A stretch of DNA of 38,397 bases from Nitrososphaerota archaeon (lineage in GTDB: Archaea; Thermoproteota; Nitrososphaeria; Nitrososphaerales; Nitrosopumilaceae), in contig JACRJT010000039.1 in NCBI GenBank assembly GCA_016215465.1, positions 1-38,397 of the forward strand, in the 5' to 3' direction. This document shows, one piece after another, positions 1 to 38,397 of the stretch. Position 1 is the stretch's first letter. Each line of letters starts with the position of its first letter. Below the pieces are notes generated by a model, which worked only from the letters and a program-made list of their open reading frames with translations, did no database searches and was not told the DNA's origin. Made by a program: the position numbers and the translations under genes.

Positions 1-1562
1 TCGTTTACGTATGCTCTTTCTCCGTGTTGTGCTAGGTCGAGTCCGATCTCCTCTTCTTTTGGAGTAACTCTTATTCCACCTGGCCAAACGGCATCCATCA
101 CTTTGAGTATGACGATAGTAACTCCAAAGGAGTATCCTACTGACATCAAAGCTCCGATGATGTTCATAGCTTGTTGCTCATAGCCTTCTGGTGTTCCAGT
201 CCATGCACCGATACCAACACCGGTATCCCAGATGTGCGGACTAGCCAGTGTCCCAGTCAAGACTGCGCCTGTGAAGCCGCCCATTCCGTGTACTCCCCAT
301 ACATCGAGTGCGTCATCCCACTTGCGTGAGTTCTTGAATGCAACACAACCATAACAGACCGTTCCTGCTGCAATTCCAATTATTATTGCTGCCATTGGTC
401 CTACAAAACCTGAGGCTGGTGTAATAGCTACTAGACCAGCTACAGCTCCTGAGGCGGCGCCAACAATGCTTGGTTTGCCAGTGTGAGCCCATGCCATTAA
501 CATCCAGGTTAATACGGCCATGCCTGTAGCTGTGTTTGTCACAGTCCAAGCGCTGACAGCAACTCCGTCTGCAGCCAACTCGCTTCCCGCGTTGAATCCA
601 AACCAACCAAACCAAAGCATACTCGTACCAAGTACGACCATTGGAATGTTGTGCGGTTCCATTGGAACCTTGCCATATCCAAGTCTTCTTCCTAGGATCA
701 GTGCTCCTGCTAGAGCCGAGAATCCGGAAGTGATGTGTACGACAGTACCTCCTGCAAAGTCAAGTGCAAACGACGGTGCTAGATCTTTATTGAGGTCTAT
801 TGACCCGCCTCCGATGAACCCTCCGCCCCAAACCCAATGTGCTATTGGGTCATAAACGAAGGTTGCCCATAAGAGAATAAAGACTACAAACGCGCTGAAC
901 TTCATTCGGTCAATTATTCCACCAATGATTAGAGCTGGTGTGATAATTGCGAATGTCATTTGGAACATCGAGAATAGCATGTGTGGGATTGTTCCTGGCC
1001 ATGATGTGCTGCATATGGTCTCTGGAGATATAACATACGGAGATCTCGTACTGTAATAGGCCTGGTCGGTACATGCGCCTAGTGCACCAAGCGGTGCATA
1101 GTGAGATACCTTGTTCAGTCCTACGTAATCTAATGCACCCATGTACTTGTTTGCATCAGAGCTGTTTGGACCAAAGGCGAGTGAATAGCCCCAAAGTACC
1201 CATTGTACTGAGATAAGACCCATTACGATTAGAGTCATTCCAAGGACGTTGACCATGTTCTTTGATCGTGCTAAACCACCATAGAAGAAAGCCACACCAG
1301 GTGTCATAAAGAGCACCAATGATGTTGCTGTCAATACCCAAGCGGTATCACCGTTATCAATTGCGCATGGCAACATGCCTCCTTCTCCATTGTCATACCA
1401 ACATTCGGCAGCATTTCCAGTGTAAATTCCACTAGTTCCTTTGACGTAACCGTCCATTCCATCGCCCACTTGTTGGGCAAAGGCCTGAGACAGTGCGCCT
1501 GCAGATGTTGCGGCAACTGCTACCACAAGTAATAGAGCATACTTGTGATTCCTTGTCTTCAT
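1..1562 (-). CDS. amt: Ammonium transporter Amt (3' end outside window)
   Basis: Ammonium/ammonia channel of the Amt/MEP/Rh family, supplying substrate for ammonia oxidation and nitrogen assimilation. About 520 residues are visible. A hydrophobic N-terminus ending SQAFA looks like a signal peptide; then the Amt signatures follow: GVAFFYGGLARSKN in an early helix, DFAGGTVVH with the conserved Asp and the first pore His, GWFGFNAGS, and GVHGMGG with the second pore His. The C-terminal tail reads EEEIGLDLAQHGERAY, typical of the Amt cytoplasmic tail, and the frame is open at base 1, so only the last residues are missing. The start ATG at 1562-1560 is set by the signal peptide and by a TATA box at 1584-1590, which predicts a leaderless mRNA. 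The gene is divergent from the wHTH gene at 1672. Assignment is secure; high-affinity versus low-affinity type cannot be told from this alone. Confidence 0.95.
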   Translation of the reverse strand, partial: MKTRNHKYALLLVVAVAATSAGALSQAFAQQVGDGMDGYVKGTSGIYTGNAAECWYDNGEGGMLPCAIDNGDTAWVLTATSLVLFMTPGVAFFYGGLARSKNMVNVLGMTLIVMGLISVQWVLWGYSLAFGPNSSDANKYMGALDYVGLNKVSHYAPLGALGACTDQAYYSTRSPYVISPETICSTSWPGTIPHMLFSMFQMTFAIITPALIIGGIIDRMKFSAFVVFILLWATFVYDPIAHWVWGGGFIGGGSIDLNKDLAPSFALDFAGGTVVHITSGFSALAGALILGRRLGYGKVPMEPHNIPMVVLGTSMLWFGWFGFNAGSELAADGVAVSAWTVTNTATGMAVLTWMLMAWAHTGKPSIVGAASGAVAGLVAITPASGFVGPMAAIIIGIAAGTVCYGCVAFKNSRKWDDALDVWGVHGMGGFTGAVLTGTLASPHIWDTGVGIGAWTGTPEGYEQQAMNIIGALMSVGYSFGVTIVILKVMDAVWPGGIRVTPKEEEIGLDLAQHGERAYVN

Positions 1563-1583
1563 TGCAGCTTTGAAAGTTGAAAA

Positions 1584-1590
1584 TTATATA
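1584..1590 (-). promoter_or_regulatory. TATA box of amt, leaderless promoter
   Basis: The sequence TATATAA on the minus strand is centred about 25 bp before the amt ATG, the archaeal TATA-to-initiation distance, so transcription should begin at or next to the start codon. This is inference from spacing. Confidence 0.6.
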
Positions 1591-1671
1591 AGCATAGAGA
1601 AGTTTCAAGCACAAAAAACGTAAATTGTTAAATATTGAGTTTTTGGGATAATAACATAGAATTATGAAATT

Positions 1672-2361
1672 ATGTCACACAATGTGGGGGAAGCAGTCCT
1701 GAAAGATGCGCCAAGGCTCGCAATTTTTGAGACATTTAAGACAAAACAGGAAGAGCTGACAGGAGAGGCACAAAGGCAACGGGCAATAATTGTGAATTTG
1801 GCAACACAGACCAATCCTTCACAAATGACTAGAACTGCAATTGCACAAAAAATTGCACAGGAAAACGGGACCATCTGGAAGAACATTTACTCTGGAATAT
1901 TTCGCGATCTTGACGAAATACTAATTCCAATGGGAATTGCAGTTGAGGCAGGAAGGCTACCACTCAAACGAGGACCAAAGGCATTACAAGAAAAAGGAAT
2001 TCCATACTACCAGCTTACTGAAAAAGGCCTCCTGGTTTCGCTTGCGCTTGATGAAATTATCGGCAGGGAGAAAATTTTGGAGAAATTTTTTAAAGAAAGT
2101 AAAAACATTGACAAAGATTTTCAAGAGGAAATTGAGACTTTGCTAAAATTTGTTCCGCGGTTTACCTATTCGCTGTTCAAGGGTTATGTCAGGGCGTATT
2201 GTGAGGGCAGACTGGATAATCCGTTACCCCTGAGCCAATCTAGGTTCATAGAGGAATCAGACGAAATAATCCGAATTCAAAAGGAATTCCTTGAGAGTTT
2301 TGTTAACATGGGAAAAACAGAAAAGGAGAAAACTCTGAATTTTCTAAAAAGCGGCAACTAA
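1672..2361 (+). CDS. Conserved unknown protein with winged-helix features
   Basis: A 229-residue soluble protein that I do not recognise by name. Residues about 50-130 look like a winged helix: a helix-turn-helix-like RTAIAQKIAQENGTIW, a following helix with NIYSGIFRDLDEIL, and a wing ending YYQLTEKG, the common LTxxG closing strand of wHTH regulators. The C-terminal half is helical and charged. It could be a DNA-binding regulator or a wHTH-fold structural protein. An ATG at 1664 lies in another frame; the ATG at 1672 keeps the long frame. It precedes the ATP synthase subunit C gene by 53 bp, and that gene has its own TATA-like box, so co-regulation is uncertain. Confidence 0.75.
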   Translation: MSHNVGEAVLKDAPRLAIFETFKTKQEELTGEAQRQRAIIVNLATQTNPSQMTRTAIAQKIAQENGTIWKNIYSGIFRDLDEILIPMGIAVEAGRLPLKRGPKALQEKGIPYYQLTEKGLLVSLALDEIIGREKILEKFFKESKNIDKDFQEEIETLLKFVPRFTYSLFKGYVRAYCEGRLDNPLPLSQSRFIEESDEIIRIQKEFLESFVNMGKTEKEKTLNFLKSGN

Positions 2362-2414
2362 TTTTGCAAATCTTCCCCAAACATTAAAATCCGCTAGTCA
2401 AACTCGGCAAAATT

Positions 2415-3455
2415 ATGGGTTCGCAAAAGGTTTTTTCTTCGGTAAAGTCGTTTAGCCAAAGAGGAAGACTCCTAACCAAGACGGAACTGCAAACCTTGGC
2501 AGAATCGCGTGACTTGGAGGAACTCCTAACAAGAATAAAGAACACGAAATATGTTGACGCAGTGTCAAAGCTTCAAAAGCCGTTTACTGCAGGAAAAATA
2601 GAGTCTGCCCTAAGAAGCGAACTTGCGGACATTCATTACTCCATTGCAAAGTCTGCTGGCCAATCTGATGTTTTGGACGCATACTATTTGAAATTTGTAA
2701 TATCAAACTTGAAGATAATCCTAAAGGGAAAGGCCCTTGGCAAGTCCCAAGAGGAAATAGAACCTAACCTGAATTTGCATGCGGAAGAACTGATAAACCA
2801 ACGAGACGTCATCCTAAAGGCCCTAGTTGCAAAGGATCTCGAAGAGGCAGTAGCAAGTCTTGGTGGAATAGAATTTGGAGATGAAGTAGCAAAGGCAGTA
2901 ACCATGTACAATGACAAAAAGAACATCCAAGTTTTTGATGTGTTCTTGGACAAAATTTTGTATCAGCAACTTGGTAGAGCAATCAGAAACTCTCGCGACA
3001 GAGACTTGATGCGACTTGCAGGAATGGATATTGATTTTTACAACATACTTAGTATCATAAGAGGAAAGTTCTGGGGGCTTGATGAAGAGCAGATAAAGAA
3101 TCTCATTGTTACACATACACCAAGCATACCAAAAGATCTCCTTGGCAAGATGATGTCTGCTGATTCTGTAAAAAGCATATTTGATGAGCTTGCAACCACG
3201 CGATACCGAGAACTGGTACCACAAACAGAAAACGAAATCGAGGCAATCTCTGAATTTGAACACGCATTTGAGATGGCAATCTACAAGGCAGTAAATAGAT
3301 CGTTTTCTAAGATGTTTAGCTTCTCAACAATTGTTGGAATAACAAAGCTAACTGCATATGAGGTAAGAAATATTGCAGCAATTGCGTTTGCCGTCGAACA
3401 GAAAATTTCTCCGCAAACGACAATGTCAAGGCTGATAATAGAATCAGAAGAATAG
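2415..3455 (+). CDS. atpC: A-type ATP synthase subunit C
   Basis: Central-stalk subunit C (d-like) of the archaeal A1Ao ATP synthase, the socket between the rotor ring and the central axle at the cytoplasmic membrane face. The 346-residue all-helical protein has the family pattern: N-terminal SVKSFSQRGRLLTKTELQTLAE, the ESRDLEELL segment followed by TKY, repeated helical modules such as DAYYLKFVISNLKIILKGKALG, and the later DIDFYNILSIIRGKFWGL. Length agrees with family members (about 340-360). A TATA-like CATTAAAATC at 2381-2390 lies about 28 bp before the ATG. The other A-ATPase subunits are not in the window, so this gene is separated from the main cluster. Identification is from overall pattern, not from a single catalytic motif. 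Confidence 0.85.
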   Translation: MGSQKVFSSVKSFSQRGRLLTKTELQTLAESRDLEELLTRIKNTKYVDAVSKLQKPFTAGKIESALRSELADIHYSIAKSAGQSDVLDAYYLKFVISNLKIILKGKALGKSQEEIEPNLNLHAEELINQRDVILKALVAKDLEEAVASLGGIEFGDEVAKAVTMYNDKKNIQVFDVFLDKILYQQLGRAIRNSRDRDLMRLAGMDIDFYNILSIIRGKFWGLDEEQIKNLIVTHTPSIPKDLLGKMMSADSVKSIFDELATTRYRELVPQTENEIEAISEFEHAFEMAIYKAVNRSFSKMFSFSTIVGITKLTAYEVRNIAAIAFAVEQKISPQTTMSRLIIESEE

Positions 3456-3498
3456 TCCGCGTGTAATTATATATAGTAAAACCGCCGTACGTTCAACA

Positions 3499-3735
3499 AT
3501 GATCAAGATTCACAGGAAAAAGCAAGACATTACAACAGAGGCATTGGTCAATACAGTTTGGGTTAGCACCTTTCTTGCATTAATTCTTACAATTCCGCCA
3601 CTTGGAATATTTTTAGGAATTTACTTTACGACGGCAAATCTTGTGATTGGGGCAGTAGTTGGGTTTGGAATTCATTTTGTGACACTTGCCTTTTCTGATA
3701 GGATTTCAAAGAGGTTGACGGAGATTCTGAGCTAG
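3499..3735 (+). CDS. Small two-helix membrane protein
   Basis: A 78-residue protein with two hydrophobic segments, about residues 22-44 (VWVSTFLALILTIPPLGIFL) and 46-66 (FTTANLVIGAVVGFGIHFVT), flanked by a basic N-terminus and a short charged tail. No family is recognised. A strong TATA-like TTATATATA at 3466-3474 sits about 29 bp before the ATG, so it has its own promoter. It lies between the ATP synthase subunit C gene and a Cas4-like gene on the same strand, 19 bp from the latter, so it and the nuclease-like gene may share a transcript. Its neighbour suggests, but does not show, a link to the membrane ATPase. Confidence 0.75.
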   Translation: MIKIHRKKQDITTEALVNTVWVSTFLALILTIPPLGIFLGIYFTTANLVIGAVVGFGIHFVTLAFSDRISKRLTEILS

Positions 3736-3736
3736 A

Positions 3737-3757
3737 CATGGGAGACAAATTCCCATG
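3737..3757 (+). promoter_or_regulatory. Inverted repeat covering a ribosome-binding site and start codon
   Basis: Perfect 7-bp arms CATGGGA (3737-3743) and TCCCATG (3751-3757) around a 7-nt loop. The left arm contains most of the Shine-Dalgarno-like GGGAG (3740-3744) and the right arm contains the first ATG (3755) of the downstream gene. Folded in mRNA it would hide both, so translation could depend on ribosomes arriving from the upstream gene. Confidence 0.5.
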
Positions 3758-4405
3758 ATGGGTGATAGAGACTACAGAAAGACAATCACCACTGCAATAG
3801 ATGCCATTACAAAGGAGGTAGAACTACAAGCAACAGATCCAAATGACAGCAAGACAATTTTTCTGCACGAGGTGGTACGCTGCATGCGAAGATCCTATTT
3901 TGACAGATTTGACAGAGAAGAGCAAGAAAACAAGACTTTTGGAAATCTGTTTGGCGGATTAATTAGAAAATTGCCTTATGGTTCCAAAGTAGGCCAGTTT
4001 TCCATTGACGAGATAAGCCTCAAGGGTCAGCCAGACATGATAGTAGATGATGTTGTGATTATCTTCAAGACGGTTCCTGCTTCCCCTGAAATTCCATTTG
4101 CAAGCGACGTTTTGCATCTAAACGCGTGTCTGTGGATTTTTAACAAAACTGAGGGAGTCATAATCTACATTACAGATGACGGAAAAGAGTCATCGTTTGC
4201 ACTAATCAGGGAGAAAAAAATGTTCGAAGAGGTAATACGCAGAGTGCGAGTTTTTAGCAACCTGATAGGCGACAAAAAGACTCCAATTTTAGAGCCATCT
4301 ACAGAGTGTTCTGCCTGTCAGTATTACGAGCACTGTTTCATAAAGAAACACGAGGGAAAACAGTTCTCAATTTCAGAACTACTCGGAGTTAAGAAAGACA
4401 AGTAA
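3755..4405 (+). CDS. Cas4-like PD-(D/E)XK superfamily protein
   Basis: A 216-residue protein resembling Cas4/RecB-type nucleases with an iron-sulfur cluster. Cys43 (VVRCMRR) and a C-terminal Cys185-x2-Cys188-x5-Cys194 would be the four cluster ligands, as in Cas4 and AddB. H38 (FLHEV) matches the early active-site His, and GQPDMIVDDVVIIFK at about 91-105 matches the D...(D/E)xK core, with D94 and K105. The acidic residue two before the lysine is Ile103 here, which is unusual and may mean loss of nuclease activity. No CRISPR array or other cas gene is present, so a CRISPR role is not supported; a repair or processing role is more likely. Start may be ATG 3755 or 3758; both lie at an inverted repeat. 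Confidence 0.7.
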   Translation: MMGDRDYRKTITTAIDAITKEVELQATDPNDSKTIFLHEVVRCMRRSYFDRFDREEQENKTFGNLFGGLIRKLPYGSKVGQFSIDEISLKGQPDMIVDDVVIIFKTVPASPEIPFASDVLHLNACLWIFNKTEGVIIYITDDGKESSFALIREKKMFEEVIRRVRVFSNLIGDKKTPILEPSTECSACQYYEHCFIKKHEGKQFSISELLGVKKDK

Positions 4406-4413
4406 AAAGAATG

Positions 4414-4431
4414 AAAGATCTTTTGATCTTT
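4414..4431. terminator. Bidirectional terminator-like hairpin between convergent genes
   Basis: Arms AAAGATC (4414-4420) and GATCTTT (4425-4431) are perfect 7-bp complements around TTTT. The plus strand continues with a T-rich stretch and the minus strand with CTTTTT just beyond, so it could end transcripts from both the Cas4-like gene (stop 4405) and the 36-residue gene (stop 4436). Confidence 0.45.
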
Positions 4432-4435
4432 TGAT

Positions 4436-4546
4436 TTATTCGGCTGATTCTGGATGACCCTTGCCACGTAATGCAAATAATACTACTGCAAAGGCAATGC
4501 CAACGCCAATTGCTGAGCCATATGCTGCTAATGCTGCTTCTGCCAT
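4436..4546 (-). CDS. 36-residue single-pass membrane microprotein
   Basis: A small open frame of 36 codons. The N-terminus is MAEAALAAYG, followed by one hydrophobic segment (about residues 8-26, rich in Gly, Ala, Val and Phe) and a short polar C-terminal tail ending HPESAE. The GSAIGVGIAFAVVLFALRGKG pattern with small residues in the helix resembles packing helices of membrane complexes. A clear TATA box ATATATA at 4571-4577 is about 25-28 bp before the ATG, which supports a real leaderless gene. Function is unknown; it could be an accessory subunit of a membrane enzyme. It has its own hairpin terminator at 4414-4431. Confidence 0.7.
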   Translation of the reverse strand: MAEAALAAYGSAIGVGIAFAVVLFALRGKGHPESAE

Positions 4547-4627
4547 TTGCTTGCATTCGTATCCCGAATCATATATAACTTCTCTAAAATTTTTGTCATA
4601 CAGACAAATTATCATAATTTTATAATT

Positions 4628-5215
4628 CTATGATACAGTAAGCTTGGATTTTAACTCAGTGAAGGTGGAATCAAGCTCATCCATTTCCATGTTGAATAGA
4701 TCAACCATTTCCTTTAGCAAAACCTTTTGTTGTTGGGCCTCTCTGCTTTCCCCCCTCAGTCTGTCTATTACTTTTTCAAGATTGGGTATTCTTTGGTTTA
4801 GCAGACTGGTCAGATCAAGCAAGAATGATTCAAAGCCCTTTAGATCATTTGAAATGGTCGAGTCCGCTTTCTTGAGATTCTCAGTATCTTCTTCGTCGAC
4901 AAATTCGCTCAGTCTGCCCCTTAGGACTCGTAATTTTGTTTCTGTTGCTGAAAATTTTTCCAAGTCATTGTTTATAGAAAATGAGGGGCTGTCTATTTTG
5001 TCAGTTTCTAGCTCCAGTCTGCCAAGCTCAGTACTTAGGTAGTTTGTCATTTTTTTGACCAGCTGCCCTTGTTTGTGCGCTTCTTCTTGCTGTTGTGTTA
5101 CTTCGTCTTTTAGCCTTTGAAGGCTGATAACCTCAACGTTGAGGGTTCTAGTTATTTCCAAGAGGGATTCTGCTGCATGAATCAGGTTATTTACAGAGTA
5201 CGAACTGAGTAACAT
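4628..5215 (-). CDS. Coiled-coil protein of unknown function
   Basis: A 195-residue, highly charged, predicted all-helical protein with heptad-like spacing of Leu/Ile over most of its length (for example LQRLKDEVTQQQEEAHKQG and LRVLRGRLSEFVDEED). There is no signal peptide, membrane segment or recognisable enzyme motif and it has no cysteine. Such proteins often serve as scaffolds or partners in cell division, chromosome or cytoskeletal processes, but nothing in the sequence identifies which. It lies 59 bp downstream of a membrane-anchored protein on the same strand and may be its cotranscribed partner. Confidence 0.7.
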   Translation of the reverse strand: MLLSSYSVNNLIHAAESLLEITRTLNVEVISLQRLKDEVTQQQEEAHKQGQLVKKMTNYLSTELGRLELETDKIDSPSFSINNDLEKFSATETKLRVLRGRLSEFVDEEDTENLKKADSTISNDLKGFESFLLDLTSLLNQRIPNLEKVIDRLRGESREAQQQKVLLKEMVDLFNMEMDELDSTFTELKSKLTVS

Positions 5216-5274
5216 TCTGTTATTTTCGGCCCAAAAAACATACTAAATCTATGTCTGTTTACACCGAACGATCG

Positions 5275-5820
5275 TTATCTTGTGAACTCGAACGGAGTGA
5301 TGTTTTCGTGGCCGCTTGTCATTGAACTCAAATTATAGTAGGCCTCTCCTTTTACTGTCCATTTTGCAGTATTGTTTGTTAGTGCGGACCAAAACTCTGG
5401 TGTATTACCGGTGTTTTTTATTGTGATTTTCTCGCCTATTATTTGCGGGCTGTTGCTCAGGATGGTAAAGTAATTTGACACGTCAACCATTCCCTCTGGT
5501 CTTTGCCCGATTTCCTCCGTTGTTATCCTTACCCCGTTTTCATATAGTTCGTACTTGATTAGCTGCAAAATGATAGACTTGTAATTAAGATCGGTGACTC
5601 TAAAATCAATTTGTATGGTTGCTTGTTCGTCGGTGACCTCTACCACAGACAAATTTGCAAGCTCAATTTGAAGAGGAATTACTTGAATTGGGGTAGGCGA
5701 TAGATTGCCCAAGCCATCTTTTGATATGTCGTTGATAAACTGTGAGCCTGAAAATGCAATAAGTCCTATTATTCCTGCTATTACTGCTCCAACTATTGCA
5801 AGAATAAGTCTAGAGTTCAA
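5275..5820 (-). CDS. Membrane-anchored extracellular beta-rich protein
   Basis: A 181-residue protein with an N-terminal transmembrane segment at about residues 4-25 (LILAIVGAVIAGIIGLIAF) and a soluble, probably external domain rich in beta-type sequence. The region 55-135 (VVEVTDEQATIQIDFRVTD ... KYELYENGVRI) resembles LEA14/WHy-like or other immunoglobulin-like folds in general pattern; this is only a fold guess. No cysteines or catalytic motifs are seen. The gene precedes the coiled-coil gene on the same strand and diverges from the gene at 5897. Confidence 0.7.
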   Translation of the reverse strand: MNSRLILAIVGAVIAGIIGLIAFSGSQFINDISKDGLGNLSPTPIQVIPLQIELANLSVVEVTDEQATIQIDFRVTDLNYKSIILQLIKYELYENGVRITTEEIGQRPEGMVDVSNYFTILSNSPQIIGEKITIKNTGNTPEFWSALTNNTAKWTVKGEAYYNLSSMTSGHENITPFEFTR

Positions 5821-5896
5821 CGATAATTTTTGCTGTTTTTGTCTATCTAAATGTTAAGATGAAATGCTTATAGGAATAATTTTTTTGTAAACATTG

Positions 5897-6250
5897 ATGC
5901 AGTATTTTCAGGCAGTAAGAATTGGGAAGGAACGATCAAGTAAATCGCAAATGCTTCTCTTCAAGCTTGGCGGATTTGCAATGCTGACACTAACTACAAA
6001 AAAGAAGGACGGGCAGTTTCTTCCGATCGGAGAAGAAAATCTTGTTGCGGTGATTCATACTGCTGATGGATACGTCACCATACTGGTTGATGCGGAAGGA
6101 TACACAAAGGCGCAGTCAAAGGCGCTTGAAAAAGATGCCGCAATGGAAATTTTCAAGAAAGCAAAAGAATCTGGAATAGAAGAATATGCTGGTGAAAAAG
6201 TGGAAATTTGGACAGAGCAATATCCAACCGTACAAAACGAGCTAAAGTGA
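5897..6250 (+). CDS. Small conserved-looking unknown protein
   Basis: A 117-residue soluble protein of unknown function. Its middle reads NLVAVIHTADGYVTILVDAEGYTKAQ and then a helical segment LEKDAAMEIFKKAKESGIEEY, an alpha/beta arrangement without a recognisable active site. Two adjacent start candidates exist, TTG 5894 and ATG 5897; a TATA-like CTTATAGG near 5867-5874 lies about 25 bp upstream and supports initiation right there, so ATG is chosen. A later ATG at 5951 would remove residues that fit the same codon style. Its stop is only 3 bp from the stop of the convergent pyrH gene. Confidence 0.65.
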   Translation: MQYFQAVRIGKERSSKSQMLLFKLGGFAMLTLTTKKKDGQFLPIGEENLVAVIHTADGYVTILVDAEGYTKAQSKALEKDAAMEIFKKAKESGIEEYAGEKVEIWTEQYPTVQNELK

Positions 6251-6253
6251 TTT

Positions 6254-6934
6254 TTAGAGTATAATTTCGGTTCCGACTGGTGAACCCTTGATTGCCTTTT
6301 CCAGAATAGAAATGTCTGCTTTTAGTACACGTGTCTTAATTTTAGAGCGCTCAATTACTTTGAGTGCCACTATATCCATTAGGTCATAACCGCCTGCATG
6401 GGAATCCTCATGCACCAAAATATTGCGCAGATTCCTTAGTTCGATTCTCTTGAACTTTTTTGCCTTTGGGTTTTTGTTCGGGTCCGAATCATAAATTCCA
6501 TCAACATCTGTTGCGTTTAGAAATTCTGATGCCTGCACCTTTTCGGCAATCAGAGCAGCCGTTCCGTTTGTGCTTTGTCCCGGATGCAATCCTCCTGCCA
6601 CAACAATCAGTCCGCTGTCTACTGCGTGTCTTGTCTCTGTGAGTGTGGTTGGCGGGTGCGGATAGGCCTTGTCCTTCAGGGCATAGATTAGGAGCTTTGC
6701 ATTAAGCCTGGAGACCTCAATTCCTAGTTCATCAAGGGTTGATTCATCTGCGCCAGAAGAGCGGGCATGTGAGATGTAGTGTCGTGCGATTTTGCCCCCG
6801 CCCGCTATTATGATTGGCTGACAGATTTTGCTAATTTTTACAAGAAATGTCGCATAATCCTTGAGTAATTTTTCGTTGTTTTCTATTCCAAAGATTCGCC
6901 CAGAAAGCTTGATTACAATTCTTCTTTTTGCCAT
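6254..6934 (-). CDS. pyrH: Archaeal-type UMP kinase
   Basis: Phosphorylates UMP to UDP in pyrimidine synthesis; amino-acid-kinase fold. The 226-residue length fits the archaeal subfamily. Visible motifs: N-terminal [11 protein letters not shown] with the phosphate-binding Lys and Gly, the [14 protein letters not shown] glycine loop, [18 protein letters not shown], the [21 protein letters not shown] nucleotide-site loop, and [22 protein letters not shown], the classical DGVY-type segment. It is the last gene of a minus-strand operon, starting immediately after the stop of the HD phosphohydrolase gene, which itself overlaps tmk, so UMP and dTMP kinases are made together with a nucleotide-hydrolase-like enzyme. 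Confidence 0.93.
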
Positions 6935-8161
6935 CTAATCACCAAGAATCGATTTTGCTGCAATTTCAACTTTTTTTCTATACCGTGCAGGAGTGTAAAT
7001 TCGTATAATGTTCATGGATCCCGCTATTGATGAAACCATGGGTATTTTTGAAAACGGGATTTCCTTAATTGATTTTGTCGAGCCGTCGGTGACAAGCATG
7101 ATCGACTTTGATTTTTCTTTAGATGGGGTAAGTGGTAGAGATGAAGTGGTTGTGGTGTCCACAAATATTTCGTTTATGCTAACTTTGGATCTTTTTGCAA
7201 TATCTTGTTTTATCTTGTTTTCCTGGGGTTTGGTGAATTTTTTGTTTGTTAACTGCTCGTAGATGCACTTTAGTAGTCTGCGGTTTTGGTAGTCCTCTGC
7301 AAATTGTTTTGCCCGTCTTAGATCGTCTGTATGTGTTGGTAGGGAAAGAATTTGTGCTACGACAAACTCGTCTGTCAGTTTGACGTATTCGTCTAGATTT
7401 AGCGAGGTAAAGTTCAGCTGGTTGTCTGCAAGTCTAATTGATTCTAGCATCATTACTTCTGCTGACCTTACAGTTTTGTGAAAGTAGACTGCCTTGAACA
7501 TTTGGTATCTTGATAGAACCATGGATTCAAACGAATACAGTGCTGATCTGTCAAGTGCGAGCCTGCTTTTGTATACGTCTAGGGATTGGATGATTCTTTG
7601 GTGATCTATTTTTGCGTGCTCTGCTCCTGTAAAATAGCCGTCCCGTTGCAGGTAATCCATCATATCTGCGCTAAGTGAGCCTGAGACAATTTCGTTGACG
7701 AATCTGTATTTGGCATCGCCAAAGGCAAGTTTTGTTATGAATTTTTTATCAAATCCTGATTTTGAGAGGGTATCTCCAATTTCAGATTTTAGAATGATTT
7801 CTTTTCCCATTTCTTCATGCGAGATTTTTCTTTTTTCCTGTAGCACTTCTTCAAATAGATGCGAAAATGGCCCGTGCCCTACATCATGGAGTAATGCTGC
7901 AAGCCGGATGTTTTGTATTTGATCTGGATTTAGCAGTCCTTTTTCTTTTAGCGCATTTGCTGCTTGACCTGCAATATGCATCACTCCAAGTGAGTGTTCA
8001 AATCTAGAATGCTGTGCGCTAGGATAGGTAAGGTGTGCCCCTGAGAGCTGCCGTATTCTTCGCAGCCGCTGAAAGATTGGCGAATCTATTATCTTTAGTT
8101 CTGTTTCATAGACTCGAATAAAATTGTGAATTGGATCTACGATATCAAGAAACGGCTTCAT
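6935..8161 (-). CDS. HD-domain phosphohydrolase, dNTPase/SAMHD1-like
   Basis: A 408-residue HD-superfamily metal-dependent phosphohydrolase of the dGTPase/SAMHD1-like group, expected to remove triphosphate from (d)NTPs. Metal and active-site residues are in place: RFEHSLGVMHIA (His56), LLHDVGHGPFSH (His92-Asp93 plus the conserved His-Gly-x-Phe-Ser-His) and SADMMDYLQRD (Asp166). The N-terminal DPIHNFIRV and RLRRIRQLSGAHLTYPSA are typical of this subgroup. The start ATG overlaps the tmk stop by 4 bp and pyrH follows directly, so the enzyme is made in the same unit as two nucleotide kinases. This suggests a role in balancing nucleotide pools; substrate choice is not visible. The C-terminal 100 residues are less conserved-looking. 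Confidence 0.87.
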   Translation of the reverse strand: MKPFLDIVDPIHNFIRVYETELKIIDSPIFQRLRRIRQLSGAHLTYPSAQHSRFEHSLGVMHIAGQAANALKEKGLLNPDQIQNIRLAALLHDVGHGPFSHLFEEVLQEKRKISHEEMGKEIILKSEIGDTLSKSGFDKKFITKLAFGDAKYRFVNEIVSGSLSADMMDYLQRDGYFTGAEHAKIDHQRIIQSLDVYKSRLALDRSALYSFESMVLSRYQMFKAVYFHKTVRSAEVMMLESIRLADNQLNFTSLNLDEYVKLTDEFVVAQILSLPTHTDDLRRAKQFAEDYQNRRLLKCIYEQLTNKKFTKPQENKIKQDIAKRSKVSINEIFVDTTTTSSLPLTPSKEKSKSIMLVTDGSTKSIKEIPFSKIPMVSSIAGSMNIIRIYTPARYRKKVEIAAKSILGD

Positions 8162-8742
8162 AGTTTTACAATTTTTTTTGCAAGTATTTCCATTATGGAT
8201 TGATGGACCTCTTCTTTTGGACGTGAAGCATCAATTAGTTTCCAGCCTAGCTTCTTTGCAAGCTTTCTGTAGGTTTTTGATATTTGTTCTAGGAATTTTC
8301 TGTCCTTTTCGAACTTGTCTCGTTTTGATTTTTTGCGACTAAAGGATTCTTTTTGGGAAACGTCAAGAACGATAACCAAGTCTGCCTTTGGAAGGCCTTC
8401 GTCCAAGTTTTGAAGCCATTTCAAATTAAGATGATTCACAATGCCATAAACAAGATTAGATTGATAATATCGGTTCATGATTAGAACCGAGTTTTCATAG
8501 TGTGCCTTTTTGATTTCTTGGAGTTTTTCCCACCTGTTTGCAGCCAAAAGACAGTGAATTACTTGCGGGGGAAACTTTCTTTTTCCATGCAGGAAATTGT
8601 CAATTTCTTTTCCAAGTGGGGTAGTGTAGTCAGGAAAGCTGAAGATTTTTGTCTTTAGCTTTCTTGCTTTTAGTGCCTGTGCCAAGAGCTCAGACTGGGT
8701 TTTTTTTCCTGCCTGATCACTTCCTTCAATTACGATAATCAA
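8158..8742 (-). CDS. tmk: Thymidylate kinase
   Basis: Converts dTMP to dTDP. The 194-residue protein has the thymidylate kinase P-loop IEGSDQAGKKTQSE (residues about 5-18), the FSFPDYTTPLGKEI segment, NRYYQSNLVYG in place of the usual DR(Y/W)xxS motif, DLVIVLDVS and a basic lid region around SRKKSKRDKFEKD. The only start that keeps the P-loop with no upstream alternative is TTG at 8742-8740; the frame is closed upstream by a TAG near 8776. A weak TATA-like element near 8767-8773 suggests a leaderless mRNA, and a 6-bp inverted repeat lies between it and the start. First gene of the tmk-HD-pyrH operon. The DR-to-NR change is a mild deviation. Confidence 0.9.
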   Translation of the reverse strand: MIIVIEGSDQAGKKTQSELLAQALKARKLKTKIFSFPDYTTPLGKEIDNFLHGKRKFPPQVIHCLLAANRWEKLQEIKKAHYENSVLIMNRYYQSNLVYGIVNHLNLKWLQNLDEGLPKADLVIVLDVSQKESFSRKKSKRDKFEKDRKFLEQISKTYRKLAKKLGWKLIDASRPKEEVHQSIMEILAKKIVKL

Positions 8743-8748
8743 TTGTAA

Positions 8749-8763
8749 TGGGATGAAATCCCA
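8749..8763 (-). promoter_or_regulatory. Inverted repeat in the tmk-HD-pyrH promoter
   Basis: Perfect arms TGGGAT (8749-8754) and ATCCCA (8758-8763) around GAA. It sits between the TATA-like element and the TTG start of tmk, where a bound protein would block initiation. It might also be a chance palindrome; no regulator is encoded next to it. Confidence 0.4.
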
Positions 8764-8873
8764 GTAATTAAAAATCTATCAAGGTTTAGCTAAATCAGTC
8801 ATACATACACAGGCATAATTTTTAGAAAATTGCCGTATTTTTTAAGACTCCAAGGCAAGATGAGTTTTTTGAT

Positions 8874-9521
8874 CTAAACAAACCTCCTAACTTTGTAAAT
8901 TACAACAATTGGAGCTACAAAGTACATTCCTACATTCAATAAAATCAAAGAGATTCCATATCCTAATACTTCAGCCTCTGAATCCATGTCTACATAGTTT
9001 AGAATTGAAAAAGAAGAAATCATCGGAGTTATGGCAATCCTTACAGATTCTTTGAAGACGGGGCTCTCTCTTTCCCAATCGGCAATTGTTGGTGAAAATG
9101 AATAATAGAATTGGTTGAATCCATGCATGAAACTAGAACCAGACTCGGTTCGTAGTAGTTTTCCGTCTCTTAATTCTCTGAGCTGTTGTATTTGGGGAGC
9201 TAGTTCTGAGCCATACGTAGCGGTTGCAATCAGGCAACCGCCATCATTTACCTTTTTTGGAATATTTTGGCTTTCTGTGTTTTGGGTATTCTGATTTTCT
9301 GTGTTTTGGGTATTAGCGCTCAGACTGTCCAAAACTGGCTTGAGTTTTTGGTATTCATCGCTTGGAATCATTTTGCCGTATTTTTGAGAAACGTTCCACC
9401 AGAATGGATCATCAGAATGCTTTATCGCCATCAAGATAAACGCGTCTTTGAAAATTATTTGCTCTGGATAGCAATTAAGTATCAGCCGTTTTTTATTTCT
9501 GTCATTTGCCAATTGAAACAC
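8874..9521 (-). CDS. CFI-box exported protein, downstream (-1) frame part
   Basis: The 3' part of one gene whose 5' part lies at 9482-10201. In its own numbering from GTG 9521 it has 215 residues: LNCYPEQIIFKD, a linker with an Asn/Gln/Thr-rich direct repeat (about 70-86), a CFI-box-like domain beginning GGCLIATATYGSELAPQ (94-110) with QLRELRDGKLL and FMHGFNQFYYSFSPTIAD, and a C-terminal membrane helix (about 186-209) ending with basic residues. The CFI-box C-terminal domain is known in secreted archaeal and bacterial proteins; its function is unclear. The 5' 11 codons here overlap the other frame and are probably not translated from a separate start. Joined through -1 frameshifting at 9488 the protein would be 442 residues, with N-terminal signal peptide and C-terminal anchor. 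Confidence 0.75.
   Translation of the reverse strand: MFQLANDRNKKRLILNCYPEQIIFKDAFILMAIKHSDDPFWWNVSQKYGKMIPSDEYQKLKPVLDSLSANTQNTENQNTQNTESQNIPKKVNDGGCLIATATYGSELAPQIQQLRELRDGKLLRTESGSSFMHGFNQFYYSFSPTIADWERESPVFKESVRIAITPMISSFSILNYVDMDSEAEVLGYGISLILLNVGMYFVAPIVVIYKVRRFV
9272..9314 (-). repeat. Tandem 24-bp unit in CFI-box gene linker
   Basis: A 19-bp sequence (plus-strand TTTCTGTGTTTTGGGTATT) occurs at 9272-9290 and again at 9296-9314, a period of 24 bp. It encodes the 8-residue repeats NTQNTENQ/NTQNTESQ in the linker before the CFI-box. Confidence 0.75.
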
Positions 9522-10201
9522 TCTGTATCATATTCATGTGCGGAATTATCAAATTCCCATTCAAAACCGTTTGTTATACTCTGTTCGGGATAGTTGTGTC
9601 CCCTGATTAGCTTGATCTTGTTCGAATCTTTGTCATATTGTACTTCTGCATAAAGTGCATTGGGATACAAGTAGATGACATTGGGATGACTAGTTATTGC
9701 ATCAAATTCTTTCTTTGTGACATACTCGTTGTGCAGGACTATTACCTTGTCGTACGAATCAAGTATTGTTGGATCCCTGTCCACATCCACATCTGTTATT
9801 ATTGGATACCCAAGAATCTTTAAAATTTGATATGAAATATCAGACGAATTGTAATTACCATCCCCTATTTGTCGGATCTGTACTTCAAGGCATTTTTCAT
9901 CACATGATTTGTGATAATAATAAAATCCATTTTCAGAATATGCAGTCTGGGTAAAAATAGGATAAATTACCACTGTATTTTCTTCGTTTTTTAATAAGTC
10001 ATACAAATTAGTGTAATCTGTTCTTGGTTGAACTGATACTTTGGTATAGAATCCTTTTTCTGAATCATAATATTTTTGATCAACAAAAATTCTAAAAATA
10101 TATTTGTCGTTGTCAACCTCGGTCATACTCTGTCCAAAGGCAAGAATTTCAAAACTTGAAAAAATAATCGACAGTGCAATAAATGCGTAAACTATTTTCA
10201 T
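9482..10201 (-). CDS. Exported CFI-box protein, upstream (zero) frame part
   Basis: A 239-residue frame starting with a signal peptide (about residues 1-24, ending FGQS), followed by a soluble domain with QKYYDSEKGFYTKVSVQPRTDYTN, KSCDEKC and a Rossmann-like stretch YDKVIVLHNEYVTKKEFDAI / HPNVIYLYPNALYAEV. It ends abruptly at TGA 9484-9482 in the middle of a continuing protein: the -1 frame immediately goes on with RLILNCYPE and a CFI-box domain. ATG 10201 is preceded by an AT-rich TATA-like region near 10231-10240. Either the gene carries a one-base deletion in a run of six A, or the ribosome shifts frame at A_AAA_AAC. Function of the soluble domain is not recognised. Confidence 0.75.
   Translation of the reverse strand: MKIVYAFIALSIIFSSFEILAFGQSMTEVDNDKYIFRIFVDQKYYDSEKGFYTKVSVQPRTDYTNLYDLLKNEENTVVIYPIFTQTAYSENGFYYYHKSCDEKCLEVQIRQIGDGNYNSSDISYQILKILGYPIITDVDVDRDPTILDSYDKVIVLHNEYVTKKEFDAITSHPNVIYLYPNALYAEVQYDKDSNKIKLIRGHNYPEQSITNGFEWEFDNSAHEYDTECFNWQMTEIKNG
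9488..9494 (-). other. In-phase -1 slippery heptamer A_AAA_AAC
   Basis: Minus-strand bases 9494-9488 read A AAA AAC with the zero frame codons AAA and AAC exactly in X_XXY_YYZ phase. GGC and TGA follow in the zero frame; after a -1 slip the next codon is CGG and the frame stays open for 204 codons. A small stem (TTGCT/AGCAA, 9459-9474) lies 13 nt downstream, further than usual for a stimulator. Confidence 0.6.
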
Positions 10202-10319
10202 AATGATTTAATTTTTGCAAAACCATTTCAATATATTAAATCTGGGTATATTATCCGATTAGGAAACAATTTGGTAAAAGCCACTAAAACTTATAACTGA
10301 AAAATGCAAATTAAGCACA

Positions 10320-10703
10320 ATGGGCATAGTACGATACATGGCAAAAGAAATGATGAAGGAAATAGACAACAAATCATGCGAATTTTACGAATTCGTGCTT
10401 CCTCCAATAGACATGTATCTTGAGGACAGTCATCTTGTCGCGGTAATTGATTTACCGGGATTTGACAAAAAAGACATCAAGCTTACCTTACACAGAAACA
10501 TACTGTCAATTAGGGCAGAAAAACACGAGTCCCCAAAAGAGAACGTGGTTTGCAAGCAGCGACCAAATACGGTCGATAAAAAAATTCTACTTCCTGTACA
10601 CATAAAAGAAGAAGATACAATTAGTTCTGCAAAACTTGTCCAAGGTATACTGACAATTAGAATTCCAATTTCTCAAAAGGGAAAACAAATTTCAATAGAA
10701 TAA
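10320..10703 (+). CDS. Small heat shock protein, Hsp20/alpha-crystallin family
   Basis: ATP-independent holdase that keeps unfolding proteins soluble. The 127-residue protein has a short N-terminal arm and an alpha-crystallin domain at about 28-120: PIDMYLEDSHLVAVIDLPGFDKKDIKL, NILSIRAEKHE, and the closing A-x3-xGILTIRIP pattern (AKLVQGILTIRIP). A C-terminal I-x-I anchor is seen only weakly (ISIE). TATA-like CTTATAACT near 10289 is about 28 bp before the ATG, giving a leaderless mRNA. It is a single gene, stop codon directly adjacent to the convergent UbiB-like gene. A second Hsp20 is at 37799. Confidence 0.9.
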   Translation: MGIVRYMAKEMMKEIDNKSCEFYEFVLPPIDMYLEDSHLVAVIDLPGFDKKDIKLTLHRNILSIRAEKHESPKENVVCKQRPNTVDKKILLPVHIKEEDTISSAKLVQGILTIRIPISQKGKQISIE

Positions 10704-12254
10704 TTATCGCTTTCTAAAAACAGCAAATACGCCCATGACAATCAACGCGCCAACCATTCCAAACAACCCATATGTTTGGTTTGAGGAATAGACAAGTGCA
10801 GATCCAATGAACATCGACGATGCAAGAATGCTGCCTGAAAGCAAAATATTGTTTTTTGGCTTTGCATTTAGCTGGAATGATCTGTTTTCCTCTAGGAATT
10901 TCTTTAGCTCAGGTGCAATTGAAATTGTTGCATCAATTGATTTTACAAAACGGACAAATGAATATTTCAGTTCCTCGATATAGGCATCCTTGATTAGCTG
11001 TTCTTCTTCTAGGATATTTTTCAGTACCTTTACAAACTTGAAATCTATCTTGTGTGTCTTGTAAATTCCCTCAATGATTGAGCTCATCCTAAGGTAGAGT
11101 GCAAGATTTTTTGGGAGCATGAATGGAAATCGGCTCATTGTTTTGTTTGCAAGCTCCATGAGTGCCCTTACCTCCATTTCGTCCGGTTTTTTTCCGTGCA
11201 TTGTGCGAATTGACATGTCTATTCCTTGCTCTATCACTGAGCGGTTAAAGTCAGGAGTCAGCATTCCAAGATCATTCATTGCGTTTACTGTTCTTGCGGG
11301 ATCTTTTTCCACCAGGGCAAGATATAACCGAATCAATCTCATCCGTGTTTCATTGTCTATTCTTCCAACCATTCCAAAATCATACAAAATGAGTGAGCCG
11401 TCGTCTGCAATCGAAATGTTTCCAGGGTGTGGGTCTGCGTGAAATATAGAATCGCGTAAAAGCATCGTAAAAAACACTTTGTGTACATCAATTACAATTT
11501 TTTGTCTGTCAATTCCCTTTTTGTCAAGATCCTCAATGTTTGTGATTTTAATTCCAGGAATGTATTCCATCGTGAGGACGTTTTTTGAGGAATAGTCATC
11601 GTAAACCTCAGGTATCACTACATTATCGTGTCGGGTAAGATTTTTTTTGATGGTCTTAAGGTTTTTTGATTCTATGGTATAGTCAAGCTCCTCATGTATT
11701 GTCTCTATGAATTGCTTTAGCATTGATTGTGCAGAAAATCGAAGATTTGGATCTACGAATTTCATTGCAAGCGGCAGTACTTTTTTTAGAACTTTGATGT
11801 CTTGTTCAATTATTTTTTCAATTCCTGGTCGCTTGACCTTTACTATGACATTTTTTTGTTCGATTTTTGCAAGATATACCTGCCCAAGGGATGCGCCAGA
11901 AATTGCCGTCTTGTCAATCGAGGAGTATATTTTGTCTAGTGGGCCTAGATCATTTTCAATAATTGGCCTTACCTGCTCAAATGAGGATGCAGGAACATCA
12001 TCTTGTAGTTTGGCAAGCTCCTCCATGTATGGCTGCGGCAAAATGTCAGCCCTAGACGACAGCCACTGGCCGAGTTTTATGTAAACTGGTCCAAGCGACA
12101 CAAAGGTATCAAGAACCTTTCTTGCGTTTTTCTGGAATTTTTCATTGTTAATGTTTTTTCCCTCTCGGCGAACCCACTCCCTTCTGTCCTTTCGTAGTGA
12201 AATGATTATTGGAATTAATTTACCGAGTACCTTGATTGTTCTAAAAGTAGTTAT
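10704..12254 (-). CDS. UbiB/ABC1/ADCK-family atypical kinase
   Basis: Atypical kinase of the UbiB/AarF/ADCK family, linked in other organisms to quinone and isoprenoid lipid metabolism. Motifs: the family KxGQ segment LGPVYIKLGQWLSSRADILP, EQVRPIIENDLG, SGASLGQVYLAKI in place of a glycine loop (A-rich), VIVKVKRPG with the nucleotide-binding Lys, TMEYIPGIKI, DPHPGNI as catalytic loop, and ILYDFGMVGRI as DFG. C-terminal residues form two hydrophobic helices. A GTG at 12101 would remove the conserved-looking basic helix (LIPIIISLRKDRREWVRREG); the frame stays open to TAA 12263 without ATG, GTG or TTG. An ATA at 12254 lies 8 nt after GAGGT, so I place the start there (516 residues). Confidence 0.85.
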   Translation of the reverse strand: MTTFRTIKVLGKLIPIIISLRKDRREWVRREGKNINNEKFQKNARKVLDTFVSLGPVYIKLGQWLSSRADILPQPYMEELAKLQDDVPASSFEQVRPIIENDLGPLDKIYSSIDKTAISGASLGQVYLAKIEQKNVIVKVKRPGIEKIIEQDIKVLKKVLPLAMKFVDPNLRFSAQSMLKQFIETIHEELDYTIESKNLKTIKKNLTRHDNVVIPEVYDDYSSKNVLTMEYIPGIKITNIEDLDKKGIDRQKIVIDVHKVFFTMLLRDSIFHADPHPGNISIADDGSLILYDFGMVGRIDNETRMRLIRLYLALVEKDPARTVNAMNDLGMLTPDFNRSVIEQGIDMSIRTMHGKKPDEMEVRALMELANKTMSRFPFMLPKNLALYLRMSSIIEGIYKTHKIDFKFVKVLKNILEEEQLIKDAYIEELKYSFVRFVKSIDATISIAPELKKFLEENRSFQLNAKPKNNILLSGSILASSMFIGSALVYSSNQTYGLFGMVGALIVMGVFAVFRKR

Positions 12255-12265
12255 GATTTGTTACC

Positions 12266-12658
12266 TCACTCGTTTTTGATTTTTTTGGCAATCTTGTACC
12301 CAACATAGCCTATTGCCAAAGAGGATATCACTCCTGCAGCTACGGAAACTTGTCTGTCTTTTTTTGTTTTCTTGCTGTTTTTGTATATGTATGACGCCAC
12401 CTTTGCTCCACCTAGTGCTCCGCTTGCAAGCCCGACTAGTACTTCGGGTGCATCAAGTACCAAGTGTCCAAGCGGGTTTTTTCTTGGGTCTACCTTGTCC
12501 ATATGGACCAAATATTTGTCATCATATTCCCTTATGTGTAAATTCCCATAACGATACTGCTTGATTGCACCATTTTTGTGGCCAAGTAGAGTTTCTTCTG
12601 CTTTCTCAAGCATAAACGGCCTTAGTTCTTTGGGGACTTCGATTTCATCCCAAGTCAT
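12266..12658 (-). CDS. Unknown protein with C-terminal membrane segments
   Basis: A 130-residue protein beginning MTWDEIEVPKELRPFML. The N-terminal 60 residues are soluble; the C-terminal half has Gly/Ala-rich hydrophobic stretches (about 70-90, VLVGLASGALGGAKVASYIY, and about 105-122, VSVAAGVISSLAIGYVGYKI) with a basic tail. No family is recognised. ATG 12658 is chosen because a TATA-like TTATAA at 12681-12686 is about 25 bp upstream; a TTG at 12667 in frame is the alternative. It leads directly into the UbiB-like gene, which begins 11 nt after its TGA, so they share an mRNA; a role near membrane lipid or quinone metabolism is a guess from context. Confidence 0.7.
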   Translation of the reverse strand: MTWDEIEVPKELRPFMLEKAEETLLGHKNGAIKQYRYGNLHIREYDDKYLVHMDKVDPRKNPLGHLVLDAPEVLVGLASGALGGAKVASYIYKNSKKTKKDRQVSVAAGVISSLAIGYVGYKIAKKIKNE

Positions 12659-12698
12659 GATCCGCAATGCTGTTAATTGCTTATAATTCTAGTGGGTT

Positions 12699-14003
12699 TT
12701 AGCTTGTAACTGGTTCTTTCTTTTTTCTGATTTTTTTGAAGATTATTGTGCCTATACTTACTGCAATTGTCAAGCCAACTATACTTGGGATGTAATCAGA
12801 TATTGTAGGTGCAGGGATTATTGTTGTATCTTTTAGAAATATTGTGGTGTCATAATCAAACAGATGCTCATTTCGTGAGTCATCCTTGTATCTTAGTGTG
12901 ATTTTAATTTCGTGCTCGCCAAACTTTGGATCTCCGTTAAACTCTATTGGAATGTTAAACGGTACTGGTGAATCAGTTTCGACTTCATCTATGAATTGTG
13001 TTGTTTTTTTGATGTTGGAATCACCCAATGGTTCTAGTGTTACAAATCCAAACAAGGCGTTTGTGTTTCCTTCGTTGATGATTTCGCCTATTACGGTTTG
13101 TTTTCCTGAGAGATCAATCACATTTACATCGTAAATCCTTAGATCAATTAATCCATTAATGTAAAAATCTACATTTTGTGTTGTTTCAACCTTATCTCCA
13201 TGGGCATTAAAGTAAGTTATTTCCATCGGGGTGTGCAATGTTTCAGTGTGTATGTTTCCTGGAATGTATACCTGAAATGAAATATATTTTGATGATTTTG
13301 GCTCAATTGTTCCAACATCCCAGCTATTTTGATCAAAAACTACATTTTCAACATTGGTGAGCGATACCTGGGTTGAAGATATGGTAGTTTGTGTATTCTC
13401 CAAAATAATTTTTACGTTAGATATTGGAGCTGTTCCAGAATTTGATATTTCTATGGTCACTTTGTTGTTTTTGATAGAAGTTAGAAACGGATCAATTGCC
13501 TTTAGGTTTAAAGTGCTGTCTCCAGTTACTTTGAAATTGAATTCAAAAAACTCGTTTCTTTGACCTGATTCACGAAGTCTTGAATAATCAACCTTTACTG
13601 TTCCTGGATATTGTTGGATTGGGATATGCGAATCAAGATTAACAAAAAACGTCAGAGAGAAACTATCCCCTGCCTCTGATTCACTATCACTATCTGCCAC
13701 GATGAGGGCACCCTTCCCGTCTGCAGAGCTAAAACCTTGAGGAAGCTGCAATTGGCCCTTTATTCCAGTGATGTCCTGGGTTCCCACATTAGCAAACACT
13801 ACGGTAAATGGGACGTTTTTGTCGCCTGGAGCTACCTCAATTTTTTGCTCTAGTGTTCCAAAATAGGCATCAAGAATTTTCACAGATCCAAATTCCCGCT
13901 TGAACGGAGACTCGTTTGAGCTGACTTGACCAAACGCGCCCAGTCCTACAAACTGGCCTAGTACAAGTACTGAAAACAAAACAAGCAATTTAGAATAATT
14001 CAT
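12699..14003 (-). CDS. Secreted, membrane-anchored CARDB/NEW3-like protein of an ABC system
   Basis: A 434-residue protein with a signal peptide (about 1-26, ending AFGQ), several immunoglobulin-like beta domains and a C-terminal membrane helix (about 403-424) followed by KKIRKKKE. The domains show the CARDB/NEW3 pattern, for example PFTVVFANVGTQDITGIKGQL, KNNKVTIEISNSGTAPISNVKI and VIGEIINEGNTNALFGFVTL. The start overlaps the ATPase stop by 4 bp (ATGA), so it is the third gene of a permease-ATPase-partner operon. By analogy with MacB-type systems with external partners it may collect or pass on a substrate outside the membrane; no substrate is indicated. Confidence 0.8.
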   Translation of the reverse strand: MNYSKLLVLFSVLVLGQFVGLGAFGQVSSNESPFKREFGSVKILDAYFGTLEQKIEVAPGDKNVPFTVVFANVGTQDITGIKGQLQLPQGFSSADGKGALIVADSDSESEAGDSFSLTFFVNLDSHIPIQQYPGTVKVDYSRLRESGQRNEFFEFNFKVTGDSTLNLKAIDPFLTSIKNNKVTIEISNSGTAPISNVKIILENTQTTISSTQVSLTNVENVVFDQNSWDVGTIEPKSSKYISFQVYIPGNIHTETLHTPMEITYFNAHGDKVETTQNVDFYINGLIDLRIYDVNVIDLSGKQTVIGEIINEGNTNALFGFVTLEPLGDSNIKKTTQFIDEVETDSPVPFNIPIEFNGDPKFGEHEIKITLRYKDDSRNEHLFDYDTTIFLKDTTIIPAPTISDYIPSIVGLTIAVSIGTIIFKKIRKKKEPVTS

Positions 14004-14707
14004 ACCTTGATCTCCATCTCATGAGGCAAGTCTTCGCCTTCAAATGCACGGCCGTCTCTAATTGTAATAACCCTATCCACCTCGCCAAACTGTTGTCTGT
14101 CATGTGTAACAATAATGAAAGTTTGATTGAGTTTTTTTGCCATTGACCTCATTAGTTGTACAATGGTTTCTGCAGTAATCGAATCTAAATTTCCCGTTGG
14201 CTCATCAGCTAAAACTATGGCCGGGTTATTTATCAGACCCCTTGCTATCGCTGCTCTTTGAGCTTGTCCTCCGGAAATTTTGTTTGCGCGTTTATTCATT
14301 TGACTTTCAAGGCCTACTGCCTTTAGCAAGTTTTTGGCTTCAGTCATTGCATTTTGGTTTGAGTGTTGGATATTTCGTGGCAACAAGACATTTTCTAAAA
14401 CTGTAAGATCCGTTAGAAGATTAGAAAATTGGAATATGAATCCAAGCTTTGAATTCCTAAATGATGACACTTGGTTGTCGCCAAGAGTTGTTGTGTTTGT
14501 ACCATCGATTAATACCTGCCCGCTTGTGGGATGATCAAGTAATCCAATCATGTTCAGTAGTGTGGATTTCCCAGAGCCTGAGCTGCCAACAATTAATACA
14601 AATTCTCCTTTCTTTATGGAAAACGACACGTCATCTAGTGCACGAACCTTGGTATCTCCTTCACCATAAGTTTTGTTCAGGTTTTTTACTTCCAGAACAC
14701 TAGACAG
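14000..14707 (-). CDS. ABC transporter ATP-binding protein, MacB/LolD type
   Basis: ATPase of an export or lipoprotein-type ABC system. Walker A GSSGSGKST (about 41-49), Q-loop FIFQFSNLL, signature SGGQAQRAAIARGL, Walker B IVLADEPTGNLDS and the switch His in VTHDRQ are all present. The conserved N-terminus of the family matches VLEVKNLNKTYGEGD. No ATG, GTG or TTG lies in frame between that point and base 14776; the nearest are TTG codons at 14776 and 14782, deep in the permease gene. A CTG at 14707 with GGAGG nine nt upstream is taken as the most likely start (235 residues). It overlaps the permease end by 8 bp and the partner gene by 4 bp. Confidence 0.88.
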   Translation of the reverse strand: MSSVLEVKNLNKTYGEGDTKVRALDDVSFSIKKGEFVLIVGSSGSGKSTLLNMIGLLDHPTSGQVLIDGTNTTTLGDNQVSSFRNSKLGFIFQFSNLLTDLTVLENVLLPRNIQHSNQNAMTEAKNLLKAVGLESQMNKRANKISGGQAQRAAIARGLINNPAIVLADEPTGNLDSITAETIVQLMRSMAKKLNQTFIIVTHDRQQFGEVDRVITIRDGRAFEGEDLPHEMEIKV

Positions 14708-15890
14708 AGCGCATCGCCTCCACTGGCTGAAGTTTTGTAGCCTTGAATGCAGGGTAAATCGAAGCAATAACTGCAAGTCCAAACGCCATGATTGCGGTCT
14801 GTGTTATCTTGGACCAGTCGTAGCTTACCTGAAGCGGAAGGCTTCCTTGAAATGACATTTTGGTTTCCTTTGCATAAAACGTGTAGCTTAGACCAAAGGC
14901 GGTTCCCACTCCTGCGCCTACTACGCCTATAATCATGCCCTGGAACAGGAAAATAATGAGGATGTCCTTTCTTTTTGCTCCAATTGCCCTCATTATTCCC
15001 ACTTCACGAGTCTTGCTGGATACTAGCATTATCTGAATTGTTACTACTGCAAAAGCAGATGACATCATTCCAAAATAACCAATCATGTTGATCATTGCAA
15101 TTCCTGATCTGAATCCGCTCAGAGTTTGCTCGGCAGATTCTTCTATTGTTTCTGCTTTAAAGTCATCATTTGGAAAAGAACGTAGAAAGAGACTTTTTAC
15201 GTCATCAGCTTTTGTTGGATCGTTTAGTTTAACAAGAATCTGACCGGTTTCTTTGTTACGATCCAGCATGTCTCGTAGCGTATCAATATGTACGACGACA
15301 TCAGAGTCAAACCCTTGCCCTCCAGGTGATCTTGCTATGCCAGTCACAATGAAGCGCTTTATTGTGTCCTCACCACGTCTGTTTACTATTTTTAGTTGCA
15401 GATTATCCCCAACGGTTACACCTCCAAGATCACGGGCGACGATTGAGCCAACAACAATTGAATTTCTTGAAAACACATACTGCCCTTCGCTTACAGTTTC
15501 ATGGACGGTCGACACTTTGATATCCTGAAATGGGTCAACGCCAACAACTGGAACCTGAAAATCTTGAATTATTTTTCCAGATTTGGTCACATTGATCGAA
15601 GCTGACGAGGACAGCCTAGGGGCGGCAGCTTCCACATACGGTATCCTTTCAAACCATTTTACCAAAAAAACATCGGATTTTTCTGATATTACGTCTTCTT
15701 TGTCTGTCACAAGTACGTCTCCAAATCTATATCCTGACAGGTCACGAATTATTGCGTCGTACAATCCCTGAAATATTACAAAATTAACATGAATTACTAA
15801 AATTCCAATAGATACTGCCATGATTGCACCAAGCAAGCTGCCTTTCTTGTTTGCAAGCATTCTAGTTGCTAGCTGAATCCTATAATCCAA
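14700..15890 (-). CDS. MacB/FtsX-like ABC transporter permease
   Basis: A 396-residue permease with the four-helix MacB/FtsX plan: first helix at about 20-42 (LLGAIMAVSIGILVIHVNFV), a large external periplasmic-core-like domain (45-265), then three helices (about 270-295, 310-340, 360-385) with the family segment VSSKTREVGIMRAIGAKRKDIL and the C-terminal IYPAFKATKLQPVEAMR. TTG 15890 is the start, because no ATG precedes and AT-rich TATA-like sequence at about 15912-15922 is about 27 bp upstream. First gene of the three-gene ABC unit. The divergent Lrp-like gene at 15990 shares the 99-bp intergenic region and may regulate it. Confidence 0.88.
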   Translation of the reverse strand: MDYRIQLATRMLANKKGSLLGAIMAVSIGILVIHVNFVIFQGLYDAIIRDLSGYRFGDVLVTDKEDVISEKSDVFLVKWFERIPYVEAAAPRLSSSASINVTKSGKIIQDFQVPVVGVDPFQDIKVSTVHETVSEGQYVFSRNSIVVGSIVARDLGGVTVGDNLQLKIVNRRGEDTIKRFIVTGIARSPGGQGFDSDVVVHIDTLRDMLDRNKETGQILVKLNDPTKADDVKSLFLRSFPNDDFKAETIEESAEQTLSGFRSGIAMINMIGYFGMMSSAFAVVTIQIMLVSSKTREVGIMRAIGAKRKDILIIFLFQGMIIGVVGAGVGTAFGLSYTFYAKETKMSFQGSLPLQVSYDWSKITQTAIMAFGLAVIASIYPAFKATKLQPVEAMRSV

Positions 15891-15989
15891 TGATAATACA
15901 GAATTAGTCCGATATTTAATATATTATCCATATATTTTGAATATAATAGACATTTTTACATAAGAATAGTATCCTTTAATAAGAAATCA

Positions 15990-16910
15990 ATGCCTAAAAA
16001 TAGCAAATTGGACAAATTAGACCTAAAAATCCTAGGCTCATTGCTTGATAACTGCAGGGAATCAGACAGACAAATAGGCAACAAAATTGGAATTTCTGGT
16101 GCTGCAGTAAAGTCCAGAATTGAAAAGATGATTCAAAATAAAACGATTGAAAATTTTACATTAAAGATAGAGCCTCCGGTGTTAGGCTACAACCTCATCT
16201 ATATTGTAACAACAGGTCAAGACACCGATGAAATTCTAAAACAGGTAAAACTGATCGGTGAGCCATTTTTCATGGTTCCCTGTGTTGGGGGAATTACAGT
16301 TTGCGGCATCGTGGTAAAAGAAGACGTGCAGCAAAAAATAGAGATCATGAAAAATCTCATGAAAGATGTAAGAGTTCTCAGTATTTTTGAAGCTGTCAAT
16401 CCCGGTGTGAGATCAGATTTGATAAAAACGGATCTTGAGATAATAAACCAGCTCATGAAAAACCCGAGAATGAAAATTGAGGATCTTGCAAAGGCTGTCA
16501 AGCTGTCCACAAAAACGGTTGCAAGATCATTAAAGAAATTACAAAATGACGAGGCAATTCAGTTTACTCTGATTTTTAATCCTGCAAAATTTGACCAATA
16601 CATACCGTTTGCTGTACTGGTTTGGATTGACGGAAACCTAAATGAAACTCTAAACAGATTGAAAAAGGAATTTTCAGGCTATTTTTTGCAAAAGCCGTTC
16701 ATTGCAAAAAATCAAATTGTTTTGTTCTTGTACAGCAATAACATATTTGAGCTTGACAACATAACACAACAGGTAAGAATGGTAAAAGGAGTGTCTATTG
16801 CGGATTTGTTTATCCCAAAAAAGATAGAACTTCCACAACAATGGATTAAGGATACCGTCAAGAGCTCAAAATCTTCTGGAAAGCTACACCTTATGTACCA
16901 GACAAATTAA
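15990..16910 (+). CDS. Two-module Lrp/AsnC-like transcriptional regulator
   Basis: A 306-residue regulator made of two Lrp/AsnC-like modules in tandem. Module 1: LDKLDLKILGSLLDNCRESDRQIGNKIGISGAAVKSRIEKM, an HTH at about 8-50, followed by a ferredoxin-like domain. Module 2: HTH at about 148-190 (DLEIINQLMKNPRMKIEDLAKAVKLSTKTVARSLKKL) and another alpha/beta domain. This double arrangement is known among Thaumarchaeota regulators. It is divergent from the MacB-like operon and is a plausible autoregulator and regulator of it. A TATA-like AT-rich segment near 15953-15963 precedes the ATG. Confidence 0.85.
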   Translation: MPKNSKLDKLDLKILGSLLDNCRESDRQIGNKIGISGAAVKSRIEKMIQNKTIENFTLKIEPPVLGYNLIYIVTTGQDTDEILKQVKLIGEPFFMVPCVGGITVCGIVVKEDVQQKIEIMKNLMKDVRVLSIFEAVNPGVRSDLIKTDLEIINQLMKNPRMKIEDLAKAVKLSTKTVARSLKKLQNDEAIQFTLIFNPAKFDQYIPFAVLVWIDGNLNETLNRLKKEFSGYFLQKPFIAKNQIVLFLYSNNIFELDNITQQVRMVKGVSIADLFIPKKIELPQQWIKDTVKSSKSSGKLHLMYQTN

Positions 16911-16937
16911 AATAGCATTCAACTAAAAAATTGCTAG

Positions 16938-17453
16938 TTGAAGAAAAAGACAATCTATGAGGGCAAGATTCTAGGTCTGAACATATACGATTTAACCATA
17001 AACGGCAAAAAGGTAAGGCGTGAGATGATTGAGCACCGCGTGGCTGCAGCAATACTTGGCTTTGATGAAAAGGGCAGGGTGATTTTGGTAAAGCAGCATC
17101 GATTCCCCCACGGCTACATATTGGAAATTCCTGCAGGCACGCTTGAAAAGGGCGAAAAGCCAGAGAAATGTGCATTTCGCGAAATTCAGGAAGAAACTGG
17201 CTACAAGGCAAAGAAACTGACCCGCCTTATCACGTATTATCCGTCTGTTGGCTACAACAAGGAGGCAATACACTGTTTTGTGGCGAAAGGGTTACAGAAA
17301 ATCAGTGGCCAGATGCTAGATGAGGATGAAATCATGTCGGTAGTAAAAATGGATATGAAAAAGCTGCTCGGCATGATAAAGAACGGCAAGATCATTGACT
17401 CTAAAACCATATGTGCAGTTTTGACCTATGCACTAAAAAACAAACTATACTAG
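16938..17453 (+). CDS. Nudix hydrolase, ADP-ribose pyrophosphatase-like
   Basis: A 171-residue Nudix enzyme. The complete Nudix box is visible: G-x5-E-x7-REIQEETGY, with [20 protein letters not shown] in place, and the prior [26 protein letters not shown] stretch and later [18 protein letters not shown] resemble ADP-ribose pyrophosphatases. The expected reaction is cleavage of ADP-ribose or a similar NDP-sugar to AMP plus sugar phosphate; substrate is inference. Start is TTG 16938; a TATA-like TTAAAATAG at 16907-16915, overlapping the upstream gene's stop, predicts a leaderless mRNA. Its TAG shares a CTAG with the TAG of the convergent AbrB-PhoU gene. Confidence 0.88.
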
Positions 17454-18427
17454 TTGTAGATTGGCTTTACCAGATCTGCAATGTCTGCCCAAGATCTTGA
17501 AACTTTTTCAAACATGTAGATGAGATCCACCAAATCAATTGGAAGCTGGTTTTTTTCCTCAATTGAGGAGCGAATGTCCGATATTTTTCTCTGAAACTTT
17601 CTGTGGTTTGATATAGCATCTATTGCCAATCTTCGATTATGCTCAATGAATGCGTCGATTGATTTTTGATGTATGCTTTCAATGTCCTTTGTGAGATCAT
17701 AAATTTTGCGAAGGTCGTTTTTGGATAGATGTGTGTTTGATATGGTATTTGCTATCTCTACCAAAGTATCGCAAGCTGTTTCCAAAATGTTTGCAGCTAT
17801 TCTATAATCTAAGACATCAATATTTTCAAGATGAAATGTGGTTGCAAGCCTTTTGTCAACCATAGTGCTTCGGATTAATCGGACAAGTAAGAAATACTGT
17901 CTGTCTACCTCGTCGTCTCTATTTGGAAGGGTTTGAAGATTTGACTTGTCGTCTGAGATCAGCGCCAGTGAAATGTCATTGAACATGCCTAGTGCAATTG
18001 AGCTTATTCGTTTTAGAATTTTATCTGGATTTAGCGTGGTTGCATCCAGGAGAAACTGGACATTTATGTTAGAAGAATCTTCTTCTACAATTTCCATTCC
18101 GACTAGTCTTCTCATGGAGTTGCGAATTTTTTCCCTATCCTCAACGGGGATGCTAGTCTTTCCCTTTATTCTGATTATGTCGTACCCAAGAAGATATGCA
18201 CCCGTGATATCTGCAACAATGTTTTCGTCTTGAGGAAGCGGATATGAAATCACTACCTCCTTTGAGGGCCTTTCTGTTTTGTTTACTGTAATTGAGATGG
18301 TGTTTTCGTTTGTTTCAATCTCTATCTCATTGCTTTTCTCAAGCTTGTTTGCATCAATCCATTCTTTTGGGAGTGATACCAGAATGCTACTTCCTATTTT
18401 TTGCAGGCGTCGGATGAATTTAGTCAA
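17450..18427 (-). CDS. AbrB-PhoU-like phosphate uptake regulator
   Basis: A 325-residue protein with an N-terminal SpoVT/AbrB-like DNA-binding swapped hairpin (about 1-50: [24 protein letters not shown]) and a C-terminal helical region resembling PhoU (about 125-320), with the helical bundles [24 protein letters not shown] and [25 protein letters not shown]. This arrangement is common in archaeal proteins named phosphate uptake regulators. TTG 18427 is the start; an AT-rich TATA-like region around 18447-18455 is about 25 bp upstream. No phosphate transport gene is next to it in the window, so its target is not evident. Confidence 0.85.
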
Positions 18428-18491
18428 TTTATACTAATATAATTAATTTAAGCCATATTCTTATATTTTTAGTAAAATTTAAACTCAGATC

Positions 18492-19388
18492 ATGAAGGGA
18501 ATGGCATTCAGTCCTGCACATATCACTGGATTTTTCAAGGCAGAGCTAGATGAAAAACGAAGGCCCGAATTTCAAGGGTCCTTGGGGGCTGGATTTTCAA
18601 TTCAGTCAGGTGTCACCAGCACAGTAGAAATCGAGGAATCAGATTATACTGATTTTAAGATCAAAGTTACAGGATACCAATCAGACAACACACAGGTCTC
18701 TGAATTTGTGATAAGAGAATTTTTAAAAAACATCAAAGGAAACTATTTTCTCAATATACACCATGACATCAAAGTTCCAGTCGGGTATGGATTTGGTTGC
18801 TCTGCCGCAGTTGCACTGTCACTTGCCTTTGCGTTAAACCAAGCATTTGGAACTGGATTTTCAAATGAAAAGCTTGGAAGAATTGCTCATGTTGCCGAAG
18901 TGTGTTGCCAGACAGGTCTTGGCGATGTCTTGGCGTCATATCATGGCGGATTTGAAATTAGAGTTAAAGGCGGCGCACCTGGAATTGGTTCCATTAAAAA
19001 AATATCAACGAAATCATATTCTGCAATTATGATTTGCTTTGCTCCAATTTCGACAAAACAGTTCATGAAGGAAAGAATGTCGTCGATAAACGGTCTTGGC
19101 GGAAAAATGGTAAACAGATTAGTACAGTCTGAAGACATCACCGAGTTCCATGATTCATCCATAGAATTTGCAAACTATGTAAACATCATAACCCCAAAAA
19201 TGAAAGTAGTAATAGATGATCTGCAAAATAATGGAATAAAATGCGGTGTTGCACTTTTTGGTGAAACGATTTTCACACTTGTTCCGCAAGATTTGGAAGA
19301 TAAAGTTTTGAACATATTGAGAAAATATAGTGACGGAATTATTATCAAGTCAAAAATCGACGATCTTGGAGCAAGACTAGTTAGCTAA
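18492..19388 (+). CDS. Pantoate kinase (archaeal CoA pathway)
   Basis: Phosphorylates pantoate to 4-phosphopantoate, the archaeal replacement for the bacterial pantothenate kinase step order. A GHMP-superfamily kinase of 298 residues: start segment AFSPAHITGFFKAEL, SLGAGFSIQSG, and the GHMP ATP loop VPVGYGFGCSAAVALS (about 95-110), then HVAEVCCQTGLGDVLASYHGGFEIRVKGGAPG, typical of pantoate kinases. The gene begins a unit followed by phosphopantothenate synthetase (ATG directly after the stop), panB and coaBC, an arrangement that itself confirms the assignment. Confidence 0.9.
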   Translation: MKGMAFSPAHITGFFKAELDEKRRPEFQGSLGAGFSIQSGVTSTVEIEESDYTDFKIKVTGYQSDNTQVSEFVIREFLKNIKGNYFLNIHHDIKVPVGYGFGCSAAVALSLAFALNQAFGTGFSNEKLGRIAHVAEVCCQTGLGDVLASYHGGFEIRVKGGAPGIGSIKKISTKSYSAIMICFAPISTKQFMKERMSSINGLGGKMVNRLVQSEDITEFHDSSIEFANYVNIITPKMKVVIDDLQNNGIKCGVALFGETIFTLVPQDLEDKVLNILRKYSDGIIIKSKIDDLGARLVS

Positions 19389-20141
19389 ATGACAAATCTA
19401 ATTCCAAAGAGTCATCCAAGGGCCCAGTCGCTGTATGTCAGAGAACGACTTGTCCATGCTTTTGATGACGGACTGGTTGCAAAAGAAGGTCTCATGGCAC
19501 ATGGCCGTGGAGAGGCATTTGATTATTTGATAGGCGAAAAAACATCAAAATCTGCAAAAAACGCAATAAAGGCTGCCGCATTTGCGCTTGTTTCTGCAAA
19601 ACATCCTGTAATTTCGGTAAACGGTAACATTGCAGGACTGTGCCCAAGGGAAATAGTAGAATTGTCAAAAGCGGTAAATGCAAAAATTGAGATAAATCTG
19701 TTTTATTCCAGCGAGAAAAGAAAGCAAAACATTTTGAAGGTATTGCGCAAAAACGGCGCAAAAGAAATCCTTGGTGTGGATAGAAAAAATTTCATTAGAA
19801 TTTCCGGCCTAGACAGTGCAAGAAGAATCGTAGACAAAAACGGAATTTACGTTGCAGATGTAGTATTGGTTCCACTGGAAGATGGCGACAGAACAATAGC
19901 TCTCAAAAAGGCAGGAAAAAAAGTCATTACATTTGACCTAAACCCCCTATCCAGAACCGCGCAAACATCAGACATTACCATTGTGGATAATGTTGTTCGA
20001 GGAATAAGGGAATTGATTGACACCTGTGTAAAAATGCAAAAGAAAAATTTGCGCAATATGCCATTTGATAACAAAAAAAATCTTGCAAGATCCATTTCTG
20101 AAATAAGAAATTACCTGTCAAGGAGGGCAAAGCTTGCATAA
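19389..20141 (+). CDS. 4-phosphopantoate--beta-alanine ligase (phosphopantothenate synthetase)
   Basis: Joins 4-phosphopantoate and beta-alanine with ATP to give 4-phosphopantothenate, the step after pantoate kinase. 250 residues, with the family segments SHPRAQSLYVRERLVHAFDDGLV, GLMAHGRGEAFDYLIGE, KHPVISVNGNIAGLCPRE, VLVPLEDGDRTIALKKAGKKVITFDLNPLSRTAQTSDITIVDNVVR. The start ATG follows the stop of pantoate kinase with no gap; the tail overlaps the panB start by 8 bp. Confidence 0.93.
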   Translation: MTNLIPKSHPRAQSLYVRERLVHAFDDGLVAKEGLMAHGRGEAFDYLIGEKTSKSAKNAIKAAAFALVSAKHPVISVNGNIAGLCPREIVELSKAVNAKIEINLFYSSEKRKQNILKVLRKNGAKEILGVDRKNFIRISGLDSARRIVDKNGIYVADVVLVPLEDGDRTIALKKAGKKVITFDLNPLSRTAQTSDITIVDNVVRGIRELIDTCVKMQKKNLRNMPFDNKKNLARSISEIRNYLSRRAKLA

Positions 20142-20973
20142 ATCAGTAAGAGACATTTTAGAAAAAAGGCAATCTAGAACGAAAATTTCTGTAATCACGG
20201 CATATGACTATACCATGGCATTATTATGCGACAAGGCAGGAATTGACATTTTGCTTGTTGGTGATAGTGCAGGAATGGTGATGCTTGGATATGAGAACAC
20301 CATTCCAGTTACCATGGACCAAATGGTTTTGTTTACAGAGGCAGTAAGCAGGGCGCGCCAAAATGCACTCATAATCTCTGATCTTCCATTCATGTCGTAC
20401 CAGGCAAGCATTGGTGATGCAATTGCAAACTCGGGCAGACTGATAAAGGCAGGAGCAGATGCAGTAAAGCTTGAAGGCGGAAAAGTGGTATCAGGGACAA
20501 TCCGAGCAATAGTAGAAACAGGCATTCCCGTAATGGGGCACATTGGGTTTCAGCCCCAGACCACTACGCTTGCACAAGGCTACAAAGTTCAGGGAAGAAC
20601 AAAGGACGCTGCAGTAAGACTAATCGAGGATGCAAAGGCGCTGGAGGAGGCAGGAGTATTCAGCATAGCTCTTGAAATGGTGACAGACGAGGTATCAAAG
20701 ATAATTTCAGAAACCGTTTCCGTTCCGACAATTGGAATTGGATCTGGGAAATATTGCGACGGTCAGGTGCTTGTAGTTCACGATATTTTGGGCATGTATG
20801 ACAAGCTCAAGCCAAAATTTGTAAAGCAATACTTGTCATTATCAGATCAGATAACAAAGGCAGTATCAAACTATAGAATAGATGTTGAATCTGGAAAATT
20901 TCCTGCAAAGGAAAACTGGTTTTCAATGGACAAGTCCGAGCTTGAAAAACTAAGAAAGGAAATTGGCAAATAA
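20134..20973 (+). CDS. panB: Ketopantoate hydroxymethyltransferase
   Basis: Transfers a hydroxymethyl group from methylene-tetrahydropterin to 2-ketoisovalerate, giving ketopantoate. The 279-residue TIM-barrel protein has the metal ligands D44 (LVGDSAGM), D83 (ISDLPFMSY) and E114 (VKLEGG), and the catalytic Glu at 181 (ALEMV), plus GHIGFQPQTT. Start TTG 20134 with a Shine-Dalgarno GGAGG at 20122-20126, inside the end of the previous gene. A ketopantoate reductase gene is not in the window, so that step is encoded elsewhere. Confidence 0.94.
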   Translation: MHKSVRDILEKRQSRTKISVITAYDYTMALLCDKAGIDILLVGDSAGMVMLGYENTIPVTMDQMVLFTEAVSRARQNALIISDLPFMSYQASIGDAIANSGRLIKAGADAVKLEGGKVVSGTIRAIVETGIPVMGHIGFQPQTTTLAQGYKVQGRTKDAAVRLIEDAKALEEAGVFSIALEMVTDEVSKIISETVSVPTIGIGSGKYCDGQVLVVHDILGMYDKLKPKFVKQYLSLSDQITKAVSNYRIDVESGKFPAKENWFSMDKSELEKLRKEIGK

Positions 20974-22189
20974 GCATCCATCTTTAGACATAGTAGAGTC
21001 ATACGGAACTGAGCTATCAGGGAAAAAAATTGTTCTGTGTATAGCGGGAAGCGTTGCAGCGTACAAGGCACTTGAGCTTGCAAGACTTTTGATGAGACAC
21101 GGAGCAAATATCACATGCGTTGCAAGCGACGCAGCGACCAAGCTGATCCAGCCGGATTATTTCAAGTGGGCAACTGGAAACGAGGTAATTACAAAGCTTA
21201 CTGGAAATCTGGAGCACATTAAACTAGCAGACTACAAGCAGTCAGATATCATTGTGGTGTATCCAGCTACTGCAAACACGCTTGGCAAGCTTGCAAACGG
21301 AATTGATGACACTCCAGTATCGACTGTTCTAACTGTCGGGTTTGGCGCAAAGATCCCAATTTTGATGGCACTAGCAATGCACGAGGCAATGTATGAAAAT
21401 TCCGCAGTATTGCGAAATATCGAGTTTCTCAAAGACAAAATTGAGTTTATTTCGCCGCAAATGATTGAGGGAAAAGCAAAGGCTGCCGAACCTGAAGTTG
21501 TCTTGGAATATGTTTTGAAAAAATTTGGCCATTCCCCCATACTAGACGGCAAAAAAATTCTGATAACTGCAGGTCCAACAATAGAATACATTGATCCTAT
21601 TCGTGTGATTACAAACCAAAGCACTGGAAAAACAGGTGTATTGCTTGCATCCCAACTTGTTTCTGCAGGGGCAAAGGTCACATTGGTGTATGGTCCTGGA
21701 AGCTCTTCGCCTCCAAAAGGGGCCAAAATCATACCAGTCAAAACGGTAAATGAGATGTTTGATGCAGTAAAAAAGGAAATGAAAAAGAAATTTGATATTG
21801 TGGTTTTATTAGCAGCTGCATCCGATTACACCACACAGAAAGCAAAATCCAAAATAAAAAGCACGAAGAAAGAACTAGTCATAAAATTGCACAGGGCACC
21901 AAAAATCATAGATCACATCAAGAAAATTCAGCCTGATGTTTTTCTGGTTGGGTTCAAGGCAGAAACTGACATTTCCAAAAAATCACTCATCGAGTCTGCA
22001 AGGAAAAAGCTTCGCGAGTCAAACGCAGATATGATAATTGCAAACGACATCGGCTACAAATACCAAAAAGATCCTCAGTACAACGAAGTTCTAATAGTAG
22101 ACAGATCTGGTAAAGTGATTAGTTCTGGAAGAAAGAAAAAGGTCGAAATTTCAAAATTTATCAGAAAACAAATTGAAAACAGGGTTTAG
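20963..22189 (+). CDS. coaBC: Phosphopantothenoylcysteine decarboxylase / phosphopantothenate--cysteine ligase
   Basis: Bifunctional CoA pathway enzyme. N-terminal CoaC flavoprotein half (about 15-185): KIVLCIAGSVAAYKALELARLL, active-site His in NLEHIKLADY, and PATANTLGKLANGIDDT. C-terminal CoaB half (about 190-408): GKKILITAGPTIEYIDPIRVITNQSTGKTG, VLLAAASDYT, HRAPKIIDHIKK, LVGFKAET and NDIGY. I do not see the bacterial ACGxxGxGR substrate-clamp loop with its Cys; the region reads FISPQMIEGKAKAAEP instead, as far as I recall also usual in archaeal enzymes. Start is TTG 20963, overlapping the panB stop, after an AAGGA motif. The unit ends before a promoter-led aminotransferase. Confidence 0.92.
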   Translation: MANKHPSLDIVESYGTELSGKKIVLCIAGSVAAYKALELARLLMRHGANITCVASDAATKLIQPDYFKWATGNEVITKLTGNLEHIKLADYKQSDIIVVYPATANTLGKLANGIDDTPVSTVLTVGFGAKIPILMALAMHEAMYENSAVLRNIEFLKDKIEFISPQMIEGKAKAAEPEVVLEYVLKKFGHSPILDGKKILITAGPTIEYIDPIRVITNQSTGKTGVLLASQLVSAGAKVTLVYGPGSSSPPKGAKIIPVKTVNEMFDAVKKEMKKKFDIVVLLAAASDYTTQKAKSKIKSTKKELVIKLHRAPKIIDHIKKIQPDVFLVGFKAETDISKKSLIESARKKLRESNADMIIANDIGYKYQKDPQYNEVLIVDRSGKVISSGRKKKVEISKFIRKQIENRV

Positions 22190-22234
22190 ACTCAAATAAG
22201 CTTATTTTTATTTTGTTACAGATCTAGATAATGC

Positions 22235-23458
22235 ATGAGTCATAGTATCAAAACTCCACTTCCTGGTCCCAATGCTTCAAAAATCATTAAAACTATGAAA
22301 GATCATACGTACGATTCCACATTTGTGTATCCTCTTGTCGTAAAAGATGGATATGGGTGCACCATAGAAGATGTAGATGGAAACAAATTTCTGGATTTTA
22401 CGTCCAATGTTGGATCTTGCCCTTTGGGATATTCTCATCCTGATATTTTGCAGATCTTAAAGCAATATTCTAATTGCGGTATACACAAAATTGCAGGTCA
22501 GGACTTTTATTCTGAGGAACATGCTCTTCTTGCCCAAAAAATTTCAACTATACTTCCTGAGAATTTTAAGACTTTTTTCATAAACAGTGGCGCAGAAGCA
22601 GTTGAAAATGCAATAAAAATCGCCTACAGAAAAATGGGCCCCCTTCCTGGAATTTCATGTAAAAACGCATTTCATGGAAGAACCCTTGGCGCCCTTACAT
22701 TTACCTCAAGCAAGCCAGTTCAAAAATTTAATTTCCCAGAGCTTCCTGCATTAAGAATAAAATTTTGTACTGCAGACAACGATCCAGAAATTGAATCTGC
22801 CGAAAAACTGCTAAAGGAAAACAAGGCCGCCTTTATTCTAAGTGAAGTTATTCAGGGAGAGGGAGGATACTCTGTTGCAAGTAAACAATTTATCAAAAAT
22901 CTAAGAAAGTTTGCTGATAAATATGGTGTACCGTTAATCTTAGACGAAGTACAGTCGGGTTTGGGACACACTGGAAAGTGGTGGGCTTTTGAACATTATG
23001 ATGTAAAACCAGACATAATGAGTGCGGCAAAGGCACTACAGGTTGGCACAACCGCATTTGATAAAAAATTAGAGCCAATTGAAAAAGGAGTCATATCAAG
23101 TACGTGGGGCGGGGGAGCTAGAATCGATATGGCAATAGGTGCAAAGACAATTGACGTAATAAAACAAGAAAGGCTTTTGGAAAATGCTGCCAAGATGGGT
23201 CAAATTCTAAAAAATGGAATAATTGAGATTGTTGGGAAAAATGGTATAACTGACGTTAGAGGGATTGGTTTAATGATAGGAATAGAATGTGAAACAAAAG
23301 AAAAACGAGATACTGTTTTGAACAATTTATTCAACAATGGATTATTGATGCTTGGTGCAGGTCAAAAGTCAATCAGAATCATTCCTCCGTTGATAATTAA
23401 CGAAGAACAGATCAATGAAGGAATTTCGATATTGCATCAGGCTTGTATAACTCAGTAA
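22235..23458 (+). CDS. Class III PLP aminotransferase
   Basis: A 407-residue fold-type I aminotransferase of class III (ornithine/GABA/acetylornithine group). Visible: substrate-domain start GYGCTIEDVDGNKFLDFTSNVG, FINSGAEAVENAIKIA, KNAFHGRTLGALTFTSSK, the PLP-contact LILDEVQSGLGHTGKWWAFEH and the Schiff-base Lys in MSAAKALQVG, then STWGGGARIDMAIG. Substrate is not decided; GABA, ornithine or a related omega-amine are typical. The TATA-like CTTATTTTTA near 22200 precedes it. It converges on an acyl-CoA dehydrogenase gene with 7 bp of overlap. The acyl-CoA dehydrogenase and aldehyde dehydrogenase next to it suggest a shared amino acid breakdown role (inference). Confidence 0.88.
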   Translation: MSHSIKTPLPGPNASKIIKTMKDHTYDSTFVYPLVVKDGYGCTIEDVDGNKFLDFTSNVGSCPLGYSHPDILQILKQYSNCGIHKIAGQDFYSEEHALLAQKISTILPENFKTFFINSGAEAVENAIKIAYRKMGPLPGISCKNAFHGRTLGALTFTSSKPVQKFNFPELPALRIKFCTADNDPEIESAEKLLKENKAAFILSEVIQGEGGYSVASKQFIKNLRKFADKYGVPLILDEVQSGLGHTGKWWAFEHYDVKPDIMSAAKALQVGTTAFDKKLEPIEKGVISSTWGGGARIDMAIGAKTIDVIKQERLLENAAKMGQILKNGIIEIVGKNGITDVRGIGLMIGIECETKEKRDTVLNNLFNNGLLMLGAGQKSIRIIPPLIINEEQINEGISILHQACITQ

Positions 23459-24699
23459 GCGCGATATTTGTCGCCAAGTAGGTGCGTTGCTATTTTTAGC
23501 TCAAGAACCTCGTTTGCTCCTTCGTATATTATGATGGCGCGTGAGTCAAGAAAATGCTTTGCCACTCTAGTTGTTTTTTTGTATCCTTCTGATCCAAATA
23601 TTTGGACGGCTCTGTTTGCCGAATCAAATGCAGAATTACTTGCATGAAACTTGGCAATGGAAGTAAAATTGTCTGCCTCTGCTCGCAGTGCCGAATATTG
23701 TTTGTTATTTCGATCTAGTTTTGATTGCCACTGATTTGTTTTTTCTTTGAATTTTTCAACAAAATTGTGCATTTTTTGTCTTGCGTATGCTGCACGATAC
23801 ATAAGCCATTTTGAGCTTTCAGTATTTATTGCAATTTTTGCAATGTGCTCTTGGATTAGCTGTTTTTTTGCAAGATCAGATCCGTGTTGCTTTCTTGATT
23901 TTGAATATGAGATCGATTCTGCAAGACAGTCTTTCATTACTCCAACTGCACCAGCAGCTACGCTTAGTCTTCCATCAATTAATGTACTAAATGCTATGCT
24001 CAGTCCCTGTCCTCTTGGTCCAAGTAAGTTCTTTTTTGGAACAACACAGTCATCAAGAGTAATTTCTGCATTTTTTACTGTTAGCAGTCCCATTTTGTTT
24101 TTCATTTCTTTTGCTTTGAATCCTTTTGAATCCGTATCAACCAAAAATGCAGAAATTTTTCCTTCAGAGTCCTTTGCAAACGTAGTGATTAGTTTTGCAA
24201 ATGTTCCGTTTCCAACCCAGTGTTTTTTTCCTTTTAGGATGAAATTTCCTCCCTCTTCCTCAAATTTTGTTTGCATAGATGCAGGATCGCTTCCTGCTGC
24301 TGGTTCTGTGAGTGCAAAACCCATTATGGATTTTCCACAAGTTGTTTTGGGCAGATATTCCTTTTTCTGTTCATCGTTTGCCCAAGACTGCAGAACCATC
24401 TGGCCAATTGAGATATGTGCAGAAAAGAATGTTCGTAGTGAGTTTCCTTCCTCACCTATTCGTTCTAGAGCTAAAGCATATGTTAGAATGTCAAATCCCA
24501 AACCACCATATTTTGTAGATATGGGGCATCCAAGCATTCCTATTTTGCCAAATTCTGGAATTACTCTGTCGTTTAACTTTTCTTGAATGTATGATTTTTC
24601 TTCACTGTCTCGAATTGTTCTGCAAACCTTGTCTACTTTGTTTAGAAAGTCTTGTTGCTTTTTTGAAATTTCAAAGTCCATCTGCGAAATATTATCCAC
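23452..24699 (-). CDS. Acyl-CoA dehydrogenase with an internal insertion
   Basis: FAD-dependent acyl-CoA dehydrogenase of 415 residues (typical about 380). Substrate and FAD motifs: GFALTEPAAGSDPASM, WVGNGTFAK, FSTLIDGRLSVAAGAVGVM, VQIFGSEGYKKTTRV and the late IIYEGANEVLELKIA with the expected catalytic Glu after Tyr. It resembles the glutaryl-CoA dehydrogenase-like subgroup. Residues about 310-340 (NFVEKFKEKTNQWQSKLDRN and following) form a charged helical insertion not usual for the family. GTG 24699 is chosen over ATG 24681 because a TATA-like TTTTTATAG near 24722-24730 lies about 27 bp upstream. Electron acceptor and substrate are unknown. Confidence 0.88.
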   Translation of the reverse strand: MDNISQMDFEISKKQQDFLNKVDKVCRTIRDSEEKSYIQEKLNDRVIPEFGKIGMLGCPISTKYGGLGFDILTYALALERIGEEGNSLRTFFSAHISIGQMVLQSWANDEQKKEYLPKTTCGKSIMGFALTEPAAGSDPASMQTKFEEEGGNFILKGKKHWVGNGTFAKLITTFAKDSEGKISAFLVDTDSKGFKAKEMKNKMGLLTVKNAEITLDDCVVPKKNLLGPRGQGLSIAFSTLIDGRLSVAAGAVGVMKDCLAESISYSKSRKQHGSDLAKKQLIQEHIAKIAINTESSKWLMYRAAYARQKMHNFVEKFKEKTNQWQSKLDRNNKQYSALRAEADNFTSIAKFHASNSAFDSANRAVQIFGSEGYKKTTRVAKHFLDSRAIIIYEGANEVLELKIATHLLGDKYRAY

Positions 24700-24761
24700 A
24701 GAAATCTTTTATTTTATTTACTATAAAAATACCAAGCCTTATTTTTCGAAAATTGGTTTTA

Positions 24762-26330
24762 TTATTCATTGCAAATTGTTTGCGTTTGTTCTCTGAGAAA
24801 CTGTGTCAGATAATATGATCCACCGGCTCCCTTGCCTGAGATGCCAGAGTTTTTCCATCCGACAAAGGGCTGAGCTTGTACCATTGCACCAGTGGTTGCA
24901 CTTTGAGCTCTGTTTGCATATGTTACTCCTGCCTCTATCTTTGAGAAAAATTCATCAATTTGCTTTGTGTCTTGGCTGAATATACCTGCGGTAAGGCCGT
25001 ATTCTGATTCGTTTGCCTGCTTTATCGCATCATCAAAGTTTTCAAACTCTTCAACGCACAAAAATGGCAAAAACAATTCTTCTTTTACCAACTGGTGATT
25101 CAGCGGCAAGTTTGTTACAATTGTTGGCTGGACATAGTAACCGTTCTGGTATATTCCATCTTTTAGGACTGAACCGCCATATGCTATTTTTCCGTCCTTT
25201 TTTGCAATCTCTACTGCTTTTTCGAATTTTTTTTGCGCAGCATCATTTATGATTGGTCCAAGATAGGTGTCCTTTTCCCACGGCTTACCAATTTTGAGTT
25301 CTTTTACTTTGTTGACTAGTTTTTCTGTAAACTGGGATGCAACATTTTTTTGCACGTAAACTCTGGAACATGCACTGCATTTTTGTCCGCCATAACCAAA
25401 TGCAGCTCGCAATACACCGTCTGTTGCCCTTTCTAGATCAGCTGACTCTGTTACTATGACTGGGTTCTTTCCTCCCATTTCTGATATGAACGGCCTTGGG
25501 GATTCGCGGGTAAATGTCCTAAATCCTGAAATGCCTACCTCCTTTGATCCTGTAAATGCAATCCCACTGACCAGGTGACTTTCAACAATTGCTTGTCCCA
25601 CTATTCCACCTTTACCTGTGACCAAGCTTATTGCAGCCGATGGAATTTTTTTGTAAATTGCGTTGACAAACTGGAATGCGGAAATTGGCGTATCGCTTGC
25701 CGGTTTTAGTACAACAGTATTTCCTGTGATTAATGCGCCACTGCTCATCCCAATTGCAATTGCTGATGGAAAATTAAACGGAGAAATTATTCCCCAAACT
25801 CCGTATGGTTTTAAGACGCTTTGTGTCCTTTCTTTTGGATTTGCACTTTTTGTTGGTTTTACAAATCCATAATTTGCCTCTAGCTGTTCTGCGTAAAATC
25901 TGAGAAAGTCTATTGTTTCATCAATTTCTCCCATTGCCTCGATTCTGTTTTTGCCATTTTCCATGCTAACTATGGCAGCCAGCGTGAATTTTTGCGCTGA
26001 AAATTGGCTTGCTATATCCCGAAATACAGAGACGCGCTCTTGGTATGGGGTCTGGCTCCATTTGGGAAATGCATCATGTGCAGACTCTATTGCCTTTTGT
26101 GTTTGCTCCTTTGTTGCAAGCGGAAATTTACCTAGAATAATTTTTGTATCAGAAGGCGATTTTACCTCAAAAAGATCATCTGAAAACACTTCTTTTCCCC
26201 CAATTATCATCGGGTAGATTTTTCCTGTCTCTTTTTGGAATAAGTCCAATGCCTGATCAAATTTTTTGTGAAATTCGTCAGTTACGTTGTTTTTTACTGC
26301 ATTTGCCCAAGTATTCTCGTTCTCAATCAA
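24762..26330 (-). CDS. Aldehyde dehydrogenase, P5C dehydrogenase-like
   Basis: NAD(P)-dependent aldehyde dehydrogenase of 522 residues. Family signatures: WGIISPFNFPSAIAIGMSSGALITGNTVVLKPASDTP, FTGSKEVG, the general base Glu in SEMGGKNPVIV, and the catalytic Cys in FGYGGQKCSACSR, a form characteristic of 1-pyrroline-5-carboxylate (glutamate semialdehyde) dehydrogenases. The likely reaction is oxidation of glutamate semialdehyde to glutamate in proline/ornithine breakdown, but other semialdehydes are possible. Start is TTG 26330; the frame is closed upstream by TGA 26351. It has its own AT-rich promoter region and is followed, 62 bp downstream, by the acyl-CoA dehydrogenase. Confidence 0.9.
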   Translation of the reverse strand: MIENENTWANAVKNNVTDEFHKKFDQALDLFQKETGKIYPMIIGGKEVFSDDLFEVKSPSDTKIILGKFPLATKEQTQKAIESAHDAFPKWSQTPYQERVSVFRDIASQFSAQKFTLAAIVSMENGKNRIEAMGEIDETIDFLRFYAEQLEANYGFVKPTKSANPKERTQSVLKPYGVWGIISPFNFPSAIAIGMSSGALITGNTVVLKPASDTPISAFQFVNAIYKKIPSAAISLVTGKGGIVGQAIVESHLVSGIAFTGSKEVGISGFRTFTRESPRPFISEMGGKNPVIVTESADLERATDGVLRAAFGYGGQKCSACSRVYVQKNVASQFTEKLVNKVKELKIGKPWEKDTYLGPIINDAAQKKFEKAVEIAKKDGKIAYGGSVLKDGIYQNGYYVQPTIVTNLPLNHQLVKEELFLPFLCVEEFENFDDAIKQANESEYGLTAGIFSQDTKQIDEFFSKIEAGVTYANRAQSATTGAMVQAQPFVGWKNSGISGKGAGGSYYLTQFLREQTQTICNE

Positions 26331-26384
26331 GCCGTATGGCTTACCGTATCATCCAATAAATTGATTTAGCTATTTAGAAAAAAT

Positions 26385-26516
26385 TTAGGCAAACTCTAGT
26401 GCTTCTGGTGCACAGTGCTTGTGAACCCATGTACCTGATTCATTTTTAGCTATCTCTTTACCTGGTGAGATCTGGTCACCGCATTCAACGCAAGAGGTTT
26501 TGAATTTTGCTTTCAT
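26385..26516 (-). CDS. 43-residue zinc-finger-like microprotein
   Basis: A 43-codon frame with Cys9-x2-Cys12 (SCVECGD), then GTWVHKHC with His32, His34 and Cys35. The spacing C-x2-C ... W-x-H-x-x-C is like half a LIM or PARP-type finger, so a single Zn2+ site is likely. A TATA-like GATAAAG near 26538-26545 lies about 25 bp before the ATG. Function unknown; small fingers of this kind act as protein or nucleic acid adaptors. Confidence 0.7.
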   Translation of the reverse strand: MKAKFKTSCVECGDQISPGKEIAKNESGTWVHKHCAPEALEFA

Positions 26517-26580
26517 GATTCCAATATAGTTTAGATTCTTTATCAACGATATCATTGATTGAGTATCGGTTAATGGTTAG

Positions 26581-26796
26581 CTAAAAATCACGCAGTCTAC
26601 AATTGTGAATTACTGCCGGATAAATCCGATAACAGTTTCCTGCTTCAACGACCGAGTTTTTGATCTCTACAGGCGTGCATTCTCGCAGTTCCTGCGGGAA
26701 TCTGTCTGAACTCAATCCTGTTTCGGCTTTACAGGATAACAGGTAGAAGTTCATATCAATATCATGACGTTCTTCCACTCTGCCTAGCTCTGACAT
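26581..26796 (-). CDS. Small unknown protein
   Basis: A 71-residue soluble frame starting MSELGRVEERHDIDM, with Cys22, Cys39 and later Cys, and ending CRLRDF. No family or motif is recognised. A TATA-like GATAAATCC at about 26812-26820 lies about 22-25 bp before the ATG and supports a real gene; it is divergent from the helicase promoter. Confidence is moderate because composition alone does not separate it from chance. Confidence 0.45.
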   Translation of the reverse strand: MSELGRVEERHDIDMNFYLLSCKAETGLSSDRFPQELRECTPVEIKNSVVEAGNCYRIYPAVIHNCRLRDF

Positions 26797-26922
26797 TGGT
26801 ATGATATGGATTTATCAGATTTACGATGATGGTTATTGCATTATTACCTACAATTCACACATGAAACCATTCGAGACATTTTTACCTCCAAATTTATAAA
26901 ACAACGGTTTTTGCTTTCATCA

Positions 26923-28842
26923 ATGCAGTTTGATTCTTACGGTAACAGAATACGGACTGGAACAAACGTTTCTGATGTGGATTTCAAAAAGGCAGGCATG
27001 CGCGAACCCCTCTCTCTAATGGATGCGTTGGATCTGGTTGGAAAATATGCAGGAAAAGAACCTACCCAAAAACAGCGAGACATCGTCAAAAAGATTCAGT
27101 ATGCAATGGGATCAGGATACAAGAAAATTCTTCTTTCCGCCCCGACTGGGACTGGGAAAAGTTGGATTGCAATTGCATTATCATTATATCTCAAGTCTTC
27201 TACTGTTCTAACTTCCACTGTTCTTTTGCAGGACCAGTACAAAAACGAGTTTGGCTTTTTCAATACAGTACGGGGGAAAAAACGGTTTTTGTGCGAGCAG
27301 TCAAACCGAGTTTTCGATTGCACGCAGGGTTACTGCAATGACTGCGCATACAGACCACAGCCAGAATCGTATATGATATTCAAGCGCGGAACCATGGCTG
27401 AAACAGTATCAGGTGACGATCTTCCAAGAAAATGTCCGTATTATGACCAAATAGAGATTGGAAAAAAATCAAGCTTTGTCGCATATTCGTACGCATCATA
27501 TCTTTCGCATTTGTTATCAGGAGAAGAAATGCCAAAAAGAAAACTACTGGTGTGCGATGAGGCACACGAACTAGACGAAGAGCTAGCAAATCAGCTTGCA
27601 ACTAATCTCAACGGATTCTATGGCGAGATTCTGGGAATAGAGATGCCCAAATTTTCAGTTGATTCCAATATCGACAGCATCAAAAATTATGTAAATTCGT
27701 TTTCAGATACGTTTCAAAAAAGAGAATCTGTCATGAAAAACTGTGCAGAGCACACATTGTTCCTACAGTCAGAGGATCACATCAAAAAACACCATTCCTG
27801 TATCAGACATGGTGTCAAAATTAAGGATGGCTGCACTTCTTGCGGAAAGATACGAGAATACATCAAGACAAAAGAATTCCTAAAATGCAAAGAACATGTT
27901 GACTGCGAAAACGATCATAAGTACATTAATCATTTTGTTCTAAACGAGCTGAAAAACTATACCACAAAAATGAAAATCCTGCAAAAGGGACTGTCATCGT
28001 CTGATCAAAACTACATCATTACAGATATCCAGTCAAAGACACAGGATCAAGGGAAAAATCGTCCGTATAATTTTGATGAAATCACAATCAAGCCGTGGCA
28101 CATACACTGGTTTATGGACGAGCTGACAGGGAATTTCGACATCACATTGTTCATGTCTGCTACAATAAATCTGGAATTATTCTGCAAGGAGACTGGATTC
28201 AAAAAGGATGAGGTTTTCTTTATCAACGAAGATTCTAACATTCCAAAAGAAAACAGGAAAATCGTTTTTCTCAAAACCGAATATGTGGAATCTGGAGATG
28301 CAGAATCAGTTCTCCCCCAGAAAATCATATCACAAATTGAGGCTATTTTGAAGATCAGAGCAGAGCAGCGAGGAGTAATTCTGCTTACGAGTTATTCCCA
28401 GATGGACTATATTTTGGAAAATATCGCGCCACACCTAAAATCAAGACTGCTTCCACTGTACAAAGGCCAAGACAAAGGGGAGGCACTAGAGCTTCACCGA
28501 AACACAAAGAACTCCGTTTTGATATCACCGGGACTGGAGTCTGGCGTGAATTTGCCTGATGACGAGAGCAGATTTCAGATTATTGTAAAAGCTCCATACT
28601 ATCCTACAATGGATGATATGCGAATGAAGAAAATTTACAACTCAGAGCCTGATCACCGCAGATATTACTTGAAATCAGCATTCAGACTATTGCAAATGGC
28701 AGGACGCTCAGTCAGGCATGTGGAAGATTATGCAATGACGTATGTTCTGGATTCAAAGGCAGAAAGGATGGTGTATCACCAGAAAAGCGATCTCCCAAAA
28801 TGGTTTATTGAGGCGTGTGACGGAATTTCTTTTTCAAAATAA
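26923..28842 (+). CDS. XPD/Rad3-like superfamily 2 helicase with Fe-S and Zn-type cysteines
   Basis: A 639-residue DNA helicase of the XPD/DinG group. Motif I SAPTGTGKS (72-80), DEAH (212-215), late motif V/VI ISPGLESGVNLPDD and LQMAGRSVRH (QxxGRxxR). The Fe-S cysteines of XPD are present: C124, C133/C138/C141 and C171 (KCPYY). A further region at about 290-332 contains C293-x2-H296-x7-C304-x2-C307 and C322-x2-H325-x2-C328, an unusual Cys/His-rich insertion where the Arch domain would lie. ATG 26923 is favoured: the TATA box TTTATAAA (26893-26900) is about 26 bp upstream; a TTG at 26836 would add 29 atypical residues. Confidence 0.9.
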   Translation: MQFDSYGNRIRTGTNVSDVDFKKAGMREPLSLMDALDLVGKYAGKEPTQKQRDIVKKIQYAMGSGYKKILLSAPTGTGKSWIAIALSLYLKSSTVLTSTVLLQDQYKNEFGFFNTVRGKKRFLCEQSNRVFDCTQGYCNDCAYRPQPESYMIFKRGTMAETVSGDDLPRKCPYYDQIEIGKKSSFVAYSYASYLSHLLSGEEMPKRKLLVCDEAHELDEELANQLATNLNGFYGEILGIEMPKFSVDSNIDSIKNYVNSFSDTFQKRESVMKNCAEHTLFLQSEDHIKKHHSCIRHGVKIKDGCTSCGKIREYIKTKEFLKCKEHVDCENDHKYINHFVLNELKNYTTKMKILQKGLSSSDQNYIITDIQSKTQDQGKNRPYNFDEITIKPWHIHWFMDELTGNFDITLFMSATINLELFCKETGFKKDEVFFINEDSNIPKENRKIVFLKTEYVESGDAESVLPQKIISQIEAILKIRAEQRGVILLTSYSQMDYILENIAPHLKSRLLPLYKGQDKGEALELHRNTKNSVLISPGLESGVNLPDDESRFQIIVKAPYYPTMDDMRMKKIYNSEPDHRRYYLKSAFRLLQMAGRSVRHVEDYAMTYVLDSKAERMVYHQKSDLPKWFIEACDGISFSK

Positions 28843-29637
28843 TTACAAGTCTTTTTTCATCAGACAGAAAAGCATTCTTTTGTCCAGGTCTTTCATTTTT
28901 AGTTTGATTTTTTGCTGAGCCAAAATCTGGATTCGTCTTGAATTTTGTTCATACCCTTTGTTTTGCATATGATACAGGATGTTTTTCATTCCAGATTTTG
29001 TTCCGTTCAGGTAACCAATTTGTAGCACATCATCATCTATTTTGGAGTCATTCCAGACGCCGATTGCCAAAGTTTTTTTGTTTTGTATGAAAACAAGTAT
29101 CTTTCTTTTCTTGATTAGCTCAGATATTGCAGATTTGTCAAATGCAAACCACTTCCACGATTTTGAATATGTGTTAGAATCAATTAGGTTTTCAATCTGC
29201 TTTGGATTAGTAGCTGGAATTATCTGAGATTGTTTTCTTTTTGGTTTTATATTGTACAAGTACCACCTGCTCTCAATTTTATAGCCAAGTGATTTTGCAA
29301 GCTTGATTGATTTTTTGTTGTCATTTGATATTATCATCCTTGAAATTTTGTAGTTTTTTCTTTTGGCAATTTGCTCAGTCTTTAAAACAAGACTGCTTCC
29401 GTATCCCCTTTGCCGAAACTCTGGATTGATTCGTAATCCCTCAATCCAGACTTGATTTTTTGAAAACGATGCATGGCAAACGCCAATTGGTTTGCCTTTA
29501 TGCTCCATTGCAAGAAATGCTCCATCTTTGAGCCAGAAATCCCAGACATTTGCAATATAATCAATTCCGGAATATGGGCTTTGGCAAAAATCCAAAACCG
29601 GTTTTTTATCGGATTTGGTAGCTTTTCGGATTTGCAA
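28843..29637 (-). CDS. GNAT-family N-acetyltransferase with a second domain
   Basis: A 264-residue protein. Residues 1-130 are a GNAT acetyltransferase: MQIRKATKSDKKPVLDF, VWIEGLRINPEFRQRGYGSSLV with the R/Q-x-x-G-x-G/A acetyl-CoA loop, and SNDNKKSIKLAKSLGYKI at the usual end. A second, less clear domain follows (about 140-264), which may be a degenerate second GNAT fold (IGYLNGTKSGMKNIL). The acceptor is unknown. Start is TTG 29637; a TATA-like element near 29658-29666 is about 25 bp upstream. Its stop abuts the helicase stop. Confidence 0.83.
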   Translation of the reverse strand: MQIRKATKSDKKPVLDFCQSPYSGIDYIANVWDFWLKDGAFLAMEHKGKPIGVCHASFSKNQVWIEGLRINPEFRQRGYGSSLVLKTEQIAKRKNYKISRMIISNDNKKSIKLAKSLGYKIESRWYLYNIKPKRKQSQIIPATNPKQIENLIDSNTYSKSWKWFAFDKSAISELIKKRKILVFIQNKKTLAIGVWNDSKIDDDVLQIGYLNGTKSGMKNILYHMQNKGYEQNSRRIQILAQQKIKLKMKDLDKRMLFCLMKKDL

Positions 29638-29699
29638 CTTTATGATTTAGGGTTTGGTAAATTATGTTTCTTGTTATTTGACGTTACCTATTGAATTCT

Positions 29700-30119
29700 T
29701 TACGGTATCGTGTTTGTTTTTGTATTGTTTGTCGGAGACGGCTTTGTTTTTACAGATGGTTTTGTCTTTACATCAGTTGGTTTTTTCTTTACAGTATTTG
29801 TTGGTTTTTTCTTTACATCAGTCAGCTTTGCTTTTACAGTTGGTTTTGGTTTAGATTTTTCTGGTTTTTTTACTTCTTTCTTATCGGATTTTGCTTTTTC
29901 TTTAGGTTTTGCTTTTTGAGCCAAGTCTTTTGGTTTTTTGTCATTGCTGTTCATGTCAAGGGATTCAGTCAAGTTGATACGGAGCTCCTTTGCATATGCC
30001 GAAGTCATCAGCGAAATAGAAATAAGACATGCAATCACGCCCATCAAAAGAGGCTTGTTCAAGTGAAAGTTACGCGGTTTTTGAAATATTTTTTCTGATC
30101 GTTTATTTTGTTTTAACAT
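29700..30119 (-). CDS. Membrane-anchored Lys/Pro-repeat protein
   Basis: A 139-residue protein with a basic N-terminus, one hydrophobic segment (about 24-42, LLMGVIACLISISLMTSAYA) that may be a signal peptide or anchor, then a low-complexity basic tail made of Lys, Pro, Thr and Val with imperfect 8-residue repeats (VKKKPTNT, VKKKPTDV, VKTKPSVK). It resembles no enzyme; a role in the cell envelope or in nucleic acid or polyanion binding is possible. ATG 30119 is chosen over TTG 30125. The underlying DNA has a tandem 24-bp period. Confidence 0.65.
   Translation of the reverse strand: MLKQNKRSEKIFQKPRNFHLNKPLLMGVIACLISISLMTSAYAKELRINLTESLDMNSNDKKPKDLAQKAKPKEKAKSDKKEVKKPEKSKPKPTVKAKLTDVKKKPTNTVKKKPTDVKTKPSVKTKPSPTNNTKTNTIP
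29776..29817 (-). repeat. Tandem 24-bp unit in Lys/Pro-repeat gene
   Basis: The 18-bp GTTGGTTTTTTCTTTACA occurs at 29776-29793 and 29800-29817, a period of 24 bp that matches the 8-residue VKKKPTxx protein repeat. Flanking copies are degenerate. Confidence 0.75.
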
Positions 30120-30244
30120 TGACAATGTACCCTAGTTGAATCTCTTTGCAAGTGATTGATTTGTTTTTCTTGCAATTTGCTTAAAAGTTAGGAGTATGAT
30201 TTGTACGAGATTATTAAATACAAAATCACGCGTGCGTACATGAT

Positions 30245-31702
30245 TTGAGCACAAGACAACTACTGCTCTTCCCAATTCTGATCGCTTTTGTAATTATTCC
30301 TGTTTTTGCAGAGGGTCAAAACCTGACAATTCAAACAGATAAAGGGCAATACCATACAGGGGAAGTGCTAACAATATCTGGATTTATCCAAGAAAAAAAG
30401 ATGCCAGAAATTGCAGTCAGAATGTATGATCCGGATGGCGTGATAATTTCTGCAAACAGTGTAAAAATTGATGAGTTTAATGCATTTTCAAGAACGATAT
30501 CTTTGAATTCACCATTTTATGACAAGTCTGGAATGTATCTAATCAAGTTTGATTATGGAAAGACTAGATCTGAAATAACTTTTGAGGTATCTGAAAGTCA
30601 AGCAAATCAGCCCGAAGTAAATATGGAAAAAATCATTCCGGAGGTACTCACACTTGGTACAGACAAATCTGCGTACCAAGATAATGATTTTATTACAATT
30701 TCTGGAACTATTTCTGCAGTTGGCGAGCCATCGGTCTTGGTTGGAATATACGATCCTTTCGGCACTCCGACTGGATTTTATTTTGGAGATGTCAGTCCAG
30801 ATCTCAAGTTTTCAGTTTCGTTTTTGGCAAAAAGTGGAATTAATTTTAAAACTGAAGGGTTGTATACAGTCAAGACCCATTATGAAGAATCAAAACGTGA
30901 AATCAGTTTTGGATTCAACGACATAGCAGAATCGCCCAAAGAAAATTCCCCCATAAACAGCATTCCTGAGAAAAAACCGGAAATCGAAATGGAGGCAAAA
31001 ACTACACCTATCCAAAGTACCAATCCAAAAACAATTGAAACCAAATCAGAGCCAGCAAAAATCCAGCAAAAAGAACCAGAAGTGCAGGATAATCTTACGG
31101 TGAAGGACGTCGAACTAGGAAAGATGCTAAACCAGATGACTTTGAACTGTGATAACAGCGAATACGTCGATTCAATCTCATATTATGACGGAATGGGCCC
31201 TGCGCTAATACGACTATGTAAGTATGATTCAGCCATTACATTTTTTGACAAATCCCTAGAGGAGAACCCAGAAAACATTGAAGTTCTTACCAACAAGGGA
31301 TCTGCTTTGGCCAAGCTTGGGCAGTACAATGAGGCAATAAGCTACTATAACTTGGCACTCAAAATTGAGCAGGATTATTTACCGGCAATAAACAACAAGG
31401 CAAACGCCTTAGCGGAAATTGGTGATTTCAAAGAGGCAATATCGCTGTATAATTTAGTCTTGGATAATGAGCCAGCCTATACTGTAGCGCAAGACAATCT
31501 TGAGAAAGCAAGTGAAAAGCTTATTCAATTTACTAAAAATCAAGAACAGGTGTCAGTGGACGATTCCGTGATTCAGATATCGGAGGAGCAGTCAGAGATT
31601 GTAGTCAAGGCACATGAAGAAGAAAAGCCAGCAAACATACTGGAGCAGATTGGAAGCGTGTTTTCTTTTCTAAGTGTCAACATGTTCGGATTTATGAAAT
31701 AG
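30245..31702 (+). CDS. Exported MG2-like/TPR protein
   Basis: A 485-residue protein with an N-terminal signal peptide (about 1-22, ending VFAEG), two similar beta domains of MG2/CARDB-like type (about 26-115, TDKGQYHTGEVLTISGFI; and about 137-220, TDKSAYQDNDFITISGTI), a charged Pro/Lys/Glu-rich linker (about 230-290), and two to three TPR repeats (about 320-425), for example NIEVLTNKGSALAKLGQYNEAISYYNLAL. Such exported TPR proteins usually serve as scaffolds. Start is TTG 30245; TATA-like TTATTAAATAC near 30209-30219 is about 30 bp upstream. Confidence 0.85.
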   Translation: MSTRQLLLFPILIAFVIIPVFAEGQNLTIQTDKGQYHTGEVLTISGFIQEKKMPEIAVRMYDPDGVIISANSVKIDEFNAFSRTISLNSPFYDKSGMYLIKFDYGKTRSEITFEVSESQANQPEVNMEKIIPEVLTLGTDKSAYQDNDFITISGTISAVGEPSVLVGIYDPFGTPTGFYFGDVSPDLKFSVSFLAKSGINFKTEGLYTVKTHYEESKREISFGFNDIAESPKENSPINSIPEKKPEIEMEAKTTPIQSTNPKTIETKSEPAKIQQKEPEVQDNLTVKDVELGKMLNQMTLNCDNSEYVDSISYYDGMGPALIRLCKYDSAITFFDKSLEENPENIEVLTNKGSALAKLGQYNEAISYYNLALKIEQDYLPAINNKANALAEIGDFKEAISLYNLVLDNEPAYTVAQDNLEKASEKLIQFTKNQEQVSVDDSVIQISEEQSEIVVKAHEEEKPANILEQIGSVFSFLSVNMFGFMK

Positions 31703-31779
31703 ATTTGATGATTGAAACACCAATTTCAGATTCGGTAAAAATTACTGTATAATGCATGTAGATCGTTTTGAATGGACAT

Positions 31780-32118
31780 TTAGTGCTTGAGTTCTTTGGA
31801 ATCAAACTTTCCGATAAGAACCTTATTTTTTGCAAAAACGATGGGTCGTCTTATCAAGCCGGGATATTCTGATAGAATTTTAATTATTTGGGAATCTGTG
31901 AATTTTAGGTTGTCTAAATCCAATTCCTTATACATTTTGTCCTTCTTTCTAACAAGCTCACGTGGTGTTATTCCTGCTAATTGTATAATTTTTTTAATTT
32001 CAGACTCTGATAGCTTGTCTTTGAAGATGTCCCGTTTTTGTATGTCTAGCTTTAACCTTTCCAGCTCTGATATGGCTCTCCTACACGTTATGCAGGTTGG
32101 CTTTAGGTATACTTTCAT
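31780..32118 (-). CDS. ArsC/Spx-family thioredoxin-fold protein
   Basis: A 112-residue thioredoxin-fold protein of the ArsC/YffB/Spx family: MKVYLKPTCITCRRAISELE with a CxxC at about 9-12, the family segment IKKIIQLAGITPRELVRKKD, and RRPIVFAKNKVLIGK near the end. In bacteria this family includes arsenate reductases and the regulator Spx; which, if either, applies here is unknown. ATG 32118 is used over TTG 32121. No arsenic genes are nearby. Confidence 0.83.
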   Translation of the reverse strand: MKVYLKPTCITCRRAISELERLKLDIQKRDIFKDKLSESEIKKIIQLAGITPRELVRKKDKMYKELDLDNLKFTDSQIIKILSEYPGLIRRPIVFAKNKVLIGKFDSKELKH

Positions 32119-32164
32119 CAAGGATTTTCCTGAAGCCTAATTTTTAAGACTATCCAGGCTAATT

Positions 32165-32530
32165 TTAAAGAAAATAGTTTTTGCCCAGTATTTTATTGAC
32201 AGAGTCAAGAATTTCTTTAAAATCTGTTTTTGGGTCGGTGCTTATCAACAACAATTCAGTGTCGCTTAGTGGAATGCTAATTTGTTTTACCTTGTCATAT
32301 TCGGTAATGGAATATTTTGCGTTGCCAACCCTATGAGACATGTTTCTACGAGTTTCCCATCTTTTTGCCGCATAGTGAAGCGACATTTTTACTTCGTCAG
32401 GAGCAAGCAGTTGTTCTACACCAGTATTGTGGCCTCCAGCGACAAGATCGCCGTTTCTGCCAAGAACACCTACAAATCGTATGGCTTCGTCGGTTTTGAG
32501 TAATGTATTACAAATCTCGTTATGATTCAT
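32165..32530 (-). CDS. Thaumarchaeal small protein, DUF6659-like
   Basis: A 121-residue soluble protein with IRFVGVLGRNGDLVAGGH, KQISIPLSDTELLLIS and LDSVNKIL, an alternation resembling the thaumarchaeal DUF6659 group and, loosely, a roadblock/profilin-like fold. Family placement is from memory of the pattern and is tentative. No catalytic residues are recognised. It is 13 bp upstream of nothing on the same strand except the next small gene at 32544-32708, so the two may be cotranscribed. Confidence 0.65.
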   Translation of the reverse strand: MNHNEICNTLLKTDEAIRFVGVLGRNGDLVAGGHNTGVEQLLAPDEVKMSLHYAAKRWETRRNMSHRVGNAKYSITEYDKVKQISIPLSDTELLLISTDPKTDFKEILDSVNKILGKNYFL

Positions 32531-32543
32531 GATTTATCTAATA

Positions 32544-32708
32544 TTATCCGCCTTTTCGGAGTATAAATTGCATTAAAGCTTCTTTGCTGTATTCTATTCC
32601 GTGCTCATCCAATGTATGTTTTCCAAACTCTTCTAGAACAATTGGAATTTCTTTGCCTTCTGCGACAAAATCGCAGTCAAAACCATAGTCACGGCATATA
32701 AGCTTCAT
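32544..32708 (-). CDS. DUF1059-like small protein
   Basis: A 54-residue protein: MKLICRDYGFDCDF..., then HTLDEHGIEYSKEALMQFILRK. The Cys5 and Cys12 in CRDYGFDC and HTLDEHGI match DUF1059 small proteins. ATG 32708 is preferred over an upstream in-frame start because DUF1059 proteins begin at this motif and because a TATA-like GGTTATTTG near 32730-32738 lies about 25 bp upstream. Confidence 0.75.
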   Translation of the reverse strand: MKLICRDYGFDCDFVAEGKEIPIVLEEFGKHTLDEHGIEYSKEALMQFILRKGG

Positions 32709-32814
32709 AGCTGTATGTTTACCAGCTAACAAATAACCTTTGTCCAAAATCCAACTAGTGAATGATGTTAGTGGCTTTGTCTTTTTATAGCACAAAAATA
32801 GAGTTAGAGAAGCT

Positions 32815-33030
32815 TTGAAGACTGGAAAATATCTGCCAAAGATAGGAACGTTTGATGGGGCTGGGTTTTGGAAAAGAGCGTTTGCGCACCAACGCGGGAA
32901 CTTGCTTAGGTCAGTCCAAGTTCCAGATGATCAAATCAAGGTTTTGGTAAACAAGTCATACCAGGAGCTGCCTGCGCCATTACGATTTGAAATAGAAACT
33001 AGCGGGATAAGAGAAGAGGATCTAAAGTAA
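32815..33030 (+). CDS. Small unknown protein
   Basis: A 71-residue basic protein (MKTGKYLPKIGTFDGAGFWKRAF...) with no family recognised. The TTG start at 32815 is supported by a TATA-like TTTTTATAG near 32782-32790, about 29 bp upstream. Divergent from the DUF1059-like gene at 32708. It may be a small nucleic acid- or protein-binding protein, but nothing shows which. Confidence 0.6.
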   Translation: MKTGKYLPKIGTFDGAGFWKRAFAHQRGNLLRSVQVPDDQIKVLVNKSYQELPAPLRFEIETSGIREEDLK

Positions 33031-33085
33031 ATTTTGATGTAATTTCTACAAACTAGCGAGTTTTGTTATTATGGAAAGGTTTTGA

Positions 33086-33533
33086 CTATAATTGATTGGC
33101 CCTTACCAGCTCTCTTCGTTTTAGATCATTTGCTTCTGCTAGTTCGTTTGCAATGAAAATTAACGAATTGATCTTCATTATCTCAATGTTTCTCGGGGAT
33201 GTCTCGTCTTCTGTTTTGATTAGATCTACTCCATGATATTTATCCAATAATGATTTATTTTCTCTGAACTAGTTATGTATTTAGTTAGGAGTTCTACGTG
33301 TTCCTTTTTAGTCAGAAAAGCTAAATATGTGCTCAGGCAAGCGGGACGATCTCTTGCTAGGAGTCTCTAGTATGATGTGAACCTGTTTGTCTAAAATGGT
33401 GAATTTGTTGGTTTCCAGCAAAGTGACTGTCTAATTTTACCAAGCATGGGTAAAATAGAATCTTTCATTTTACGCATAGTAATTCATCGATTTTCACGTC
33501 AATACGAGTTCTGATAATAGAAATTGGAATCAC
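33086..33533 (-). pseudogene. Decayed gene with several frameshifts
   Basis: Minus-strand coding sequence can be followed through successive frames from a GTG at 33533 (MIPISIIRTRIDV...) through the fragments KDSILPMLGKIRQSLCWKPT, DKQVHIILETPSKRSS, KKEHVELLTKYITSS and TEDETSPRNIEIMKINSLIF to TAG 33088-33086. Stops and frame changes occur near 33470, 33391, 33308 and 33255. Each fragment is coding-like and adjoins the next, as in a pseudogene rather than in noncoding DNA. The intact protein would have been about 145-150 residues; I do not recognise its family. The rest of 33031-33591 holds no other gene that I can see. Confidence 0.6.
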
Positions 33534-33591
33534 AGTTAGATTATAATTTTTAACTTGTTAATTCATTAGTATCTAAAACTCTTTTAATAAA

Positions 33592-34671
33592 ATGGACCTA
33601 AGCATTGCACTTGCTGGAGGCATAGTCTCAGTTGCAATATTTGCAATACTGTTCAATTACAATTTTGTGAATAATTCAATTTATGATTTTGCACTATCGA
33701 GATCAGAAATGTCAAAAATTGAAGATTCTATTTCAAAAACTGTCATAAACATTCAGTATCCAAGTGCATCATCGGGAAGCAATCTAGTTAGTTTCAGCTT
33801 GGCGGAAAATGGAACCGAAGAACTATGGAGTTTTGATAAATTCACAGTACTGGTTACGTATGATGCTGATATTGGTGGAGTTTCGACACCAACTACTGAA
33901 AAACTTAGCTTCAACAGTACTCAGTCTTTTGCACAAGCTGGAAGTGACAGTGGAAACACGCAGTTTGCAAGACCAAACTCAGATGTTTCGCCGGGAAATT
34001 GGGAGGATGCATCAGGAGGAGATAATGACACATTTCTGTATGATGAGATCAATGAATCTGTGAGAAGTGATAGTAACTATGCAAGATCAGCTACCTAAAT
34101 CTTATTTCTCCGACAACAGACCAGTGGACAGCAGGTTTGTCTAGTGTAATTGATCCGCAATCATCAAGCAATCACATAGTCAGTTATGTTTATAGAAAGA
34201 ATACAGCTGGTGGAATTACAGTAGCTATTACAACTAGACTTATGCAGGGAGGAACACAAATAGCTAGTTGGACACACAGCGATGTTGGGTCATCTTTTAC
34301 ATTAGCACAACAAATACTAACTGGTGTACAAACTGACTCCATTACAAATTATTCTAATTTAAGATTAGAGTTTACAGCAACAGCAAGTGGTCTTGATCTA
34401 GGAGGAAGATCTGGAGATATATCTTGGGCGGAATTTCAGGTTCCTCCAGCACCTGGAGGCACTTATGATTGCTCTAGTGCAAGTATTTCTTTTGGTCAGT
34501 GGACAATAGACAGAATTACTTCAGATAGTCTTAGATCCTAAAATACTAAATACTGATGAGCTTGGTAAAATTTGCATAAAATTAACAAATAATATAATTT
34601 CAGGCGGTAATGTAAAAATTGTAGTTTCTACAGATAATGGTAAAACAGATACGCAGACAATGATCGTATAA
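33592..34671 (+). pseudogene. Frameshifted pilin/FlaG-like or fibre-like surface protein gene
   Basis: Three adjoining frames make one protein. Part 1 (33592-34098): a class III signal/pilin-like N-terminus MDLSIALAGGIVSVAIFAILF, then a beta-rich domain with NSTQ and DSNYARS. Part 2 (about 34083-34541, other frame): YLNLISPTTDQWTAG, SNHIVSYVYRK, LMQGGTQIASW, GDISWAEFQVPPAP, a phage-fibre-like beta domain, then WTIDRITSDS. Part 3 (34531-34671, original frame): LDPKILNTDELGKICIKLTN to IV and TAA. The net shift is zero, so an intact ancestor of about 358 residues is implied. It is probably a surface or appendage protein; a programmed event is unlikely because two separate shifts are needed. Confidence 0.65.
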
Positions 34672-34854
34672 ATAATCAAATTATCATCTAACTCGCCGTT
34701 TTGATGAAGTTAGATATTATTTCATGGGTTGATGCTTTGAAATTTCCAACTAATCATAGTGTTCGATAACGTAGTTGCGTTGTATTTTTACGACGAATGG
34801 TGGGGAAGCCTATTTTTACCAGATATTATCAAAAACAGATTGCTCGGTACTTGG

Positions 34855-35049
34855 TTATTCTGCAAGTATCAGATTTTCTTTTTTATTCTTAAAACTATTT
34901 ACGGTGTATGTTAGTTTATCAAGACCGTCAGGTATCGGGTTTGCACAGTTACCACACTTTGGAAAAACAATTTCTGCATCATATTCTACTTCTCCAATGC
35001 ATTTGTTACATTTAGTACAGCGTATTACCTTTGTATCATATATGTTCAA
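34855..35049 (-). CDS. Zinc-ribbon small protein
   Basis: A 64-residue protein with Cys11-x2-Cys14-x2-Cys17 and Cys32-x2-Cys35 (RCTKCNKCIGE ... PKCGNCAN), a four-cysteine zinc-ribbon layout with an extra Cys. The last 25 residues are charged and partly hydrophobic. The start is TTG 35049; a Shine-Dalgarno-like AGGAG lies 12 nt upstream, rather far. Function is unknown; zinc ribbons commonly bind nucleic acid or protein. Confidence 0.65.
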   Translation of the reverse strand: MNIYDTKVIRCTKCNKCIGEVEYDAEIVFPKCGNCANPIPDGLDKLTYTVNSFKNKKENLILAE

Positions 35050-35243
35050 TTCGGAATCGTTCTCCTTTTGAGAGATGAGCTAAACAATGACAAGAGGATA
35101 CACATATTGTATTATCGTTCACTAATCTTATAAAGAAGATTGTCAGTTAAATGAAAATTTGTTTGGTTTTTACAATAAACGGACAACAGAATATACAAGA
35201 ATTGCCATGACATTAAAATCCTTAAAGAATATAATTCTGGAAT

Positions 35244-36596
35244 TTACCAGACATCATCAACTTCGTCCAATTCTCGATAGTCAACTGGAGGCTCCTTGCG
35301 AAGAATTTTCAATCTCGAGATGTCCCTGTCAAAAAACAAGTCTGCAGTCCAGTCAAGCAAAACCCTTAGTCTTTTGTCTGCCCTTGGAATTTTATTAAGG
35401 TATATTGATCTCCAGATCCACCAGGCCAAAAACCCATGAATGTTCATGCCAAGTATGGATGCTATCCCAGTTCGTTTTCCAATGATTGCCATCTGGCCCT
35501 TTGAGTGGTATTCGATTTTCTTTTTTTGTCGACCATTTATACCTGCAAAAATATTATGTGCTGCGATTTTTCCTTGTGCTTCTGCGTTTTGTGCAGTTGG
35601 AGGATATGGTTTTTTTGTACTAGGATCAATTGCAAGACTGCAATCACCAATCACGTATACTCCCGGAAAATCAAGAGTTTCTAAAAACTCGTTAACAATT
35701 ATTCTGCCCCTCTCAGTCTTGAACACAGAATTCTTAATTGTGTCTACAGGTGTGACACCTGCAGTCCAGACAAGCGTTTTTGTTTGTATTGAGGTCAGCG
35801 TTTTGTCCTTGACAGGGGTTTTGGTTGGATCAACTGCGTCTTTTATTATAACCTCGGAGCCATCAAAATTTACAACCAAAGTGTTTAGCATGATTTCGAT
35901 TCCGCGCTGAATCATCTTGTCCTTTGTAAACTGTGCAAGTCTTTCGCTAAATCCAGGCAGTATGGATGGCAGCGCCTCTAAAATAATCACCTTTATTTCA
36001 TTTTCATGAATGTGTGGATAGTGTTTCTTTGTATCATGCATAAAGTCAAGTAGTTCCCCCGCAGTTTCGATTCCCGCAAATCCACCACCTACAATAACAA
36101 ATGTCAGTAAGCTTTGTCGCAAAATTGGATTGGTTTCGTTTTCAGCTTGTTCCAGCATGTCTATTATCCTGTTTCGCAAGACAACTGCGTCGTTGAGTGT
36201 CTTCATGGTGTATGCATAAATTTCAACACTCTTGTTCCCAAAGAAATTCGTCTGGCTTCCTAGTGCCACTACCAAATAATCATAGTCTAGTGAAATTCCC
36301 CTTTTTTCATTGGTTCCGTATAATGTGACTCGTTTTCCATACGGGTCTATGTTTTTGACCTTACCCTCATAGAATCTTGCCTTTTTACAAAGCTGCCTTG
36401 TCGGCATTACAATGTGTCTGGTCTCAATCATTCCCGATGCCACCTGCGGCAGCATGGGCGTAAAAAGCAGAAAATTGTCCTCAGAAACTAGCGTAATTTC
36501 GGCCTCCTTGTCCTTTTTAAAATGGGATTCAAGTGCTCTCGTGCAGTCTATTCCGGCAAATCCTCCGCCCAGTACCAAGATACGCTTGTTTGTCAC
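35244..36596 (-). CDS. Type II NADH dehydrogenase (NDH-2-like flavoprotein)
   Basis: A 450-residue FAD-dependent pyridine nucleotide-disulfide-type oxidoreductase, most like NDH-2, passing electrons from NADH to a quinone without proton pumping. FAD loop VLGGGFAGIDCTRALE (about 8-22), FTPMLPQVASG, second nucleotide loop FVIVGGGFAGIETAGEL (about 166-182), and the later FAD-contacting YVIGDCSLAI. The C-terminus holds a hydrophobic or amphipathic stretch (GFLAWWIWRSIYL, about 398-412) that could bind membrane. GTG 36596 with TATA-like GTTATATCG near 36617-36625 about 25 bp upstream supports a leaderless start. It is a single gene. Confidence 0.9.
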   Translation of the reverse strand: MTNKRILVLGGGFAGIDCTRALESHFKKDKEAEITLVSEDNFLLFTPMLPQVASGMIETRHIVMPTRQLCKKARFYEGKVKNIDPYGKRVTLYGTNEKRGISLDYDYLVVALGSQTNFFGNKSVEIYAYTMKTLNDAVVLRNRIIDMLEQAENETNPILRQSLLTFVIVGGGFAGIETAGELLDFMHDTKKHYPHIHENEIKVIILEALPSILPGFSERLAQFTKDKMIQRGIEIMLNTLVVNFDGSEVIIKDAVDPTKTPVKDKTLTSIQTKTLVWTAGVTPVDTIKNSVFKTERGRIIVNEFLETLDFPGVYVIGDCSLAIDPSTKKPYPPTAQNAEAQGKIAAHNIFAGINGRQKKKIEYHSKGQMAIIGKRTGIASILGMNIHGFLAWWIWRSIYLNKIPRADKRLRVLLDWTADLFFDRDISRLKILRKEPPVDYRELDEVDDVW

Positions 36597-36715
36597 CTTT
36601 ATTCTTCCAAATCAATCGATATAACGGTTGATTCACTAAATTCATCAACTTTTTCTATAATTTTTGCTATCTGGATGCTGAAGCGCATAAATATTGCACG
36701 TGAAATTACATACTC

Positions 36716-37036
36716 ATGAAGAAAGAATATGTCGTAGTTAGAATTGATGCAGCACCAGATGGCGCACCATATGTCATACTATCGTTGTCGCTAACCAAGG
36801 ATTTCAAGGAAAGCAATCAGCCACTCCAGTCTCCATTTGGTGGAGGAGTGATGGGATTTACAAACATGGACGACATGATGAAAAACCTAAACAAAATGTT
36901 ATCCGGTGGAGCATTTGGGGGACAAAGCGGCCTTACATCACTCAAAGTCGACATGCGTGAATACAAGGATCTTGGCATATCAGTTGGCGACAAGGTTTAT
37001 TTGGAAATCTCTAAAGCGGAATTATCTGGTGTATAA
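36716..37036 (+). CDS. Small protein of unknown function with Met/Gly-rich linker
   Basis: A 106-residue soluble protein: KKEYVVVRIDAAPDGAPYVILSLSL, a flexible central stretch with FGGGVMGFTNMDDMMKNLNK, and TSLKVDMREYKDLGISVGDKVYLEI. The two end halves look like strands of one small beta domain. No family is recognised. ATG 36716 lies about 28 bp after a TATA-like ATAAATATT. Its stop is 2 bp from the stop of the convergent ACT-like gene. It could be an adaptor or a chaperone-like protein; that is speculation. Confidence 0.7.
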   Translation: MKKEYVVVRIDAAPDGAPYVILSLSLTKDFKESNQPLQSPFGGGVMGFTNMDDMMKNLNKMLSGGAFGGQSGLTSLKVDMREYKDLGISVGDKVYLEISKAELSGV

Positions 37037-37038
37037 TC

Positions 37039-37701
37039 TCATCTAGAAATTTCTGTTCTCAAAATTTCATATGCCTTTGATGCATCCTCTTCCTTTAGAA
37101 CCAACACGATATCGTCTTGGGAGAAAAATGCGTTTTCAAGCTCAATTCCGTTGCTGTGGAGTAGTTCTGCAACATAGGATACAACATCTGAGCGGTTCTG
37201 CTCCTGTGATATTCTGATTTTGATTTTTGCAAGTCCCGTACTAAACAGCTCCTTTTCGTGTGGGATCGACTCGAAGAGTTTTCTGACATCAACTAGATCC
37301 TCTGTTAGTACCCTAAACGAATCAGCTAGCCTAAAGAACTCGTAATCGGAATTCATCTCTGAAAACTTGTTCATAAGAGATGCTGCTTCGTTTGCCCCAA
37401 GCTCGTTTGCTGAGAATCGTATGTTCAGTATTCCATCAGTCAAAGAAAGCCTTGCATTTTTTAGTATGGATTCTGTCTTGACATCGTCTTTTTCTAAAAA
37501 TGAATCAGCGTAGCGTTTTATTGCAACTACAACAGTATTGAGGTTCACAGGATTGCCAATCTGGCGTTCAACATCTGGCTGGATTTTTACTGCAAGTGCA
37601 GTATAGTTAATGACGTCCATTTTCATGCAGTCGTAAATTGAGCGATTCTTAGTTATGATCTCCCTTACTGCTTCTGGCACGGAAGTAATGGTCGTTCTCA
37701 C
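37039..37701 (-). CDS. Protein with ACT-like C-terminal domain
   Basis: A 220-residue protein. The N-terminal 70 residues look helical with an HTH-like stretch (SVPEAVREIITKNRSIYDCMKMDVINYTALAV); residues about 140-220 resemble an ACT or aspartate-kinase-type regulatory fold (TGLAKIKIRISQEQNRSDVVSYVAELLHSNGIELENAFFSQDDIVLVLKEEDASKAYEIL). It may bind a small ligand and regulate transcription, an inference. GTG 37701 is preceded, about 25 bp upstream, by a TATA-like AATAAATC near 37723-37730. Divergent from the hsp20-cdc48 operon with a shared palindrome between. Confidence 0.75.
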   Translation of the reverse strand: MRTTITSVPEAVREIITKNRSIYDCMKMDVINYTALAVKIQPDVERQIGNPVNLNTVVVAIKRYADSFLEKDDVKTESILKNARLSLTDGILNIRFSANELGANEAASLMNKFSEMNSDYEFFRLADSFRVLTEDLVDVRKLFESIPHEKELFSTGLAKIKIRISQEQNRSDVVSYVAELLHSNGIELENAFFSQDDIVLVLKEEDASKAYEILRTEISR

Positions 37702-37733
37702 AAGAACTTTATCCAGTGTCAGATTTATTAGTC

Positions 37734-37763
37734 TTATGTAATTTTATCTAATAAATTACATAA
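37734..37763. promoter_or_regulatory. 11-bp-arm inverted repeat in the hsp20 divergent promoter region
   Basis: Perfect arms TTATGTAATTT (37734-37744) and AAATTACATAA (37753-37763) with an 8-bp spacer. It lies immediately upstream of both the hsp20 TATA-like element (about 37766-37775) and the ACT-like gene TATA-like element, so a bound factor could act on both. Confidence 0.6.
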
Positions 37764-37778
37764 TCTTTAAATAATGTC

Positions 37779-37791
37779 ATGTATATTACAT
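37779..37791. promoter_or_regulatory. Second ATGTA/TACAT inverted repeat, at hsp20 start region
   Basis: ATGTA-TAT-TACAT is a perfect 5-bp-arm repeat sharing the ATGTA/TACAT half-site with the 37734-37763 repeat. It lies between the hsp20 TATA-like element and its GTG start, where a repressor would block initiation. Confidence 0.5.
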
Positions 37792-37798
37792 ACCTTAG

Positions 37799-38305
37799 GT
37801 GAATATGACAGTGTTATTCGACGACGAATTTGACAGAATCTTCAAGAAAATGTCCAGCTCCTTTATGGATCTAGACAATGTCTTTGAGGAGTCTGAAAAA
37901 TCAGGCAGCACGACTTTTGGTCCATTCTATTACGGTTATTCAATGACCGTTGGACAAGACGGCAAGCCTGTAATAAAAGAATACGGAAACGTAAAGCCTG
38001 GGTTACTCCCAAGCTCAGAATCTAGGGAACCATTAATTGATGCAATTGTTGACGAAAAGGAAAAAACCCTAAAACTGATTGCAGAAATGCCAGGTGTTGA
38101 GAAAAAAGACATCAATGTTGTGGTTGAGGGTAAAACAGTCCATATCGATGCAGAACATGGCGAGAAAAAGTACCACGGCAATGCGCCAATAAGGCACGAG
38201 GTAGATGAGGACTCGGTAAAGGCCACATACACAAATGGAATTTTGGAGCTGGTCTTTAAGCTAAAGGAGCAAAAGCCAAAGGGTAAAACGGTGGAGGTTA
38301 ACTAA
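37799..38305 (+). CDS. Small heat shock protein, Hsp20/alpha-crystallin family (second)
   Basis: A 168-residue Hsp20 with a longer N-terminal region (1-75) than the one at 10320 and an alpha-crystallin domain at about 76-165: PLIDAIVDEKEKTLKLIAEMPGVEKKDINVVVEG, then GEKKYHGNAPI and the closing ATYTNGILELVFKL pattern. Start GTG 37799 (ATG 37805 is possible). It begins an operon with a CDC48-type ATPase 25 bp downstream, so holdase and unfoldase are probably produced together. Two palindromes precede it and fit heat- or stress-related control. Confidence 0.9.
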   Translation: MNMTVLFDDEFDRIFKKMSSSFMDLDNVFEESEKSGSTTFGPFYYGYSMTVGQDGKPVIKEYGNVKPGLLPSSESREPLIDAIVDEKEKTLKLIAEMPGVEKKDINVVVEGKTVHIDAEHGEKKYHGNAPIRHEVDEDSVKATYTNGILELVFKLKEQKPKGKTVEVN

Positions 38306-38330
38306 ACCTCTAATTTTTTGGTGATGAAAA

Positions 38331-38397
38331 ATGAGTGAAATAATATTAAAAATTGATGAAATTTCCCAACGACATGTTGGAAAGGGCATAGCAGTAA
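38331..38397 (+). CDS. CDC48/VAT-type AAA ATPase (N-terminus only)
   Basis: Only the first 22 codons are in the window: MSEIILKIDEISQRHVGKG and following, which matches the start of archaeal CDC48/VAT N-domains (double-psi barrel). The protein would unfold or remodel client proteins, often for the proteasome. A GGTGA motif at 38320-38324 could serve as ribosome-binding site. Identity is good for so short a stretch, but the rest is outside. Confidence 0.7.
   Translation, partial: MSEIILKIDEISQRHVGKGIAV

Follow-up and report, generated by a model that had tools for sequence, protein, structure and literature searches.

What controls the chaperone genes at the end of this contig, and do the two inverted repeats in front of them take part in that control? 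Close to its end, the window, i.e. the whole stretch of 38,397 nucleotides that was analyzed, carries the ACT-domain gene P0001 (37039-37701, minus strand) and, divergent from it, the small heat-shock gene hsp20 (37805-38305, plus strand; Pfam HSP20, E 9.7e-9), and reading of the sequence places both repeats in the 97-bp intergenic region. The hsp20 ATG at 37805 is conserved in the aligned loci described below, the alternative start being a GTG at 37799. Downstream begins cdc48 (38331-38397, plus strand), which is cut by the contig end but whose 5' part encodes MSEIILKIDEISQRHVGKGIAV and matches the cdc48 starts found behind hsp20 in relatives. A small conserved protein of unknown family (36716-37036) lies downstream of the ACT gene and convergent to it; the same neighbor is present in locus L202 (genome G034).

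A first-pass annotation of this DNA had described the two repeats as using the same half-site, and both exist in the sequence as described. The smaller one, the 13-bp repeat ATGTATATTACAT at 37779-37791, is the inner part of a larger palindrome, here termed operator C, with the sequence ATGTCAT-GTAT-ATTACAT and the consensus ATGTMAT-N4-ATTACAT (37774-37791, plus strand); the half-sites are conserved in relatives, and the site is larger than the repeat first described. By retrieving 80 P0001 orthologues with their flanks, all from Nitrosopumilales-type records, and aligning the upstream regions, we found four conserved blocks, namely TGTCA (half-site A, 37717-37721, plus strand), TTATGTAA (half-site B, 37734-37741, plus strand), the hsp20 TATA box (37766-37773, plus strand; TTTAAATA, consensus TTTATATA) and, directly after the latter, operator C. 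The TATA box of the ACT gene (37724-37731, minus strand; TTTATTAG on the plus strand, consensus TATAATAG) is a conserved block as well, with half-site A just downstream and half-site B immediately upstream of it. The best match to operator C had no mismatch in 61 of the 81 loci, one in 18 and two in 2, and the start codon follows 13 bp past it in 74. None of 5000 shuffles of the intergenic region contained ATGTMAT-N4-ATKACAT. Together with the genome scans below, this makes the predicted operator itself well supported. The first two hsp20 codons (ATGACA, 37805-37810) are practically invariant, third positions included; read on the minus strand, they give one more TGTCAT half-site, and either codon preference or an extra contact could be involved.

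Genome scans confirmed that the motif is not scattered. In the genome under study, exact ATGTMAT-N4-ATKACAT occurs once and the control pattern not at all, and in 17 out of 31 genomes (this one and its relatives) it is present once or twice, as against one control site in total. The directional form ATGTMAT-N4-ATTACAT was exact in 113 of the 136 Nitrosopumilaceae genomes of at least 90% completeness, usually as a single copy, whereas the reversed control pattern had matches in 6 of the 136. Second copies are situated at an unlinked second hsp20 gene (hsp20_2) in five Nitrosotenuis genomes, in four of which that copy is divergent from a thermosome gene, and at a second hsp20 gene also in five genomes of other genera. 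The operator therefore marks small-Hsp promoters beyond the P0001-hsp20 intergenic region. In the genome under study, the operator is absent from all three thermosome genes and from the three remaining hsp20 genes, and a search for the second hsp20 gene type gave no match; the regulon of this genome appears to be the P0001/hsp20-cdc48 locus alone. Palindrome matches with one mismatch in this genome all lie inside open reading frames and were rejected as regulon members, and the extra exact matches in six further genomes, none of them at chaperone genes, look like chance occurrences or repeats.

Two further arrangements were observed during these scans. The gap between hsp20_2 and the thermosome gene in loci L107, L118, L121 and L122 holds extra half-sites resembling site B, i.e. 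TTTTGTAAGAAA beside the thermosome TATA box and ATGTAATTTAAT in the middle. Genome G069 has two near-identical copies of the hsp20-cdc48 promoter (L209 and L210, the latter G069:C6:1-1700), and in one of these the reading frame of hsp20 is interrupted past codon 60, which may be an assembly or strain variant.

The neighboring protein had been proposed as the regulator of both the chaperone operon and itself. AlphaFold models of P0001, which is single-copy in the genome under study, predict an N-terminal part of four helices and, after it, two ACT domains, the pair resembling the regulatory domains of aspartokinase (Foldseek E 1.5e-6). Pfam and NCBIfam gave no confident name: ACT_7 matched below its cut-off (E 7.8e-5), and the N-terminal domain matched DUF7523 (PF24367), a family of unknown function, with 26.3 bits (E 1e-5), likewise short of the required 27. 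That domain had no confident fold match in the PDB, and a profile of 43 P0001 orthologues, searched up to E 10, matched none of the solved chains. As the N-terminal domain has no solved fold relative, its predicted DNA binding is based on a helix-turn-helix-like sequence pattern (NYTALA...NTIVVAIKR) and on co-occurrence with the operator. Paralogues were also found next to genes that resemble those of the arginine pathway, among them argininosuccinate synthase (argG)-type ones (L205:2512-3210 and L206:1993-2709), a hint that amino-acid regulators belong to the family as well; the operator is absent there, and these homologues may be a separate subfamily.

The operator and the P0001 family are associated across genomes. 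Within genus g44, all four genomes with P0001 have the TATA box plus operator and none of the five without P0001 has the operator, although four of these five (G197, G202, G203 and G205) retain hsp20-cdc48. The TATA-plus-operator combination was found in 8 out of 10 genomes with P0001 and in 0 out of 6 without (p=0.007), and hsp20 promoters carried the operator in 7/7 and 1/10 cases, respectively (p=0.0004), in tests that both ignore kinship. Nitrososphaeraceae, a family name that we infer from genome relationships, have a P0001 homologue of about 32% identity and keep the operator at hsp20-cdc48 promoters; in G057 of this group, the homologue is divergent from hsp20-cdc48 and the promoter reads TATATA-ATGTAAT-GACC-ATTACAA. 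The hsp20 genes of g45 retain the operator even though the 1.5 kb around them contain no P0001. In three homologues from other families (L196, L198 and L199), an exact GTAAT-N4-ATTAC precedes the homologue's own gene by 47-60 bp, with 0.1% expected in shuffles. One of these (L196:811-3268, genome G021) is divergent from a thermosome gene, and the 50-bp gap contains CCGTAAT-AAAT-ATTACGG, so that the homologue may act directly on the thermosome there. There were two exceptions, i.e. G043, with the operator but with P0001 not detected, and G257, with P0001 but no operator upstream. Genomes G014 and G068 lack both P0001 and operator but were not counted as co-loss, since the matching hsp20 is missing too and they represent losses of the locus.

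Co-occurrence and the homologue promoters point to the neighboring protein, in agreement with the first-pass annotation, and we assign a probability of roughly 0.68 to P0001 being an autoregulated repressor of the hsp20-cdc48 operon that is bound at operator C. The binder, the sign of the effect (repression over activation) and the signal are what we infer here. Most likely, a P0001 dimer would bind the palindrome ATGTMAT-N4-ATTACAT. Given the usual archaeal spacing between TATA box and start, hsp20 transcription would begin near 37795-37800, placing operator C at about -23 to -6, between the TATA box and the expected start; as it fills this space, a bound dimer would exclude TFB or RNA polymerase. 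The single half-sites A and B could provide weaker autoregulation, as judged from the way they flank the TATA box of the ACT gene. Release might be triggered by heat or a different proteotoxic signal, or by a ligand bound to the ACT domains, the domains themselves suggesting a small ligand and the target genes proteotoxic stress.

The alternative that survives best, though we consider it unlikely, is that a transcription factor encoded elsewhere binds a real operator, while P0001 is a co-regulated neighbor, e.g. an amino-acid sensor. This would fit the operator retained in G043 and the DNA-binding domain being a sequence prediction with no fold confirmation, but it does not account well for the joint loss of operator and P0001 where hsp20-cdc48 remains, for the persistence of the operator where P0001 is unlinked, or for the same core in the promoters of distant P0001 homologues. 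More improbable still is that P0001 binds the operator but activates hsp20-cdc48, for instance by aiding TBP or TFB. Genomes without regulator and operator retain the operon, which would allow either sign; the operator, however, follows the TATA box, and a protein bound at such a position usually blocks polymerase, as Phr does at the start site of the hsp20 promoter (PMC9133787).

The larger repeat bears on a third alternative, namely the earlier proposal that the two repeats are equivalent binding sites of one dimer. It consists of TTATGTAATTT (37734-37744) and AAATTACATAA (37753-37763, plus strand) separated by 8 bp, and a pattern search of the 1.70-Mb genome found TTATGTAA-N6..20-TTACATAA at a single position. 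Inverted repeats with 11-bp arms arose in 9 out of 3000 first-order Markov shuffles of the intergenic region, and the whole window has two of them, compared to 0-2 in six simulations; the repeat is uncommon, but on its own not decisive proof. Half-site B was found in 72 of the 81 loci, starting 40 bp before operator C in 68. The right arm has low information content in the alignment and is exact (TTACATAA) in only 10 loci, and the N14 spacing between half-sites is shared by five Nitrosotenuis loci alone. The large repeat thus appears to be a conserved half-site B with a mostly lineage-specific partner, and the smaller repeat is the more important of the two. The half-site ATGTA/TACAT common to both speaks for equivalence, but the geometries differ (ATGTAA-N14-TTACAT versus ATGTMA-N6-TTACAT), so the repeats are not copies of one dimer site, and we hold this part of the first-pass annotation to be very improbable. 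Least credible of all is a role of the palindrome as nothing more than a strong element of the core promoter or of initiation, or as a leader RNA element: its fixed place directly after the TATA box and ahead of the start codon would suit this, but it occurs in one or two copies per genome, whereas a core element would be common, is absent from other strong promoters, ends before the expected transcription start and is lost together with P0001, and an Rfam search of the window matched no family.

The gain and loss of the operator together with the ACT gene points to a heat-shock-type control system that is, to our knowledge, undescribed in ammonia-oxidizing archaea. These organisms are abundant and difficult to manipulate, and their gene regulation is, as far as we know, poorly understood. 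In a literature search, with most subscription papers outside its reach, no heat-shock operator from Thaumarchaeota came up. At even odds, Thaumarchaeota would have their own switch of this type, in which an ACT-domain DNA-binding family of Phr/HSR1-independent origin recognizes GTMAT-N4-ATTAC and targets small Hsps and Cdc48, extended in some lineages to the thermosome and an additional small Hsp; through its ACT domains, such a protein may couple chaperone expression to an amino acid or other ligand. A predicted 18-bp operator and a predicted binder make the question testable by gel shift and in-vitro transcription.

A 2022 review lists no archaeal heat-shock regulators besides Phr and HSR1 (PMC9133787), which are treated in a paper of 2023 as special to certain Euryarchaeota (PMC10653856). 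Both control the genes of a small Hsp and of an AAA+ ATPase, with the thermosome outside their regulons (PMC9133787, PMC10653856). Like the repressor role proposed for P0001, Phr of Pyrococcus furiosus is a local autoregulated repressor with a site at a small-Hsp core promoter (PMC9133787, PMC10653856), and its targets, a small Hsp and an AAA+ ATPase, correspond to the hsp20-cdc48 operon headed by the operator here and in Nitrososphaeraceae. P0001, in contrast, has ACT domains and no sequence match to solved chains, which would include Phr, and the Phr operator consists of TTTA, TGGTAA and AAAA around the start site instead of ATGTMAT-N4-ATTACAT. HSR1 of Archaeoglobus fulgidus likewise regulates itself, is linked to hsp20 and to a gene for an AAA+ ATPase, and has a palindromic operator (PMC9133787, PMC10653856). 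That operator is CTAAC-N5-GTTAG, however, the HSR1 gene lies inside the operon while the P0001 gene is divergent, and HSR1 is related to Phr and not to P0001. Aspartokinase shares the predicted tandem-ACT fold of the C-terminal half of P0001, which has an N-terminal helical domain in place of the kinase domain. With a different protein family and a different operator, the P0001 system falls outside the Phr/HSR1 class despite the matching targets, and it is best explained as an analogous system built from another protein family.
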